Origin: Pseudomonas laurentiana
GTDB taxonomy: Bacteria; Pseudomonadota; Gammaproteobacteria; Pseudomonadales; Pseudomonadaceae
Length of the DNA: 64,000 bases
Direction: 5' to 3'
NCBI RefSeq assembly: GCF_014648275.1
Contig: NZ_BMQU01000007.1
Location: 124,001 to 188,000, forward strand
Made by a program: the position numbers and the translations under genes. The notes below the pieces were generated by a model. It worked only from the letters and a program-made list of their open reading frames with translations. It had not been told where the DNA came from and did not search any database. Below, in pieces: positions 1-64,000 of the stretch (its first letter is position 1; each line of letters begins with the position of its first letter).

Positions 1-821
1 GCGCCCAGCAGCACCTGTTTGACCTCCGTCTCAAGCCACTGGCCATCCGCCTGCTGCACAGTGGCGCGGTCAGGGCTCAACTGCATCAAGCTGCCGATGG
101 CATTGCGCGCACGGTCCAGCGAGCGCGCCTCGATCAGCTCGGCCAGCGTGAACAGGAACATCACCATCGCCGCTTCCGGCCATTGACCAATCAACACCGC
201 ACCCGTCACCGCGATGCTCATCAGGGCGTTGATGTTCAGGTTGCGGTTTTTCAGGGCGATCCAGCCCTTCTTGTACGTACCCAGGCCACCGCTGAGGATC
301 GCCACCAGCGCAACCAGCGCAACCACCCAGTTCGGCGCGACCGCCGTGAAGTGAATCACTTCCGCCACCAGTGCTGCGACGCCAGAAAGCGCCAGCGGCC
401 ACCAGGGCTTCTTCGCCGCTACATGCGGTTCATCCTGCGCCTCGGCGTTCTCTGCCAGCGGTTCGGCCTGCATGCCCAGGCCAGCGATAACCTGTTCGAT
501 AACCTTTGCCTCAGCCAGGGTATGGCGCACGCCAAGCACACGGTTGATCAGGTTGAATTCCAGTTGCTCGATCCCTGCCAGCTTACCCAGTGCATTCTGG
601 ATCAGGGTCTGTTCGGTCGGGCAATCCATGGCCTCGATACGGAAGCGACTCAGGCGAGCGTGAGCACTGCTCGCCTCGCTCAGTTGAATCAGCGCCGGTG
701 CCTCGGCGGCCGAGCAGCAGGCGTGGGCGTGCGCTTCATGACCATGATCGTGGTCATGGCCGTGATCATCATGCGCATGCTGGGCGTGATTGTGGCTGAC
801 AGGCGGGTTCATACGGTTCAT
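1..821 (-). CDS. cadA: Heavy-metal P-type ATPase, N-terminal part (cut by left edge)
   Basis: Open reading frame entering from the left edge on the minus strand; only about 273 N-terminal codons are present. The product should be a P1B-type ATPase exporting Cd2+/Zn2+/Pb2+ across the inner membrane. The N-terminus is very His-rich (about residues 10-35, ending in a CC pair), then comes a ferredoxin-like metal-binding domain carrying MDCPTEQ, then hydrophobic segments including FLFTLAELIEARSLDRARNA, typical of this family. The phosphorylation site (DKTGT) would lie outside the window. Two ATGs (821 and 812) could start it; I use the outer one. It is divergent from cadR and shares a MerR-type promoter with it, which supports the assignment. 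Confidence 0.9.
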   Translation of the reverse strand, partial: MNRMNPPVSHNHAQHAHDDHGHDHDHGHEAHAHACCSAAEAPALIQLSEASSAHARLSRFRIEAMDCPTEQTLIQNALGKLAGIEQLEFNLINRVLGVRHTLAEAKVIEQVIAGLGMQAEPLAENAEAQDEPHVAAKKPWWPLALSGVAALVAEVIHFTAVAPNWVVALVALVAILSGGLGTYKKGWIALKNRNLNINALMSIAVTGAVLIGQWPEAAMVMFLFTLAELIEARSLDRARNAIGSLMQLSPDRATVQQADGQWLETEVKQVLLG

Positions 822-841
822 CCCTAAAGGTCCTGTTGCCA

Positions 842-872
842 AGTACACACCCTGTAGCCACTATAGGGTCAA
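842..872 (-). promoter_or_regulatory. cadA promoter with CadR operator
   Basis: A 21-bp near-perfect dyad (849-869, 9-bp arms with one mismatch, 3-bp centre) lies between cadR and cadA. Read on the minus strand, a -35 TTGACC (867-872) and a -10-like TGTACT (842-847) are separated by 19 bp. A dyad inside an over-long 19-bp spacer is the arrangement that MerR-family activators untwist on metal binding. The match to cadR/cadA context is strong; actual binding is inferred. Confidence 0.75.
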
Positions 873-894
873 GCAATCTGCCGAGGAATGTGCG

Positions 895-1338
895 ATGAAA
901 ATCGGTGAACTGGCGAAAACCACCGACTGCCCAGTGGAAACCATCCGCTATTACGAACGCGAAGGCCTGCTGCCGGAGCCCGCGCGCAGTGAGGGTAACT
1001 ACCGGCTCTACACCCAGGCTCATGTCGAGCGCCTGACCTTCATCCGCAACTGCCGCACCCTCGACATGACCCTGGATGAAATCCGCAGCCTGCTACGCCT
1101 GCGCGATAGTCCGGAGGACCAGTGTGAAAGCGTCAACGCGCTGATTGACGAACACATCCTGCACGTCAAGGCCCGAATCGATGGGCTACTGGCCCTGCAG
1201 GAACAATTACTGGAACTGCGCCAGCGTTGCCATGCCCAGGAGGTACAGTGCTCGATCCTGCAGCATCTTGAGGTGAACGGGGCGATAACCGCACCGGATG
1301 CAGAGCATTCACACGTAGGCCGCAGCCACGGCCACTGA
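895..1338 (+). CDS. cadR: MerR-family cadmium-responsive regulator CadR
   Basis: 147-residue MerR-family activator of cadA. The N-terminal winged helix-turn-helix begins MKIGELAKTTDCPVETIRYY, followed by a coiled-coil dimerisation helix and a C-terminal metal site. Cysteines fall at residues 77, 112 and 119, the positions known for cadmium binding in P. putida CadR, and the tail is His-rich (HSHVGRSHGH), the second site described for CadR. The length equals that of CadR. The ATG at 895 is chosen because a GAGGA ribosome site precedes it and the MerR fold starts there; an upstream extension would run through the promoter. Divergent from cadA. Confidence 0.93.
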   Translation: MKIGELAKTTDCPVETIRYYEREGLLPEPARSEGNYRLYTQAHVERLTFIRNCRTLDMTLDEIRSLLRLRDSPEDQCESVNALIDEHILHVKARIDGLLALQEQLLELRQRCHAQEVQCSILQHLEVNGAITAPDAEHSHVGRSHGH

Positions 1339-1339
1339 C

Positions 1340-1361
1340 ATCCCTAACGGTGCCTAGGGAT
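1340..1361. terminator. Hairpin between convergent cadR and lysR
   Basis: A 7-bp perfect inverted repeat (1340-1346 with 1355-1361, 8-nt loop) sits immediately after cadR and overlaps the lysR stop codon. No T-run follows, so it is only a weak terminator candidate shared by the two convergent genes. Confidence 0.4.
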
Positions 1362-2268
1362 AAGCTGCCAACTGCGCCTTGACCGCCTCTGCTTGCTGGC
1401 GCAGGGCGTCCTCGAACAGGCTGACCAACTGCGACGGTGGCCGATGCAGGGGTTTGACGATGTTCACAGTAAAAGGAATCGAGACCGTGAAAGGGCGGAT
1501 CTGTACACCCTGCCCCACGAAGTCCAGGGCGGTCAGCGGGTTGACGATCGCCAGGCCAATCCCTTCGCGCACCATCGAACACACCGATGCCGCACTGTGG
1601 GTGTCCAGCACCAGCCGTCGCTCAACCTGCGCCTGCCGGAAGATTTCGTCGATCTGCTGCCGGTAGGTGTCCAGCGTGGACAGGCTGATAAAGGGCTGCC
1701 CGGAAAAATCGGCAGGCGCCAGCCGTTGCTTCTCAAGCAACGGATGCCCGTTGGGCAAGACACAGACCTCATCCACCGTCATCAGCGGCGATAACGTGGT
1801 GCCAGGTGGCGTGCTGCTCACTTCGGTCAGGCCGATATCGTGCCGTTGCGCGGAGAGCCATTCTTCCAGCAGCGGCGACTCCTGCTGGCTGATGGTGACG
1901 CTGGCCTTGGGAAACTGCGCCATAAAGCGTTGGCACGTCTTGGGCAACAGCGACTGGGAAAACACCGGCAGGCAAACAATCGATAACTGCCCCTGCTCGA
2001 ACTCACGCAGGGCTTCAGCCGTGTTGAGGATGCGATCAAGGCCGAAATAGGCCCGCTGTACTTCCTCGAACAACGCCAGTGCTTGTGAGGTAGGCCGCAA
2101 CCGACCACGAGCCCGCTCGAACAACTTCAGACGGGACAATTGCTCGAAACGGGCCAATTCTCGACTGACGGTCGGTTGCGAGGTGTGCAACATGACGGCC
2201 GCCTCGGTGACGCTACCCGAAGTCATGACCGCACGGAAAACCTCAATGTGACGCAAGGAGATGGACAT
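1354..2268 (-). CDS. lysR: LysR, activator of lysA
   Basis: 304-residue LysR-type transcriptional regulator. The winged helix-turn-helix (about residues 4-63) contains EAAVMLHTSQPTVSRELARF, and the effector domain holds QESPLLEEWLSAQRHDIGLT and THSAASVCSMVREGIGLAIV. These stretches are recalled as nearly identical in E. coli LysR, the founding member of the family, which activates lysA and senses diaminopimelate/lysine. Divergent placement next to lysA is the same as in E. coli. Starts at the ATG at 2268 with an upstream region of about 145 bp shared with lysA. Confidence 0.88.
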   Translation of the reverse strand: MSISLRHIEVFRAVMTSGSVTEAAVMLHTSQPTVSRELARFEQLSRLKLFERARGRLRPTSQALALFEEVQRAYFGLDRILNTAEALREFEQGQLSIVCLPVFSQSLLPKTCQRFMAQFPKASVTISQQESPLLEEWLSAQRHDIGLTEVSSTPPGTTLSPLMTVDEVCVLPNGHPLLEKQRLAPADFSGQPFISLSTLDTYRQQIDEIFRQAQVERRLVLDTHSAASVCSMVREGIGLAIVNPLTALDFVGQGVQIRPFTVSIPFTVNIVKPLHRPPSQLVSLFEDALRQQAEAVKAQLAAYP

Positions 2269-2292
2269 GGGCTGCTCGGGAGGTCGAAAGCC

Positions 2293-2334
2293 ATATCATA
2301 AATGAATGACCTCACGGCAAATTGATATTTTATG
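2293..2334. promoter_or_regulatory. Putative LysR binding region between lysR and lysA
   Basis: The AT-rich divergent intergenic stretch contains two nested interrupted dyads: ATATCA (2293-2298) with TGATAT (2323-2328), and CATAAA (2297-2302) with TTTATG (2329-2334). LysR-type regulators usually bind interrupted dyads between divergent genes. No footprint is known here, so this is inference from position and symmetry. Confidence 0.35.
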
Positions 2335-2414
2335 TGGCTTCAACCTTTCTCCATGATGCAGGCCATCCATGCCCCGCCACGCCGGGGCAGCGCCACACCC
2401 CAGGGAGAACCTCA

Positions 2415-3701
2415 TTGGAACACGCCGCCGCACAACGTCCAGGCCCATGCCGGACCACCGCCATCACCGACAGCACGCTGACCCGCTTGGTCGCCGAACA
2501 TGGCACCCCTCTGTGGGTGTATGACGCTCAGGTGATTCGCCAACGCATCCAGCAACTGGCGGGCTTCGACACGATCCGCTTCGCTCAGAAAGCCTGCTCG
2601 AACCTGCATGTACTGCGCCTGATGCGCGAAGCAGGGGTAGCGGTTGATGCCGTATCACTCGGGGAAATCGAACGCGCACTTAAAGCCGGCTTCAAAACCG
2701 GTCGTACCTCGGGCGCAGCCGAAGTAGTGTTCACCGCCGACCTGTTCGACCGGGCCACCCTGAACCGTGTGGTAGAAACACAGATCGAGGTCAACGTAGG
2801 CTCGATCGACATGCTTGAGCAACTGGGCGAGCGCTCCCCTGGGCACCGGGTCTGGCTGCGCATCAACCCTGGCTTCGGTCACGGCCATAGCAACAAGACC
2901 AACACCGGCGGCGAAAACAGCAAACACGGGATCTGGCACGAGCAGCTGCAAGAGGCGCTGGCCCAGGTTCGCAAATATCAGCTGCATCTGGTCGGCCTGC
3001 ATTTCCATATCGGCTCGGGCGTGGACTACTCCCACCTGCAGCGCGTATGCAGCGCCATGGTGGAGCTGATTGGCCGCCTGGACCACGACATCGAAGCGAT
3101 CTCTACCGGTGGCGGGCTATCGGTGCCTTACCGCGACGGCGAACAGGCCGTAGATATCGCGCACTACCTTACACAGTGGCGTGAAGCCAAACAGCAGATC
3201 GAACATCAATTGGGTCACCCGGTACGCCTGGAAATCGAGCCGGGCCGCTTCCTCGTGGCCGAATCCGGCCTGCTGGTCGCTGAAGTACGCGGGACCAAGC
3301 CGATGGGCAGCAACCACTTCACCTTGGTCGATGCTGGCTTCAATGACCTGATGCGGCCCTCGATGTACGGCAGCTACCATGAAATTTCATTGATCCCACA
3401 ACCCGGCACTGAGCAGGCACCACGCCCTCCACGCGCCACCGTAGTAGCAGGCCCGCTGTGCGAATCCGGTGATGTGTTTACTCAACGTGAAGGCGGCATC
3501 GTCGAATCGCGTCTGCTGCCGTCGGCCAAGGTGGGTGACTACCTGGTGTTCCATACCGCCGGGGCCTATGGCGCGTCGATGTCGTCGAACTACAACAGTC
3601 GCGGGCATGCTGCTGAAGTATTGATCGACGGAGAGGACAGCCGGTTGATCCGCAAACGCCAGAGCCTTGAGTCGTTGCTGGCGCTTGAACTGGACGCCTG
3701 A
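2415..3701 (+). CDS. lysA: Diaminopimelate decarboxylase
   Basis: 428-residue PLP-dependent decarboxylase converting meso-diaminopimelate to L-lysine, the last step of the pathway. The PLP lysine is Lys59 in FAQKACSN. Other landmarks are HFHIGSGVDY, SVPYRDGE, the phosphate-binding EIEPGRFLVAESG and the C-terminal GPLCESGDVFT and GAYGASMSSNYNSR. It resembles the enteric LysA (about 420 residues) closely. No ATG fits; the TTG at 2415 is chosen because GGGAG lies 8 nt upstream and length then matches. An earlier TTG at 2322 has no ribosome site. Pseudomonads usually carry a second lysA near cyaY, outside this window, so this could be an additional copy. Confidence 0.9.
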   Translation: MEHAAAQRPGPCRTTAITDSTLTRLVAEHGTPLWVYDAQVIRQRIQQLAGFDTIRFAQKACSNLHVLRLMREAGVAVDAVSLGEIERALKAGFKTGRTSGAAEVVFTADLFDRATLNRVVETQIEVNVGSIDMLEQLGERSPGHRVWLRINPGFGHGHSNKTNTGGENSKHGIWHEQLQEALAQVRKYQLHLVGLHFHIGSGVDYSHLQRVCSAMVELIGRLDHDIEAISTGGGLSVPYRDGEQAVDIAHYLTQWREAKQQIEHQLGHPVRLEIEPGRFLVAESGLLVAEVRGTKPMGSNHFTLVDAGFNDLMRPSMYGSYHEISLIPQPGTEQAPRPPRATVVAGPLCESGDVFTQREGGIVESRLLPSAKVGDYLVFHTAGAYGASMSSNYNSRGHAAEVLIDGEDSRLIRKRQSLESLLALELDA

Positions 3702-3714
3702 GGCTGTAACCAAA

Positions 3715-3745
3715 CACAACACAGGCCGCAATGGCCTGTGTTGTG
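3715..3745 (+). terminator. Hairpin after lysA
   Basis: A perfect 13-bp stem (3715-3727 with 3733-3745) closed by a 5-nt loop lies 13 nt after the lysA stop. There is no downstream T-run, so it may act as an mRNA-stabilising or Rho-assisted end rather than a classical terminator. Confidence 0.6.
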
Positions 3746-3753
3746 ATGCCCTG

Positions 3754-3810
3754 ATCAGACCGCCATCGGCGCGGTCATCAGCGGCATGGCGCTCGGAACC
3801 TTCGAAACTG
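3754..3810 (-). pseudogene. Duplicated 3' end of thyA
   Basis: The 26 bp at 3754-3779 are identical to 4581-4606, which encodes the last residues of ThyA (MTAPMAV and stop). Similarity continues with decay for roughly 30 bp more (about 70 per cent by eye). It is a detached copy of the end of thyA, 827 bp from the intact gene, and marks one boundary of the DUF3077 cassette. Confidence 0.7.
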
Positions 3811-3953
3811 AGTCTTTCAGGCGCGAAGGGATGAGCCCTGATACTCCTGATATCAGTTGTAAAATTTCAGGTTTACGCTCTTTCGGATTTACCCTACGCA
3901 CGCTGCCGTATTTTCTATATTGTTGCGAAGATTCATTAGGTCTAGCTTCCTCG

Positions 3954-4140
3954 GGTCGTCGTTTTCGCGACCGGGTGTGAGAGCCCGTCTGATCTAATGG
4001 CAGCTTTGTCATGGCAGCCGTGCGTGGGCAGACTTCGGTCTGGCCGGGTTCCTAGGTCTCCGGTCTCTCACCCCACGTACGGCTGCCACCCTACTCCTGT
4101 GAGAGGGACTGGGAGGTGGCTCCTGTCTGATCCTAGGAGT
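3954..4140 (+). ncRNA. Folded 5' leader upstream of the DUF3077 operon
   Basis: The stretch before the 32-codon ORF folds strongly. A hairpin with GGTCG/CGACC arms (3954-3958/3968-3972) is followed by a 16-bp stem pairing 4013-4028 with 4072-4087, with a single G-U wobble. The stem encloses a UUCG tetraloop hairpin (4029-4042, CAGAC/GTCTG) and a second arm (CCGG 4044-4047 with 4060-4063), giving a three-way junction. Downstream, 4093-4098 can pair with the ribosome site at 4135-4140. No convincing ORF uses this stretch. I do not recognise it as a named RNA family; a structured cis-regulatory leader is my interpretation. Confidence 0.6.
4135..4139 (+). promoter_or_regulatory. Ribosome binding site possibly hidden in a helix
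   Basis: AGGAG lies 7 nt before the ATG at 4147. It is complementary to ACTCCT at 4093-4098 and also to CTCCT at 4120-4124, while GGGAGG at 4111-4116 could compete for the same partners. Two mutually exclusive pairings are therefore possible. Confidence 0.5.
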
Positions 4141-4146
4141 TACACG

Positions 4147-4245
4147 ATGAACAAGATTGTCCCAGACCCACCAGTTACATTACCGCCCCGCACTTCTGCA
4201 TCGCTGACCACGCTGCAATCCATGGATAAGGGAGTGATGGTATGA
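4147..4245 (+). CDS. Short leader-proximal ORF (32 aa), unknown
   Basis: 32-codon ORF starting MNKIVPDPPV, rich in Pro and Thr, with an AGGAG ribosome site 7 nt upstream. Its stop overlaps the start of the DUF3077 gene in an ATGA arrangement, implying translational coupling. The N-terminus recalls the opening of short Pseudomonas proteins (DUF6124/DUF3077 type) that often occur in such pairs, so it may be a shortened version of one of these, or a leader peptide. No function can be assigned. Confidence 0.5.
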   Translation: MNKIVPDPPVTLPPRTSASLTTLQSMDKGVMV

Positions 4246-4517
4246 ACAAAGACTCACAAGCAGCGCTTGGCGAGACGGCGGGTGTCGCAAGCTTCATCAA
4301 AAGCCAGCATCCACCTGTAGACCTGTTTCGTATTTCACCTGGCGTCCCCTGCGACTACGCGCTGGAACAAGCATCAACCGTGCTCGGATGTGTACACAGG
4401 CTGATCCTGACGGGTGCTATGGAGGAAGACAGTGCCGCGATCTGGGCAGCCTACTACCTCAGCGGATTCGCCAAGGCGATCATCGATGATGTGGGGCTGG
4501 GGATGAAGAAGGCCTAA
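4242..4517 (+). CDS. DUF3077 family protein
   Basis: 91-residue soluble protein. The core LFRISPGVPCDYALEQASTV, then LGCVHRLILTGAMEED and AAYYLSGFAKAIIDDV, matches the DUF3077 pattern, a small mostly helical family largely confined to Pseudomonas and of unknown function. Translation is coupled to the preceding 32-codon ORF by a 4-bp overlap, and the pair lies behind a long folded leader. The cassette is bounded by copies of the thyA 3' end, suggesting insertion or duplication at this place. Confidence 0.8.
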   Translation: MNKDSQAALGETAGVASFIKSQHPPVDLFRISPGVPCDYALEQASTVLGCVHRLILTGAMEEDSAAIWAAYYLSGFAKAIIDDVGLGMKKA

Positions 4518-4534
4518 GGCCTCATCGTGGGATG

Positions 4535-4563
4535 AACCTGCACACCGTGGCTGTATGCAGGTT
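4535..4563. terminator. Hairpin between DUF3077 gene and thyA
   Basis: AACCTGCA (4535-4542) pairs with TGCAGGTT (4556-4563) across a 13-nt loop, between two convergent genes. No long T-run is present; a bidirectional end is plausible. Confidence 0.4.
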
Positions 4564-4581
4564 TACCCCAGATGCAGTAAA

Positions 4582-5553
4582 TCAGACCGCCATCGGCGCG
4601 GTCATCGGCGCGTGGTGCTCATAGCCTTCAAGGCTGAAGTCGCTCGGCTCGATCAGCTCCAGCCACTCAGGCTGGTAAACGCCCGTCTTGGCGAATTCCG
4701 GCACACGGTCAGAGATCACCAACTTCGGCGCGGCCAGTGGTTCGCGCTTGAGCTGCTCGTTGAGCATGTCCAGGTGGTTCTCATAGACGTGCGCATCGCC
4801 GATGAAGTAAGTGAACCAGCGCGGCGTGTAACCGGTCAGACGGCCTACCAGCGACAGCAGTGCAGCCCCCTCGGTGAGGTTGAACGGCGTGCCAAGGCCC
4901 AGGTCGTTGGAGCGGATGTAGAGGGTCAGGGAGATTTCCTTGGTCTCGACATTCGGGTGGAACTGGTACAGCAAGTGGCACGGCGGCAAGGCCATTTCGT
5001 CAAGCTGAGCGCAGTTCCAACCGTGAAACAGGATGCGTCGGCTGCCTGGGTCATTGATGATGGTGTCGACGCACTGACGAATCTGGTCAATGGCCTTGTA
5101 CAGCACCACGAACGCCTCACCGTCTTCTTCAGCTTCGGCGATTGCCTGGAAACCCTGGCTTTGAGCCAGTGCGATAGCAGCCGGGTTACTCAGCGGAATG
5201 CGCTTGTACGCCGGCCACTGGCGCCATTGCACGCCATAGATTTCACCCAGGTCATCAGCGCCCTGACGGAACGGGTTGGCCAGCCACTGGGCATTTTCGT
5301 TGGCATTCTGGTCCCACACCTTGCAGCCCAGCTCGCGGAACTGCGCGGCGTTTTTCACCCCGCGCAGGAAACCGACCATCTCGCCAATGGCAGACTTGAA
5401 CGCCAGCCGGCGAGTGGTGATGGCCGGGAAGCCTTCCTGCAGGTCGAAACGCAGCATGGCACCCGGAAAACTGATGGTGCGGATGCCGGTACGGTTGCCC
5501 TGCAGGGTGCCGTGCTTGATCACGTGGGCGACCAGATCTAGATATTGCTTCAT
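4582..5553 (-). CDS. thyA: Thymidylate synthase
   Basis: 323-residue ThyA, converting dUMP to dTMP with methylenetetrahydrofolate. Landmarks are [15 protein letters not shown] near the N-terminus, [13 protein letters not shown], the catalytic Cys in [13 protein letters not shown], the dUMP/folate region [13 protein letters not shown] and the C-terminal MTAPMAV. It is longer than the 264-residue E. coli enzyme because of internal insertions, as is common in Pseudomonas. It is the last gene of a minus-strand group with lgt and the TSUP transporter; thyA lies 48 bp after lgt, and the lgt-thyA neighbourship is widespread in proteobacteria. Its 3' end is duplicated near 3754. Confidence 0.96.
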
Positions 5554-5601
5554 GACTTACCTGTTTCAAAACAGACAGGGGCGTACCCCTGCCTTACACA
5601 T

Positions 5602-6414
5602 TTAAAGCGCAGCGCCCTTGGAGGTCGGCGCGCGGCGATAGGCCAGCCAGATCAACCCGATACCACCGAGGATCATTGGCACGCAGAGCAACTGGCCCAT
5701 GGTCAACCAACCGAACGCGATGTAGCCCAATTGCGCATCGGGCACGCGGACGAACTCGACGATGAACCGGAAGATGCCATAGAACAGCGCGAACATGCCG
5801 GAAATGGCCATCGTCGGCCGTGGCTTGCGCGAATACAGCCAGAGAACCAGGAACAATGCCACACCTTCCAGTGCAAACTGGTAAAGCTGCGACGGGTGGC
5901 GCGGCAATTGTGCCGGATCACTGAACGCTGGGAAGACCATGGCCCATGGCACATCGGTCGCCTTGCCCCACAATTCGGCGTTGATGAAGTTACCGATACG
6001 CCCGGCCCCCAAGCCAATCGGCACCAGTGGTGCGACGAAGTCCATCAGCTCAAAGAACGACTTGTTGTTGCGCTTGCCGAACCACAGAGCCGCCAGCATG
6101 ACGCCGATAAAGCCGCCATGGAACGACATGCCGCCCTTCCAGACTTCGAAAATCAACGCGGGATTGGCCAGGTACGCACTCAGGTCATAGAACAGCACAT
6201 ACCCCAGGCGACCACCGACAATCACGCCCATGGACAGCCAGAACACCAGGTCGGAAAGCTTTTCGCGGCTCCAGGTCGGGTCGAAGCGGTGCAACCGGCG
6301 CGATGCCAGCAGCCAGGCGCCGCCGATGCCGATCAGGTACATCAGGCCGTACCAGTGGATTTTCAGCGGCCCGATGGCCACGGCCACGGGGTCGATATTC
6401 GGATAAGGCAGCAT
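5602..6414 (-). CDS. lgt: Prolipoprotein diacylglyceryl transferase
   Basis: 270-residue inner-membrane enzyme that transfers diacylglycerol from phosphatidylglycerol to the lipobox cysteine of prolipoproteins. Multiple hydrophobic helices are present; the N-terminus reads [20 protein letters not shown]. The family signature [13 protein letters not shown] is intact, as is [12 protein letters not shown], and [12 protein letters not shown] follows. The ATG at 6414 is preceded by GAGGACG at good spacing; a TTG one codon earlier is less likely. It follows the TSUP gene by 15 bp and precedes thyA by 48 bp, so the three probably share a transcript. Confidence 0.96.
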
Positions 6415-6429
6415 CAAACGTCCTCTTTC

Positions 6430-7212
6430 TTAAAGCAAAAAGCTCAGGCCGACACAGAACAACAGTGCGGCAAACAGCCGTTTCAGCAGGCGGGGCGACA
6501 GCTTGTGAGCCAAGCGCGCACCGAAACGGGCAAAAAACATACTGGTCAGGGCAATACCCAACAGCGCCGGCAAATACACAAACCCGAGACTATGCGCTGG
6601 TAACAACGGGTCGTGCCAGCCCAGAAACATGAAACTTAGAGCACCGGCCAAGGCGATCGGGAAGCCGCAGGCCGATGACGTCGCCACCGCCTGCTGCATC
6701 GGCAGGCTGCGCCAGGTCAGAAACGGCACAGTCAGCGAGCCGCCACCGATTCCGAAGATCGCCGAGGCCCAACCGATCACACTGCCGGCAGCGGTAAGGC
6801 CGGCTTTCCCGGGAATGCTGCGGCTGGCCTTGGGCTTGAGATCCAGCGCCATCTGCAAGGCAATGATCAAGGCGAACACACCAATGATCTTTTGCAGGTT
6901 AGGGCCCTGGATCGCCGAGGCGGTTTTCGCACCAATGCCAGCGCCGATGAGGATCCCAAGGGCCATCCAGATGAAGATCGGCCATTGCACCGCGCGTTTG
7001 AGATGGTGTTCGCGAATGGCATTGACCGAGGTGAAGACAATGGTCGCCAGTGACGTGCCGACCGCCAGGTGGGTCAACACCGAAGCATCGAAACCCTGCG
7101 CAGTGAAACTGAAGACCAACACCGGCACGATAATGATACCGCCACCAACGCCGAACAGCCCTGCCAGCACGCCCGCACAGGCGCCCAGCACTAGATAGAG
7201 CAGAAATTCCAT
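6430..7212 (-). CDS. TauE/SafE (TSUP) family membrane transporter
   Basis: 260-residue polytopic inner-membrane protein with about eight hydrophobic helices. The two halves each carry the family's glycine-rich turn: GLFGVGGGIIIVPVLV near residue 20 and AIFGIGGGSLTVPFL in the second half. TSUP members carry small anions such as sulfite, sulfonates or organic acids; the substrate here cannot be deduced. The start at 7212 places a TM helix at residue 1-25; a longer upstream extension would be non-hydrophobic and lacks support. First gene of the set with lgt and thyA. Confidence 0.88.
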   Translation of the reverse strand: MEFLLYLVLGACAGVLAGLFGVGGGIIIVPVLVFSFTAQGFDASVLTHLAVGTSLATIVFTSVNAIREHHLKRAVQWPIFIWMALGILIGAGIGAKTASAIQGPNLQKIIGVFALIIALQMALDLKPKASRSIPGKAGLTAAGSVIGWASAIFGIGGGSLTVPFLTWRSLPMQQAVATSSACGFPIALAGALSFMFLGWHDPLLPAHSLGFVYLPALLGIALTSMFFARFGARLAHKLSPRLLKRLFAALLFCVGLSFLL

Positions 7213-7324
7213 TGTCGCCCCCGGAAAAATCAGTCCGGCATGGTAACGGAAGCCGGGGTAATGGCTCCAGTGGCGCGCACGGCGCGCTCTGTTAGAGTGA
7301 GCGAAAACACAGGGAAAACCTGCC

Positions 7325-8071
7325 ATGTGCCTGATCGTTTTTGCCTGGCGACCGGGGCATCCCCTGCCGCTGATCGTCGCGGCCAACCGCGACGAGTTCT
7401 ATGCCCGGCCTGCCCAACCGCTCGGCCATTGGGCCGACGCGCCGGGGGTGTATGCCGGCCGCGACCTGGAGGCTGGTGGTACCTGGCTGGGCGTCGGCCC
7501 CGCAGGCCGCTTCGCTGCGCTGACCAACATCCGCGACCCCGGCCAGCCGCTGGGCCAGCGCTCGCGAGGCGAGTTGGTGTCGGCGTTTCTGACCGGGGCG
7601 CAGCCTATCGAGGCTTATCTGGATCAAGTCGCCAGCCGTGCCTCGGAATACAGCGGCTTCAACCTGCTGCTTGGGGATCGGCAACAGTTGGCATACCTGA
7701 GTGCACGAGCGCCAACTCCCCGCCTGCTGGACTCAGGCGTCTACGGCCTGTCCAATGCCGGGCTCGACACGCCCTGGCCCAAGTTGCTCAAGGCACGTGC
7801 TGCACTGCAGGCACAGCTGCATGAACCTCAACCCGACGCACTGTTGGCGTTACTGGCAGACGGCCAACAGGCCGCGGATGGCGAACTGCCGGAAACCGGC
7901 GTAGGCCTGGCCACAGAGCGGCTGTTATCAAGCGTATTTATTGCCAGCCAGAGCTATGGCACACGGGCCAGTACCGTGCTGCTGGTGTCGGCGGATGGCT
8001 CACGGCAGTTGGTGGAGCGAAGCTTCGGGCCCTTTGGCGGGCATTTGGGCGAGGTGGCATTGGACGTGTGA
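7325..8071 (+). CDS. NRDE family protein (TANGO2-like)
   Basis: 248-residue protein beginning MCLIVFAWRPG, with a Cys at position 2, and carrying the eponymous motif AANRDEFYARP followed by AGRDLEAGGTWLGV. The family (NRDE, related to eukaryotic TANGO2) has an Ntn-hydrolase-like fold with a potential Cys2 nucleophile; its substrate is unsettled, although heme-related roles have been proposed for TANGO2. Divergent from the TSUP gene with about 110 bp between them. A strong hairpin follows. Confidence 0.88.
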   Translation: MCLIVFAWRPGHPLPLIVAANRDEFYARPAQPLGHWADAPGVYAGRDLEAGGTWLGVGPAGRFAALTNIRDPGQPLGQRSRGELVSAFLTGAQPIEAYLDQVASRASEYSGFNLLLGDRQQLAYLSARAPTPRLLDSGVYGLSNAGLDTPWPKLLKARAALQAQLHEPQPDALLALLADGQQAADGELPETGVGLATERLLSSVFIASQSYGTRASTVLLVSADGSRQLVERSFGPFGGHLGEVALDV

Positions 8072-8075
8072 GCGA

Positions 8076-8102
8076 CGCGGTGCCTGACAGACAGGCACCG
8101 CG
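8076..8102. terminator. Hairpin between NRDE gene and ptsP
   Basis: Perfect 11-bp GC-rich stem (8076-8086 with 8092-8102) and 5-nt loop just after the NRDE stop, between convergent genes. There is no U-tract, so termination strength is uncertain. Confidence 0.55.
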
Positions 8103-8135
8103 CAAGGTTGTAGCGGTGACGCGGCGTACAAGAAC

Positions 8136-10415
8136 CTACAGGGTCTTCGGCGACGCCGGGTTGATCATCCGTGCCAAGCCCAGGTTTTTCAGGGCCAATT
8201 GCAGCGAACTGTGGATAACCTGCGGGTTGTCGATCTTCATGGCCTGGGCCAAGAGGTCCTTGGACTGGCTCAGGCTGATCTGACGCAGCATCCACTTCAC
8301 CTTGGGCAGGTTGGTGGCGTTCATCGACAGGCTGTCAAAGCCCATGGCCATCAGCAGCACTGCTGCCGCCGGATCACCGGCCATCTCACCGCAGATACTC
8401 ACGGGCTTGCCTTCGGCGTGAGCGTCGTTGACGACGTTCTGCAACGCTTGCAGCACCGCCGGGTGCAGGTAGTCGTACAGGTCGGCAACCCGTGGGTTAT
8501 TGCGGTCGACGGCCAACAGGTATTGGGTCAGGTCGTTGGAGCCGACCGACAGGAAGTCCACCATGCGTGCCAGTTCGCGGGTCTGGTAGACCGCCGCAGG
8601 AATCTCGATCATCACCCCCACCGGTGGCATCGGCACGTCGGTGCCTTCATCGCGCACTTCGCCCCAGGCACGGTGAATCAGGTGCAACGCCTCTTCCAGC
8701 TCATGAATACCGGAAATCATCGGCAGCAGAATGCGCAGGTTGTTCAGGCCTTCGCTGGCCTTGAGCATGGCACGGGTCTGCACCAGGAAGATTTCCGGGT
8801 GGTCGAGGGTCACGCGGATACCACGCCAGCCGAGGAAGGGGTTGTCTTCCTTGATCGGGAAATAGGACAAGGCCTTGTCGCCGCCGATGTCCAGGCTGCG
8901 CATGGTCACCGGCTGAGGATGGAACGCGGCCAGTTGCTCGCGGTAGATCGCCAGCTGTTCCTTTTCGCTAGGGAAGCGCTGGTTGATCATGAACGGGACT
9001 TCGGTGCGGTACAGGCCGACACCTTCGGCGCCACGCTGCTGGGCACGGGCGACATCGGCCAGCAAACCGGTGTTGACCCACAACGGCATGCGGTGGCCAT
9101 CGGTGGTTACGCACGGCAGCTCACGCAGGGCGTCGAGCCCTTGGGCCAACTGGCGCTCCTCCTCCACCACCTCAGCGTACTGCTTGCGCAACACCTCGCT
9201 GGGGTTGGTGTAGACCTCGCCATGGTAGCCATCGACGATCATCTGGATGCCGTCGACTTTGGAATACGGCAGATCGACCAGGCCCATGACCGTTGGAATG
9301 CCCATGGCCCGGGCCAGGATCGCTACGTGGGAGTTACCCGAGCCCAGCACCGAGACCAGGCCTGCCAGCTTGCCTTCAGGCACTTCGCCGAGCATGGCCG
9401 GGGTCAGCTCTTCGCTGACCAGAATCGTGTTGTCTGGGTAGACCAGCGTCTGCTGGCGGGCCTCCTGCAGGTAGGCCAGCAGCCGCCGGCCCAGATCCTT
9501 CACGTCGGAAGCCCTCTCCCGCAGGTAGTCGTCGTCCATCAGCTCGAAACGGCTGACGTGCTCGCCGACCACCTGGCGCAGGGCGCCCTGGGCCCACTGG
9601 CCTGTCTTGATGACCTGCACGACTTCACCCCCCAGGGCGGCGTCTTCAAGCATCATCAGGTAGACGTCGAACAGTGCCCGCTCTTCCGGACGCAACTGGG
9701 TTGCCAGCTTGGCCGAGAGGGTCCGCATATCGTTGCGAACGCCTTCAAGGGCACTGTTGAACAGGCTCAGCTCGGCGTCGATATCGGTGACGGTCTTGTC
9801 CGGCACAACATCAAGGTCAGCCGGTGGCAGCATGACCACAGCCGTACCGACTGCTGCACCCGGCGAACCCGGCACACCGACGAACTTGGCTTCCTGGATG
9901 CCTTTGCCCTGACGACCCAGGCCACGGATCGAACCGGTAGCCTCGGCATGGGCAATAACTCCGGCCAGTTGTGCGCTCATGGTCACCAGGAAGGCTTCTT
10001 CGCCTTCGTCGAACTGGCGGCGCTCTTTCTGCTGGATAACCAGAACCCCGACCACCCGACGGTGGTGGATGATCGGTGCCCCGAGGAACGAGGCAAAACG
10101 TTCTTCGCCGGTTTCGGCAAAGTAGCGGTAACGGGGGTGATCGGCGGCGTTTTCGAGGTTCAGCGGCTCTTCACGGGTACCCACGAGGCCGACCAGGCCC
10201 TCGTTGGGGGCCATGCTGACCTTGCCGATAGAGCGCTTGTTCAGGCCCTCGGTGGCCATGAGGACAAAGCGGTTGGTCTCCGGATCGAGCAAATAGACCG
10301 AGCAGACCTGACTGCCCATGGCCTCTTTGACGCGCAAGACAATGATCCCCAACGCCGTTTTCAGATCCTTGGCGGAGTTAACTTCCTGGACGATCTTGCG
10401 CAGCGTATTGAGCAT
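8136..10415 (-). CDS. ptsP: Phosphoenolpyruvate-protein phosphotransferase of the nitrogen PTS
   Basis: 759-residue EI-Ntr. An N-terminal GAF sensor domain (about residues 1-160, containing VCSVYLLDPETNRFVLMATE) precedes the enzyme I part. The phosphorylated histidine lies in GNSHVAILARAMGIPTVMGL; the PEP-binding barrel carries GIGLYRTEVPFM-like sequence (GVGLYRTEVPFM) and GSNDLTQYLLAVDRNN. It passes phosphate from PEP to NPr and EIIA-Ntr, linking nitrogen and carbon status to potassium, polyhydroxyalkanoate and virulence control in pseudomonads. The start at 10415 gives MLNTLRKIVQEVNSAKDL, the usual N-terminus. It follows rppH by 22 bp, the standard gammaproteobacterial pairing. Confidence 0.96.
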   Translation of the reverse strand: MLNTLRKIVQEVNSAKDLKTALGIIVLRVKEAMGSQVCSVYLLDPETNRFVLMATEGLNKRSIGKVSMAPNEGLVGLVGTREEPLNLENAADHPRYRYFAETGEERFASFLGAPIIHHRRVVGVLVIQQKERRQFDEGEEAFLVTMSAQLAGVIAHAEATGSIRGLGRQGKGIQEAKFVGVPGSPGAAVGTAVVMLPPADLDVVPDKTVTDIDAELSLFNSALEGVRNDMRTLSAKLATQLRPEERALFDVYLMMLEDAALGGEVVQVIKTGQWAQGALRQVVGEHVSRFELMDDDYLRERASDVKDLGRRLLAYLQEARQQTLVYPDNTILVSEELTPAMLGEVPEGKLAGLVSVLGSGNSHVAILARAMGIPTVMGLVDLPYSKVDGIQMIVDGYHGEVYTNPSEVLRKQYAEVVEEERQLAQGLDALRELPCVTTDGHRMPLWVNTGLLADVARAQQRGAEGVGLYRTEVPFMINQRFPSEKEQLAIYREQLAAFHPQPVTMRSLDIGGDKALSYFPIKEDNPFLGWRGIRVTLDHPEIFLVQTRAMLKASEGLNNLRILLPMISGIHELEEALHLIHRAWGEVRDEGTDVPMPPVGVMIEIPAAVYQTRELARMVDFLSVGSNDLTQYLLAVDRNNPRVADLYDYLHPAVLQALQNVVNDAHAEGKPVSICGEMAGDPAAAVLLMAMGFDSLSMNATNLPKVKWMLRQISLSQSKDLLAQAMKIDNPQVIHSSLQLALKNLGLARMINPASPKTL

Positions 10416-10437
10416 GGCTCGGGGTCGAACTCCGTCG

Positions 10438-10917
10438 TCAGTCGCGCGCCAACAGGCGCGGTGCAAGCTCTTTGAGAGCGCGGCGGTAAACCTCGCGCTT
10501 GAATGTCACCACCTGGCCCAGCGGGTACCAATAACTGACCCAGCGCCAGCCATCGAACTCCGGTTTGCCGGTCAAGTCCATCCGCACTCGCTGCTCATTG
10601 GAAACCAGGCGCAGGAGAAACCATTTCTGTTTCTGGCCGATACACAGCGGTTGGCTGTGGGTACGTACCAGGCGTTGGGGTAAACGATAACGCAACCAGC
10701 CACGGGTGCAGGCAAGAATTTCAACATCATGTCGTTCAAGCCCCACTTCTTCGTTCAGCTCGCGGTACAAGGCCTCTTCTGGCGTTTCCTCGGGATTGAT
10801 TCCGCCCTGGGGAAACTGCCAGGCATCCTGGTTGATACGACGAGCCCATAGCACCTGCCCGGCATCATTCGTCAGAATGATCCCGACATTGGGGCGAAAA
10901 CCATCGGGGTCGATCAC
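10438..10917 (-). CDS. rppH: RNA pyrophosphohydrolase
   Basis: 159-residue Nudix hydrolase removing pyrophosphate from 5'-triphosphorylated mRNAs, triggering RNase E decay. The Nudix box [20 protein letters not shown] continues VGL and is intact; [16 protein letters not shown] at the N-terminus and [11 protein letters not shown] are characteristic. The start is a GTG at 10917, preceded by GAGG 8 nt away, which gives the typical [10 protein letters not shown] opening; upstream in-frame codons look non-coding. Co-transcribed with ptsP. Confidence 0.95.
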
Positions 10918-11057
10918 GGCAGCAACCTCGCAAACGCATGTCCCCGCATTGTTCCACAAAGCCCACAAGGCCAGCAACGCGCCTGCTGACCTTATGTGCA
11001 TCGATGTGAAAAGTCCGTATTCTTAAGGTCTTTTCAGATGTTATGCGAGTGACTGCA

Positions 11058-11714
11058 ATGCGCCTGGCTTTATTCGATCTGGACAATACTCTCCTTGGCG
11101 GTGACAGCGATCACGCTTGGGGCGATTACCTCTGCGAGCGCGGCATTCTCGACCCTGTCGAGTACCAGAACCGCAACGATGCCTTCTACCAGGATTACCT
11201 GGCCGGCAAGTTGAATCTGAACGACTACCTGAACTTCAGCCTGGAAATCCTCGCCAAGACCGAAATGGCCCAGCTCGACGAATGGCACCGCGACTTCATG
11301 CGTGACTGCGTCGAGCCGATCATTCTGCCCAAGGCCCTCAGCCTGCTGGAAGAGCACCGGGCCGCGGGCGACAAGCTGGTGATCATCACTGCCACCAACC
11401 GTTTCATCACCGGCCCGATTGCCAAGCGCCTGGGTGTACAAACCCTGCTGGCGACCGAGTGCGAAATGATTGATGGCCGCTACAGCGGCCGCAGTACGGA
11501 TATACCGTGTTTCCGTGAAGGCAAGGTGACACGCCTGAATCGCTGGCTGCTGGAAAATGGTTTCAGCCTGGAAGGCAGCCACTTCTACAGCGACTCGATG
11601 AATGACCTGGCGCTGCTGGAAGCGGTCGAGCACCCGATTGCGGTCGACCCGGACCCGAACCTGCGTGCCGAAGCCGAAAAACGTGGCTGGCGGGTCATCA
11701 GCCTGCGCGGCTAA
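11058..11714 (+). CDS. HAD-IB phosphatase, probable histidinol-phosphatase
   Basis: 218-residue HAD superfamily hydrolase. Motif I is [14 protein letters not shown], motif II is the VIITATN segment, and motif III/IV lies around [16 protein letters not shown]. It resembles SerB-like subfamily IB phosphatases. Its place beside rppH-ptsP corresponds to P. aeruginosa PA0335, reported to be the missing histidinol-phosphate phosphatase of that species, so a role in histidine synthesis is likely but is inferred from position and family. The ATG at 11058 is chosen because it opens on the hydrophobic strand [11 protein letters not shown]; an ATG 15 nt upstream is possible. Confidence 0.85.
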
Positions 11715-11728
11715 GGGCTGAAGGCAAT

Positions 11729-11771
11729 CGCCAGCACGTCCTGCGCCCCAGTGGCGCAGGCTGTACTGGCG
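11729..11771. terminator. Two-tier hairpin between convergent genes
   Basis: An inner 8-bp stem (11740-11747 with 11753-11760, loop CCAGT) is enclosed by an outer 6-bp stem (11729-11734 with 11766-11771). It lies between the HAD gene and the DUF2269 gene. A bidirectional transcript end is plausible although no U-tract is seen. Confidence 0.5.
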
Positions 11772-11784
11772 ACAGACGAGACGA

Positions 11785-12195
11785 TTACACCGGTTTAGCG
11801 ACCATCAGGCCGATGATGCCGAGGAAAATCAGCCCACTCAGCCCCGCCAGTATCACCACCGAACGCCGACTGGCGGTTGCCTTGCCCAATCGGCCAACCA
11901 GCAAAAGCCAACACACGCCTCCCAGCAGATAAAGCACCGAACCGCCAAGCAGCCAGGTCTGCCCTAGCGGCCAACCCACCAGGTGCACCAGCCACCAGCC
12001 ACTGAAAGGCAGGCTGAACAGGCTCAAGCCCATCAGAATCCAGACGAACAGCCAAGGCCGCTGCAGACTCGTCGCCTGGCCAGCTACCGCACTGGCGCGC
12101 TGACGCCACGCCCGGAACACAAGGCCCAGTGCACAACCCAGCGACAACGCCGTCGCCAGGCCATGCAACATTTTCATCACGCTTAAAGTTTCCAT
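11785..12195 (-). CDS. DUF2269-like membrane protein
   Basis: 136-residue integral membrane protein with four predicted helices: residues about 7-25 (LHGLATALSLGCALGLVF), 47-65 (LFVWILMGLSLFSLPFSGWW), 70-100 and 112-132. The helix pattern with an early His and the SGWWLVHLVGWPLGQTWLLG loop fits the DUF2269 group, possibly related to heme-binding membrane proteins, but function is unknown. The ATG at 12195 is used; a TTG five codons earlier is less likely. Lies 47 bp downstream of ilvA on the same strand. Confidence 0.65.
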   Translation of the reverse strand: METLSVMKMLHGLATALSLGCALGLVFRAWRQRASAVAGQATSLQRPWLFVWILMGLSLFSLPFSGWWLVHLVGWPLGQTWLLGGSVLYLLGGVCWLLLVGRLGKATASRRSVVILAGLSGLIFLGIIGLMVAKPV

Positions 12196-12242
12196 ACGCA
12201 AGCATTCCAACCCATCAAAGCACCGTTTTGAGCGTAGCAGCC

Positions 12243-13757
12243 TCAGCCGAGAAACAACCGGTACGCCGGGTTCTCGGTTTCATCCCAGTAGGGGTAGCCG
12301 ATCTTGGCCAACGCTGCGGGGACCAGATGGCGCTCTTCGTCCGGCACCTGCAAGCCTGCAACCACGCGGCCATCGGCCGCACCGTGGTTACGGTAGTGGA
12401 ACATCGAGATGTTCCAGCGCCCGCCCAGTTTGTTGAGGAAGTTGAACAGCGCGCCCGGACGCTCCGGGAACTCGAAACGCAGCACCATTTCGTTGCTGAC
12501 ACCGGCTGCGTGGCCACCGACCATGTGCCGAATATGCAGCTTGGCCAGTTCGTTGTCGGTCAGGTCGAGAACCGGGAAGCCCTGTTCACTCAGGCTTTGC
12601 AGCAAGGCACTGCGCGGATCGGTGTCAGGATGGGTCTGCACGCCAACGAAAATATGGGCTTGGCCCTCGGCGTGGTAACGGTAGTTGAATTCGGTGATCT
12701 GACGTTTGCCAATGGCTTCGCAGAACGCCTTGAAACTGCCTGGCTGCTCAGGGATGGTCACGGCGATGATCGCCTCACGCCCCTCACCCAGCTCGGCACG
12801 CTCGGCGACATGGCGCAGGCGATCGAAGTTGACGTTAGCGCCAGAGTCGATGGCCACCAGCGTCTGGCCGCTGGCACCGTACAAGTCGACATATTTCTTG
12901 ATGCCCGCTACGCCCAAGGCGCCGGCAGGCTCGGTGATCGAGCGGGTATCGTCGTAGATATCCTTGATTGCGGCGCAGATCTCGTCGGTACTGACGGTAA
13001 TCACCTCGTCGACGTAATCCTTGCAGATCTCAAAGGTGTACTGGCCGATTTGCGCAACCGCCACACCATCGGCGAACAACCCAACCTGCGGCAACACCAC
13101 GCGCTCACCCGCAGCCATGGCCGCCTGCAGGCAGTTGGAGTCATCCGGCTCGACACCGATCACCTTGATTTCCGGGCGCAGGTATTTCACGTAGGCCGCA
13201 ATACCGGCAATCAGGCCACCACCACCGACCGGGACGAAGATCGCGTCCAACTGGCCCGGGTGCTGACGCAGAATCTCCATGGCCACGGTGCCTTGGCCTG
13301 CGATGGTGTGCGGGTCGTCGTAAGGGTGGATGTAGACGAAGCCCTTCTCATCGACCAGTTTCAGCGAATAGGCCAGCGCCTCCGGGAAGGAGTCACCATG
13401 CAACACGACCTTGCCGCCACGCGAGCGCACGCCTTCGACCTTGATCTCAGGGGTGGTCTTGGGCATGACGATGGTTGCCTTGATGCCCAGCTCCTTCGCC
13501 GCAAGCGCGACACCTTGAGCATGGTTACCCGCCGACGCGGTGACCACGCCACGCGCGAGTTCTTCCGGGGTCAGTTGGGCCAGCTTGTTGTAGGCACCAC
13601 GAATCTTGAAGGAAAACACCGGCTGCAGGTCTTCGCGCTTTAGCAGCACGGTATTGCCCAGGCGCTTGCTCAGCTGCCCGGCACGTTGCAATGGCGTTTC
13701 AACAGCGACGTCATAGACGCGCGAGGTGAGGATCTTCTTGACGTACTGTTCGAGCAT
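12243..13757 (-). CDS. ilvA: Threonine ammonia-lyase, biosynthetic
   Basis: 504-residue PLP enzyme converting threonine to 2-oxobutanoate, the first step of isoleucine synthesis. The PLP lysine lies in PVFSFKIRGAYNKL; SAGNHAQGVALAAKELG and the glycine-rich VPVGGGGLIAGIAAYVKYL hold the cofactor phosphate. Two C-terminal ACT-like domains (about residues 325-500), with EQPGSFKAFCEAIG and ERPGALFNFLNKLGG, give isoleucine/valine feedback control. The start at 13757 (MLEQYVKKIL) fits the family length. Divergent from rpiA. Confidence 0.95.
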   Translation of the reverse strand: MLEQYVKKILTSRVYDVAVETPLQRAGQLSKRLGNTVLLKREDLQPVFSFKIRGAYNKLAQLTPEELARGVVTASAGNHAQGVALAAKELGIKATIVMPKTTPEIKVEGVRSRGGKVVLHGDSFPEALAYSLKLVDEKGFVYIHPYDDPHTIAGQGTVAMEILRQHPGQLDAIFVPVGGGGLIAGIAAYVKYLRPEIKVIGVEPDDSNCLQAAMAAGERVVLPQVGLFADGVAVAQIGQYTFEICKDYVDEVITVSTDEICAAIKDIYDDTRSITEPAGALGVAGIKKYVDLYGASGQTLVAIDSGANVNFDRLRHVAERAELGEGREAIIAVTIPEQPGSFKAFCEAIGKRQITEFNYRYHAEGQAHIFVGVQTHPDTDPRSALLQSLSEQGFPVLDLTDNELAKLHIRHMVGGHAAGVSNEMVLRFEFPERPGALFNFLNKLGGRWNISMFHYRNHGAADGRVVAGLQVPDEERHLVPAALAKIGYPYWDETENPAYRLFLG

Positions 13758-13893
13758 CGGGAAAGCATCACTGGGCGGCTGGGACAAGGCCTGGGAGTCT
13801 ACCCCAGCGCCCTGTCGGGCGACCACCGCCAGCCTGGGGTTTTAGCCGTTATACTAGGCAACCTCAGATACTCCTCCCCGCTTCGGAGCCCGC

Positions 13894-14565
13894 ATGACCC
13901 AGGACCAACTCAAACAGGCTGTCGCCCAGGCCGCTGTCGATTTCATTCTGCCCAAGCTCGATGACAAGAGCATCGTCGGCGTCGGCACAGGTTCGACTGC
14001 CAACTGCTTCATCGACGCCCTGGCCAAGCACAAGGGCGCGTTCGACGGCGCCGTTGCCAGCTCCGAAGCCACCGCCGCACGCCTGAAAGGCCATGGCATT
14101 CCGGTGTATGAGCTGAACACGGTCAGCGAACTGGAGTTCTATGTCGACGGTGCCGACGAAAGCAACGAGCACCTGGCACTGATCAAGGGCGGCGGCGCCG
14201 CACTGACCCGCGAGAAGATCGTTGCGGCCGTGGCGAAGACCTTCATCTGCATCGCCGACGCCAGCAAACTGGTTCCCGTACTGGGCGCCTTCCCATTGCC
14301 GGTGGAAGTCATCCCGATGGCTCGCAGCCACGTGGCCCGCCAACTGGTGAAACTGGGCGGCGACCCGGTGTACCGCGAAGGTGTGGTGACCGACAACGGC
14401 AACATCATCCTCGACGTGTACAACCTGCAGATCACCAACCCGGTGGAACTGGAAAGCCAGATCAACGCCATCGTTGGCGTGGTCACCAACGGCCTGTTCG
14501 CCGCGCGCCCTGCCGACCTGCTGCTGCTGGGCACCCCGGAAGGCGTAAAAACCCTGCGTAACTGA
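13894..14565 (+). CDS. rpiA: Ribose-5-phosphate isomerase A
   Basis: 223-residue RpiA interconverting ribose 5-phosphate and ribulose 5-phosphate. The substrate loop [16 protein letters not shown], the catalytic acid region [20 protein letters not shown] and the [15 protein letters not shown] segment are all present. It starts at the ATG at 13894. A TATACT hexamer at 13849-13854, about 40 bp upstream, may be its -10 element. The ilvA/rpiA divergent arrangement is conserved in Pseudomonas. Confidence 0.96.
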
Positions 14566-14569
14566 TACA

Positions 14570-14602
14570 CCGGCCAATCGCAGGCAAGCCGGCCCCAACG
14601 AT
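14570..14602. repeat. Degenerate REP-like element
   Basis: The sequence just after rpiA resembles the fluorescent-pseudomonad REP core (an imperfect GCAGGC/GCCGGC hairpin followed by a pyrimidine-rich end). The arms are imperfect, so it looks like a decayed copy. Confidence 0.35.
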
Positions 14603-14608
14603 GGTTGC

Positions 14609-14775
14609 TTATGGGGTCGGCTGTTTCTTGAAGACGTAGAACAGGTTGGGTTTGCTGACCAGGTAGAGGGCCCCGGCATCGCCCAGGGCAATGCCTTCTG
14701 CTGGCGGCACGCTCTGCTGCAGCCCTTGAAAGCTCTTGCGCAGAGACAAGCTGTTCAACGGTCGCCCGTCAGCAC
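14609..14775 (-). pseudogene. C-terminal relic of a second SdiA-regulated-type protein
   Basis: Translated on the minus strand this stretch reads, near its end, VPPAEGIALGDAGALYLVSK then PNLFYVFKKQPTP and stop. It parallels the last residues of the neighbouring intact gene (IPRAEGVAMDEQGALYMVSE, PNLFYRFRKD) but is clearly diverged. About 55 codons remain, directly abutting the stop of the intact gene, with no start. It is best read as the tail of a tandem paralogue whose body has been deleted. Confidence 0.75.
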
Positions 14776-15708
14776 CTAGTCCTTGCGGAAGCGATAGAAC
14801 AGGTTCGGCTCGCTGACCATGTACAGCGCGCCCTGCTCATCCATCGCAACCCCTTCAGCCCGTGGAATGCGCTTGTTCAAACCGTTGAAACCGCCCTGCA
14901 GGGTCATGAAGCTGACCTGCTGGCCCTGCTGGTCCAGCTCAAGCAGCATGTTGGAATCAGCCGATAGCACCAACATGTGACCTGTGCGCGGATCGATACC
15001 CAACGCCGACAGGTTGCGCAAATCGAGCTCGTCGCTGGACAGCACCTGCTTCTGGCCACTCAACTGGCCCGAACTGTCGCTGCTCCAGGTGAACAACTTC
15101 GGTGGTCGCTCCTCACCGAACACCAGCCGCTGGCGCTTTGGCTCCCAGGCAACCCCCTCGAACGCCTTGTTCTGATTCTTCGACGGTCCCAGGTCATACT
15201 GCGGGAAGTCGGCACTGTTCAATGCCTTGGTATCGGCATCGACCCGGACGATGGTCACTGTATGATCGCGCTCATCGACAATGGCCATGCGCCCACCCTC
15301 CAGCACAGCAACACCTTCAGGGTTGCTCCAGCCGTTGAGGGGCATCTTGCGCAGCACGTCACCGTCCAGCGTCAGCTGAACCAGGAACGGGTGCTTGCCC
15401 ATCACCGCGAACAAGGTCTTGGTCTGCGGGTCGTAGGACAGGTCAGAAGCTTCGTCATCTTCCATGCCAGGCAACGCCTTGGCATCAATGTCGGCGTGGT
15501 AGTCCGGCAGCCAGACGCTTGCCCGCTGCTCTGCAGGGCTCTCGAAACGTTCCTTGACCCAAAGCAGGCCACGGTCATCCCAATGCATGGAATAGGCTAC
15601 GCCATAACCAATGACTGCCGCCGCTGCCAACCAGGTCGACCACCGCAGCATAAAAGGGCGCTTGCGCACAGGCGGCAGAGAGCCGCCGGAAGGGAACGGT
15701 GTGGTCAT
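14776..15708 (-). CDS. SdiA-regulated (YjiK) family beta-propeller protein
   Basis: 310-residue protein with a basic N-terminus and one membrane anchor (about residues 20-40, MLRWSTWLAAAAVIGYGVAY) followed by a large periplasmic domain of beta-propeller type. Repeated blades are visible, such as DLSYDPQTKTLFAVMG, NPEGVAVLEGGRMAIVDE and ALGIDPRTGHMLVLSAD. This matches the SdiA-regulated family (E. coli YjiK), of unknown role. The ATG at 15708 follows AGGA at 9 nt; earlier codons are not in keeping. A relic of a second copy lies directly downstream. Confidence 0.85.
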   Translation of the reverse strand: MTTPFPSGGSLPPVRKRPFMLRWSTWLAAAAVIGYGVAYSMHWDDRGLLWVKERFESPAEQRASVWLPDYHADIDAKALPGMEDDEASDLSYDPQTKTLFAVMGKHPFLVQLTLDGDVLRKMPLNGWSNPEGVAVLEGGRMAIVDERDHTVTIVRVDADTKALNSADFPQYDLGPSKNQNKAFEGVAWEPKRQRLVFGEERPPKLFTWSSDSSGQLSGQKQVLSSDELDLRNLSALGIDPRTGHMLVLSADSNMLLELDQQGQQVSFMTLQGGFNGLNKRIPRAEGVAMDEQGALYMVSEPNLFYRFRKD

Positions 15709-15841
15709 CGAGGATTCCTGCTTGTTTTTTAACCGATTAATTAACACAGCACCGGCAGGTTCATATGAACTATTGCGCAGGCATTATCCGGATGACTTGT
15801 GAAAAAACGGTAAAAGCAGGGCTACTTTAACGATAAAGCAA

Positions 15842-15864
15842 GTGGCAGCCATTGCGACTGCCAC
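15842..15864 (-). terminator. Hairpin after the FAH-family gene
   Basis: GTGGCAG (15842-15848) pairs with CTGCCAC (15858-15864), 22 nt beyond the FAH gene stop on the minus strand, followed by a short T-rich stretch. Weak candidate terminator. Confidence 0.4.
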
Positions 15865-15885
15865 ACAGACACAGCGTACCGGCGC

Positions 15886-16551
15886 TCAGAGCACCTTGCT
15901 TTCGAAACGGCTGACGCCAGGCAACTCCAGCAGCAACTCATCTCCCGAATTCAGCGGGCCAACGCCTGCTGGCGTACCGGTAAGGATCACATCACCGGCC
16001 TGCAGGGAAAACTGTGCCGCCATGTACTGGATCATCGGGATAATCGGGTTCAGCATCATTTCGCTGTTGCCATCCTGACGCACCTCGCCATTGATACTCA
16101 GGCGAATGCCGATATCGGTCAGGTCCTCAAATGCACCGGCTGGCGCAAATGGCGGCAACACACAGGCGCCATCGAACGACTTGGCCAACTCCCAAGGCAA
16201 GCCCTTTTCCTTCAGCTTGGCCTGAACGTCGCGCAGGGTCAGGTCCAGTGCCGGAGCGAAGCCGGAGATCGCATCGAGCACCTCTTCTTCGTCGGGCTGG
16301 GTCGACAGTGACTTGCCCAGCAAAACGGCGATTTCCGCCTCGTAGTGCACCGAACCCCGTTCGGTCGGAATCTTGAAACCACCCTCAAGCGGCACGACAC
16401 AACTGCCGGGCTTGATGAACAACAAGGGTTCGGTCGGTACCGGGTTATTCAGCTCCTTGGCATGTTCGGCGTAATTACGGCCAATGCACACCACCTTGCC
16501 CAACGGGAAGTGAATACGCGTGCCGTCTAGATACTGGTGCTGGTAGCTCAT
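15886..16551 (-). CDS. Fumarylacetoacetate hydrolase family protein
   Basis: 221-residue FAH-superfamily protein. It opens with GKVVCIGRNYAEHAKELN and carries the divalent-metal ligands in HYEAEIAVLLGK (two acidic residues) and ALDLTLRDVQAKLKEKG, then KSFDGACVLPPF and GDVILTGTPAGVGPL. Its compact length and sequence fit the YcgM/FAHD1 group, whose members act as oxaloacetate tautomerases/decarboxylases or acylpyruvate hydrolases; which activity applies here cannot be decided. It lies 40 bp downstream of the D-2-hydroxyglutarate dehydrogenase gene on the same strand and may be co-transcribed. Confidence 0.88.
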   Translation of the reverse strand: MSYQHQYLDGTRIHFPLGKVVCIGRNYAEHAKELNNPVPTEPLLFIKPGSCVVPLEGGFKIPTERGSVHYEAEIAVLLGKSLSTQPDEEEVLDAISGFAPALDLTLRDVQAKLKEKGLPWELAKSFDGACVLPPFAPAGAFEDLTDIGIRLSINGEVRQDGNSEMMLNPIIPMIQYMAAQFSLQAGDVILTGTPAGVGPLNSGDELLLELPGVSRFESKVL

Positions 16552-16591
16552 TGCCGACTCCTGGCGCTGTTGATCACTTTGGGGTAACGCA

Positions 16592-17989
16592 TCACTCGAC
16601 CGGGAAAATCTTGCCCGGGTTCATGATCCCATTCGGGTCGAATGCGGCCTTCACCGCCTTCATGTACTCGATTTCCACGGGCGAACGGCTGTAGGCCAGG
16701 TAGTCGCGCTTGGTCATGCCGACGCCGTGCTCAGCAGAAATCGAGCCGTTGTACTTCTCTACCGTTTCGAAAACCCACTTGTTGACGGCAGCGCACTTGG
16801 CGAAGAACTCGTCCTTGCTCAGGTTTTCCGGCTTGAGGATGTTCAGGTGCAAGTTACCGTCACCGATGTGGCCATACCAGACCACTTCGAAATCAGGGTA
16901 ATGTTCGCCGACAATCGCGTCGATATCTTTCAGGAACGCTGGCACTTTCGACACGGTGACTGAAATGTCGTTCTTGTAGGGCGTCCAGTGCGAGATGGTC
17001 TCGGAGATGTACTCACGCAGCTTCCAGAGGTTCTGCAACTGCTGCTCACTCTGGCTCATCACACCGTCGATCACCCAGCCCTGCTCCACGCAGTGCTCGA
17101 ACGTCGCCAGGGCATCGTTGGCCACGTCCTCGGTACTCGCCTCGAACTCGAGCAAGGCATAGAACGGGCAGTTGGTTTCAAAGGGCGCCGGCACATCACC
17201 ACGCCCCATGATCTTGGCCAGGGCCTTGTCGGAGAAAAACTCGAAGGCAGTGAGGTCCAGCTTGCCCTGGAACGCATGCAGCACCGGCATGATCGAGTCG
17301 AAGTCCGGGGTACCCAGAACCATCGCGGTGAGGTTCTTCGGCGCGCGGTCCAGGCGCATCGTGGCTTCAACCACGAAGCCCAGGGTACCTTCAGCACCAA
17401 TGAACAACTGGCGCAAGTCGTAGCCGGTCGCGTTCTTGATCAAATCCTTGTTCAGCTCAAGCAGATCACCCTTACCGGTGACAACTTTCAGGCCTGCCAC
17501 CCAATTTCGGGTCATGCCGTAGCGAATGACCTTGATACCGCCGGCATTGGTGCCGATATTGCCGCCAATCTGGCTTGATCCTGCTGAAGCGAAGTCAACC
17601 GGGTAGTACAGCCCCTGGTCTTCCGCGAAATTCTGCAGTTGCGCAGTAATGACCCCTGGCTGACAGACGACGGTACGATCACCTGCGTTGAACGCAAGAA
17701 TCTGGTTCATGTAGTCGAAGGCCACCACCACTTCGCCATTGGCTGCCACGGCGGCGGCGGAAAGCCCGGTACGCCCGCCCGACGGCACTAGCGCGACCTT
17801 GCGCTGATTGGCCCAGCGGACGATGGCCTGCACCTGTTCGATGGTTTTCGGGAACACGATGGCCAGCGGTGCCGGCGCAAAATGCTTGGTCCAATCCTTG
17901 CCGTACGTATCGAGGGAGGCGGCGTCGGTCAGTACCTTGCCAGGCTCAACCAGAGTCAACAGCTCATCAATCAGCGCAGGATTGGTCAT
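16592..17989 (-). CDS. FAD-linked D-2-hydroxyglutarate dehydrogenase
   Basis: 465-residue FAD-binding oxidase. The PCMH-type FAD domain (about 35-175) includes VPSGGRTGLSAAAVAANGE and GGNIGTNAGGIKVIRYGMTRNWV; the C-terminal cap domain carries YGHIGDGNLHLN and SAEHGVGMTKRDYL. In Pseudomonas the enzyme encoded beside serA oxidises D-2-hydroxyglutarate, which SerA makes from 2-oxoglutarate as a side reaction, and this coupling drives serine synthesis. The start at 17989 (MTNPALIDELLTLV) is preferred to an upstream ATG. Divergent from serA with 172 bp between them. Confidence 0.9.
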   Translation of the reverse strand: MTNPALIDELLTLVEPGKVLTDAASLDTYGKDWTKHFAPAPLAIVFPKTIEQVQAIVRWANQRKVALVPSGGRTGLSAAAVAANGEVVVAFDYMNQILAFNAGDRTVVCQPGVITAQLQNFAEDQGLYYPVDFASAGSSQIGGNIGTNAGGIKVIRYGMTRNWVAGLKVVTGKGDLLELNKDLIKNATGYDLRQLFIGAEGTLGFVVEATMRLDRAPKNLTAMVLGTPDFDSIMPVLHAFQGKLDLTAFEFFSDKALAKIMGRGDVPAPFETNCPFYALLEFEASTEDVANDALATFEHCVEQGWVIDGVMSQSEQQLQNLWKLREYISETISHWTPYKNDISVTVSKVPAFLKDIDAIVGEHYPDFEVVWYGHIGDGNLHLNILKPENLSKDEFFAKCAAVNKWVFETVEKYNGSISAEHGVGMTKRDYLAYSRSPVEIEYMKAVKAAFDPNGIMNPGKIFPVE

Positions 17990-18161
17990 CGACAGAACTC
18001 TCGAACAATTCATAGTCACCCTGAGGACTCTTCACGTACCAGGGATGGGCGTATCAAGGGGTCGTTATGCTAGCATATGCCCCCCGCTAATCGTGCTTAA
18101 GGCCGATCTGCGACAGCTTCTCTTCCCTGCCATTTTTTCTCCGGGACACAGGTTTACGCAG

Positions 18162-19391
18162 ATGAGCAAGACTTCTCTCGATAAGAGCAAGATCAAGTTC
18201 CTTCTCCTCGAAGGCGTCCACCAAACTGCCGTGGACGTCCTTAAGGCCGCCGGGTACACCAACATTGAGTACCTCACCGGCTCTCTGCCCGACGCCGATC
18301 TGAAGGAAAAGATCGCCGATGCCCACTTCATCGGTATCCGCTCGCGCACTCAATTGACCGAAGAGGTTTTCGACTGCGCCAAGAAACTGGTCGCTGTCGG
18401 CTGTTTCTGCATCGGTACCAACCAGGTCGACCTCAATGCGGCCCGTGAGCGCGGTATCGCCGTATTCAACGCACCGTACTCCAACACCCGCTCCGTTGCC
18501 GAGCTGGTACTGGCCGAGGCCATCCTGCTGCTGCGCGGCATCCCGGAGAAGAACGCTTCCTGCCACCGTGGTGGCTGGATCAAGAGCGCGGCCAACTCCT
18601 TCGAGATCCGTGGCAAGAAACTGGGTATTGTCGGCTACGGCTCGATCGGCACCCAGCTGTCGGTCCTGGCTGAAGGCCTGGGCATGCAGGTTTACTTCTA
18701 CGACACCATCACCAAGCTGCCACTGGGTAACGCTACTCAGGTGAACAACCTGCACGAGTTGCTGGGCATGTGCGACATCGTCTCGCTGCACGTTCCAGAA
18801 ACCGCAGCGACTCAATGGATGATCGGCGAGAAGGAAATTCGCGCCATCAAGAAAGGCGGCATCCTGATCAACGCCGCCCGTGGCACCGTGGTCGAACTGG
18901 ACCACCTGGCTGCCGCGATCAAGGACAAGCACCTGATCGGCGCTGCCATCGACGTGTTCCCGGTGGAGCCACGCTCCAACGATGAAGAGTTCGAAAGCCC
19001 GCTGCGCGGCCTGGACAACGTCATCCTGACCCCGCACATCGGTGGTTCCACTGCCGAAGCCCAGGCCAACATCGGCCTGGAAGTGGCCGAGAAGCTGGTC
19101 AAGTACAGCGACAACGGTACGTCGGTCTCCTCGGTCAACTTCCCTGAAGTGGCCCTGCCGGCGCACCCAGGCAAGCACCGCCTGCTGCACATCCACGAAA
19201 ACATCCCGGGCGTCCTCAGCGAGATCAACAAGGTCTTCGCCGAAAACGCCATCAACATCTCCGGTCAGTTCCTGCAGACCAACGAGAAAGTGGGTTACGT
19301 GGTGATCGATGTGGATGCCGAGTACTCCGACCTCGCCCAGGAAAAACTGCAACAGATCAAGGGCACTATCCGTTCCCGCGTTCTGTTCTAA
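18162..19391 (+). CDS. serA: D-3-phosphoglycerate dehydrogenase
   Basis: 409-residue NAD-dependent enzyme catalysing the first step of serine synthesis. The Rossmann fold carries LGIVGYGSIGTQLSVLAEGL, catalytic residues lie in NAARGTVVELDHL and LTPHIGGSTAEAQANIG, and the last about 75 residues form an ACT domain (HENIPGVLSEINKVFAENAI) that binds serine for feedback inhibition. The length matches E. coli SerA (410). The ATG at 18162 is selected as it gives MSKTSLDKSKIKFLLLEGVH. Followed by a strong terminator. Confidence 0.97.
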   Translation: MSKTSLDKSKIKFLLLEGVHQTAVDVLKAAGYTNIEYLTGSLPDADLKEKIADAHFIGIRSRTQLTEEVFDCAKKLVAVGCFCIGTNQVDLNAARERGIAVFNAPYSNTRSVAELVLAEAILLLRGIPEKNASCHRGGWIKSAANSFEIRGKKLGIVGYGSIGTQLSVLAEGLGMQVYFYDTITKLPLGNATQVNNLHELLGMCDIVSLHVPETAATQWMIGEKEIRAIKKGGILINAARGTVVELDHLAAAIKDKHLIGAAIDVFPVEPRSNDEEFESPLRGLDNVILTPHIGGSTAEAQANIGLEVAEKLVKYSDNGTSVSSVNFPEVALPAHPGKHRLLHIHENIPGVLSEINKVFAENAINISGQFLQTNEKVGYVVIDVDAEYSDLAQEKLQQIKGTIRSRVLF

Positions 19392-19405
19392 GTACCCTGT
19401 GGCAT

Positions 19406-19439
19406 AAAAAAGGGAGGCCTTGATGGCCTCCCTTTTTTT
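19406..19439. terminator. Terminator after serA
   Basis: An 8-bp stem GGGAGGCC/GGCCTCCC (19412-19419 with 19425-19432) has A-rich sequence before and seven Ts after. It can end serA and, read on the other strand, the convergent DUF4399 gene. Confidence 0.9.
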
Positions 19440-19450
19440 GTGTGCCTGTC

Positions 19451-19924
19451 TTACTTGACGGTCACAGTGATCTTCTTCGACTCGACACTCGGCTTGAATG
19501 GCACGTGGAACTTGTCGCCCAACACCAGTTGCAAGGTGTGCTTGCCTGGGGTCAGGGTGATCTGGGTTTCGGTCTGAGCCTTGCCAAAGTGAACAATATG
19601 TTCACCTGGCGGCAGCGGCTGGTTGTCGGCCGGCAACACCGTGGCGGGCAGTACCTGATCGGCAGCTGGCTCTTTACTCACGTCGACCAACAGGTGGTGG
19701 TGACCGGTGTGCGGGGTATCATCGCCGGCCGGCTTGAGCGCCATGCCCTCGATGCCGAACTTGACGGTAAAGGTCTTGTCCACCGTGGCCCCATCGGCAG
19801 GGGACAGAATGGAAACCTTGGCCCCGGCAGGTGGCTCCTGGCTTTTGAGGCCCTCGGCAGCCGCCATAACGGAGACGCCCATCAGCAGACCTGCAATGGC
19901 TGCACACGAAATCAGGCTTTTCAT
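19451..19924 (-). CDS. DUF4399 periplasmic protein
   Basis: 157-residue exported protein. A signal peptide (MKSLISCAAIAGLLMGVSVM, cleavage probably after AAAE or nearby) precedes a compact beta-rich domain with VSILSPADGATVDKTFTVKF, the His-rich PHTGHHHLLVD and LTPGKHTLQLVLGDKFHVPF. The pattern is that of DUF4399, whose function is unknown; the HTGHHH run could bind a metal, which is speculation. Divergent from a solute-binding protein gene across a perfect palindrome. Confidence 0.88.
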   Translation of the reverse strand: MKSLISCAAIAGLLMGVSVMAAAEGLKSQEPPAGAKVSILSPADGATVDKTFTVKFGIEGMALKPAGDDTPHTGHHHLLVDVSKEPAADQVLPATVLPADNQPLPPGEHIVHFGKAQTETQITLTPGKHTLQLVLGDKFHVPFKPSVESKKITVTVK

Positions 19925-20023
19925 TCACTACTCCTGTGATTTACTTCAATAACCGAGGCTGCAAAATAGCGCGGCAACAGCCAGTAACCATAGATCAATT
20001 GGAACGATCCGTGTTTGTCTGTC

Positions 20024-20047
20024 TTCCTACAAAATATTTTGTAGGAA
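20024..20047. promoter_or_regulatory. Perfect 24-bp palindrome between divergent genes
   Basis: Two uninterrupted 12-bp arms (20024-20035 and 20036-20047) with ends TTCCTAC and GTAGGAA and an AT-rich centre. It lies about 100 bp before the DUF4399 start and about 110 bp before the solute-binding protein start. It could be an operator for a dimeric regulator or a cruciform; no regulator is identified. Confidence 0.5.
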
Positions 20048-20155
20048 ACGTCTAACATCCACCATCAGCCACGGTCCTAGGTGGCGTTCGACCCCGGCAA
20101 TTGAATAAAGTCGCGGCGAACAGCTCTTCAACTGCCAAATAAAACAGGGGCAACA

Positions 20156-20926
20156 ATGCGTTTGACCATAGGGGTATTGCTTGCAGCCCTGCTCAGTACA
20201 GCAGCGCACGCGGAACTGATCGACGACGTTAACGACCGCAACGAACTGCGCATTGCCGTCCAGGCGTCCAACCCACCGTTCAATTTCAAGGACAATGACC
20301 AGCTGAGCGGCTTCGAGATCGAACTGGGGCGCGCACTGGCAAATGAGCTGGACGTCAACGCCTCGTTTATCGTGACCGACGCCACCGACCTGATCATGGG
20401 CGTGGAAAGCGGCAAGTACGACATCGCCCTCAATCAGATCAGCGCCACCCCTGAGCTCAAGGATCGCCTGGACTTCAGTACGCCCTACAGCTACTCCAGC
20501 GCCCAACTTATCGTGCGCAAGGAAGAAAAACGCCCACTGACAACCCTTGAAGCCCTGAAAGGGCACACCCTGGGTTTCGTTCAAGGCAGCCAATTTGCCG
20601 AACAGGCGCGCGTCATTGAAGGCGTCGACCTGCGCAGCTACCCGGATACGCACCAGCCCATCAAGGACATGGCCGAGGATCAGATCGACGCGGTCATCAG
20701 TGATCGCCTGTTGGTGCCCTATGCCGTACGCGACAGCAAACTGCCCGTCACCGAAGGCGCAACCGTCGGCCCGATCCGTAACCTGGCGATTCCCTTCCAG
20801 AAGGGCAACCCGGCCTTCCACAGTGCACTGGACAGCGCACTGCAACGCATCAAGAACGATGGCAGGCTGAGCGCGATGTCGGAAAAGTGGTTTGGAATAG
20901 ACGCCAGCAAACCGCCGAAGCCTTAA
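20156..20926 (+). CDS. Periplasmic solute-binding protein, amino-acid type
   Basis: 256-residue secreted protein of the bacterial extracellular solute-binding family 3. The signal peptide is MRLTIGVLLAALLSTAAHA, followed by LRIAVQASNPPFNFKDND and GFEIELGRALANEL, typical of polar amino-acid receptors, then GKYDIALNQISATPELKDRL and SDRLLVPYAVRD. No permease or ATPase gene lies beside it in this window, so it is either served by a transporter elsewhere or acts in sensing. Ligand unknown. Its stop overlaps the end of the convergent DUF523 gene. Confidence 0.87.
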   Translation: MRLTIGVLLAALLSTAAHAELIDDVNDRNELRIAVQASNPPFNFKDNDQLSGFEIELGRALANELDVNASFIVTDATDLIMGVESGKYDIALNQISATPELKDRLDFSTPYSYSSAQLIVRKEEKRPLTTLEALKGHTLGFVQGSQFAEQARVIEGVDLRSYPDTHQPIKDMAEDQIDAVISDRLLVPYAVRDSKLPVTEGATVGPIRNLAIPFQKGNPAFHSALDSALQRIKNDGRLSAMSEKWFGIDASKPPKP

Positions 20927-21411
20927 GCCTCGAGCGCATTCAATGCCTGTAATGCGGCGTCCAGCTGCAGTTCGCTGAAGACCTGAACGCCCTCACGGCG
21001 CAGCAGTGCCGTGGTGACCCCTTCGCCCGGCACCTTGAGGCCACTGAACGTACCGTCATAGACCTGGACATTGCCGCAGGAGGGGCTGCCGGACTTGAGC
21101 ACGGCAATGCGGATACCGTGTTGCCGTACCAGCTGCAACGCCTGCTCGGCACCGGCCAGGAATACCGCACTGACATCCTCGCCATCGACATTCACCACCG
21201 CTACACGCCCCTCAAGTACTGCAGCCCCCTGGCCTCCGGGGATTTCCGCAGGTGGCCGTGGGGTCGGCAAGCCGCCCGCCACTTCAGGGCACAAGGGCAC
21301 TACACGACCTTGCCGTTGCCATTGCTGCAGACAATCCGGATGCCCGCTGGCACGACCGTCATAACGCACCGGTTGACCGAGCAGGCAGGCACTGACCAAC
21401 ACCTTGTGCAT
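20923..21411 (-). CDS. DUF523 family protein
   Basis: 162-residue cytosolic protein of the DUF523 family. The conserved cysteines are seen in KVLVSACLLGQPVRYDG, VPLCPEVAGGLPTPRPPAEI and LKSGSPSCGNVQVYDG, which together suggest a metal or iron-sulfur site; DUF523-type domains also occur fused to DUF1722. Function is not established. It lies 1 bp from the stop of the preceding 2OG-Fe(II) oxygenase gene on the same strand, so the two are probably one transcript. Confidence 0.85.
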   Translation of the reverse strand: MHKVLVSACLLGQPVRYDGRASGHPDCLQQWQRQGRVVPLCPEVAGGLPTPRPPAEIPGGQGAAVLEGRVAVVNVDGEDVSAVFLAGAEQALQLVRQHGIRIAVLKSGSPSCGNVQVYDGTFSGLKVPGEGVTTALLRREGVQVFSELQLDAALQALNALEA

Positions 21412-21412
21412 G

Positions 21413-22045
21413 TCAGAAAGGCTCGTTGCCGCGCCGGCGGAACCAACCAGTCAGGGACAGGCGATCGCGATTGGCCGGCAGTACCTCATGGGGAATATCC
21501 CCGGAGAGGAACACCACCAGACAACCGCCGGTTGGCTGTACATCGTGTTCGACACCGCCCTGAAGGCTCATACGCAGTTGCCCGCCGTTCTCTGGCAACC
21601 ACGCCTCATTGAGGTAAATAATCGCCGACACCGTGCGTCGGTCATCGTCGCGGAAGCGATCCAGGTGCTGACGATAGAACGCCCCCGGCGGATAGAACGC
21701 AAAATGGCACTCGAAATCCTCAAGCCCGAGGAACAGACCGCGATTGATTGCTTCGCGCAGACTATTCATCACCGCCAGATACTGATCGCAGGCCTCGGAT
21801 TCACCAGGCTCGATCCACTGAATTTGATCACCGCGAATGCCCTCGCGAACCTCCTGGGTAGCACCGCGCCCAACCGCAGCCGGGGCCAGGTCGCCCTCGG
21901 CCTCGCGCTTGCGACACTCAGCCGCCAGCGCCCGCGTCAGGGCTTCTGGCAGGAAGATGTTTTGCTGCGACCAGCCATGAGTGGCCAGATCATCGACAAT
22001 ACGTAACAACAGAGGGTGATCAGAAGGTATGTGCATGGCGCGCAT
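21413..22045 (-). CDS. 2-oxoglutarate/Fe(II) dioxygenase
   Basis: 210-residue cupin-fold oxygenase. The Fe(II) facial triad is visible as HLDRF (His-x-Asp) in FYPPGAFYRQHLDRFRDDDR and the distal His in SGDIPHEVLPANRDRLSLTG, with the 2-oxoglutarate-binding Arg nearby. The length and prolyl-4-hydroxylase-like core fit the family; the Pseudomonas homologue has been studied as a hydroxylase of elongation factor Tu, but I cannot assign the target from sequence alone. Start is either the ATG at 22045 or at 22036; neither has a strong ribosome site. Confidence 0.85.
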   Translation of the reverse strand: MRAMHIPSDHPLLLRIVDDLATHGWSQQNIFLPEALTRALAAECRKREAEGDLAPAAVGRGATQEVREGIRGDQIQWIEPGESEACDQYLAVMNSLREAINRGLFLGLEDFECHFAFYPPGAFYRQHLDRFRDDDRRTVSAIIYLNEAWLPENGGQLRMSLQGGVEHDVQPTGGCLVVFLSGDIPHEVLPANRDRLSLTGWFRRRGNEPF

Positions 22046-22158
22046 AGTATCTATCTGCCAAAAAAATCGACAGCGCCACTTGGCTGACAGAACACATCGT
22101 GTCTCGACAAAGGCCCGCCAAGGCAAGGACAATAGCGCTCTGCCGACAGGAGTCTTTA

Positions 22159-22908
22159 ATGCGTCGTTTGTTTTTTCTGCTGCTATTGAGCTGCACCATG
22201 CCTGTCTGGGCAGACAGCCTCGACCAACTCTACAAGGTCGCCGGCTGGCCTGAGCAGCGCGCCCATTTTACTGATGCCCTGGATGCTGCACAGCAGCGCT
22301 ACCAAAACAGCTTGCCGCCTGCGGTGTTTCAGGCGTTGGTGAACAACAGCAACCAGCGCTTCGAGCCAAAGGCCGTAGATGCACGTGCCGAAGCCCAGTT
22401 GCGCACCAACCTGAGCAATCCGGCACCGGCCCTGGCGTTTTTCCAGTCACCGCTTGGGCGCAAGATCGTCGCCGCCGAGCTACTGGCCACCCGTCGCGAC
22501 CAGTTGGCCAAGAATGCCAAGGGTTTGCCGCGCATTCAGGCCAGCGATACCCGCCTGCTGATCATTGGTCACCTGGCCAAGGCCCTGCCAGCTCGCGAAG
22601 CCGGCGCCGAAGTGAGCCTGGCAATTGCTGGCGTGGCGGCGGACAGCCTCAGTCAGATGATCCCGGGATTGCTCGGTGGTGGTCAGGCTCAGGGCGTGCT
22701 GGATGGCCAGCGCACACGGTTAATGGAACAGATCGGCAACGACCTGAACAACACCCTGCTCTACGTCTATCGCGACCTGTCGGACCCGGAGCTGGAAGAA
22801 TTTGCCAGCTTCGCCGAGTCCGCAGAAGGTCAGGCCTACTACAAGGCCGCCCTGGCGGCGATCCGGGCCGGTCTTGCCGTCGGCCAGAACAGCGCCGACC
22901 TCAAGTAA
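22159..22908 (+). CDS. DUF2059 exported protein
   Basis: 249-residue protein with a signal peptide (MRRLFFLLLLSCTMPVWA) and a mature part rich in helices. The second half contains YVYRDLSDPELEEFASFAES followed by EGQAYYKAALAAI, the DUF2059 pattern. Function is unknown; it is likely periplasmic. A good ribosome site (CAGGAG) precedes the ATG at 22159. The 3' end overlaps that of the convergent hydrolase gene by 8 bp. Confidence 0.85.
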   Translation: MRRLFFLLLLSCTMPVWADSLDQLYKVAGWPEQRAHFTDALDAAQQRYQNSLPPAVFQALVNNSNQRFEPKAVDARAEAQLRTNLSNPAPALAFFQSPLGRKIVAAELLATRRDQLAKNAKGLPRIQASDTRLLIIGHLAKALPAREAGAEVSLAIAGVAADSLSQMIPGLLGGGQAQGVLDGQRTRLMEQIGNDLNNTLLYVYRDLSDPELEEFASFAESAEGQAYYKAALAAIRAGLAVGQNSADLK

Positions 22909-23851
22909 GGTGCTCACCAAGAAACGCGAAGTAGCGCTGGCGAATTGTCGGCAGTTCATTGGCCAGGTGGTGTCGCGCCTCGGGTAGCATCAATACCTGG
23001 GGTTGCGCGAACTTCTCCCGCAATACCAGCAGGTTGTGCGGCCAGTCGACAGTCATGTCCGACTGCCCCTGGATGATCAGGGGCCGACGCGTACTCGGCG
23101 GTGCCGCCTCGATGCGTTTGACCCACTTGATCAGCGCACCGACCCAGGCCGTGGGCAAGCGCCTTGGTTGCAAGGGGTCTGCCAGCAGAAATGGCAGGAA
23201 CGTCGGGTCGTTGGTGTTCTCGCTGAAACGCCGCTCGATCCCCTTCACGAACGGTCGCAGCAGGTAATAGCTGAACCTCGACCAGCCCCAGGCACGCGGC
23301 CGCACCAAGGGTGCCAGTAAAATCACCCGGCCCTGGATCGGGCTGTCATCACCATGATTCAGCACGTGGTCGATCACGATGGCCCCGCCCGTGCTCTGCC
23401 CGCACAGGTGCCAGGGCTGCGGCAGGCCCAGCTCGGTCGCTTGCGCGAACAAAGCCTGGAGTACCTTCTGGTACACCGCAAAATCATCAATGCTGGCCCG
23501 CTCGCCACTGGATAGGCCATGACCCGGCAGATCACAGGCAATCACGCTGAAACCCTGGTCCAGGGCCCAGTCGATGACATGCCGATACAAGCCCATATGG
23601 TCGTAGAAGCCATGCAACAAAATCAAAGTCGCCACCGGGGTCGGCGCCAACCACACCTGACCCACCACCTCGAAGCCCGCTACCTGAAAACGCCCCAACC
23701 AGCGCTCTACCGGCACCGGGCGCATCGGCAGGTCCAGGCCGTAGAAGCGCTGATATGCCTGCGCCTGTGCTGACAATGGCTGGCGAGCCGATAGCGGCTG
23801 CAGGCTGGCGCGCAAAGCGTCTGGCTGGAACGGAGCGGACATAGCGGGCAT
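22901..23851 (-). CDS. Alpha/beta hydrolase, lysophospholipase-like
   Basis: 316-residue alpha/beta-fold hydrolase. The oxyanion region is LILLHGFYDHMGLYRHVIDW, followed by the CDLPGHGLSSGERASIDDF segment typical of monoacylglycerol lipase/lysophospholipase L2 proteins. The nucleophile Ser is in LCGQSTGGAIVIDHV, and late acid and His are in IIQGQSDMTVDWPHN and LPEARHHLANE. No signal peptide is apparent. Two near ATGs (23851, 23842) are possible starts. Substrate unknown, probably a lipid ester. Confidence 0.85.
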   Translation of the reverse strand: MPAMSAPFQPDALRASLQPLSARQPLSAQAQAYQRFYGLDLPMRPVPVERWLGRFQVAGFEVVGQVWLAPTPVATLILLHGFYDHMGLYRHVIDWALDQGFSVIACDLPGHGLSSGERASIDDFAVYQKVLQALFAQATELGLPQPWHLCGQSTGGAIVIDHVLNHGDDSPIQGRVILLAPLVRPRAWGWSRFSYYLLRPFVKGIERRFSENTNDPTFLPFLLADPLQPRRLPTAWVGALIKWVKRIEAAPPSTRRPLIIQGQSDMTVDWPHNLLVLREKFAQPQVLMLPEARHHLANELPTIRQRYFAFLGEHLT

Positions 23852-23933
23852 CCAGACACCAAATCAAAGGATTGATCCACGATATTCATCTGTCGGCAGC
23901 GGCATGGCAAGCTATGCGCCCTTTTGTGGACCC

Positions 23934-24509
23934 ATGGATATGCCTCGACCACGTGGAAAAACGCTGTTAGCCGGCCTGACCTTGCTGTTGTGCGCGGCCA
24001 CCCTGTGGTGGGCCTATGACAGTTTCCAGAGTCGCTACCTGCGCACCTTCGACAACCAGACCGCGCTGTTCTCCGGTGACAACCTGCAACTGCCCGCCGA
24101 CCTCGCCGGCCCCGGGCCGATCCGCGTGGTGCACTTCTGGGACCCGGCCTGCCCGTGCAATGTTGGCAACCAGCAGCACCTGAGTGAGCTGATCGGTCAC
24201 TTTTCGCCTCAAGGTGTAGTCTTCTATGCGGTACAGAAACCTGGCAGCCATGGCCAACTCCCGCCCAACCTGAGCGCCCTGAAGCCCTTGCCAACACTGC
24301 CCGGCGCCGAACACCTACCTGCCAGCCCAGCAGTGGCGATCTGGGACCAAGCCGGCAAACTGGCCTATTTCGGCCCCTACAGCGAAGGTGCAACCTGCAA
24401 CTCAGGCAACAGTTTTATCGAACCCATTCTGGACGCCCTGAGCCAGGGACGGTCGGTCAGTGCCACGCATACCTTGGCCGTCGGTTGCTACTGCCCATGG
24501 GCTGACTAG
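23934..24509 (+). CDS. DUF6436 thioredoxin-like membrane-anchored protein
   Basis: 191-residue protein with a single N-terminal membrane segment (LLAGLTLLLCAATLWWAYD) and a periplasmic thioredoxin-like domain. The motif VVHFWDPACPCNVGNQQHL holds a CPC pair in place of the usual CxxC, and late cysteines occur in GATCNSG and GCYCPW. DUF6436 is assigned by memory of this pattern; a redox role is likely but unproven. The ATG at 23934 is chosen (GTGGA precedes it); 23940 is also possible. It precedes the acylase gene by 120 bp. Confidence 0.78.
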   Translation: MDMPRPRGKTLLAGLTLLLCAATLWWAYDSFQSRYLRTFDNQTALFSGDNLQLPADLAGPGPIRVVHFWDPACPCNVGNQQHLSELIGHFSPQGVVFYAVQKPGSHGQLPPNLSALKPLPTLPGAEHLPASPAVAIWDQAGKLAYFGPYSEGATCNSGNSFIEPILDALSQGRSVSATHTLAVGCYCPWAD

Positions 24510-24629
24510 CACCCGATTGATTTCACACCCACGCGTTGCCGATGGGTTACGTTTGCAGCATCTATCCTCAGTCCGAAAACCGAGGTTCCAGTCGTTGGAA
24601 AGATCGTACGCCTCACACAAGGAGTCTCG

Positions 24630-27005
24630 ATGAAACGCAGCCTGAGCGTGCTCGCCGTCACCCTCGCAGCACTGGCCGCCGGTGGTTTCTGGTATGTGCA
24701 GAGCAAATTGCCGCAGCGTGAGGGCGAGGTCACCCTGCCCAACCTGCAAGCCCCCGTCAGCGTACGCTACGATGCCCGCGGCGTACCGCACATACAGGCG
24801 CGCAACGAGACTGACCTGTACCGCGCACTGGGCTACGTACACGCCCAGGACCGTCTGTTCCAGATGGAGATCATGCGTCGCCTGGCCAGAGGTGAACTGG
24901 CCGAGATTCTCGGCCCCAAACTGGTGCCGACCGACACCCTGTTCCGCAGCCTGCGCATCCGTGACCAGGCCGAGCTGATGGTGGCTCGCCAGGATAAGCA
25001 ATCGCCCGCCTGGATAGCCCTGCAAGCCTACCTGGACGGCGTGAACGCCTGGCAGGCCTCGCACCCTGAACCGGTGGAGTTCGACGTGCTAGGCATCACG
25101 CCACGCCCCTTCACGGCGCAAGACACCCTGAGCATCGCCGGCTACATGGCCTACAGCTTTGCCGCCGCCTTCAGAACCGAACCGGTGCTTACCTACATCC
25201 GCGACCAACTGGGCCCGGAGTACCTGAACATATTTGACCTGGATTGGCACCCCGAAGGCGCAGTACAGGCCGCGCCGAAATTAGCGGCCGCCGACTGGCA
25301 AAGCCTCAATCTGCTAGCCCAGCGCAGCCAGCAGGCACTGTTTGACGCAGGCATACCGCAATTTGAAGGCAGTAACGCCTGGGCGGTGGCCGGTAACCAC
25401 ACCCGTAGCGGTATGCCGCTGCTGGCAGGTGACCCGCATATCAGCTTTGCCGTGCCGGCCGTGTGGTATGAAGCCGAGCTGTCCGCACCCGGCTTCAATC
25501 TGTACGGCTACCATCAGGCACTGAATCCGTTCGCCTCGCTGGGACACAATCGTGAGTTCGGCTGGAGCTTGACCATGTTCCAGAACGACGATCTCGACTT
25601 GATCGCCGAGCAGGTCAACCCGGCAAAGCCTGATGAGGTTCGTATCAAGGGTCAGTGGCAGTCACTGAGGCGCAGCGAAGAGCAGATCCTGGTCAAGGGT
25701 GAAAAACCGGTTACCCTCACGCTCCGTAGCTCACCGCACGGTCCAATCGTCAACGACGTGCTGGGCAAGACCGCCAGCACAACGCCGATCGCCATGTGGT
25801 GGACGTTTCTCGATAGTGAGAACCCGATACTGGACGGTTTCTACGAAATCAACCGCGCCAACACCCGAGAAAAAATGCGCAGTGCGGCCGCGAAGATCCA
25901 CGCCCCTGGCCTGAACCTGGTCTGGGCCAATGCCCGCGGCGACATCGGCTGGTGGGCGGCCGCCCGGTTACCGATCCGTCCGGAGGGCGTCAACCCGACA
26001 TTCATCCTCGATGGCAGCAGCACACAAGCCGACAAACTCGGTTTCTATCCGTTCAGCGCCAACCCACAACAGGAAAACCCAGCCAGCGGTTACATCGTCT
26101 CGGCCAACGCCCAACCACAGTCACCGACCGGCATGCCCATTCCCGGCTATTACAACCTGGCCGACCGAGGCCAACAGTTGGCCCATCACCTCGCAACCGA
26201 TCAGGTCCAATGGGATATACACAATAGCCAGGCGCTGCAGTTAGGCACCACCACCGGCTATGGCCCGCGTACCCTCGCACCGCTGTTGTCGGTGCTGCGA
26301 GAGGTGGCCGAAGGCGAACAGGAAAAGGAGCTGGTCGAGCAACTGGCCGCCTGGCCTGGCGACTACCCACTGGACTCGATCAGCGCCACCGTGTTCAACC
26401 AGTTCCTCTATGAACTGAGCCGTGCGGCCCTGCACGATGAACTGGGCGATCCATGGTTTGACACCCTGATCTCGACCCGTGTGATTGATGCAGCCCTACC
26501 GCGCCTGGCAGCCGACCCAGACTCGCCGTGGTGGGAGCAACGAGGCAGCAATAAACATGGCAACCGCAAGGATGTCGTTGCCCAAGCCTGGCGCAACAGC
26601 CTGGCGCACCTGCGCAAAACCCTTGGCGAAGACCCGGCAAGCTGGCAGTGGGGCAAAGCGCATACCTTGACCCACGGTCACCCGCTGGGCCAGCAGAAAC
26701 CGCTGGACAGGCTGTTCAACGTCGGGCCTTTCAATGCCCCTGGCAGCCATGAGGTGCCGAACAACTTCTCGGCGAAGATCGGCCCGGCACCATGGCCGGT
26801 GACCTATGGCCCCTCGACACGTCGCCTGATCGACTTTGCCGATGCCGGACAGTCCCTGAGCATCAACCCGGTTGGGCAAAGTGGTGTGCTGTTCGATACC
26901 CACTACGCCGACCAGGCTCGAGACTACATGGACGGAAAATACCAGCGGGCGCAAATGGGGGTGATCCCGGCGAAGAGCATATTGCACCTGACACCCGAGC
27001 CCTGA
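24630..27005 (+). CDS. hacB: Penicillin/acyl-homoserine lactone acylase family (HacB-like)
   Basis: 791-residue Ntn hydrolase of the penicillin acylase family. An N-terminal hydrophobic segment exports it to the periplasm; the alpha part runs to about residue 247, and autocatalysis should occur before Ser248 in QFEGSNAWAVAGNHT. The beta part contains PLLAGDPHISFAVPAVWYEA and FGWSLTMFQNDDLDL. By position (near serA and rpiA) it corresponds to P. aeruginosa PA0305, reported as HacB, a long-chain acyl-homoserine lactone acylase. Whether this one degrades quorum signals or other amides cannot be told. No luxI/luxR gene is in the window. AGGAG precedes the start by 6 nt. Confidence 0.85.
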   Translation: MKRSLSVLAVTLAALAAGGFWYVQSKLPQREGEVTLPNLQAPVSVRYDARGVPHIQARNETDLYRALGYVHAQDRLFQMEIMRRLARGELAEILGPKLVPTDTLFRSLRIRDQAELMVARQDKQSPAWIALQAYLDGVNAWQASHPEPVEFDVLGITPRPFTAQDTLSIAGYMAYSFAAAFRTEPVLTYIRDQLGPEYLNIFDLDWHPEGAVQAAPKLAAADWQSLNLLAQRSQQALFDAGIPQFEGSNAWAVAGNHTRSGMPLLAGDPHISFAVPAVWYEAELSAPGFNLYGYHQALNPFASLGHNREFGWSLTMFQNDDLDLIAEQVNPAKPDEVRIKGQWQSLRRSEEQILVKGEKPVTLTLRSSPHGPIVNDVLGKTASTTPIAMWWTFLDSENPILDGFYEINRANTREKMRSAAAKIHAPGLNLVWANARGDIGWWAAARLPIRPEGVNPTFILDGSSTQADKLGFYPFSANPQQENPASGYIVSANAQPQSPTGMPIPGYYNLADRGQQLAHHLATDQVQWDIHNSQALQLGTTTGYGPRTLAPLLSVLREVAEGEQEKELVEQLAAWPGDYPLDSISATVFNQFLYELSRAALHDELGDPWFDTLISTRVIDAALPRLAADPDSPWWEQRGSNKHGNRKDVVAQAWRNSLAHLRKTLGEDPASWQWGKAHTLTHGHPLGQQKPLDRLFNVGPFNAPGSHEVPNNFSAKIGPAPWPVTYGPSTRRLIDFADAGQSLSINPVGQSGVLFDTHYADQARDYMDGKYQRAQMGVIPAKSILHLTPEP

Positions 27006-27050
27006 CAGCCCTGCGGCCAGCAAATCTGCCGAGGCCAGCCTTGCTGGCCT

Positions 27051-27698
27051 CTACACCTCGCGGGAATGACAGCGACGAAACCGTGCTTCCAGATTGCGAT
27101 CGGGCATGGCATGGCTACGCAGGGCGTTCAGGGTCTGCTCGACATAGTCGCGGGTGCTGCCATAACGTCCCTTGGCCTGGGCAAAGATCTGACTGAGCAA
27201 CGTATCCGGCAGATTGCCGGCGTAACACGGCAAGTGCCGCTCCAGGACAAAACCCAGCGCCTGCACCTTGCTGCCGTCATCCAACCGACAACTCAGCCAA
27301 TGCGGCCGATAGGCCGGATAGGGCATTTCACGCTGCCAGAGCGCCAGCAACGAATCGTGCAGATGCGCTTCCGGCAGACGATAGGCAAACCCGCTGCAGG
27401 AACCGCCACGGTCCAGGCCAAAGACCAGCCCGGGACACTCCGGCGTGCCACGGTGTTCATGGGACCATAGATAGAGGCCACGATGATAACCATGCACCCG
27501 CGCCCGACGACGCTCCTCGGCGGAGCACTCCGGGCGCCAGATCAACGAGCCGTAGGCAAACAGCCAGACCGGTCCCCCTTGATGCAAGGCCATGGTGCGA
27601 TGAACCGAGTGCAGAAGTTGCTCTTGAGTCAATTGCGACCCGAAATCAAGCAAGGGAGGATATGCCACATTCAGAGATGCAGTTTCAATTGCCGACAT
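27051..27698 (-). CDS. chaC: Glutathione-specific gamma-glutamylcyclotransferase ChaC
   Basis: 215-residue ChaC-like enzyme that would cleave glutathione to 5-oxoproline and Cys-Gly. The substrate-binding VWLFAYGSLIWRPE motif and GTPECPGLVFGLDRGGSC segment are typical, and the general acid Glu/acidic region around AYRLPEAHLHDSL aligns with the family. An ATG at 27698 is used; an in-frame GTG at 27740 would put the dyad operator inside the gene. It is convergent with the acylase gene, 46 bp apart. Confidence 0.85.
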   Translation of the reverse strand: MSAIETASLNVAYPPLLDFGSQLTQEQLLHSVHRTMALHQGGPVWLFAYGSLIWRPECSAEERRRARVHGYHRGLYLWSHEHRGTPECPGLVFGLDRGGSCSGFAYRLPEAHLHDSLLALWQREMPYPAYRPHWLSCRLDDGSKVQALGFVLERHLPCYAGNLPDTLLSQIFAQAKGRYGSTRDYVEQTLNALRSHAMPDRNLEARFRRCHSREV

Positions 27699-27718
27699 AG
27701 TCGTCGCCAGAATTCCCC

Positions 27719-27740
27719 GTGAGTTAGTTACATAACTCAC
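27719..27740. promoter_or_regulatory. Perfect inverted repeat upstream of chaC
   Basis: GTGAGTTA (27719-27726) and TAACTCAC (27733-27740) form 8-bp arms around a 6-nt centre, 20-40 bp before the chaC start. Symmetry and placement suit a TetR-like repressor operator. No regulator gene is adjacent. Confidence 0.5.
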
Positions 27741-27806
27741 TCTAAAACAAATACACAGTCCGTGCAGTTACCGTACGGCAGGTGGCCCAGGAAAAACAAG
27801 CCCATG

Positions 27807-27826
27807 AACGGCCTGAACAGGCCGTT
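27807..27826. repeat. Short perfect inverted repeat in the 273-bp chaC/reductase gap
   Basis: A 20-bp inverted repeat (AACGGCCTG and CAGGCCGTT, 2-nt centre) in the gap between chaC and the flavin reductase gene. It might be a small hairpin. The rest of that gap (27699-27971) holds the chaC dyad and another hairpin near 27942; I see no gene in it. Confidence 0.4.
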
Positions 27827-27941
27827 TCACGCGTGTTTCAGCAAGTAATGGCTGACACTTGCAAGTGCCGCGAAAGTTAATTTCAGCACCTGCAACAATG
27901 GCCACTCATAATGAAAATCAACCCTGACGGTTCGTTAGTTC

Positions 27942-27962
27942 GGCGCGCTGTTGCGGCGCGCC
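27942..27962 (-). terminator. Hairpin after the flavin reductase gene
   Basis: GGCGCGC (27942-27948) with GCGCGCC (27956-27962) lies 9 nt after the stop of the minus-strand reductase gene. GC-rich with a short loop but no U-tract. Confidence 0.4.
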
Positions 27963-27971
27963 TTAATCCTG

Positions 27972-28943
27972 TTAGCCATTTCGCGGGGCATAAGCGAAGA
28001 CATCGGCACGCATTTGATGCGCATCCATGCCTGCACTGACCAGGGCATCGAGCGTGGCATAGATCATGGCCGGCGAACCGCTGGCATAAACCTGCACCGA
28101 AGACAGCTCGGTAATGTCTTCACACACGGCTTCATGCAACAGGCCGCAGCGCCCTTCCCAGCCACACAGGTCACTGACCACCTTGTGCAGGTACAGGTTG
28201 GGTAGCTGCTGCCACTCATCCCAGTGCTCAAGTGAATAAAAGTCTTCCGGACGACGCACGCCCCAGTACAGGTGCACCGGGTACTTGAAACCTTGCGCGC
28301 GGCAATGCTCGATCAGGCTGTGCATCTGCGCCATGCCAGTGCCCGCAGCGATCAGCACCAGCGGGCCCTCCGGCAGCTCGGCCAGGTGTGTATCACCGAA
28401 CGGTAATTCGACACGGGCGATGCCTTGGCGCTGCAGTTGGTCAATCAGTGCGCGCGCACTGTTTTCACGGGCCAGCACGTGTAATTCCAGGTCACGCCCA
28501 CGATGCGGTGCCGAAGCGAGGGAAAAGGCCGATTTCTCGCCATTTTCCCGCTCGATCATCAGGTACTGCCCTGCATGATAGCGCGGGGGTTTTCCAGCCG
28601 GCGCACGCAGGCGCACCCGCCAGACGTCACCGCCAAGCGCAACGCACTCACTCACCTGGCAAGCCAGCTTGCGCACCGGCAGCTCGCCCAGCGCCAACAC
28701 ACCGTCCCAGAGCAAGGTGCAATCCTCAAGGGGTTCGGCAATACAGGTGAACAGTTCGCCGTGATCACGCACCTGACCTTCCTGGCGCACGCGACCGTCA
28801 ACCAGCAGCGCGGCGCAGACATGGCAGTTGCCATTGCGACAGCTCTGTGGGCAGTCGTAGCCGAGACGCTGCGCCGCTTCCAGAATCCGTTCTCCGGGCT
28901 TGATCGTCAATACCGCCCCGGAAGGCTGCAACGTTACCTGCAT
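27972..28943 (-). CDS. NAD(P)H-dependent flavin/iron-sulfur reductase (CDP-6-deoxyglucoseen reductase type)
   Basis: 323-residue flavoprotein reductase. An N-terminal 2Fe-2S ferredoxin domain (residues 1-90) carries CPQSCRNGNCHVCAALL. A FAD domain follows (RYHAGQYLMIE and SAFSLASAPHRG), then an NAD-binding domain (VLIAAGTGMAQMHSLIEHC and YASGSPAMIYATLDAL). It resembles AscD-like and Fre/LuxG-like reductases. The first codon overlaps the ubiD stop (ATGA), so it is translationally coupled to ubiD and could supply reduced flavin or another electron input; this role is inference. Confidence 0.88.
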   Translation of the reverse strand: MQVTLQPSGAVLTIKPGERILEAAQRLGYDCPQSCRNGNCHVCAALLVDGRVRQEGQVRDHGELFTCIAEPLEDCTLLWDGVLALGELPVRKLACQVSECVALGGDVWRVRLRAPAGKPPRYHAGQYLMIERENGEKSAFSLASAPHRGRDLELHVLARENSARALIDQLQRQGIARVELPFGDTHLAELPEGPLVLIAAGTGMAQMHSLIEHCRAQGFKYPVHLYWGVRRPEDFYSLEHWDEWQQLPNLYLHKVVSDLCGWEGRCGLLHEAVCEDITELSSVQVYASGSPAMIYATLDALVSAGMDAHQMRADVFAYAPRNG

Positions 28944-30409
28944 CAGTCTATTCCCAACTGGTTCCACAACTCATCGATTCGCCGTGTGACAGCCTCATCC
29001 TTGACGATGACGCGGCCCCACTCGCGGGTGGTCTCGCCTGGCCACTTATGGGTCGCGTCCAGGCCCATCTTCGAACCCAACCCGGAGATCGGCGAGGCGA
29101 AATCCAGATAATCGATTGGCGTGTTGTCGATCATCACCGTATCGCGCTTGGGGTCCATGCGCGTGGTGATGGCCCAGATCACGTCATTCCAGTCGCGGGC
29201 ATTGATGTCATCATCAGTGACGATAACGAATTTGGTGTACATGAACTGTCGCAAAAACGACCACACACCCAGCATCACCCGCTTGGCATGCCCCGGATAC
29301 TGCTTCTTCATGGTGACCACGGCCATGCGGTAGGAACAGCCTTCCGGCGGCAGGTAGAAGTCGGTGATCTCTGGAAACTGCTTTTGCAGGATTGGTACGA
29401 AGACTTCGTTGAGCGCCACCCCGAGAATCGCAGGCTCATCCGGCGGCCGCCCGGTGTAAGTGCTGTGGTAGATCGGCTTGGTCCGGTGGGTAATTCGCTC
29501 GACGGTGAACACCGGGAAGCTGTCCACCTCGTTGTAATAGCCCGTATGGTCGCCATAGGGGCCTTCCGGCGCCATTTCGCCGGGATGAATCACCCCCTCC
29601 AGGATGATCTCGGCACTCGCAGGTACCTGCAGGTCGCTGCCACGGCACTTGACCAGTTCGGTGCGGTTGCCCCGCAACAGGCCGGCAAAGGCGTATTCGG
29701 AGAGGGTATCAGGCACAGGGGTCACGGCGCCCAGGATGGTTGCCGGGTCAGCCCCCAGGGCCACTGCCACCGGGAATGGTTTACCCGGGTTCTTCTCGCA
29801 CCACTCACGGTAGTCGAGCGCGCCACCACGGTGGCTCAACCAGCGCATGATGACCTTGTTGCGGCCAATCACCTGCTGACGATAGATACCGAGGTTCTGG
29901 CGATCCTTGTTAGGGCCGCGGGTAACCGTCAAGCCCCAGGTAATCAGCGGCGCGACGTCTCCCGGCCAGCACGTCTGTACCGGCAGCATGCCCAGGTCGA
30001 CATCGTCACCCTCAATGACCACCTCTTGGCAGACGGCGTCCTTGACGACTTTCGGCGCCATCGACACGACCTTCTTGAAGATCGGCAGTTTCGACCAGGC
30101 GTCCTTCAATCCTTTCGGCGGTTCTGGCTCCTTGAGGAAAGCCAGCAACTTGCCGATTTCGCGCAGCTCGCTAACTGACTCGGCACCCATGCCCATGGCC
30201 ACGCGTTCAGGTGTACCGAACAGGTTGCCGAGCACCGGAATGTCATGCCCGGTAGGACGCTCGAAGAGCAGTGCCGGACCTTTGGCACGCAGGGTGCGGT
30301 CACAGACTTCGGTCATTTCCAGGACAGGAGAAATCGGAACCTGGATGCGCTTGAGTTCGCCGCGCTGTTCCAGACCACGGATAAAGTCGCGCAAATCGCG
30401 ATACTGCAT
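28943..30409 (-). CDS. ubiD: 4-hydroxy-3-polyprenylbenzoate decarboxylase
   Basis: 488-residue UbiD, which uses prenylated FMN to decarboxylate 3-polyprenyl-4-hydroxybenzoate in ubiquinone synthesis. Motifs include [20 protein letters not shown] at the start, [20 protein letters not shown], and the metal/cofactor region [18 protein letters not shown] with Glu and Arg of the family, and later [16 protein letters not shown]. Length matches E. coli UbiD (497). The ATG at 30409 follows a short upstream region and gives the expected N-terminus. Coupled to the reductase gene. Confidence 0.95.
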
Positions 30410-30495
30410 GCGTAAGCCTCGTGTTGGCCGTACCGGACGGGGTGGCAAAGTGTAGCCTCATACCCGGTCAGCCAGAATAGCCAATGTGCAGATAG

Positions 30496-30521
30496 CAAAA
30501 AGCCGGGTTTCCCCGGCTCTT
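30496..30521 (-). terminator. Terminator after rho
   Basis: Minus-strand hairpin of 7 bp (30501-30507 with 30512-30518) followed by five Ts on that strand, 16 nt after the rho stop. Classical Rho-independent terminator. Confidence 0.88.
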
Positions 30522-30536
30522 GCGACCTGCTCGATT

Positions 30537-31796
30537 TTACTTGCGTTTCATCGAGAGGAAGAACTCGTCGTTGGTCTTGGTCTGCTTGAGCTTGTCGATC
30601 AAGAACTCAATGGCCGCGACTTCGTCCATCGGGTGCAGCAGCTTGCGCAGGATCCACATACGCTGCAGTTCGTCGTCGGCAGTCAGCAGCTCTTCGCGGC
30701 GAGTACCGGAACGGTTGATGTTGATGGCCGGGAAGACGCGTTTTTCGGCGATCTTGCGGTCCAGAGGCAGTTCCATGTTACCGGTGCCCTTGAACTCTTC
30801 GTAGATCACTTCATCCATCTTCGAACCGGTTTCAACCAGCGCGGTAGCGATGATGGTCAGCGAACCGCCTTCCTCGATGTTACGCGCAGCACCGAAGAAA
30901 CGCTTTGGCTTCTCCAGGGCGTGGGCATCGACACCACCGGTCAGAACCTTGCCGGAGCTCGGAATGACGGTGTTGTAGGCACGGGCCAGACGGGTGATGG
31001 AGTCGAGCAGGATGACTACATCCTTCTTGTGCTCAACCAGGCGCTTGGCCTTCTCGATCACCATTTCAGCCACTTGCACGTGGCGGGTTGGCGGCTCGTC
31101 GAAGGTCGAGGCAACCACTTCGCCGCGCACAGTGCGCTGCATCTCGGTCACTTCTTCCGGGCGCTCGTCGATCAGCAGGACGATCAGGTGGCACTCGGGG
31201 TTGTTACGGGTAATGTTGGCCGCGATGTTCTGCAACATGATGGTCTTGCCCGCTTTCGGCGGAGCGACGATCAGGCCGCGCTGACCTTTACCGATTGGCG
31301 CGCAAAGGTCGATGACCCGGCCAGTAAGGTCTTCGGTGGAACCGTTACCGGCTTCCATCTTCAGGCGCACGTTCGGGAACAACGGCGTCAGGTTTTCAAA
31401 CAGGATCTTGTTCTTCGCGTTTTCTGGACGGTCGAAGTTGATGGTGTCGACTTTCAACAGTGCGAAGTAACGCTCGCCTTCTTTCGGTGGACGGATCTTG
31501 CCAACGATGGTGTCGCCGGTCCGCAGGTTGAAACGGCGGATCTGGCTAGGCGAGACATAGATATCGTCGGGGCCGGCCAGGTAAGAGGCGTCCGCCGAAC
31601 GCAGGAAACCGAAACCGTCCTGGAGGATCTCCAGCACGCCATCACCGGAGATTTCCTCGCCGCTTTTCGCATGCTTTTTCAACAGGGAGAAAATCACATC
31701 TTGCTTGCGCGAACGGGCCATATTTTCTATGCCCATCTGTTCGGCCATTTCGAGCAGATCGGTAATCGGCTTTTGCTTGAGTTCAGTCAGGTTCAT
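30537..31796 (-). CDS. rho: Transcription termination factor Rho
   Basis: 419-residue RNA-dependent ATPase that ends transcription. The N-terminal Rho-N domain begins [20 protein letters not shown], then the cold-shock-like RNA domain with [20 protein letters not shown], the Walker [12 protein letters not shown], the Walker [17 protein letters not shown] and the R-loop/Q-loop area. The length equals E. coli Rho. About 230 bp lie upstream before trxA, much of it likely a leader; rho mRNA is autoregulated in E. coli. Followed by a strong terminator. Confidence 0.97.
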
Positions 31797-31993
31797 AAGG
31801 GGAGTGACGTAATCATGTAAGAAGGGAGAATTAAGCTTCTGGCTTAATGAAGCCGCGCCGCAAAGAAGGCGACAGGATCGCGTACTGATTCGAATTGGGG
31901 ATGCGTCGGCGACGGCGTGCAGAGGGCACCGAAGAAACAGTGCGAGGCCGAATGTACCACCTGCATTTTCTGGCGTCTAGTCACCAGACAAAG

Positions 31994-32022
31994 AAAAGCC
32001 CCGACAAATGCGGGGCTTTTTT
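31994..32022. terminator. Bidirectional terminator after trxA
   Basis: AAAAGCCCCG (31994-32003) pairs with CGGGGCTTTT (32011-32020), 7-nt loop, with A- and T-tracts on both sides. It ends trxA (minus strand). The remaining bases to 31797 are the upstream region of rho with no gene seen. Confidence 0.88.
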
Positions 32023-32025
32023 GAC

Positions 32026-32355
32026 TCAGATATTGGCGTCCAGGAAAGCCGCCAGCTGAGATTTCGACAGTGCGCCGACCTTGGTGGCCTCGACGTTACC
32101 GTTCTTGAACAGCATCAGGGTAGGAATACCACGTACGCCGTGCTTGGCTGGTGTTTCCTGGTTTTCGTCGATGTTCAGCTTGGCGACGGTCAGTTTGCCC
32201 TGATAAGTGGCGGCGATGTCGTCCAGCACTGGAGCGATCATTTTGCAAGGGCCGCACCATTCAGCCCAGTAGTCCACCAACACTGGGCCTTCAGCTTTCA
32301 GCACTTCCTGCTCGAAGCTGGCGTCAGTGACGTGTTTGATAAGATCGCTGCTCAT
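32026..32355 (-). CDS. trxA: Thioredoxin 1
   Basis: 109-residue thioredoxin, a cytosolic dithiol reductant. Active-site Cys34 and Cys37 occur in [19 protein letters not shown]; the cis-proline loop is [17 protein letters not shown] at 32355 gives [14 protein letters not shown], the usual Pseudomonas start. It lies between ppx (divergent) and rho, the order conserved in Pseudomonas and related to E. coli trxA-rho. Confidence 0.97.
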
Positions 32356-32472
32356 GGAAGTCTCCAAGGTCGTAAGCTAAAAAACGTCGCCCATCATAGC
32401 CGTCCAAATGGCGGACAGGAAGTCGCGGGCGATTGAGTGTAACTATAGTTGTGGATGACTTTGCATATCGAT

Positions 32473-32490
32473 CTGTCACAACAACGTCAC
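32473..32490 (+). promoter_or_regulatory. Candidate PHO box upstream of ppx
   Basis: CTGTCAC (32473-32479), a 4-nt gap and ACGTCAC (32484-32490) match the PhoB direct-repeat layout (7-4-7), the first repeat well and the second at 5 of 7 positions. It lies 100 bp before the ppx start. Whether PhoB binds is untested; the spacing to a -10 is not clear. Confidence 0.4.
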
Positions 32491-32590
32491 ATTCCTTTGT
32501 GCAACCTGCGCCATATCAAGCCTTCCTACACTGCGCGTTGGCGTCAGCGATGGATCATGTCAGGATTGGCGGGTTAAAGACCGAGAACCC

Positions 32591-34099
32591 ATGATCATGC
32601 CGCAAACCACAGCCAAGAACCTGTCCTTGATCGCTGCTATCGACCTGGGCTCCAACAGTTTTCATATGGTCGTAGCCAAGGCCATCCACAGCGAGATCCG
32701 CATTCTTGAGCGGCTCGGTGAAAAGGTTCAGCTGGCCGCCGGCATCAATGAAGAACGCCAGCTCAGCGAAGAATCCATGCAGCGCGGGCTCGATTGCCTC
32801 AAGCGCTTTGCCCAACTGATCAACGGCATGCCTGATGGCGCCGTGCGCATCGTTGGCACCAACGCCCTGCGCGAAGCCCGCAACCGTGGCGAGTTCATCC
32901 GCCGCGCCGAGGCCATTCTCGGGCACCCGGTCGAGGTCATATCCGGCCGCGAAGAAGCCCGCCTGATCTACCTGGGTGTCTCCCACACCCTGGCCGACAC
33001 ACCGGGCAAGCGCCTGGTCGCCGACATCGGCGGCGGCAGCACCGAGTTCATCATTGGCCAGCGTTTCGAGCCACTGCTGCGCGAAAGCCTGCAGATGGGC
33101 TGCGTCAGCTTCACGCAACGCTACTTCCGCGACGGCAAGATCACTCCGGCCCGCTATGCCCAGGCCTACACGGCGGCACGGCTGGAACTGATGAGCATCG
33201 AGAATGCGCTGCATCGCCTCACCTGGGATGAAGCCATTGGCTCCTCCGGCACCATCCGCGCCATTGGCCTGGCCATCAAATCAGGCGGACAAGGCACGGG
33301 CGAGGTCAACGCTGAAGGCTTGGCGTGGCTCAAGCGCAAACTGTTCAAGCTCGGCGATGTCGAGAAAATCGACTTTGAAGGGATCAAGCCAGACCGCCGG
33401 ACCATTTTCCCGGCGGGCCTTGCCATCCTCGAAGCCATTTTCGATGCCCTGGAACTGCAGCGCATGGACCACTGCGACGGCGCGCTGCGCGAGGGCGTGC
33501 TGTACGACCTGCTGGGTCGCCATCACCACGAAGACGTGCGTGAACGCACGCTCGGCTCGCTGATGGAGCGCTACCACGTCGACCAGGGGCAGGCCGCGCG
33601 CGTCGAGCGCAAGGCCCTGCATGCCTTCGATCAGGTCGCTGCAGCCTGGGACCTGGAGGACGGCATCTGGCGTGAATTGCTGGGCTGGGCTGCCAAGGTA
33701 CATGAGGTGGGCCTGGATATCGCCCACTACCACTACCACAAGCACGGCGCCTACCTGATCGAACACTCCGACCTGGCCGGGTTCTCCCGCGAAGACCAGC
33801 AAATGCTGGCGCTGCTGGTACGCGGCCACCGACGCAATATTCCCAAGGACAAGTTTGCCGAGTTCGGCGACGACGGGGTCAAACTGATCCGCCTGTGCGT
33901 CCTGCTGCGCTTTGCCATCCTGTTCCACCACATCCGTGGTACCCAACAGATGCCACAAGTCACCCTGCACGCCGCTGGCGACAGCCTCGACGTGGAATTC
34001 CCACAGGGCTGGCTGGAGCAGAACCAGCTGACCCAGGCCGACTTCGCCCTTGAGGCGGAGTGGCTGGCCCGGGTCGGCTTCGTCCTCAGCGTACGCTGA
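32591..34099 (+). CDS. ppx: Exopolyphosphatase
   Basis: 502-residue ASKHA-fold enzyme that hydrolyses inorganic polyphosphate, or the pppGpp phosphohydrolase side activity of the Ppx/GppA family. Phosphate-binding loops are visible in [18 protein letters not shown] and [17 protein letters not shown], with the catalytic Glu in the [12 protein letters not shown] region. The C-terminal half is a helical HD-like domain ([19 protein letters not shown]). Two ATGs (32591, 32597) are available. It is convergent with ppk and the last codons lie in a palindrome shared with that gene. Confidence 0.95.
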
Positions 34100-34103
34100 G
34101 GAC
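34082..34103. terminator. 22-bp perfect palindrome at the ppx/ppk junction
   Basis: Arms 34082-34092 and 34093-34103 are exactly complementary with no loop bases. The stop codons of both convergent genes lie inside it, and each strand encodes VLSVR and stop. It may be a bidirectional hairpin, but a loop must be opened within the stem. Confidence 0.5.
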
Positions 34104-36308
34104 AGGGTTGCTCAGGCGCTCGAGCAGAGTCGCCTGGGCACTGCGCGGATTCTGGTTGCCGGTTGGCGTGCTGCGGACGTAGCGGCCGTCCGACTGCAGA
34201 ATCCAGGCATGGGTGTTGTCGGTCAGGTAGCCTTCCAGCTCCTTCTTCACCCGCAGGATCAGCTTCTTGCCCTCGACCGGGAAACAGGTCTCCACTCGCT
34301 TGTCGAGGTTACGCTCCATCCAGTCGGCACTGGAGAGGAACATCTGCTCTTCTCCGCCATTAAGGAAGTAGAACACCCGCGTGTGCTCCAGGAAGCGACC
34401 GATGATCGAGCGCACCTGAATGTTATGCGACACCCCGGCAATGCCTGGACGCAGGCAGCACATGCCGCGCACCACGAGATCGATACGCACCCCGGATTGG
34501 CTGGCCTTGTACAGCGCGCGGATGATCTTCGGATCGGTCAGCGAGTTGAACTTGGCGATGATGTGCGCGGGCTTGCCGTCGAGGGCGAACTGGGTTTCAC
34601 GCGCGATCATGTCGAGCATGCCCTTCTTCAGGGTAAACGGCGCGTGCAGCAGTTTCTTCATGCGCAGTGTCTTACCCATACCGATCAACTGGCTGAACAG
34701 TTTCCCGACGTCTTCGCACAGGGCATCGTCAGAGGTCAGCAGGCTGTAGTCGGTATACAGACGGGCGTTGGCAGCATGGTAGTTACCCGTGCCCAGGTGC
34801 GCGTAGCGAACGATCTCGCCGGCTTCGCGGCGCAGGATCAGCATCATCTTGGCGTGGGTCTTGAATCCGACCACGCCATAGATCACCACGGCACCCGCCG
34901 CTTGCAGGCGGCTGGCCATCTGCAGGTTCGACTCTTCATCGAAACGCGCACGCAATTCGATCACTGCGGTGACCTCCTTGCCGTTACGCGCAGCATCGAC
35001 CAGCGCGTCAACGATTTCCGAGTTGGCACCACTGCGGTAGAGCGTCTGGCGCACGGCCAGGACATGAGGGTCCTTGGCCGCCTGGCGCAACAGATCGACC
35101 ACCGGCGTGAACGACTCGAAGGGGTGCATCAGGAGGATGTCCTGTTTGCTCACCACGCTGAAAATGTTCTCGCTGTTCTGCAACAGCTTGGGGATAGCCG
35201 GGGTGAACGGCTTGTATTGCAATTCTGGATGGCTATCCAGGCCGGTAATACTGAACAGTCGGGTCAGGTTGACCGGACCATTGACCTGGTACAGCTCGCT
35301 TTCGCTCAGGCTGAACTGCTTGAGCAGGTAGTCCGACAGGTGCTTGGGACAGGTATCGACCACTTCCAGGCGTACGGCATCGCCATAACGACGCGAGAAA
35401 AGCTCGCCGCGCAGGGCACGCGCCAAGTCTTCGACGTCCTCGGAATCCAGCGCCAGGTCGGCGTTCCGGGTCAACCGGAACTGATAGCAGCCCTTTACCT
35501 TCATGCCCTGGAACAGGTCATCGGCGTGGGCATGAATCATCGATGAGAGGAACACATAGTTGTCGCCGGGGCCGCCGACGTCTTCAGGCACCTTGATGAC
35601 TCGCGGCAACAGACGCGGTGCCGGAATGATCGCCAGGCCGGAATCGCGGCCGAAGGCGTCAATCCCTTCAAGCTCGACGATGAAGTTCAGGCTCTTGTTC
35701 ACCAACAACGGGAACGGGTGCGTCGGATCGAGACCGATCGGAGTGATGATCGGAGCAATCTCGTCACGGAAGTAGCGCCGCACCCAGGTCTTGAGCTTGG
35801 TGTTCCAGTAGCGACGACGGATGAAACGGATCTGGTACTTCTCCAGCTCCGGCAACAACACATCGTTGAGAATCGCATACTGGCGTTCGACTTCGCTGTG
35901 GACCAACTCGCTAATCCGCGCCAGCGCCTGATGCGGCTGCAGGCCATCGGCACCGGCCTGTTCACGGGCAAAGGTAATCTGCTTCTTCAGGCCCGCTACA
36001 CGAATTTCGAAGAACTCATCCAGGTTGCTGGAGAAGATCAGCAGAAACTTGAGCCGCTCCAACAGTGGGTAGGACTCGTCCAGCGCCTGCTCCAATACCC
36101 GGATGTTGAACTGCAACTGCGACAGTTCACGATGGATATACAGACTGCTGTCGTCCAGGCCTGGAACCGCGATCACCGGCGCGGTCGCCACTGGGGCCTC
36201 CACCACCGGTGCCGCAGCCACCAATGGCTCTGGCGGTGTTTCCACCATCGGCTCAGACACCGGCTGGGCATCCTTCATGGCAGCATCATTAAGCACTTCG
36301 TTATTCAT
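34086..36308 (-). CDS. ppk: Polyphosphate kinase 1
   Basis: 740-residue kinase that polymerises the ATP gamma-phosphate into polyphosphate. The N-terminal tail (residues 1-50) is Pro/Ala/Val-rich and low in complexity. The N-domain then starts at [20 protein letters not shown] and continues [20 protein letters not shown]; catalytic-core His residues are in [18 protein letters not shown] and [19 protein letters not shown]. The 3' ends of ppk and ppx overlap by 14 bp, so convergent transcription may interfere. The start at 36308 opens [10 protein letters not shown]. Confidence 0.95.
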
Positions 36309-36327
36309 CTAGCGTTCCTGAAGGGCA

Positions 36328-37464
<1,137 letters not shown>

Positions 37465-37546
37465 TCACGTCGAGACACATTTCGACACTTTCCCGAATGC
37501 GCTCGAAGGGGTAGGCTGCGCGTTCATTTCGCCCAGCTCCCAGAAA

Positions 37547-38218
37547 ATGCTCCAACAATTCCTACAGGATTTCGGCTACTTTGCCCTTTTTCTCGGTACC
37601 TTTTTTGAAGGTGAGACCATTTTGGTGCTTGCCGGATTCCTTGCGTTCCGCGGATACATGGACATCAATCTGGTGGTGCTGGTTGCATTCTTCGGCAGCT
37701 ACGCCGGCGACCAGCTCTGGTATTTCATGGGCCGCAGGCACGGACGCAAGCTGCTGGCACGCAAGCCACGCTGGCAACTGATGGGCGACCGTGCCCTGGA
37801 ACATATTCGCCGCCATCCCGACATCTGGGTACTCAGCTTCCGTTTTGTCTACGGCTTACGCACCGTCATGCCCGTAGCCATTGGCCTGTCTGGCTATCCA
37901 CCACGTCGCTACCTGCTGCTCAATGGCCTCGGCGCCGCGATCTGGGCTGCCGCGCTGGGTGCGGCCGCTTACCACTTCGGAGCCATTCTCGAAGGCCTGC
38001 TGGGCAACGTAAAACGATACGAGCTCTGGGTACTTGGCGGCCTGCTGCTGCTTGGCGGCCTGTTGTGGCTGCGTCGGCGATTCAGGGCTGCGCGTATTGC
38101 CAGGAAAGAAGCAGCCAGCGCCGCAGAAGCCGAGGTGGCGACCGATGTGGAGGCCGACCAGCCTGAGCAGGCTGTAAACGAGCAACATGAGCCACCCCGG
38201 CGCATTAACCGGCCATAG
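37547..38218 (+). CDS. DedA family membrane protein
   Basis: 223-residue polytopic protein of the DedA/SNARE-associated family, implicated in membrane homeostasis and flipping of undecaprenyl phosphate and phosphatidylethanolamine. Features are FFEGETILVLAGFLAFRGYM, the conserved acid/arginine pair FGSYAGDQLWYFMGRRHG, RFVYGLRTVMPVAIGLSG and C-terminal basic tail with an acidic Ala/Glu-rich end. Substrate is inferred from the family. Divergent from hemB with 208 bp between; the upstream stretch contains TTGTAGGAAA like the palindrome at 20041. Confidence 0.88.
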   Translation: MLQQFLQDFGYFALFLGTFFEGETILVLAGFLAFRGYMDINLVVLVAFFGSYAGDQLWYFMGRRHGRKLLARKPRWQLMGDRALEHIRRHPDIWVLSFRFVYGLRTVMPVAIGLSGYPPRRYLLLNGLGAAIWAAALGAAAYHFGAILEGLLGNVKRYELWVLGGLLLLGGLLWLRRRFRAARIARKEAASAAEAEVATDVEADQPEQAVNEQHEPPRRINRP

Positions 38219-38321
38219 CCCTACCCGTCCGGCCAATAGCATGGCCGGGTTCGCTGGAATCCCTATGGCGACAACTGCCAAACTAGGGGACATTTAGCGT
38301 CTCGAATCGGGAGGAGTCAGC

Positions 38322-38987
38322 ATGACTAAAAAAGTTGCAGTAATTCTGTCCGGCTGCGGCGTCTACGACGGTGCGGAAATCCACGAGAGCGTGATCACCC
38401 TGTTGCGCCTTGATCAGCGCGGCGCCCAGGTGCAATGCTTTGCGCCGAACATCGCCCAGATGCATGTGATCAACCACCTGACCGGCGAAACAATGCCCGA
38501 GTCGCGTAACGTACTGGTGGAGTCGGCTCGCATCGCTCGCGGCAATATCAAGGACCTGCAAGAGGCCGATGCCAAGGACTTCGATGCACTGATCGTGCCC
38601 GGTGGTTTCGGGGCCGCGAAGAACCTGTCGAATTTTGCGACTGAAGGTGCAGGCTGCAGCGTGCACCCAGACGTGCTGGCAGTGGCGGAAGCATTCGCCG
38701 AAGCCGGTAAACCGGTAGGGCTGATCTGCATTTCACCGGCCCTGGCCGCCAAGATCTATGGCCCGGGTGTGGTCTGCACCATCGGCAACGATGCTGGCAC
38801 CAGCGCAGCAATCGAAAAAATGGGTGGCACACACCAGGAGTGCCCGGTCGACGAGATCGTCGAAGACCCTGCGCGCAAACTGGTAAGCACTCCGGCCTAC
38901 ATGCTGGCCCAGTCAATCAGCGAAGCCGCCGCGGGTATCAACAAGCTGGTAGACCGGGTACTGGAGCTGGCCTCCCAGGACGACTGA
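38322..38987 (+). CDS. elbB: Isoprenoid biosynthesis glyoxalase ElbB
   Basis: 221-residue DJ-1/PfpI-superfamily protein (ElbB, sigma cross-reacting protein 27A). Hallmarks are KVAVILSGCGVYDGAEIHE, DALIVPGGFGAAKNLSNF and the nucleophile-elbow cysteine in VGLICISPALAAKIYG. Glyoxalase-like activity on isoprenoid precursors has been proposed. The ATG at 38322 is preceded by GGGAGG. Confidence 0.92.
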   Translation: MTKKVAVILSGCGVYDGAEIHESVITLLRLDQRGAQVQCFAPNIAQMHVINHLTGETMPESRNVLVESARIARGNIKDLQEADAKDFDALIVPGGFGAAKNLSNFATEGAGCSVHPDVLAVAEAFAEAGKPVGLICISPALAAKIYGPGVVCTIGNDAGTSAAIEKMGGTHQECPVDEIVEDPARKLVSTPAYMLAQSISEAAAGINKLVDRVLELASQDD

Positions 38988-38993
38988 GTTGCC

Positions 38994-39455
38994 CTAGCCC
39001 GGAAACTCGCGCGCCAGGCGCGTCAGAATGCGGTCAAGCGAGTTGGCGAATGCCTGTTTCTCGCGTTCGCCGTATGGCGCCTGGCCACCGCCCACCTGGC
39101 CCTGCTCACGCAGATCGGTAAACAGGTTACGTACCGCCAGGCGCTCACCCATGTTGTGTGGATCAAACTCACGCCCACGTGGGTCGAGCGCGGCGACACC
39201 CTTCTTGATCAGGCGATCCGCCAACGGCACATCGCTGCAAATCACCAGCTCGCCGGGTACCGCATGCTCTACGAGGTAATCGTCAGCGGCATCTGGCCCA
39301 CTGGGCACCACAATTAACCTCACACACGCAAACGCTGGCTTGATCTGGCTTTGCCCAGCCACCAGCACCACCTCGAACTGACGCTTGAGGGCGAATTTGA
39401 CGACCTGATCCTTGGCTGCCTTGGGGCAGGCATCGGCATCGATCCAGACACGCAT
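38994..39455 (-). CDS. YaiI/YqxD family (DUF188) protein
   Basis: 153-residue NYN/PIN-like protein of the UPF0178 group. The conserved acidic start MRVWIDADACPKAAKDQVV, DYLVEHAVPGELVICSDVPL, and GQVGGGQAPYGEREKQAFAN match the family; the Asp positions suggest a nuclease-type metal site but function is unknown. Convergent with elbB. Confidence 0.9.
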   Translation of the reverse strand: MRVWIDADACPKAAKDQVVKFALKRQFEVVLVAGQSQIKPAFACVRLIVVPSGPDAADDYLVEHAVPGELVICSDVPLADRLIKKGVAALDPRGREFDPHNMGERLAVRNLFTDLREQGQVGGGQAPYGEREKQAFANSLDRILTRLAREFPG

Positions 39456-39514
39456 GGTTTAACTTCCAGGAAGAACAGGCGAGCAGTATCCCTGCTCGCC
39501 CATCCGGCTTCAAA

Positions 39515-41413
39515 TCAGCTCACCTGCACCCGGCGCTTTTCCGCCAGGCGGCTGCGCCCGTACAGGGTCGCCACGGCTATCAGCGCCACAACCTGGGCAG
39601 CCAGCGAGTAGGCATCCGCGTGAATGCCCAACCAGTCGAACTCAAAGAACGCCACAGGCCGGGTACCGAAGACGCCCGCCTCTTGCAACGCCTTGACCCC
39701 ATGCCCGGCAAACACTACCGACAGGGCGCAGAGCAGGCCGGCATTGATGCTGAAAAACAGTGCCAACGGCAGCTTTGCCGAGCCGCGCAGAATCACCCAC
39801 GCCAATCCGATCAACAGCACCAATGCAGTAGCCCCACCGGCCAGCACCGCGTTGTGGCCCGCCGGGCCCGCCTGCAGCCAGAGGGTTTCGTAGAACAGCA
39901 CGACCTCGAACAGCTCACGGTAGACCGAGAAAAACGCCAGCAAGGCGAAGCCAAAACGCCCGCCGCCACTGACCAGGCTGCTCTTGATGTAGTCCTGCCA
40001 GGCGGCCGCGTGACGGCGGTCGTGCATCCATACGCCGAGCCAGAGCACCATGACACTGGCGAACAGCGCCGTGCAGCCCTCGAGCAGCTCGCGCTGGGCA
40101 CCACTGACATCAATCACATAGGCGGCCAACGCCCAGGTTGCCAGCCCTGCCAGCAACGCCAGCCCCCAGCCGATGTTCACCCCACGTACCGCTGCGGCCT
40201 GACCGGTGTTGCGCAAAAAGGCAATGACCGCGGCCAACACCAGAATCGCTTCCAGGCCTTCGCGCAGCAGGATCAACAGACCGGATATGAAACTCAGCGA
40301 CTGACTCAGACCACCGCCACCGAGCAATTCTTCTGCCTTGGCCAGCTTGCTTTTGGCGACCTCAAGCTTCTGGGCGGCCTGGGCCACGGGCAAACCGTCC
40401 TGCAACGACTGCCGGTAGGCCATCAGCGCCCGTTCGGTGTCCTTGCGCGCATTGGTGTCGAGGTTATCCAGCGAGCTTTCGACCAGCTCGAAGCCCTCCA
40501 GATAGGCGGCGACGGAAAGGTCATAGGCCTGCTCTCGATCACCGGCCCGGTAAGCAGCCAGGCTCTTGTCCAGGGTGCTAGCGGTGTAACCCAACAGTTG
40601 TGAGGCGCCACGCTGCACCTGCGGCGGCTGAGCCCGTTGGGCGCGGAACGCAGCAACGGCCTCGGCCCCGTCAGTCGACTGGACCTCCAATGGGGTATGG
40701 CGCGCCAGGTCTGCGAGATTGAATGTCTTGTCATGCTTGGCCTTGGCAGGGTCGGCGGTGAAACCTGCGATGTAGGCCGCTAGATCCCAACGCTGACGCT
40801 CATCAAGCTGATCGGCAAACGACGGCATGTCAGTGCCTTCGATGCCCAGGCCAAGGGTGTTGTAGAGGTCAAACAGGCTCAACCGGTCCAACCGTTCGCT
40901 GTTGGTAAGGTTGGCAGGCGGCGGGGTCAGACCAACACCTGCCGGGCCGTCACCGACACCTTTGTCACCGTGGCAGACGGCACAATGCTGAGCGTATAAC
41001 GGGGCGCCACGAGCAGGGTCAGGCGTGATGACCGGCGCCTGGCTCACCTCATATGCCGCCGCCAACTGAGCCCCCAGTTGCCTGGCCTGTGCGGCCACCA
41101 CAGTCGCTTCCTCTCGCTGACTCACCGCCTGGCGCAACTGAGCGACGCCCTGCTCCAGCGTCTGGCGCTCGGCACGCGGCGGCAGCGCGCTGATCAGGCC
41201 CTGCAACACCCCCAGGAACTCAAGCTGCTCACGGTACTCCGACGGGTCTACCACCTTCCCCGCCTCAACCGTTGCCGGGTAGTCGGCACCGATGTAATCG
41301 AGCAGGTGCAATGCCTGGGCGGCGCCCTCAACCGTACTCGCAAACAAAGAGGTGCTACTCAACGCCAACACTGGCCAGAGCAGCCAGGCAAGTAAACGGA
41401 AGCGGGAAGTCAT
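39515..41413 (-). CDS. Cytochrome c/FTR1 iron permease fusion
   Basis: 632-residue protein: signal peptide (MTSRFRLLAWLLWPVLALSS), a cytochrome c domain at about 120-220 (heme motif CAVCHGDKG and a later Met-containing loop GIEGTDMPSFADQ), a helical linker, and a C-terminal FTR1 permease of several TM helices. The iron-permease signatures are LREGLEAILVLAAV and YRELFEVVLFYETLW. It is related to EfeU/EfeO-like iron uptake systems; the cytochrome may oxidise Fe(II) during transport. The Met-Thr-Ser start at 41413 is used; an in-frame ATG 10 codons earlier is possible. No Fur box was found by eye. Confidence 0.88.
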   Translation of the reverse strand: MTSRFRLLAWLLWPVLALSSTSLFASTVEGAAQALHLLDYIGADYPATVEAGKVVDPSEYREQLEFLGVLQGLISALPPRAERQTLEQGVAQLRQAVSQREEATVVAAQARQLGAQLAAAYEVSQAPVITPDPARGAPLYAQHCAVCHGDKGVGDGPAGVGLTPPPANLTNSERLDRLSLFDLYNTLGLGIEGTDMPSFADQLDERQRWDLAAYIAGFTADPAKAKHDKTFNLADLARHTPLEVQSTDGAEAVAAFRAQRAQPPQVQRGASQLLGYTASTLDKSLAAYRAGDREQAYDLSVAAYLEGFELVESSLDNLDTNARKDTERALMAYRQSLQDGLPVAQAAQKLEVAKSKLAKAEELLGGGGLSQSLSFISGLLILLREGLEAILVLAAVIAFLRNTGQAAAVRGVNIGWGLALLAGLATWALAAYVIDVSGAQRELLEGCTALFASVMVLWLGVWMHDRRHAAAWQDYIKSSLVSGGGRFGFALLAFFSVYRELFEVVLFYETLWLQAGPAGHNAVLAGGATALVLLIGLAWVILRGSAKLPLALFFSINAGLLCALSVVFAGHGVKALQEAGVFGTRPVAFFEFDWLGIHADAYSLAAQVVALIAVATLYGRSRLAEKRRVQVS

Positions 41414-41762
41414 GAGCGAATCTCGAACAAGAATGCGTGGCATTACATTGTTCACTTCCATTGAGCGGTACTCAAGGCTTGCTAAGGTCTGCCTTGAAAA
41501 AAAATGTCACAAAATCAGGTGATAAACGCTCTGCGTGTAATCAGCCATCCGTCGGGCGGTTTTCTCTGATGGCAAAACCAGAAGTTCCCGAATCAAAACG
41601 CCACTAATTAGCCAGCAAATTGCGCTTATAATGCCGCGCCATTTCATATAGCGAATGGAAATTTAGGCCCCTCTGCTTATGAGGGTTTGGAACTAACCGT
41701 TCAAAGGGATAACAGCCTCCCGCCTGTTGTGGCTTTTCATTTATCAGGGAAGAAGGTTTCAG
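41414..41762. other. 349-bp gap between FTR1 gene and envelope operon
   Basis: No gene is seen. Near the right end it carries a TATAAT hexamer (41628-41633), and a small GC hairpin follows. The left part has the upstream sequence of the FTR1 gene. Confidence 0.6.
41628..41633 (+). promoter_or_regulatory. -10 element for the envelope operon
   Basis: A perfect TATAAT lies 130 bp before the first gene of the four-gene envelope operon. A convincing -35 is not visible; the nearest at 17-bp spacing is CTAATT. A 130-nt leader with a small CCCTC/GAGGG hairpin would follow. Confidence 0.5.
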
Positions 41763-43154
41763 ATGGCATCCCGTGTCCTTACCGTCGCATCACTGTGTGC
41801 GATCGTCCAACTCACTGGTTGCGCGGTTTTTCGCAACTACGACAGTGAACTCCAACAGACCAACCAACACTTGAGCAGTGGCAACGTCGATGCGGCGCTC
41901 GCGTTGTTGGAAAAAAACAATAAAGGCGAAGACAAGGACCTGCTCTACTACTTCGAGAAAGGCGAACTGCTGCGCTCCAAGGGTGATCTGGCGGCCAGCC
42001 AGCAGGCGTGGCACCAGGCCGACAATGTCGTGTTCAAATGGGAAGAGTCGGTAAAACTGGACACCGGCAAGTACCTGGCTCAGTTCGGCAGCTACCTGGC
42101 CAATGACAAGGTACGGCGCTATGAAGGCTACGACTACGAGAAGGTCATGCTCAGCACCCAGATGGCGCTGAACCTGCTGGCCCTGAATGACTTCGATGCC
42201 GCCCGTACCGAAATCAAGAAAACCCACGAACGTGAAGCGGTCATTGCCGAACTGCGCGACAAGGAATACCTCAAGCGCGAAGAGGACGCCGAGAAAGAAG
42301 GCATCAAGACCGAGTACAAGGACCTGCAGGGTTACCCGGTTGCAGCGCTGGACGCTCCAGAAGTGATCGGCCTGAAAAACAGCTACCAGAGTGCGTTCAG
42401 CCACTACCTGTCCGGTTACGTCTATGAGGCCCTGGGCGAACGCGGCCTGGCGGCGCCTGGCTACCGCAAGGCGGCCGAACTGCGCCCGAACACCCCATTG
42501 CTGGAGCAGGCCCTTCTTGACCTGGACAAGCCCGCCGCCAAAAACAGCGACAGTGACGTACTGATCGTGGTGCAAAGCGGCCTGGCGCCAGCCCGTGACT
42601 CGATTCGCGTGCCGTTGCCACTGCCCATCAGCGGCAATCTGGTGATCACCCCGCTGTCCTTTCCGATCATCAAGGAAGACACTTCCACGCCGCGGTTTTC
42701 GCAAATCGGGCTGGACCACAGCACCCTCGAGCTGACCGCTCTGAACAGCACCACCGCCATGTCCCGCCGCGCTCTGCGCGACGACATGCCCGGTATCATC
42801 CTGCGCACCAGTGTGCGTGCGATCAGCCGCGGCGTCGCCCAGAAGCAGCTCAACGACAGCAACCCGCTGGCCGGTCTGGCCGTTGGCATCGCCTCTGCCG
42901 TTGTCGAGGGCGCCGACACCCGTACCTGGCGCACACTGCCCGACGACACCCAAGTCGTTCGCGTACGCATGAGCCAGGGCGAGCACACCCTGAGCCTGCC
43001 GTCGAACCTGGGCGGTACACGGGTCAACGTCAAAATCGACCGCCCTTATCAGGTGGTGACCCTGCGCGTGATCGGCAGCCAGGTCTATGCCGGTGGCCCC
43101 GCTATCCAGGTCATCCCGAACACGACTGTCCAGGCTGTCGCCAGCCTCAAATAA
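41763..43154 (+). CDS. COG3014 family outer-membrane lipoprotein
   Basis: 463-residue lipoprotein. A short signal with lipobox VQLTGCAVF directs acylation near residue 20. The N-terminal half looks TPR-like (FEKGELLRSKGDLAASQQAW, ALNDFDAARTEIKKTHER) and the second half beta-rich. COG3014 members have no defined function. It is the first gene of a four-gene operon with YcfL, LpoB and a CsgG-like protein; the next gene starts 15 bp after it. The operon context suggests a role in the envelope or cell-wall machinery. Confidence 0.8.
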   Translation: MASRVLTVASLCAIVQLTGCAVFRNYDSELQQTNQHLSSGNVDAALALLEKNNKGEDKDLLYYFEKGELLRSKGDLAASQQAWHQADNVVFKWEESVKLDTGKYLAQFGSYLANDKVRRYEGYDYEKVMLSTQMALNLLALNDFDAARTEIKKTHEREAVIAELRDKEYLKREEDAEKEGIKTEYKDLQGYPVAALDAPEVIGLKNSYQSAFSHYLSGYVYEALGERGLAAPGYRKAAELRPNTPLLEQALLDLDKPAAKNSDSDVLIVVQSGLAPARDSIRVPLPLPISGNLVITPLSFPIIKEDTSTPRFSQIGLDHSTLELTALNSTTAMSRRALRDDMPGIILRTSVRAISRGVAQKQLNDSNPLAGLAVGIASAVVEGADTRTWRTLPDDTQVVRVRMSQGEHTLSLPSNLGGTRVNVKIDRPYQVVTLRVIGSQVYAGGPAIQVIPNTTVQAVASLK

Positions 43155-43169
43155 CCCAAAGGAAGCGTC

Positions 43170-43541
43170 ATGCGAATCAAACTCCTCGCAGCCTTGACCG
43201 TGGCCCTGCTGGCCGGCTGCGCGACCCCGCCGCCACCAGCGCCAGGCAGCGCCGCCAGTAAAGTCGTGGTCATGGGCAAGCTGAAAAACATTGAGGTAGG
43301 CCCGATGCGGGTTGCCCGCGAGAACGGCTTTCTCACCGTCAAGGTGTCACTGAACAACACCAGTAGCAGCAACAAGGCGATGTTCTACCGCTTTGCCTGG
43401 CTAGGTAATGACGGCTTCCCGGTAGCAGACGAAGAAGGCTGGAAAACCCTGACCCTATACGGGTCGCAATCCAGCATTCTGCCGGCCATCGCCCCCGTCA
43501 CACAGGCCACTGACTTCCGCCTCGAAGTCCAGTCGCAATAA
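43170..43541 (+). CDS. YcfL family (DUF1425) lipoprotein
   Basis: 123-residue lipoprotein with lipobox LLAGCATPP at about residue 17. The globular part, YRFAWLGNDGFPVADEEGWK followed by TLTLYG, matches YcfL/DUF1425. In E. coli ycfL lies directly upstream of lpoB, as here. Function unknown; placement in the same operon suggests a link to peptidoglycan synthesis. Good ribosome site (AAAGGAAG) before the ATG. Confidence 0.85.
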   Translation: MRIKLLAALTVALLAGCATPPPPAPGSAASKVVVMGKLKNIEVGPMRVARENGFLTVKVSLNNTSSSNKAMFYRFAWLGNDGFPVADEEGWKTLTLYGSQSSILPAIAPVTQATDFRLEVQSQ

Positions 43542-43565
43542 TTCGATTTTCAGGAGATCCTTTTT

Positions 43566-44153
43566 ATGTTCGCACGTTTTTCGATCCTCGCCGTTGTCGT
43601 CGCCCTGGCCAGCGGTTGCGCCAACAACTCCCCTGTTCTGGGTGGCAAGAACATTGGCTACGGTGACAGCAAGGCCGTCGAACTGGTCACCAACGAGTTC
43701 GGTTCCACCGACCTGCAAATGATCGCCGAGAGCATGACCCGCTCACTGGCCCAGTCCGGCATTCTTCAGGGTCGCCCTGTGGTGCAGGTCTACGATGTGA
43801 AGAACAAGACCAGCGAGTACATTGATACCCGCGAAATCACCACGTCGATCAAGACCCAGCTGATGAAGTCCGGCACTGCGCGCTTTGCCAGCGACAATAC
43901 CCAGATGCAAAGCCAGGTCGACCAGTTGAAGCTGCAGAACCAGAGCGGTCTGTACAAGAAAAACACCGTGGCCAAGACCGGTAACATGATCGCGGCCAAG
44001 TACCGCCTAGAAGGCTCGATCAGCTCGATCGTCAAACGCAGCAGCGACTACAAGGACGTCTTCTACAAATTCAGCCTGCAACTGATCGACGTCGAAAGCG
44101 GTCTGGCCGAGTGGATGGACGAAAAAGAAATCCGTAAGACCACGGAGCGCTAA
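43566..44153 (+). CDS. lpoB: Penicillin-binding protein activator LpoB
   Basis: 195-residue outer-membrane lipoprotein (lipobox ALASGCANN). The LpoB domain carries VTNEFGSTDLQMIAESMTRS, GRPVVQVYDVKNKTSEYIDT and AAKYRLEGSISSIVKRSSDYKD-type sequence. In E. coli LpoB reaches through the periplasm to activate PBP1b. In P. aeruginosa a different lipoprotein (LpoP) activates PBP1b, so the partner here is uncertain. AGGAG precedes the ATG; next gene starts 3 bp after the stop. Confidence 0.85.
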   Translation: MFARFSILAVVVALASGCANNSPVLGGKNIGYGDSKAVELVTNEFGSTDLQMIAESMTRSLAQSGILQGRPVVQVYDVKNKTSEYIDTREITTSIKTQLMKSGTARFASDNTQMQSQVDQLKLQNQSGLYKKNTVAKTGNMIAAKYRLEGSISSIVKRSSDYKDVFYKFSLQLIDVESGLAEWMDEKEIRKTTER

Positions 44154-44156
44154 GCA

Positions 44157-44897
44157 ATGCGTGCATGGATTGCAGTCGTCGGCCTGGCGTGTGCGTTCGG
44201 CGCACACGCGGCCCCTAAAGTCGCGGTCACCGACCTCGCCTACCAGGAACGCGTGGAGGAGTACATCCACACGGTTTCTTCGCAACAGAACTCGCACGCA
44301 AGCATGTACTCGGCCAACAGCTCATCGAGCTACAACGAGTACGAAAGCAGCCAGAGCTACGTCGAGCAGACCGAACTGCGCAAGTTCAGCGGTGACATCA
44401 AGGGCGAGATTCTCAAGACCGGAATGTTTCAGCTGGTACAAGGCACACCCTATACCGCCAAGGCCAAGGAAGACGTCTATGACGTCATCAAGCGGATCAA
44501 GAACGGTAACTTCAAGGGTGCTGACTATGTGCTGTTCGGCACCCTGTCGGATATCGACTTCCAGCGCGATATCAACTCGCTGGACCGTACCGACAGTTAC
44601 TCCGCGGTGCTCGGCCTCACGCTGGTCGCCGACTTCAGCCTGATCAACACCAAAACCTTCGAAATCACCTCGGCGTTTACCGCCATGGGCGAAGGTCAGG
44701 ACACCAAGCTGGTCAATGGTGACGATGTGCGCGTTACCCTGAACCGGCCGCGTGTGGTCCGTGAAGTCTCCAAGGAGCTGGGCATGGATGTGGCTCGGCA
44801 ACTGAGCGAGCAGCTTGGCCAGGCAATGCCGGAGCACGAGCGACGCCCGATGCGCAATAACCTGCCGCCGGACGAACCGGCGCAGATCCTGCGCTAA
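44157..44897 (+). CDS. LpoB/CsgG-like exported protein
   Basis: 246-residue protein with a signal peptide (MRAWIAVVGLACAFGAHA) but no lipobox. The mature start PKVAVTDLAYQERVEEYIHT, a Ser/Asn/Tyr-rich linker (YSANSSSSYNEYESSQSY), and the LLG/GADYVLFGTLSDIDFQRDIN segment followed by FEITSAFTAMGEGQDTKLVN resemble CsgG/LpoB fold proteins. It closes the envelope operon. Its unlipidated, tandem-duplicate-like form suggests it interacts with LpoB or with the same partner; that is inference. Confidence 0.75.
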   Translation: MRAWIAVVGLACAFGAHAAPKVAVTDLAYQERVEEYIHTVSSQQNSHASMYSANSSSSYNEYESSQSYVEQTELRKFSGDIKGEILKTGMFQLVQGTPYTAKAKEDVYDVIKRIKNGNFKGADYVLFGTLSDIDFQRDINSLDRTDSYSAVLGLTLVADFSLINTKTFEITSAFTAMGEGQDTKLVNGDDVRVTLNRPRVVREVSKELGMDVARQLSEQLGQAMPEHERRPMRNNLPPDEPAQILR

Positions 44898-44899
44898 AC

Positions 44900-44938
44900 A
44901 ACAAGAAAGGCGACCCTGGGGTCGCCTTTCTTGTTTTT
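44900..44938 (+). terminator. Terminator after the envelope operon
   Basis: A 16-bp perfect stem (44900-44915 with 44920-44935) with loop CTGG is followed by a T-rich run. Strong Rho-independent terminator. Confidence 0.93.
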
Positions 44939-44962
44939 ACCGGGACAGTTGCCGCCAGAAAC

Positions 44963-45595
44963 TCAGACCGCCGCGCGACGCAAAGTCGCCAACAGTGCGG
45001 CAGCCCCCACGAACAACCCGGCAAAGGTACGGTTCATCCGTTGCTGCTGCTTGGGCGTGCGCAGCAAGCGCAATACGCGGGCCGCCAAGCCGGTGTAACC
45101 CGCCATGACCAGCAGATCGACCGCCACCATGGTGGCCGTGATGATCAGGTACTGCGGCAGCAGGTCCAGATGCGGGTTAATGAACTGCGGCAGCACTGCC
45201 AACATGAAAACCAACGCCTTGGGGTTGCTGATGTTCACCAGGAAACCACGGAACACCAGGCTCAGTGGCTTGCCAATCGGCCGCACTGCGGCGTTGTCAC
45301 TGAGGTCAGCGGGCAGCGCTCGCCATTGTTTGATGGCCAGGTAGACCAGATAACAGACCCCGAACCACTTGATGAACTGGAAAGCCGTGGCCGAGGCTGC
45401 CAGCACGGCCCCCACACCGGCCGCGATAATCGCGATCTGCATGATCAGCCCCAGTTGCAGGCCCAGGGCGTTCCAGTACCCCCGCCAAAAGCCATACTGC
45501 AGGCCACAAGACATGGAGGCAATGGCGCCAGCGCCCGGAGACAGGCTGATAACCCAACATGCAACAAAGAACGCCAACCATGTTTCTAGCGACAT
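44963..45595 (-). CDS. LysE/RhtB family amino-acid exporter
   Basis: 210-residue membrane protein with about six hydrophobic helices. The motif ISLSPGAGAIASMSCGLQYG near the N-terminus and GFLVNISNPKALVFMLAVLP are RhtB/LysE signatures. It would export an amino acid or related compound with proton exchange; substrate unknown. Convergent with the envelope operon, separated by its terminator. Confidence 0.88.
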   Translation of the reverse strand: MSLETWLAFFVACWVISLSPGAGAIASMSCGLQYGFWRGYWNALGLQLGLIMQIAIIAAGVGAVLAASATAFQFIKWFGVCYLVYLAIKQWRALPADLSDNAAVRPIGKPLSLVFRGFLVNISNPKALVFMLAVLPQFINPHLDLLPQYLIITATMVAVDLLVMAGYTGLAARVLRLLRTPKQQQRMNRTFAGLFVGAAALLATLRRAAV

Positions 45596-45679
45596 GACAC
45601 ACCTCAGCGGGGAACTCTAATACAAAGCCCAACGCTAATGCGCCGCCGGAAAAAACGCCACGGTTTTTTTGACCGCCAA

Positions 45680-46267
45680 TCAGTTGCCCTTCGGCGTGTC
45701 CTCACCCACCAGCGGTAGCGCATCGGCACCGCGCCAACGTCGTACTGACTTCTGGAAGAACTGGCTATTGGGCACCTGCACCAGTGCACCGCCAGTCTCG
45801 GGTAGCTCGACCAGCGTCGTGAACAACAGGTTGATGGCGATGACACGGCCTTTGACACCCGGTTTGTCGATGGTGTCTACCAACTCGACCACATCGCCCA
45901 GGCGGAAAGGCCCAACGGTGAAGATCAGCACCGCGCAGAGCAGGTTGGACAACACACTCCACATGGCGAAAAACGCGACCGCCGCGACTGCGACAAACCC
46001 CGACAGTGCGGTCCAGAGTACGGTGGCCGACACCCCCAGGCGCTCCAGCACAACAATCAGTGCGCTGCCCATGATCAGCCAGCGCAGACCACCGCGCAGC
46101 GGCATTATCAACTCTGGCGGCAACGGGTAGCGTTGCGCCAGCCGGCTCAAACAGCGTGCGACCACACGCTGCAGAAAAAAGGCCGCGACCAGAATCAGCA
46201 GGATCTGCAAACCGAGCCACAAGGGCTCGATCCACTCCACCGGTAGCAACTGTCGCAACACCGCCAT
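45680..46267 (-). CDS. Small mechanosensitive channel (MscS family)
   Basis: 195-residue MscS-type protein with three N-terminal membrane helices. The pore helix and adjoining beta domain are seen in GFVAVAAVAFFAMWSVLSNL and FTVGPFRLGDVVELVD, followed by VKGRVIAINLLFTTL and VQVPNSQFF. The ATG overlaps the stop of the upstream YheS gene (ATGA), so the two are coupled. Confidence 0.87.
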   Translation of the reverse strand: MAVLRQLLPVEWIEPLWLGLQILLILVAAFFLQRVVARCLSRLAQRYPLPPELIMPLRGGLRWLIMGSALIVVLERLGVSATVLWTALSGFVAVAAVAFFAMWSVLSNLLCAVLIFTVGPFRLGDVVELVDTIDKPGVKGRVIAINLLFTTLVELPETGGALVQVPNSQFFQKSVRRWRGADALPLVGEDTPKGN

Positions 46268-48177
46268 CACGACAGTGCCTCCAGCTCCGCCTGCATGGTC
46301 TCCAGTACTTCCAACGCCTCCATCCAGGCCTCCTCAAGCTCGGCCTCGCGGCCCTTGAGTTGGGCCTGGCGGGCCAGCAGCTCACGCAGCTCTTCCTTGC
46401 GTGCAGCTTCGTAGAGGGCACTGTCGCCAAGACTGGCTTCGACTTTCGCCAACTGCTCATGCACGGTACCGAGCTCACGCTCGAGCTTTTCCGCCTCGCG
46501 CTTGTGTGGCGCCAACTGCTGACGCAGCGCCGCCGCCGCCTGGCGCTGGGCCTTTTTGTCAGTCTTGTCGGTGTTGACCGGCGCACTGCTGGCCGGTGCA
46601 TTGCGCTGACGGTACTCCGCCAGCCAACGGGTGTAGTCGTCCAGGTCACCGTCGAAGGTGTCAACCTTGCCGTCGGCCACCAGCAGGAACTCGTCGGTGG
46701 TGCTCTTGAGCAGATGACGGTCGTGGGATACCACCAACACTGCACCGCTGAACTCCTGCAATGCCATGGTCAACGCCAGGCGCATTTCCAAGTCCAGGTG
46801 GTTGGTCGGTTCGTCGAGCAACAACAGGTTTGGCCGTTCCCAGGCAATCAGCGCCAGCGCCAAGCGGGCTTTCTCGCCACCGGAAAAATTCAGCACTGGC
46901 TCGTCGAGGCGACCACCACGGAAGTCAAAACCACCCAGGAAGTCGCGCAGGGTCTGTTCACGCTCGCTTGGGGCCAGACGTTGCAGGTGCAGCAATGGGC
47001 TGGCCTTGCTGTCCAACGAGTCGAGCTGATGCTGGGCGAAGTAGCCCACCACCAGGTTCTCACCGCGCACCAGGCGCCCGGCCAACGGCTCAAGTTCACC
47101 TGCGAGGTTCTTGATCAGGGTCGACTTACCCGCACCGTTAGGGCCAAGCAAACCAATGCGTGCGCCTGGCGCCAGTTGCAGCTTGACCTTTTCCAGAATG
47201 GTTTTGTCGCCATAGCCCAGACGAGCTTCGGAAAGGTCGAGCAAGGGGCTGGAGATTTTCTCCGACTCACGGAAGGTGAAGTCGAACGGCGAGTCGACAT
47301 GGGCCGCCGACAGTTCCTCCATCCGCTCCAGTGCCTTGATCCGGCTCTGGGCCTGGCGGGCCTTGGTAGCCTGCGCCTTGAACCGGGCGATGTACTTCTC
47401 CATGTGCGCACGCTGGGCCTGTTGCTTTTCATAGGCCTGTTGTTGCTGCGCCAGCCGCTCGGCACGGGCACGCTCGAATGCACTGTAACCACCCCGGTAG
47501 AGGGTCAGCTTGCACTGCTCGACGTGCGCCACGTGGTCAACCACCGCATCCAGAAAATCGCGGTCGTGGGAAATCAACAGCAAGGTACCGGGATACCCTT
47601 TGAGCCAGTCCTCCAGCCAAAGGATCGCGTCCAGATCAAGGTGGTTGGTTGGTTCGTCGAGCAGCAACAGGTCGGACGGACACATCAGTGCCTGTGCCAG
47701 GTTCAGGCGCATCCGCCAGCCGCCGGAGAAGTCACCGACGCGACGCTCCATCTGCTCATTGCTGAAGCCAAGGCCTGCCAGCAACTTGCGGGCACGGGCG
47801 TCAGCCGTGTAACCATCAGCACTGTCGAGCTCGATGTGCAGGCGGGCCACCGCGGTACCGTCGTGAGCCGCTTCCGCGGTCTCCAGATCGCGCTGGATGG
47901 AGCGCAGCCGCTCATCACCGTCGAGCACATAGTCCACGGCCAGGCGTTCGAGGGTATCGACCTCCTGGCGCATGTGCGCGATGCGCCAATCGCCAGGCAG
48001 TTGGCAGTCACCGGCGTCGGGCGTCAGCTCACCGCGCAGCAATGCGAACAGGCTGGATTTACCGGCACCGTTGGCGCCGATCAGGCCGGCTTTCTGGCCG
48101 GGGTGCAGCGTGAGCTCAGCGCCTTCTAGCAGGCGCTGTGGACCACGCTGTAAAGTGAGGTTCGATAGTCTGATCAT
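46267..48177 (-). CDS. yheS: ABC-F ATPase, YheS type
   Basis: 636-residue soluble ATPase with two nucleotide-binding domains and no membrane part. Walker A motifs are GLIGANGAGKSSLFALL and LLGPNGAGKSTLIKNLAG; signature sequences are FSGGWRMRLNLAQALM and NFSGGEKARLALALIAWE; the two DEPTNHLDL/Walker B boxes are intact. A charged Ala/Lys linker and a C-terminal coiled coil (about 530-636) follow. ABC-F proteins act on the ribosome as translation factors. The start at 48177 (MIRLSNLTLQRGPQR) is the usual one. Confidence 0.93.
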   Translation of the reverse strand: MIRLSNLTLQRGPQRLLEGAELTLHPGQKAGLIGANGAGKSSLFALLRGELTPDAGDCQLPGDWRIAHMRQEVDTLERLAVDYVLDGDERLRSIQRDLETAEAAHDGTAVARLHIELDSADGYTADARARKLLAGLGFSNEQMERRVGDFSGGWRMRLNLAQALMCPSDLLLLDEPTNHLDLDAILWLEDWLKGYPGTLLLISHDRDFLDAVVDHVAHVEQCKLTLYRGGYSAFERARAERLAQQQQAYEKQQAQRAHMEKYIARFKAQATKARQAQSRIKALERMEELSAAHVDSPFDFTFRESEKISSPLLDLSEARLGYGDKTILEKVKLQLAPGARIGLLGPNGAGKSTLIKNLAGELEPLAGRLVRGENLVVGYFAQHQLDSLDSKASPLLHLQRLAPSEREQTLRDFLGGFDFRGGRLDEPVLNFSGGEKARLALALIAWERPNLLLLDEPTNHLDLEMRLALTMALQEFSGAVLVVSHDRHLLKSTTDEFLLVADGKVDTFDGDLDDYTRWLAEYRQRNAPASSAPVNTDKTDKKAQRQAAAALRQQLAPHKREAEKLERELGTVHEQLAKVEASLGDSALYEAARKEELRELLARQAQLKGREAELEEAWMEALEVLETMQAELEALS

Positions 48178-48227
48178 AATGGCCGCGAAGTCTACCAGCT
48201 TCGCTGCCAACTGGCGCGAGTGGGACC

Positions 48228-48710
48228 ATGAACACCGACCTGTGGAATTTTGCCGTAAGCCTCTATGCTCGCCCAGGCGTGGAAGCAGCCTGCCTGGACA
48301 TGCAGGATCAGGGCGGGAATGTCTGCCTGCTGCTGTGTGGCGCGTGGCTGGAAACCCGTGGCGTAAAACCCGACGCCACTCGCGTGGAACACCTGCAACA
48401 GTTGGCCGAACCCTGGCACCGGCAGGTAGTGACCCCACTGCGTGTACTGCGTCAGCAATGGCGCAAGGCGGCTAGCGTGGATCCGGCTCAGGCGCGTCTG
48501 CGCGAGCAACTCAAGGCACTGGAGTTGACGGCTGAACGCGAGCTGCTGGAGCGCCTGCAAACGGCCTCATCGGTGTGGCCAGTTGCAGAAGTGACGGTGT
48601 CGGATTGGCTGGAACGATTGGCGCCTGACGGCGTAACAGCGTACCGCGACGCGCTGCATAAGCTACGCGTCGCGGCGGCAGGCACTCAGGACGCGGTCGA
48701 CGGCGACTGA
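48228..48710 (+). CDS. TIGR02444 family protein
   Basis: 160-residue cytosolic protein. The opening LWNFAVSLYARPGVEAACLD followed by QGGNVCLLLCGAWLE matches TIGR02444. Mostly helical; function unknown. It is divergent from yheS and its last 25 bp overlap the 3' end of algP, which runs the other way. Confidence 0.85.
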   Translation: MNTDLWNFAVSLYARPGVEAACLDMQDQGGNVCLLLCGAWLETRGVKPDATRVEHLQQLAEPWHRQVVTPLRVLRQQWRKAASVDPAQARLREQLKALELTAERELLERLQTASSVWPVAEVTVSDWLERLAPDGVTAYRDALHKLRVAAAGTQDAVDGD

Positions 48711-49609
48711 GTAGCAGGTGTTACCGGGCTTGCAGAGGCAGCCGGTTGTGCGGCGGCAGCTGGTGCTGGCGCAGCCGGGGTTGCAGGCTTGGCAGCTACA
48801 GGCTTGGCAGGGGCTTTGGCTGCTGGTTTCGCAGCCACTCGGGCTGGAGCCTTGGCGGCTGCCGGCTTGGCGGGGGATTTCGCAGCGACGGCTGGCTTGG
48901 CAGCAGCGCGGGCCGGGGCCTTGGTCGCAGCAGGTTTAGCCGCTGGCTTGGCCGGGGCTTTCGCAGCAGCGGCTGGCTTGGCAGCAGCGCGGGCTGGTGC
49001 CTTGGCCGCAGCAGGTTTAGCCGCTGGCTTGGCAGGGGCCTTCGCAGCGGCGGCTGGTTTGGCAGCAGCGCGGGCTGGTGCTTTGGCCGCAGCAGGCTTG
49101 GCAGCAGCAGGTTTGGCTGCAGGTTTGGCCGGGGCTTTGGTTGCAGCCGGCTTGGCAGCCGCTTTGGCAGCGGTCGGTTTGCTGGCGGCGGTAGCAGTTG
49201 CCTTGTCGCTACGCAGGGTCAGGACTTTACTGGCAGCCTCTTTCACCTTGCCCACGCCTTGAGCAAGCTTCAGGCTTTCCTGAGCGTCGCGCTTGAGCTC
49301 CAGGATATAGGTGCGGGTTTGTGCCTGACGCTCCTTCAACGCATCGAGCAATTCCTCAAGTTCCGCCACGGCACTCTTGGCCTTGTTCTGGGCCTTGGCC
49401 TTGCCTGCGGTAGCGGCGTCCTGAAGTTTGAGACGGGCTTTATGCAGTTTTTCCTGTGCCTTGCCACGTTGTTTTTCCAACTTGGCCAACAGTTTTTCTG
49501 CATCAGCCAGCGCTTGCGAGCAGGCGTTTTCCAAATGCTCAAGCAGGCTGCTGGAGAGTTGATGGAGCAGGTGCAACGGCGTACTTACTGGCTTCTTATT
49601 GGCCGACAT
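48686..49609 (-). CDS. algP: AlgP, histone H1-like regulator
   Basis: 307-residue DNA-binding protein. The N-terminal third is a helical, charged domain (LLHQLSSSLLEHLENACSQA, AEKLLAKLEKQRGKAQEKLH); from about residue 140 on it is an extended Lys/Ala/Pro tail built from KPAA and KAPA units, as in histone H1. In P. aeruginosa AlgP (AlgR3) affects alginate gene transcription and the repeat number varies between strains. It opens with a strong ribosome site (CAGGAGG). It lies near algQ and algR as in other pseudomonads. Confidence 0.93.
   Translation of the reverse strand: MSANKKPVSTPLHLLHQLSSSLLEHLENACSQALADAEKLLAKLEKQRGKAQEKLHKARLKLQDAATAGKAKAQNKAKSAVAELEELLDALKERQAQTRTYILELKRDAQESLKLAQGVGKVKEAASKVLTLRSDKATATAASKPTAAKAAAKPAATKAPAKPAAKPAAAKPAAAKAPARAAAKPAAAAKAPAKPAAKPAAAKAPARAAAKPAAAAKAPAKPAAKPAATKAPARAAAKPAVAAKSPAKPAAAKAPARVAAKPAAKAPAKPVAAKPATPAAPAPAAAAQPAASASPVTPATQSPSTAS
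48882..49124 (-). repeat. 81-bp tandem repeats inside algP
   Basis: Three imperfect copies of an 81-bp unit (27 residues, built from KAPARAAAKPAAAAKAPAKP) are recognised by the marker CAGCAGCGCGG at 48901, 48982 and 49063. Shorter 12-15-bp KPAA repeats flank them. Slippage is expected. Confidence 0.8.
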
Positions 49610-49778
49610 GGCTTACCTCCTGGCTGATATGTTTGCGGCTCATACTAGTCTTCTGCTGCTATCGCCGCTAGGGCATGTTGACCGTAATGGATGCGCCGCG
49701 TTGCATGCCTGGGCAAAGTGCGTATCGTTGCCGCTGGAGGCAAGTGTAGATGCTGCTGGAAACACTGCCGATAAAGCC

Positions 49779-49806
49779 TTGGACAATACGGGCAGGCTGG
49801 CATAAT
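49779..49806 (+). promoter_or_regulatory. Promoter of the FKBP gene
   Basis: TTGGAC (49779-49784) and CATAAT (49801-49806) are spaced by 16 bp and lie 30 bp before the FKBP start. It fits sigma-70. The rest of the 226-bp gap to algP shows no gene. Confidence 0.55.
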
Positions 49807-49835
49807 CACGCTTTCCTGAAATCTGGAACATTGCC

Positions 49836-50501
49836 ATGTCGCGCTATTTTCTACTGCCGCTTCTTGTGTTGCTTTCACCGACCATGGCGCAGGCAAGTGG
49901 CGATACCAACGATGCACATGACCTCGCTTACAGCCTGGGCGCAAGCCTGGGAGAGCGGCTGCGCGAAGAGGTCCCGGACCTGCAGCTCAAGGCACTGATC
50001 GACGGCCTGCAGCAGGCCTATCAGAACAAGCCGCTGGCCCTGAGCAAAGCACGCATGGAGGCACTGCTCAGCCAGCATGATGCCCAGGCCAACGACGCCG
50101 CAGCGCAAGCGCAGAGCGAACAGTTGCTCGGTGTCGAGCGCCGCTTCATGGCCACTGAGCGTGCCAAGGCCGGCGTACGAGAGTTGCCGGAAGGTGTCCT
50201 GGTCAGCGAACTGGTAGCAGGTACTGGGGCCAAGCCCGCCAGCGGCGGCAAGGTTCAGGTTCGCTATGTCGGCAAACTGCCAGACGGCACGGTCTTCGAC
50301 CAGAGCGAACAACCGCAGTGGTTCAGCCTGGGCAGTGTGATTGAAGGGTGGCAGGTCAGCTTGCCGCAGATGGCGACAGGCTCAAAATGGCGGCTGGTGA
50401 TTCCTTCAGCGCTCGCCTATGGCGCTGAAGGTGCAGGGGACTTGATTGCGCCGTACACACCACTGACGTTCGAGATTGAACTGCTCGGCGTGGCGAACTG
50501 A
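49836..50501 (+). CDS. FKBP-type peptidyl-prolyl isomerase, periplasmic
   Basis: 221-residue exported isomerase. A signal peptide (MSRYFLLPLLVLLSPTMAQA) is followed by an Fkl/FkpA-like dimerisation domain (about 20-115, LGASLGERLREEVPDLQLKA) and a C-terminal FKBP domain, with VQVRYVGKLPDGTVFDQSEQ, WQVSLPQMATGSKWRLVIPS and PYTPLTFEIELLGV. It would speed folding of envelope proteins. Convergent with algQ, 4 bp apart. Confidence 0.9.
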   Translation: MSRYFLLPLLVLLSPTMAQASGDTNDAHDLAYSLGASLGERLREEVPDLQLKALIDGLQQAYQNKPLALSKARMEALLSQHDAQANDAAAQAQSEQLLGVERRFMATERAKAGVRELPEGVLVSELVAGTGAKPASGGKVQVRYVGKLPDGTVFDQSEQPQWFSLGSVIEGWQVSLPQMATGSKWRLVIPSALAYGAEGAGDLIAPYTPLTFEIELLGVAN

Positions 50502-50505
50502 CGGT

Positions 50506-50976
50506 TCAGGCCTGAACCGCCCCCTCTTCCTTGTGCGCGTTGTGCAACACCTCGATCAGGCAATCTTCCAGCTCAAAGCGCTCATGCAACAGGCTGCCCA
50601 GTTCCTGGAGCTTCTTGGCGAAACGCTCGGGATCGTTGCAGTTGCCTTTATCGCAGTGATCGTTGAAGGCAAGGGCAATTTGGGTAATGTCGTCGATGCG
50701 CGGGCTGATCTGTTCAGCCAGCTCCAGGCTACGGTCATCGCCAAAAGCCTTGGCCTCGCTGACCAACTGCTCCTGCACTTCGAAGTGCCAAGCCGAGACA
50801 TAGTCGACCAGCACCGCGCAGAAGTCCCGATTCGTGTCTTTGTCGGCGAAAGCCGGCTTTGCATCGCGCAGATTACGAAAGGCTTGCACCAGCTCCTCTC
50901 GCTCCTGCAGCCAGCGGTCGATCAGCCGATGAACCCCACCCCAGCGTTCCTGAGCATTCTGACAACTATCGAGCAT
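50506..50976 (-). CDS. algQ: AlgQ/Rsd anti-sigma70 regulator
   Basis: 156-residue helical protein of the Rsd/AlgQ family. It binds domain 4 of the principal sigma factor and shifts polymerase toward alternative sigma factors; in Pseudomonas it affects alginate and siderophore genes. The sequence [31 protein letters not shown] and [15 protein letters not shown] are characteristic. The ATG at 50976 gives the usual N-terminus. The 263-bp stretch to the dsbB-like gene holds its promoter; I see no other gene. Confidence 0.93.
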
Positions 50977-51239
50977 GGCGATCTCTTCCCTTCTGGGTCG
51001 TGCTGCACTACACCGCGTCACGCATTGTTGTGACCGGTTGAAAGCAGCAAACCGGCATAGCGTAGTTTTTTTGTCTGCGTGCTGGGGAGATTATTCCCGT
51101 GCGCTCATGCCTTCAAGGTACGCAGGCGACAAAGTTCATACAAGTGTTTAATCCTGCGACGTAGCGCCACTCATCTACAAAGCTGCGGCAGATCAATCAA
51201 ATCAGCGACTTGCGGCACCAGAATGCACCCTGTCATGGC

Positions 51240-51767
51240 TCAGAGGCGGGGCATTCGCGTGCGGGCCATGCGTACACGCAGGCCAACAACAATCACCGCC
51301 AGGGTCGAAAGCGCCATCCCCATGAACGCCAGCAGGCTCCATTCCGGAACACTCAGGTCCATGAAGGTCCAGTTGATACGCACGCAGTCCGGGCTTCCCA
51401 GTAGCATGGCCTCAAGCACCTGGCTCCAGGACCGTGTGTACACCAGGTAACCCAAGGGCGGATGGCATTCCATCTCAGGCACGAACGAAGCGCTTTGCAG
51501 CCAGACATGCCGAGCCGCCAGCAAGACGCCAAGCACGGCACACACCAAGGCCACTGCCGCATAGCGACACAACCCGCGCAGCCGCGGCCGCTGCAGCAGC
51601 GCCCCCAGGCAGATAATGGCGAACACCGACAACAGGATGCGTTGGCTCAAGCACAAGGGGCACGGCACCAGACCGAGACCTAGCTCCAGGTAAAACGTCC
51701 CCCCCAATATGGCCAACGATGCCACAAAGACCAGGAGGAACAAGGAGCGCAAACGAACCAACGGCAT
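51240..51767 (-). CDS. dsbH: DsbB-family disulfide bond protein
   Basis: 175-residue inner-membrane protein with four helices. The two redox cysteine pairs of DsbB are present: PCPLCLSQRILL near residue 40, and separate cysteines in PEMECHPPLGYL and SPDCVRINW. It would reoxidise DsbA with quinone. Its place beside algQ matches P. aeruginosa dsbH. ATG at 51767 starts MPLVRLRSLFLLVFVAS. Confidence 0.88.
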   Translation of the reverse strand: MPLVRLRSLFLLVFVASLAILGGTFYLELGLGLVPCPLCLSQRILLSVFAIICLGALLQRPRLRGLCRYAAVALVCAVLGVLLAARHVWLQSASFVPEMECHPPLGYLVYTRSWSQVLEAMLLGSPDCVRINWTFMDLSVPEWSLLAFMGMALSTLAVIVVGLRVRMARTRMPRL

Positions 51768-51989
51768 GGAAGTTCCAAGGGTGGAATGAACGGGCGTCAA
51801 CGGTAGAGGAAAGCCGCAATCCCTTTCAATACGAGCCCTTCGGGACTCTTCGCCAACAGGAAGCGGAAAGTACGGTAAACCAGAACGGACTGGCGAGAGG
51901 CCGCTGAAGGGTTAACAGAATACATGCCGTAGGAACAATTACCCGGTCATGCAGACCCGCTGTGACACGCAGGCCTGCACTCCGCATTG

Positions 51990-53231
51990 TTAGCTGCGAA
52001 CAGCCTCAGGCAGGGGTAGCGCCAGCAGACGCTCATCCAACAGCACCAGGCCTTCCTGGAACAACTGGTTACTGCGATCCGTTTCACCCAGTCCCGCCAG
52101 CAAGCGCGCCAGCTCGGCACAGGTCTCGGGGTTGCGTTGCAACGTCAGGCTGCTTTCCAGATAGTCGCGCGCCTTGCCCCACAGGCGGTTCTGCAGACAC
52201 AGACGACCGAGGGTCAACAACAGGCTTGGGTCATCGGGATGCTGCTTCAGCCAGCCTTCGGCAGTCTGCAACTGGCGCACGGGGTCGTCCCCCCGAACCA
52301 GTCCATATAGACGGGCAAGATGGCTCTCGTATTGACGCTTGAGCGCCGTACGCAAAGCCTTTTCGGCCAGTGCCTGCGCACCTAACTGGCGCAGTTGCTC
52401 GGCGTAGGCCAGCACCAGTTGCGGCTCCTGGCGCTGTGCCGAGGTCAACTGCTCCCAGGCACGCTCCAATGATTGAAGCCCGGTCTGATCGTCTTTCTCG
52501 CGACGGGCTGCCAACGACAGGTTCTCGCCCCAAGCACGCTGCTCCAACTCGCTCAGCTCAGCAGCTGGCAGGGCTTTTTCCTTGCGCAAAGCCGGGAACA
52601 AACGAATCAACGCAGACCAGTCACCGCGCTGCCGATGCAGGCGCTGCAACTGGCGCAACACCTGGACACTGTGCGGATGGCGATCATGCATGGCTTGCAG
52701 GGTTTCCAACGCGCCATCGAGGTCGCCTCGGTCAGTCTGCAACTGGGCATGGCTCAGGGCGATGGCCAGCTCGGCCTGGGGCTGACGCTCCAGGGCGCGC
52801 TCAAGCAGATTGTCGCAGTCTTCGGTACGACCGAGCTCGTTGGCAGCACGGGCGGCACCGAGGTAGTAGAGCAAGGGCTGACGCTCAGCCTCGGCAGCAC
52901 GGTGGAGGTTGCGCTGGGCGCTGGCCCAACGGCCTTCAGCCAAATCCAGCTGTCCCTGTTCAATGGCCAGACGGGTACGCCGGTCGCGGTTGCGGCGAGA
53001 CCACGGATTGACCACCCCACCCGAAACGAACACCACACTGAGCAGGTAGCGAGCGAGCAAGAACAGCAACCATAAACCCAGCAACACCGCCAACGTTGCC
53101 CACACACTGGACTCATAGCGGAAGAAGTTGCCGTAGGAAATCAGCACGTAGCCACTGTGGTGCGCCATGCCGATACCCACCAACGCGGCGACCACAATCG
53201 CCACGAACGTCAACAGGTAGACACGCTTCAT
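51990..53231 (-). CDS. hemY: HemY (heme-operon TPR membrane protein)
   Basis: 413-residue protein of the HemY N-terminal family. Two helices at the start (about 5-25 and 43-63, YLLTFVAIVVAALVGIGMAH and LAVLLGLWLLFLLARYLLS) anchor it; the rest is TPR-like (ERALERQPQAELAIALSHAQ, ESSLTLQRNPETCAELARLL). Not a protoporphyrinogen oxidase; the role in heme metabolism is unclear. Start overlaps the hemX stop (ATGA), so coupled. The 222-bp stretch to dsbH contains a small UUCG hairpin and no gene. Confidence 0.92.
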   Translation of the reverse strand: MKRVYLLTFVAIVVAALVGIGMAHHSGYVLISYGNFFRYESSVWATLAVLLGLWLLFLLARYLLSVVFVSGGVVNPWSRRNRDRRTRLAIEQGQLDLAEGRWASAQRNLHRAAEAERQPLLYYLGAARAANELGRTEDCDNLLERALERQPQAELAIALSHAQLQTDRGDLDGALETLQAMHDRHPHSVQVLRQLQRLHRQRGDWSALIRLFPALRKEKALPAAELSELEQRAWGENLSLAARREKDDQTGLQSLERAWEQLTSAQRQEPQLVLAYAEQLRQLGAQALAEKALRTALKRQYESHLARLYGLVRGDDPVRQLQTAEGWLKQHPDDPSLLLTLGRLCLQNRLWGKARDYLESSLTLQRNPETCAELARLLAGLGETDRSNQLFQEGLVLLDERLLALPLPEAVRS

Positions 53232-54349
53232 GGGCGTGCCTCCTCGGTGGCCTTGCCGGTGGGCGCCTCTTCAGCCGGCAGATGACGACGCTCGATATAC
53301 GCCTGAACCGCACTCAAACTTTGCGCAAGATCCGGTGTGACAACCGATACCGGTGCGTCAGCCAGGGCCTTTAAGCGTTCAAGCATGATCCGGCTTTGTG
53401 CATGATCGGGGTTGAAGTTGGCCAGCAGCACGCTACGCGCTTCTGCCAGCGCCTGGGCATACACGTTCGGTTCGCCGTTGAGCGCGGCCCACTGGGCTTG
53501 CTCAAGCGTCAGGCTCAGGGCCAGACGCACCTGGTTCAGCGCCTGCCCGGCCAACAATGGCCGGATATTTTCATCGGCATTGAAATCGATGCGAATGTAA
53601 CGGGAAATCTTGTCCCACCACTGTGACCAACGGCTCGCGCCATCGCCATCCGCGATCAAAGCCGACTCACCGTCCGCCTTGACCTGGAAATCGGGTGCCA
53701 GCGCACTCAACTGCACCACTTGGTCGCGCAATGCTGCCAATTGCAGGAACAGCCCGGTGCGGTCCGGCTGCTCGACGCTGTGCAGCGCGGCCAGGCTCTT
53801 GGCCAACTGCTCACGGGCAGCGAAGGCACCTGGGTCGCTTTGCTCACGCAAAATCTCATCGGCACCCTGAACCAGAGCGCGGGCACTGGCAATGTCCTGC
53901 AATGCAGACAAGCGCAGGCTGGCCAGACGCAGCAGGTGCTCGGCCTCAGCCAAGCGCCAGTCTTTGCGGCTCGCACCCAACACACTTTCCAGGCGCTGAC
54001 TCAAGCGTTGCTGGTCGCCCTGCAACTGCGCAACCAAACGGCGACGGTCTTCCAGTTCGGCGGCCGGTGGCAGCCCGGCAAGCTGTGCCGATAGCTGCTG
54101 CTCACGTGTTTGCAGCGCCTCGGCCAAGGTGTTCAGCGCTTGCAAATGCTCGCCTTGGGCCTGATCAGCGCCCTGGAGCTGGCGCACCTGCCATGCGCCC
54201 CAACCACCAACGGCCACACCGGCGGCACCCAGCAACAGTGCGAAAATCGCCAGGCCATTGCCGCCGCGCTTTGCTGCTGCGGCAGGCGTTTGTTCAGGCG
54301 CTTCGGGCGCCGACTGCACTTCATCGTTGGGCAAGACAGTTTCGCTCAC
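53228..54349 (-). CDS. hemX: HemX (uroporphyrinogen-III C-methyltransferase family protein)
   Basis: 373-residue membrane-anchored protein of the HemX family. An acidic/Pro/Ala-rich head (about 1-25) precedes one membrane helix (NGLAIFALLLGAAGVAVGGW) and a long coiled-coil region (LQTREQQLSAQL, RRLVAQLQGDQQRLSQRLES), then a helical domain. The start is a GTG at 54349, preceded by AAGGA at good spacing. The annotation as methyltransferase is inherited from the family; no SAM-binding motif is visible. Part of the hemC-hemD-hemX-hemY string. Confidence 0.9.
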   Translation of the reverse strand: MSETVLPNDEVQSAPEAPEQTPAAAAKRGGNGLAIFALLLGAAGVAVGGWGAWQVRQLQGADQAQGEHLQALNTLAEALQTREQQLSAQLAGLPPAAELEDRRRLVAQLQGDQQRLSQRLESVLGASRKDWRLAEAEHLLRLASLRLSALQDIASARALVQGADEILREQSDPGAFAAREQLAKSLAALHSVEQPDRTGLFLQLAALRDQVVQLSALAPDFQVKADGESALIADGDGASRWSQWWDKISRYIRIDFNADENIRPLLAGQALNQVRLALSLTLEQAQWAALNGEPNVYAQALAEARSVLLANFNPDHAQSRIMLERLKALADAPVSVVTPDLAQSLSAVQAYIERRHLPAEEAPTGKATEEARP

Positions 54350-54395
54350 GTATCCATCCTTCGCATTGGGGCACGTCGCCAATCAGCTTAGCGCC

Positions 54396-55163
54396 TTAGA
54401 GGGCAGGTGCAGGAGTCTCCTGCAACGCCGCCATCAAGGCCGCGGCATTGGCACCGCGACAATCTATTACATTCAGGGCGCCGGCTGCCCGGGCCTGTGC
54501 CGCCACCCTCGGGCTCGGCACAAAAAGCGGCAACCGCGCCACCTGTGGCCAGTCATCGCCGGCCAGTTGCTGCAAATGTTCAAACCCTTGGCCGCTGCTG
54601 ACCACCAGGCCATTCAAGCGCTCCGCCTCGATACGCTGCTGCAATATCGACGGAGGATAGACAGGCAGGCAGCGTCGGTACAATTCGAGGTAGTCGACAC
54701 TAGCACCTTGTTCGGCCAAACGCTCGGCCAACAACTCACGCCCGCCCTCACCGCGCATGATCAGTACGCGCGCATCGGGCCGGTGAATCGCATCATGTAA
54801 CGCGGGCAGTTGTAACAGCGCCTCGCTGTCATCGCCGGTGCGGGGATAATGCACCTGCAGGCCATGGTCTTCCAGAATCTGAGCCGAGGCGGCGCCGACC
54901 GTGAACCAGGCTTGCTGAGGTGGTTGCGGCCAGTAACGGTCAAGCTGCGCCAACCCCAAGCGCGCCGCTGGCTTGCTCACGACAATAACCGCACAGTAGC
55001 GATCCAGGCGAACCACCCTGCCACGCTGCTCGGCATCAAGCGCCAACGGTTCGATTTCCAGCAAAGGCAGGCTGCTGCTGAAGACACCGCACTCGGCTAG
55101 CGTCTGCGCCAGCGCTGCACAGTCTTCGGCCGGCCGCGTGAGCAGCAGACGCCAGCTACTCAC
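54396..55163 (-). CDS. hemD: Uroporphyrinogen-III synthase
   Basis: 255-residue HemD, closing hydroxymethylbilane with D-ring inversion. Weakly conserved family but typical elements are [40 protein letters not shown] and the YRRCLP and [14 protein letters not shown] segments. Start is a GTG at 55163 that overlaps the hemC stop (GTGA). Confidence 0.93.
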
Positions 55164-56101
55164 GGGTGACCGGCCTCGCCGTAAACAGCCTTGAGGATCT
55201 CACCGGCACCCTGTTTGAGCAGGTCTTCGGCGACCCGAATACCCAGCGCCTCGGCATCGGCACGGGCCGCGCGCGCTTCGGCGTTGAGCAACGTGCCGCC
55301 GCTGGGCTGGCCTACCAGCCCCCGCAACCATAGCTGATCGCCTTCCAGCACGGCATAACAGGCAATCGGCACCTGGCAACCACCGTTGAGGTGCTTGTTC
55401 AACGCACGCTCGGCACTCACCCGGTCGGCGGTGTCACGGTGGTGCAGCGGCGCCAACAACGCATGGATTTCGCTGTCGGCACTGCGGCACTCAATACCCA
55501 CGGCGCCCTGGCCACCGGCCGGCAGGCTGTCATCGACACTGAGGGTGGAGCTGATACGGTCTTCAAAGCCGAGACGGATCAAGCCGGCAGCGGCCAGGAT
55601 GATCGCGTCGTACTCGCCAGCATCGAGCTTGGCCAGACGGGTATTGACGTTGCCCCGCAGGAAGCGGATTTGCAGGTCGGGGCGACGCGCCAGCAGCTGT
55701 GCCTGACGGCGCAAGCTGGAGGTGCCGACCACACTGCCCGCTGGCAGGCTTTCGAGGTTTGGAAAGGTGTTGGAAACAAATGCGTCGCGCGGGTCTTCGC
55801 GCTCGCAGATGCAGTACAGGCCCAGGCCTTCAGGGAAGTCCATGGGTACGTCTTTCATCGAGTGCACCGCGATATCGGCTTCGCGCTCAAGCAGTGCGGT
55901 TTCCAGCTCCTTGACGAACAAGCCCTTGCCGCCAATCTTCGACAGCGGCGAATCAAGCAGCTTGTCACCGCGGCTGACCATTGGCACCAGCGTCACCAGC
56001 AAGCCGGGATGGGCTTCCTCTAGACGGGCTTTGACATATTCAGCCTGCCACAGGGCAAGGGCACTTTTGCGGGTGGCAATGCGGATTTCGCGAGTGGACA
56101 T
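55160..56101 (-). CDS. hemC: Porphobilinogen deaminase (hydroxymethylbilane synthase)
   Basis: 313-residue enzyme polymerising four porphobilinogens. The N-terminus [20 protein letters not shown] and the [20 protein letters not shown] segment carry substrate-binding residues. The dipyrromethane cofactor Cys lies in [15 protein letters not shown]. It heads the hemC-hemD-hemX-hemY string and sits 118 bp after algR, the order known from P. aeruginosa. Confidence 0.96.
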
Positions 56102-56219
56102 GGAACGATCCGTACGAGAGAGATGCTACGGATGATAACAGCTCAGTCGAACACGCTAGCAGATCTAAATCATCGGAAATGGTCGCCATCCCTGGCCCAA
56201 TTGGCTCCAGCGCTGCCCT

Positions 56220-56966
56220 CTAAAGCTGCTGCATCATCTTGCGTACGCCCGCCACGTGCCGACGGCTGACCACCAACGCATCACCATTGAGCCCTTTCAG
56301 GTAGAGCTGGAAATGCCCCAGCGGCGTGCGCTGCAGACGCTCAATACGGTTGCGCGCGACCAATGCATTACGGTGGATACGGACAAAGCGGTCACCGAAC
56401 TCATCCTCAAGGGCCTTGAGCGGTTCATCCAGCAGCACTTCGCCGGATTCGTGACGGAGGGTGACGTACTTGTGATCGGCGATGAAGTAAATGACCTGAT
56501 CCAGCGGGATCATTTCGATGCCTTTGCGGGTTCTCGCACTGATATGGCTGCGAGGCCCGCTGCCACTTTCGGCGGCTGGCCGTGTCAGTGCCGCCAGTTG
56601 CACCCGGCTGGGGCGCTCGGCCCTGCGCAAACTGTCACGCAACTCCTCGGCACGTACCGGTTTGATCAGGCAGCCCAGGGTGCTGTCTTTGAATACATTC
56701 ACTGCAAACTCGTCATCCGCCGTACAGAACACCACCGCTGGTGGTGCTTCACGCTCGCACAGGCGACCTGCCACCTGCAGGCCGTCCAGGCCTGGCATAC
56801 GAATGTCGAGCAGGACGACATCGGGTTTAAGGCTGTCGATCAGGGCCAGGGCCTCTTCACCATTGGTGGCGCTAGGCTCCAGCACGGTATAGCCCTCAAG
56901 CTCGCCGAGCATACGGCTCAAGCGTTCGCGGGCTTGGGGTTCGTCATCAACGATCAGGACATTCAT
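56220..56966 (-). CDS. algR: AlgR response regulator (LytTR type)
   Basis: 248-residue regulator. The receiver domain has Asp54 in VVLLDIRMPGLDGLQ; residues DDEP near the start and Lys in CLIKPVRAEEL complete the pocket. The C-terminal LytTR DNA-binding domain has VIYFIADHKYVTLRHESGEV and RFVRIHRNALVARNRIERLQ. It controls alginate, twitching and virulence genes in P. aeruginosa, where the sensor FimS (AlgZ) is encoded just upstream; here only the last codons of that gene remain, so the phosphate source is unclear. ATG 56966 starts MNVLIVDDEP. Confidence 0.95.
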   Translation of the reverse strand: MNVLIVDDEPQARERLSRMLGELEGYTVLEPSATNGEEALALIDSLKPDVVLLDIRMPGLDGLQVAGRLCEREAPPAVVFCTADDEFAVNVFKDSTLGCLIKPVRAEELRDSLRRAERPSRVQLAALTRPAAESGSGPRSHISARTRKGIEMIPLDQVIYFIADHKYVTLRHESGEVLLDEPLKALEDEFGDRFVRIHRNALVARNRIERLQRTPLGHFQLYLKGLNGDALVVSRRHVAGVRKMMQQL

Positions 56967-57080
56967 ATTGCGCTGGATTCCTGCGTGAGTCTCGCACAAG
57001 GATAGCGTAGACAGGTGAAGTGACGACCGTCACGGCGATCCACGCTCAGACTCGCACGATGGCTAAAAATTCACTGGGTC
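56963..57080 (-). pseudogene. Relic of algZ/fimS 3' end
   Basis: Read in frame on the minus strand the stretch encodes RASLSVDRRDGRHFTCLRYP then CARLTQESSAI and stop, overlapping the algR start by ATGA. A stop codon lies upstream (57078-57080 region), so only about 35 codons remain. The phase, overlap and amino-acid texture are those of the end of a sensor kinase coupled to algR. It is consistent with a deleted algZ, the FimS-type histidine kinase; the family match is from memory and should be checked. Confidence 0.6.
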
Positions 57081-57291
57081 GGCAGTAAAGATGCCAATCC
57101 TCAGTCCAACTGTAGACGGTTGCCGGAACACTGCCGTTCATTCGCCAAATATCCTGTCAAGAACACACCTTCAACAGCGCCTGCCAGAACCCCAATAGCC
57201 CATTTATGCCGACCGCCGAACGCCGTCAATGCTGCCAATCCTGCTATTATCGGCGCCACTTTTCCCGTTCACGCCTTCAACGAGCGAATCC
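56967..57291. other. 325-bp gap between algR and argH
   Basis: It contains the algZ relic (56963-57080) and the divergent promoter region of argH and algR. No intact gene is seen. The expected sensor kinase gene of about 1 kb is missing. Confidence 0.6.
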
Positions 57292-58686
57292 ATGAGCACT
57301 GACAAGACCAACCAGTCCTGGGGCGGCCGCTTCAGTGAGCCCGTCGACGCTTTCGTCGCCCGCTTCACCGCTTCCGTCAATTTCGACCAGCGCCTGTATC
57401 GCCACGACATCATGGGTTCGATCGCCCACGCCACCATGTTGGCGAAGGTCGGCGTTCTCACCGATGCCGAGCGCGACAGCATCATCGACGGGCTGAAAAC
57501 CATCCAGAGCGAAATCGAGGCCGGCAACTTCGACTGGCGCATCGACCTCGAAGACGTTCACATGAACATCGAGGCGCGCCTGACCGATCGCATCGGCATC
57601 ACCGGCAAGAAGCTGCACACCGGGCGCAGCCGTAACGACCAGGTCGCCACCGATATCCGCCTGTGGCTGCGTGACGAGATCGACCTGATCCTCGCGGAGA
57701 TCACCCGACTGCAGCAAGGCCTGCTGGAACAGGCCGAGCGCGAAGCGGAAACCATCATGCCGGGCTTCACGCACCTGCAGACCGCGCAACCGGTTACCTT
57801 CGGCCACCATCTGCTGGCCTGGTTCGAAATGCTCAGCCGTGACTACGAGCGCCTGGTCGACTGCCGCAAACGCACCAATCGCATGCCCCTGGGCAGCGCC
57901 GCCCTGGCCGGTACCACCTACCCGATCGACCGTGAACTGACCTGCCAGTTGCTGGGCTTTGAGGCTGTAGCGGGCAACTCGCTGGACGGCGTCTCCGACC
58001 GTGACTTCGCTATCGAATTCTGTGCCGCCGCCAGCCTGGCGATGATGCACCTGTCGCGCTTCTCCGAAGAGCTGGTGCTGTGGACCAGTGCGCAGTTCCA
58101 GTTCATCGACCTGCCTGACCGCTTCTGCACCGGCAGCTCGATCATGCCGCAAAAGAAAAACCCGGATGTGCCAGAGCTCGTGCGCGGCAAGAGCGGCCGC
58201 GTATTCGGTGCCCTGACCGGTCTGCTGACCTTGATGAAAGGCCAGCCACTGGCCTACAACAAGGACAACCAGGAAGACAAAGAGCCGCTGTTCGACGCCG
58301 CCGACACCCTGCGCGACTCGCTGCGGGCCTTCGCCGACATGATCCCGGCCATCAAGCCGCGTCATGCGATCATGCGCGAAGCCGCACTGCGCGGTTTCTC
58401 CACCGCCACCGACCTGGCCGACTACCTGGTACGGCGCGGCCTGCCGTTCCGTGACTGCCACGAAATCGTCGGCCATGCGGTGAAATACGGCGTCGACACC
58501 GGCAAGGACCTGGCCGAAATGAGCCTGGACGAACTGCGCCAGTTCAGCGACCAGATCGAGCAAGACGTGTTTGCCGTCCTGACCCTGGAAGGCTCGGTCA
58601 ACGCCCGTAACCACATTGGCGGTACCGCTCCAGCCCAGGTACGCGCTGCCGTACAACGCGGCAAGGCCCTGCTGGCCAGCCGCTAA
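57292..58686 (+). CDS. argH: Argininosuccinate lyase
   Basis: 464-residue fumarase-superfamily enzyme, last step of arginine synthesis. [20 protein letters not shown] at the start, [20 protein letters not shown], and the signature [20 protein letters not shown] are intact. ATG at 57292 gives the usual [12 protein letters not shown]; codons before it are not conserved-looking. A terminator follows. Confidence 0.97.
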
Positions 58687-58694
58687 GCCCCGAC

Positions 58695-58727
58695 ACAGGC
58701 TCGCCGTTCAGCACGGCGAGCCTGTTT
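58695..58727. terminator. Terminator between argH and GST gene
   Basis: A 13-bp perfect stem (58695-58707 with 58713-58725) with loop TCAGC and a short T-run after it. It serves convergent genes. Confidence 0.85.
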
Positions 58728-58731
58728 CAAT

Positions 58732-59394
58732 TCAGCGCTTGCCGCTGCGAATCATCTCGAGGAAAGCTGGCATCTGCGCGTCCTTGTCCGCTGCGATCTT
58801 CTGCACGTGCGGGTTCTCTTTGATCAGGGCAAACAGCGCCTTGGCCTGCGGGAAGCCTTCCAGCAAATCCTGACCAAACAACTTGAGACCGACGCCGCGC
58901 GCCAGATCGACGCTGTAGAAGAAGTACAGGTCGGCCAGGGTCAGCGTGTCACCGGCAACGTAAGGTGAGAACACGCCGTTGCGCTTGAGGGTATCGAACC
59001 CCGCCAACAGTTCGCCCTTGGCCTTTTCCTTGATGACCGCATCCACCTGCATGCCGAAAAACGCCTCGGGATAGCAGGCCCGCGCCGGCAACTCGATATA
59101 CAGCTCGATTTCCTTGGCCAGTTCGCGCACCTTGGCACGCGCATAGGCCTCGGCAGGCAGCAAGGCATGCTCAGGATGCACCTGCTCGATGTACTCGATG
59201 ATCACGCTGGTCTCACTGATAAAACCGTGCTCGGTTTCCAGTACCGGGACCTTGCCGCGCGGGCTGACCTGCAGAGCGTCGTCGCTCTGGCCGCCGTTGA
59301 ACGGCACCTCTTCAAATGGCAGGCCCTTTTCCAGCAGTGCCAGTTTGACCATGTTGTAGTAGTTGCTGACTGCAAAACCATGAAGCTTGAGCAT
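58732..59394 (-). CDS. Glutathione S-transferase family protein
   Basis: 220-residue cytosolic GST. The thioredoxin-like N-domain opens MLKLHGFAVSNYYNMVKLAL with SPRGKVPVLETEHGFISETS, the glutathione-binding cis-Pro and Glu/Ser; the helical C-domain holds VAGDTLTLADLYFFYSVDLA. Substrate unknown; the neighbouring genes give no clue. Convergent with argH. Confidence 0.9.
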   Translation of the reverse strand: MLKLHGFAVSNYYNMVKLALLEKGLPFEEVPFNGGQSDDALQVSPRGKVPVLETEHGFISETSVIIEYIEQVHPEHALLPAEAYARAKVRELAKEIELYIELPARACYPEAFFGMQVDAVIKEKAKGELLAGFDTLKRNGVFSPYVAGDTLTLADLYFFYSVDLARGVGLKLFGQDLLEGFPQAKALFALIKENPHVQKIAADKDAQMPAFLEMIRSGKR

Positions 59395-59538
59395 GAAAAC
59401 AGCCTCCAGGCCGTAAGGAGTTGGCCCGGGGTGTTATAGAACGAATGGCCTGGGCTGACCAGCATCATGGATAGTGTCGATACTGCGACATGGCCCGTAC
59501 GCTCATGGCAAACTGCAGGCTCAACGCGAGGAATCACC

Positions 59539-59826
59539 ATGAGCGAACAGAACCAAATCGACAACGACGACGAAGAGACCTTCGCCGAAGCGACACTGAC
59601 CCAAGCCATCGAGAACCAGATCGAGTCCGGTGAGCCACCCGCCGCAAAGGCTGCTTTCAACAAGCTGACGCTGGTAGGCTATGAGCGCGAAGACATCCTT
59701 AACCTGATGGCTCATGTTCTGGCTATCGAAATTGACGCCATGCTCGATGAGGACCGTGCATTCAACACCGAATGGTACGAGACTGCACTGCGCGCACTAC
59801 CCGAACTACCGCCAGAAAAAGACTGA
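59539..59826 (+). CDS. Conserved small Pseudomonas protein, unknown
   Basis: 95-residue acidic cytosolic protein. MSEQNQIDNDDEETFAEATL, QIESGEPPAAKAAFNKLTLV, and GYEREDILNLMAHVLAIEID. I do not recognise a named family; proteins like this are common near argH in Pseudomonas. Helical and highly charged, with a good ribosome site (GAGGAA). ATG 59539 is chosen over earlier in-frame codons because of that site. Confidence 0.7.
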   Translation: MSEQNQIDNDDEETFAEATLTQAIENQIESGEPPAAKAAFNKLTLVGYEREDILNLMAHVLAIEIDAMLDEDRAFNTEWYETALRALPELPPEKD

Positions 59827-59895
59827 ACTACACTCCAAGGCCAGGCATCCGCTACCAAGGTGCCAACCGAAAATTCAGGAAATGTCGGAGTATCT

Positions 59896-60144
59896 ATGTC
59901 GTTTACCCCCGAGTTGGTTGCCGAACTGGAAATACTTGCACTGTTCAACCTGGCTAATACCCAGGAGGGCCTGAAAATTCACACCAAGACGGCGGCGCCC
60001 CAGGCGATTGCTGCCACGAAACGCCTGCATGACAAGGGGCTGATCACCCAAGCCGACGGCGGTTACCTGACCAGCCTGGGCCTGGACGCCGCCCAGAATG
60101 CACAGCTGCTGCTGACGATCCTTGCGGTAACCAAAGCGGCCTGA
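59896..60144 (+). CDS. TIGR02647 family small protein
   Basis: 82-residue protein. MSFTPELVAELEILALFNLA, then HTKTAAPQAIAATKRLHDKG and LGLDAAQNAQLLLTILA match the TIGR02647 group of gammaproteobacterial small proteins, unknown function, possibly with a helix-turn-helix-like fold. A ribosome site (CGGAG) precedes the ATG at 59896. Confidence 0.75.
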   Translation: MSFTPELVAELEILALFNLANTQEGLKIHTKTAAPQAIAATKRLHDKGLITQADGGYLTSLGLDAAQNAQLLLTILAVTKAA

Positions 60145-60183
60145 GCATCGACCAACACGTCGTAGACAAGCCTGCTCCCGCAC

Positions 60184-60220
60184 CATGGTCTTGCGCGGCC
60201 CTTGGCCGCACAAGACCATG
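60184..60220. terminator. Long hairpin before cyaA
   Basis: Arms 60184-60193 and 60211-60220 pair perfectly, then 60195-60200 pairs with 60204-60209 across one mismatched pair, giving a 16-bp interrupted stem with a CTT loop. Preceded by REP-like sequence. No T-run, so it may be a REP/stability element as much as a terminator. The gap 60145-60345 has no gene. Confidence 0.5.
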
Positions 60221-60345
60221 CCCCGCCTACTAAAAAATGGCGTCAAAAACCAAATACGGCTTAAACCGACTGCATTACTAGGGCTAAACTCGCCAGTGCT
60301 AACTGACGTTCCCTTGTCGAGCCTGTAGGCCGGTTTGAACCCATA

Positions 60346-63183
60346 ATGAACCACCCCTATGAAATCCGCCCGGACCTGGACGCTGGCATCGACCGCAAGG
60401 TGCTCAGCCAGTTGCGCGCGCGTTTTCTTCGCCTCAACGAAGGCCGTCTGGCACGCGCCGTAGACGGGTTGTCCAGCCGACAACAACGTGTACTGAACCT
60501 GTTACCACTGCTCTTCCACGTCAATCACCCCCTGTTTCCCGGCTACGTTTCGGGTACCACGCCGGCAGGTGTTTCCTGCTACGAGCCCGACGCGCAGCTA
60601 TTGGCTGAAGCGCAGCGCCTGACACGCTCGTTTGCCTATCGGCCTCGCCACGGCAACCCGCCGAGCCCCATTCATGGACTGTTCCTGATGGGTAGCCTCG
60701 GCACCCTGGCCCAGGCCGAACAAAGCGACATGGATGTGTGGGTATGCCACGCTTCCGACCTGAGCGACACCGCACTGGCCGAACTGCGCAAAAAATGCAC
60801 ACTGCTGGAGATCTGGGCTGCCAGCCAAGGCACCGAAGCACACATGTTCCTGATCGACCCGCAGCGATTCGTTCAGGGCGAACGCAACACCCGGCTCAGT
60901 TCGGAAGATTGCGGCACCACCCAGCATTACCTGCTGCTTGATGAGTTCTACCGCACAGCGATCTGGCTGGCTGGCCGCACACCACTTTGGTGGCTGGTAC
61001 CCGTGCATGAGGAAGCGCGCTATGCCGAATTCACCAGCACCCTGCTGTCCAAACGCTTTGTCCGCGCCGAAGACGTTCTGGACCTCGGCCACCTGGCCCA
61101 TATCCCCTCCGGCGAGTTCATCGGTGCCGGGCTCTGGCAACTCTATAAAGGCATTGAGTCACCCTACAAGTCAGTGCTCAAGCTGCTACTGACCGAAGTC
61201 TACGCCAGCGAGCACCCACACGTACGCTGCCTCAGCCTGCAGCTCAAGCAGGCCGTATTCGCCAACCGCCTGGACCTGGACGAGCTAGACCCCTATGTAA
61301 TGGTCTACCGACGCATCGAGCGCTACCTGAAGGCCAGTGGCGACAGTCAACGGTTAGAACTGGTGCGACGCAGCCTGTACCTGAAGGTCAACAAAAAGCT
61401 CAGCAACCTGGCCCGCCAGCGTATTGGCGGCTGGCAACGCGAGCAGCTCGCGCGTCTGTGTGATGAGTGGGGTTGGGACGAACGTCAATTGGCCCTGCTA
61501 GACAGCCGCAGCCAATGGAAAGTCCGTCAGGTCGAAGCCGAGCGACGTGTGCTGGTCGATGAACTGAACTATGGCTACCGCTTTCTCAATCAGTTCGCAC
61601 GCACTCAACAGGCCAGTAGTCGCATCGACCAACGCGACCTGAGCGTGCTTGGCCGACGCTTGCATGCGGCGTTCGGCCGCCGCGCCGGCAAGGTCGACTT
61701 CATCAATCCGGGGGTAGCCCCAGACTTGGCCGAAGACACGCTGACGCTGGTCCAATCGAGTACGGGCAACGCACCGGAGCACGTTCAGTGGGCCCTGTAC
61801 AGCGGCAACCTGAGCCCGCAGGAGTGGGAGCACTTCGCCCCGCTCAAACGGTGCCGCAGTGTGATTGAACTCCTGACCTGGGCCCATCGCAATGGCGTGA
61901 TCGACAGCAGTACGCGACTGGTCCTGTATCCCGGTAGCAGCAACCTGAGCGAGTACGAGTTGTTCAACCTGCTGGGTAGTCTGCAACACAGCGTGGCACT
62001 ACCACTGGCCCCTGTCAGTGAAGAACGCCTGCTGCAACCCAGCGGGGCCGACGAGGTGCTGTTACTGGTGAATGTCGGTATCGACCCACTGCGCCACCAC
62101 CGCGACCTGAACATCCTGATGACCACCGAACGTACCGACTCGCTGAGCTACGCCGGTGTGCGCGAGAATCTGGTACTGACCCTCGACCAGGTCACGCTCA
62201 ACAGCTGGAACGAAGTACAGGTTCAGCGCTACGAAGGCGAACATGCCCTGCTACGCTGCCTGCGCGATTACCTGAGCAGCCTTGAGCGCGAGGCACCTGC
62301 GCCACGCCTCAGGGTACGTTGCTTCTGTCATAACCGCGCCCAGGCCATTGCCCTGCGCGTTGAAGAAGTCTTCTTGTGTGCTCAGGCCTTACTGGAGCAA
62401 CCGCTCAGTTACCGCTACATGATCCAGGTGCAGCAGCATACGCACGTGCTCGACTTGCAACCTGGCGCAACCGATATGGTCACGCTGAACGACCACGCCA
62501 CCCTTCTGGCGTATCTGGGCCAGGAGCGAGGCCACTACAGCCACCTGCACCTGGATGCCAACGCACTGCAGGAACATGACCTGGCGCAGGTACTTGCGCT
62601 CGGCCAGCCACACGCCCTTCAAGTGTTCTACCGTCTGTGGGATGACTGGGCCGATGTCTATGTCCTGGATGAACACAACGTCTTGTGGCAGCAGCGCCTG
62701 CCGCTGCATGACGAGAGCAGCCTGCTATTGCCCTTGCAGCGCTTTCTACAAGCGGTGGCGTTTCGCCAGAACGCTCGCCAGCCTCTGGCCGACGGCGCCC
62801 TGGCCATCCATTACTATCAGATCATGTCATCCGGTGGAGGCCGCGCACGTCGGATCGAGCCTCGCCCTGCACCACTGGACAGCAGTGGCAGGTCCTTCTA
62901 TGACGTACAGGCCATCATACAGACGGGCGCAACCGCATCAGCCCAGGTCACGCTGTACTGTAATCAAAAGGAATTTTCCGCACTCGACCATGGCGACCAG
63001 CTGTATGCCATGGTCGCGCGGGAGATCATTGAGCAGCGCCGTGAGACCGCGCACTACCGCTGCTACATCACCGACCTGGACCTGTCCGACCTGCTCACTG
63101 AAAGCCCGGGTTCAAGCATCCGCTACCTGCGCTACAAAGACGAACTGGAAGCGCGCTTGAACGAGGCGTTGGCCCTGCTCTAA
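60346..63183 (+). CDS. cyaA: Class I adenylate cyclase
   Basis: 945-residue enterobacterial-type (class I) adenylate cyclase making cAMP for Vfr/CRP. The catalytic domain has the class I signature in HGLFLMGSLGTLAQAEQSDM with DVWVCHASD (aspartates for metal). The C-terminal regulatory half is long and carries family-like stretches such as NVGIDPLRHHRDLNILMTTE. Starts at ATG 60346 with a poor ribosome site, similar to weak translation of E. coli cyaA. Convergent with rnk. Confidence 0.95.
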   Translation: MNHPYEIRPDLDAGIDRKVLSQLRARFLRLNEGRLARAVDGLSSRQQRVLNLLPLLFHVNHPLFPGYVSGTTPAGVSCYEPDAQLLAEAQRLTRSFAYRPRHGNPPSPIHGLFLMGSLGTLAQAEQSDMDVWVCHASDLSDTALAELRKKCTLLEIWAASQGTEAHMFLIDPQRFVQGERNTRLSSEDCGTTQHYLLLDEFYRTAIWLAGRTPLWWLVPVHEEARYAEFTSTLLSKRFVRAEDVLDLGHLAHIPSGEFIGAGLWQLYKGIESPYKSVLKLLLTEVYASEHPHVRCLSLQLKQAVFANRLDLDELDPYVMVYRRIERYLKASGDSQRLELVRRSLYLKVNKKLSNLARQRIGGWQREQLARLCDEWGWDERQLALLDSRSQWKVRQVEAERRVLVDELNYGYRFLNQFARTQQASSRIDQRDLSVLGRRLHAAFGRRAGKVDFINPGVAPDLAEDTLTLVQSSTGNAPEHVQWALYSGNLSPQEWEHFAPLKRCRSVIELLTWAHRNGVIDSSTRLVLYPGSSNLSEYELFNLLGSLQHSVALPLAPVSEERLLQPSGADEVLLLVNVGIDPLRHHRDLNILMTTERTDSLSYAGVRENLVLTLDQVTLNSWNEVQVQRYEGEHALLRCLRDYLSSLEREAPAPRLRVRCFCHNRAQAIALRVEEVFLCAQALLEQPLSYRYMIQVQQHTHVLDLQPGATDMVTLNDHATLLAYLGQERGHYSHLHLDANALQEHDLAQVLALGQPHALQVFYRLWDDWADVYVLDEHNVLWQQRLPLHDESSLLLPLQRFLQAVAFRQNARQPLADGALAIHYYQIMSSGGGRARRIEPRPAPLDSSGRSFYDVQAIIQTGATASAQVTLYCNQKEFSALDHGDQLYAMVAREIIEQRRETAHYRCYITDLDLSDLLTESPGSSIRYLRYKDELEARLNEALALL

Positions 63184-63190
63184 ACCAGGC

Positions 63191-63601
63191 TCAGAGGTCG
63201 AAGTCACCGGCAGCTTCTGGCTGGTATTCAACTTCCAGCAGCTTGAGCTTTAGGGTCTTGCCGCCCGGTGCCGGCCAATCGATCTGCTCGCCTACCGACA
63301 AGCCCAGCAAGGCGCAACCAATGGGCGCCAGGATCGAGACGCTGCCTTCGGAACCGGCATCCTTCGGGTAGACCAGGGTCAGGTGATAGTCCTTGCCACT
63401 GGCTTCCTCACGGCAATGCACGCGGGAGTTCATGGTCACCACACCGGCCGGGACCTCCTCGTGACCGACGACCTGCTCGGCGCGGTCCAGCTCGTCCTGC
63501 AAGGCGAGCACACCCGGCACGTTTTCGTCGAGGCTATCGATCAAACGCTCAAGACGCTGTACGTCCAATCGGGTGAGGATAAGGGAAGGCTTGGTGCTCA
63601 T
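63191..63601 (-). CDS. rnk: Nucleoside diphosphate kinase regulator Rnk
   Basis: 136-residue GreA/GreB-family protein with short coiled coil and FKBP-like domain. PSLILTRLDVQRLERLIDSL, EEVPAGVVTMNSRVHCREEA and ILAPIGCALLGLSVGEQIDW mark Rnk. It binds RNA polymerase and affects nucleotide kinase and polyphosphate in Pseudomonas. ATG 63601 follows AGGAGT-like sequence. Confidence 0.93.
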   Translation of the reverse strand: MSTKPSLILTRLDVQRLERLIDSLDENVPGVLALQDELDRAEQVVGHEEVPAGVVTMNSRVHCREEASGKDYHLTLVYPKDAGSEGSVSILAPIGCALLGLSVGEQIDWPAPGGKTLKLKLLEVEYQPEAAGDFDL

Positions 63602-63636
63602 GATCCAGTCAGACTCCTTTTATGGGCGATATAAAG

Positions 63637-63663
63637 AAAAACCCCGCCCAAGGGCGGGGTTTT
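63637..63663. terminator. Terminator upstream of rnk
   Basis: CCCCGCCC (63642-63649) pairs with GGGCGGGG (63652-63659) with A- and T-runs on the two sides. It ends the DUF1289 transcript before rnk and could also serve the other strand. Confidence 0.85.
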
Positions 63664-63745
63664 CAGGAACTCGGCAGTGCCGATATACGTTGGACACTAC
63701 CACAGCCCGGTAAATACACAAGAGGCGGTGGCGGACAGCCGTGGC

Positions 63746-63967
63746 TCAGCGGACCTCGGCCTGAGTACGTCGGGCGAGTGCTTCGCGGCAGATCTGACGG
63801 CGCTGCTCGTCATCTGCCGAACGCCACTGGCGGATATCCTCGACGTGCCGAAAACACCCCAGGCAGACCTTCTGCTCGTCGAGTCGGCACAGGCTGATAC
63901 ACGGTGAAGCCACCGCCGGGCTGACATTGCTGTACAGCGGCTTGGCCGGCTTGCTGGCAACACTCAT
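63746..63967 (-). CDS. DUF1289 small cysteine-rich protein
   Basis: 73-residue protein with the DUF1289 pattern: SPCISLCRLDEQKVCLGCFR then HVEDIRQW. The four spaced cysteines suggest a metal or iron-sulfur site; function unknown. The next gene ends 1 bp before its ATG, so it is probably co-transcribed with that gene. Confidence 0.9.
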   Translation of the reverse strand: MSVASKPAKPLYSNVSPAVASPCISLCRLDEQKVCLGCFRHVEDIRQWRSADDEQRRQICREALARRTQAEVR

Positions 63968-63968
63968 T

Positions 63969-64000
63969 TCAAATCTCGTCGAAGTCGAGCTTCTCGCCAG
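63969..64000 (-). CDS. C-terminal codons of an unidentified gene
   Basis: Only the last ten codons are present, GEKLDFDEI and stop. It ends just before the DUF1289 start, so it looks like the upstream member of the same transcript. Identity cannot be judged from this fragment. Confidence 0.4.
   Translation of the reverse strand, partial: GEKLDFDEI

Follow-up and report, generated by a model that had tools for sequence, protein, structure and literature searches.

The chromosome of Pseudomonas laurentiana carries a strongly folded leader RNA in front of a small operon with a DUF3077 gene, and the question is what this RNA is and how it acts on the genes behind it. The window, i.e., the whole 64,000-nt stretch of DNA that was analysed, contains three matches to Rfam 15, one of which is the leader itself: at 4007–4093 (+), it scores 85 bits with the C4 antisense RNA family (RF01695; cut-off 45), and the match covers the full length of the model, positions 1–87 of 87. 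The other two matches are a Pseudomon-Rho leader (RF01720, 31852–31952 (−)) and an rnk leader (RF01772, 63630–63730 (−)). A sequence-only reading of the locus knew of no named RNA family for the leader and had proposed that it could be a repeated, undescribed cis-regulatory class. An unnamed RNA class is ruled out by the RF01695 match, and on sequence grounds, 4007–4093 is a phage-type C4 antisense RNA of a known family, that of c4 of phages P1 and P7. The remainder of the supposition has held in part: the leader is conserved, covarying, and repeated before DUF3077-type genes of Pseudomonas, but it is probably not a cis-only element, because its complementary sites are arranged as in an antisense RNA whose target is its own leader.

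The C4 fold is closed by a 17-bp stem, P1 (4012–4028/4072–4088), which encloses two stem-loops, P2 with a UUCG loop (4029–4033/4038–4042) and P3, which bears the b′ loop (4043–4048/4059–4064); these and all other features of the locus lie on the + strand. Much of this architecture had been recognized in the sequence-only reading, namely a 16-bp stem with one G–U pair (4013–4028/4072–4087), which extends to 17 bp, the UUCG hairpin and the second arm inside it, and an upstream hairpin at 3954–3972, whose pairs 3954–3958/3968–3972 are formed in the minimum free energy (MFE) fold. The impression of strong folding is borne out as well: the MFE of region 3940–4140 is −96.6 kcal/mol against a mean of −79.0 (sd 4.4) for shuffled sequences (z −4.0), and none of the 200 shuffles folds as low as the native sequence. 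Compensatory changes in the stems, proposed there as a check, were found among the 26 C4 paralogues of the same genome, where 98.1% of pair cells are formed and 14 of the 28 stem pairs, including all five of P2, show two-sided changes. The stem covariation score of the paralogues, 0.381, compares with 0.206 after shuffling and was reached in 0 of 500 shuffles. The model built from these 26 C4s was then used to search other loci, and the loci found with it are excluded from the structure evidence.

Two segments of the C4 RNA are complementary to sites elsewhere in the same leader. In the region of the P3 loop lies the antisense sequence b′, GGTTCCTAGG (4047–4056); it forms 10 bp with the b2 site CCTAGGAGTT (4132–4141), which holds the Shine–Dalgarno sequence AGGAG (4135–4139) in front of the ORF at 4147, as the sequence-only reading had it when it let the 3′ side of the fold run to the AGGAG of the operon. 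The a′ antisense sequence TCTCTCAC (4064–4071) forms 8 bp with the a2 site, the TGTGAGAGG region at 4098–4106 directly after the C4 RNA on its 3′ side. A copy of the a2 site stands upstream of C4: TGTGAGAG, at 4098–4105, recurs at 3976–3983 in the loop of the a1 hairpin CGGG-TGTGAGAG-CCCG (3972–3987), which is complementary to a′. The duplexes have calculated energies of −14.1 kcal/mol (b′ with b2), −11.8 kcal/mol (a′ with a2), and −17.3 kcal/mol (a′ with a1), while a possible b1 site at 3989–3998 is weak (−6.5 kcal/mol with b′). An upstream copy of the locus’s own a2 region, with at least 7 nt in common, was found in 77 of 81 loci, compared with 31% for the a2 regions of other loci. In the MFE fold of the leader, a′ and b′ are unpaired with a2 and b2, so that this pairing is left to another molecule or to another fold.

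Upstream of the leader, a putative sigma-70-like promoter (TTGTTG, 3920–3925; 17 nt; TAGCTT, 3943–3948) is proposed from conservation; the generic promoter scan did not list 3920–3948. Within the 120 nt searched, TTGnnn-(16–18)-TAnnnT occurs upstream of 60 of the 81 C4 loci against a mean of 4.1 and a maximum of 8 in 50 shuffles; the spacing is 17 in 56 of these 60 promoter-like sites, and a minority of them lie elsewhere in the 120 nt. This conservation suggests that transcription starts near 3954, at the first leader hairpin, rather than downstream of 4090, an outcome that would have spoken against the sequence-only reading by its own account. Further upstream, the conserved motif TACCCTACGCACGCTG (3890–3905) is a candidate activator or operator site. 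A looser pattern, TA(T/C/A)CCTAC, is present at 67 of the 81 C4 loci when 190 nt upstream are searched, mostly 121–124 nt before C4. The genome contains the stricter TAHCCTACGNNNNCTG five times in all, always just upstream of a C4 and thus at only 5 of its 26 C4s; the control has 0.

The operon behind the leader consists of two overlapping genes. Gene 1 (4147–4245) encodes 32 aa, MNKIVPDPP..., a remnant of a KIVPDPP protein that keeps the N-terminus and the ATGA junction of its relative at locus L176 (genome G133). Gene 2 (4242–4517), whose start overlaps the stop of gene 1 in this ATGA, encodes a DUF3077 protein of 91 aa that scores 64.6 bits with PF11275, above the Pfam gathering cut-off of 21. 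The order C4, KIVPDPP protein, DUF3077 recurs at L177 (genome G015) and at L176, where gene 1 is 90 and 86 aa long, respectively. Compared with L176, the distance from the gene 1 start to the gene 2 start in the window is a net 162 nt shorter, a multiple of 3; this shortfall is spread over more than one gap in the alignment, with the start, the N-terminus, and the ATGA junction kept. The 32-aa remnant has no PF19619 (DUF6124) match in Pfam, and even the intact gene 1 of L177 stays below that cut-off (13.8 vs. 27). Between the window and L176, gene 2 has a dN of 0.20 and a dS of 0.99 (dN/dS about 0.2 over 82 codons), and it is therefore regarded as being under purifying selection.

Taken together with the sites described above, this arrangement very probably reflects a chromosomal C4 antisense RNA that would repress its own two-gene operon by pairing with the Shine–Dalgarno sequence of its own leader. 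By analogy with phage P1 and satellite P4, the leader transcript made from the promoter at about 3920–3948 would be processed so that the 87-nt C4 RNA is cut out, and the free C4 RNA may then pair in trans with later transcripts. Its a′ segment would pair with a1 and a2, and b′ with the Shine–Dalgarno sequence of gene 1; translation of gene 1 would be stopped, and that of gene 2 (DUF3077) would stop with it through the ATGA overlap. An early end of transcription, as with the CI RNA of P4, may contribute too.

The structure model of the DUF3077 protein (pLDDT 89) predicts a beta-hairpin and two helices; Foldseek finds no counterpart among solved or viral structures at E ≤ 0.001, and a sequence profile search of the PDB returned, besides DHP1 (E 0.008), nothing more than kinase 2-beta fragments (E at least 0.8). 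NCBIfam has no family for the two window ORFs, gene 2 and a gene-1-type protein have no PADLOC match, and the two PHROGs families found for gene 2 are annotated without a function. Among the open-licence papers searched, DUF3077 is named in one only, a passage of which reports a single-base insertion in the DUF3077 pseudogene PP_RS01475 of a P. putida strain evolved for furfural tolerance (PMC9630843). Small genes that exist in many copies under antisense control, together with several C4s lacking an intact gene behind them, bring to mind type I toxin–antitoxin systems, with C4 as the RNA antitoxin and the products of gene 1 or gene 2 as harmful proteins; a passage of PMC8198154 likewise has icd of P1, which lies in the same operon as c4, inhibiting cell division. 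Such a use would be compatible with the antisense repression proposed above, but we consider it rather unlikely, as nothing in the predicted DUF3077 fold marks a toxin, PADLOC is silent, and at this locus gene 1 is only a remnant while gene 2 is under purifying selection.

Loops and targets vary together from locus to locus. Cross-pairing was computed for 84 loci, namely 79 external loci (without L153) and 14 loci of the own genome after dropping nine duplicates. The b′ helix with the own target has 8.8 bp on average against 5.6 crosswise (z 28), and the a′ helix 7.0 bp against 5.2 (z 15.8), and neither value was reached in any of 20000 permutations. Given the kinship of the cassettes, this and the permutation counts below are not independent probabilities. 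The own C4 is the best or tied best partner of a leader in 39 of 84 cases for b′ and in 63 of 84 for a′, and strictly the best in 24 of 84 and in only 5 of 84, respectively; for the window’s sites, its own C4 ranks second (b′) and third (a′) among the 84. When the set is narrowed to 15 loci whose loops are dissimilar, the own C4 still comes first in 10 of 15 (b′) and 8 of 15 (a′), with z values of −8.9 and −4.9 and again 0 of 20000 permutations each. Loop–target matching is thus strong on average and not exclusive across species.

Within the own genome, a looser first test, which took all 26 C4s including orphans and a single 75-nt target region, gave a blurred picture (ranked by summed energy, the own C4 came first or shared first place in 10 of 26). 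In a second test, which treated the target regions separately and was confined to the 14 intact genes, the own C4 gave the lowest summed energy among all 26 C4s for 12 of the 14; one of these 12 is a tie with the C4 at C16:32093, whose downstream start codon appears lost, and several leads are small, that of the window’s C4 being 0.4 kcal/mol. The mean energy with the own C4 is −25.8 kcal/mol against −16.3 kcal/mol when C4s are permuted among the 14 genes (0 of 20000). Most intact cassettes therefore have their own matched pair of a′/b′ and target, and each should regulate mainly itself. The two exceptions are C1:376087 and C13:162912; the leader of the latter pairs better with an orphan C4 on the minus strand at C3:4013–4099 (L005 in genome G000), which has no gene behind it, than with its own C4 (−28.5 vs. 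−23.1 kcal/mol). This orphan is a candidate trans-acting C4.

The same data bear on whether the leader might work purely in cis, as an attenuator or a ligand-sensing riboswitch within its own transcript, with no free RNA acting in trans. The strong folding would suit such a switch, as would the position of C4 within the leader of the gene to be controlled, 43–55 nt before the matched reading frame in 79 of the best 80 KIVPDPP loci. We nonetheless judge it very unlikely, because a′ and b′ stay unpaired with a2 and b2 in the MFE fold, the conserved part of C4 is mainly its stems, and the variable b′ loop tracks its target; moreover, known members of the family are treated as free antisense RNAs in passages of PMC12197685, PMC8198154, and PMC8546580.

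Conservation outside the strain, another check suggested from the sequence, is evident from the genomes of relatives and from loci with KIVPDPP proteins: C4 was found in 70 of 115 genomes of relatives, the own genome included (65 of 71 within the genus), and in 0 of 14 control genomes. With the model derived from the 26 own C4s, all of the best 80 KIVPDPP loci (of 202 relatives in the genome collection) prove to have a C4 upstream, 79 of them with at least 58 bits; the weak one, L153, has 29.8 bits and a C4 match that overlaps the protein match. The query proteins were taken from C4 loci, and more distant relatives may associate less. A close relative of the own KIVPDPP proteins, from P. defluvii (L090), is 94% identical, and all titles among the best 80 are Pseudomonas except one, ‘Pantoea sp. 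Ap-967’ (L134), whose cassette is of the Pseudomonas type and whose genome is possibly misnamed. As regards gene 2, PF11275 was found in one of 143 genomes of the class, the window’s own, and relatives of the protein in 102 of 149 genus genomes, the own genome included. Of the 14 PF11275 matches in the own genome, 12 have a same-strand C4 upstream, with the nearest C4 at a distance of 91–189 nt from the domain, whereas the two on contig C8 have none; at other genomes’ gene-2 loci, C4 stands upstream in 27 of 29 and was not found at L202 and L204. C4 is thus not obligatory for these genes.

The reverse approach took 29 best-C4 loci regardless of the downstream gene. Seven of them were not parsed by the search pattern, and 12 of the remaining 22 have an ORF of at least 60 aa behind C4, although one such ORF is probably not in frame. 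What follows C4 is a mixture of DUF6124, DUF3077, unnamed ORFs, and one Bro-N protein, and the role of C4 in Pseudomonas is thus not limited to DUF3077. The Bro-N gene, antirepressor-like, lies behind the C4 at L052, a locus of a different genome in the genus, and L054 has a similar protein; Bro-N is a domain of phage antirepressors, and its position behind C4 connects it with ant of P1. The own genome contains 26 C4 RNAs above the cut-off. Among relatives, the first count scored no more than 34 candidates per genome, and the ten genomes at this limit have 36–55 each on recount. Close pairs and triplets of C4s occur in the own genome (for example, C9:95263/95709, C1:240916/241250, C3:3517/3785/4013, C17:120807/121201), with some of the genes lost. 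Such clusters suggest rapid gain and loss of cassettes.

The neighbours of the window’s cassette are a lysA-type decarboxylase gene and thyA. The cassette of L176 also lies beside thyA, with 85.9% DNA identity over 1392 nt, and a search for the lysA side in 23 genomes gave, besides the own genome, one 68% match and otherwise short weak ones. The 3′ end of thyA is present twice in the window (3752–3811 and 4582–4640), one fragment lying between lysA and the C4 cassette, a vestige of a duplication or insertion next to thyA. Three phage records have DNA similarity to the cassette stretch; in the Pseudomonas phages L205 (PP003922.1) and L206 (KU708005.1), the C4-like stretch lies inside annotated ORFs, and the records bear annotations such as integrase, DNA primase, AlpA, or Rha. 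One plasmid record holds a gene-2 relative of 40% identity, and no plasmid match was found for a gene-1-type protein. That the cassette is a functionless remnant of a prophage or satellite is highly improbable: C4 RNAs are known from phages, the similar stretch occurs in the two Pseudomonas phage records, which are small (10 and 17 kb), and in a short uncultured phage record, and gene 2 matches a PHROGs phage-protein family at 6.7e-22 with relatives in the phage genomes behind PHROGs, but against this stand the chromosomal neighbours with the same thyA site in L176, the dN/dS of gene 2, and the lack of any gene-1-type or gene-2 match at E 0.01 among the proteins of 50,697 phage records.

The RNA family itself is already known; what was not found described is its chromosomal expansion with matched loop–target pairs before DUF6124/DUF3077 operons, as a search of the open-licence literature returned no account of C4 copy number, or of C4 together with DUF3077/DUF6124, in Pseudomonas. 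To our knowledge, C4 control is known from phages and satellites with one C4 each, and here there are 26 C4s in one bacterial genome and up to 55 in relatives, with loops and targets varying together. It is conceivable, and we offer it tentatively, as a view with less than an even chance, that a phage immunity RNA has become a large chromosomal family of self-specific antisense repressors in Pseudomonas, one for most DUF6124/DUF3077-type cassettes, in which loop and target evolve as a matched pair and copies are largely insulated from each other. Copies without a gene might then persist because they silence other cassettes, or related elements that enter the cell, in trans, and together they might make up an RNA-based network of immunity or dosage control. 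The set is a natural collection for studying how RNA–RNA specificity diversifies while function is kept and what degree of cross-talk is tolerable to a cell. At the same time, it provides a regulatory handle on the DUF3077 and DUF6124 families of Pseudomonas and could explain their silence, if they are silent in ordinary culture.

Among known systems, the CI RNA of satellite P4, which we take to be a member of the C4 family, resembles the present RNA in having complementary sites both upstream and downstream. According to a passage of PMC4825925, it is cut from an untranslated transcript, pairs with the upstream seqA and the downstream seqC, and ends transcription early. P4 controls its replication genes by termination, whereas the downstream site in the window also covers a Shine–Dalgarno sequence. 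Bacterial copies of C4 were already grouped by Weinberg et al. (2010) in RF01695 and the c4-a1b1 motif, in Proteobacteria and phages, and passages of that text (PMC2864571) make no mention of DUF3077/DUF6124, copy number, or matched loop–target variation. The hallmarks of C4 found at the present locus are the model score, the closing stem with two covarying stem-loops, and the downstream sites complementary to a′ and b′. Of the upstream target copies, a1 is clear and b1 weak.

In phage P1, the C4 RNA is processed from its leader to a short stable RNA by RNase P, and its control region has the a/b site layout, the upstream target copies a1 and b1, and the coupling of icd to ant. Passages of PMC12197685, PMC8198154, and PMC8546580 have c4 repressing ant, with pairing that involves the ribosome-binding site (PMC12197685). 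The window’s RNA differs from c4 of P1 and P7 (immI operon c4-icd-ant) in being chromosomal, in having tens of copies per genome and its own conserved upstream motif, and in the genes behind it, which are of the DUF6124/DUF3077 type in place of icd and ant; judged by P1 immI, no antirepressor gene was found behind the C4 of this locus, where DUF3077 stands instead. What the two have in common is the RNA family and its fold, a first gene whose ribosome-binding site is surrounded by antisense sites and which is followed by a second gene, and a copy of a target site upstream.
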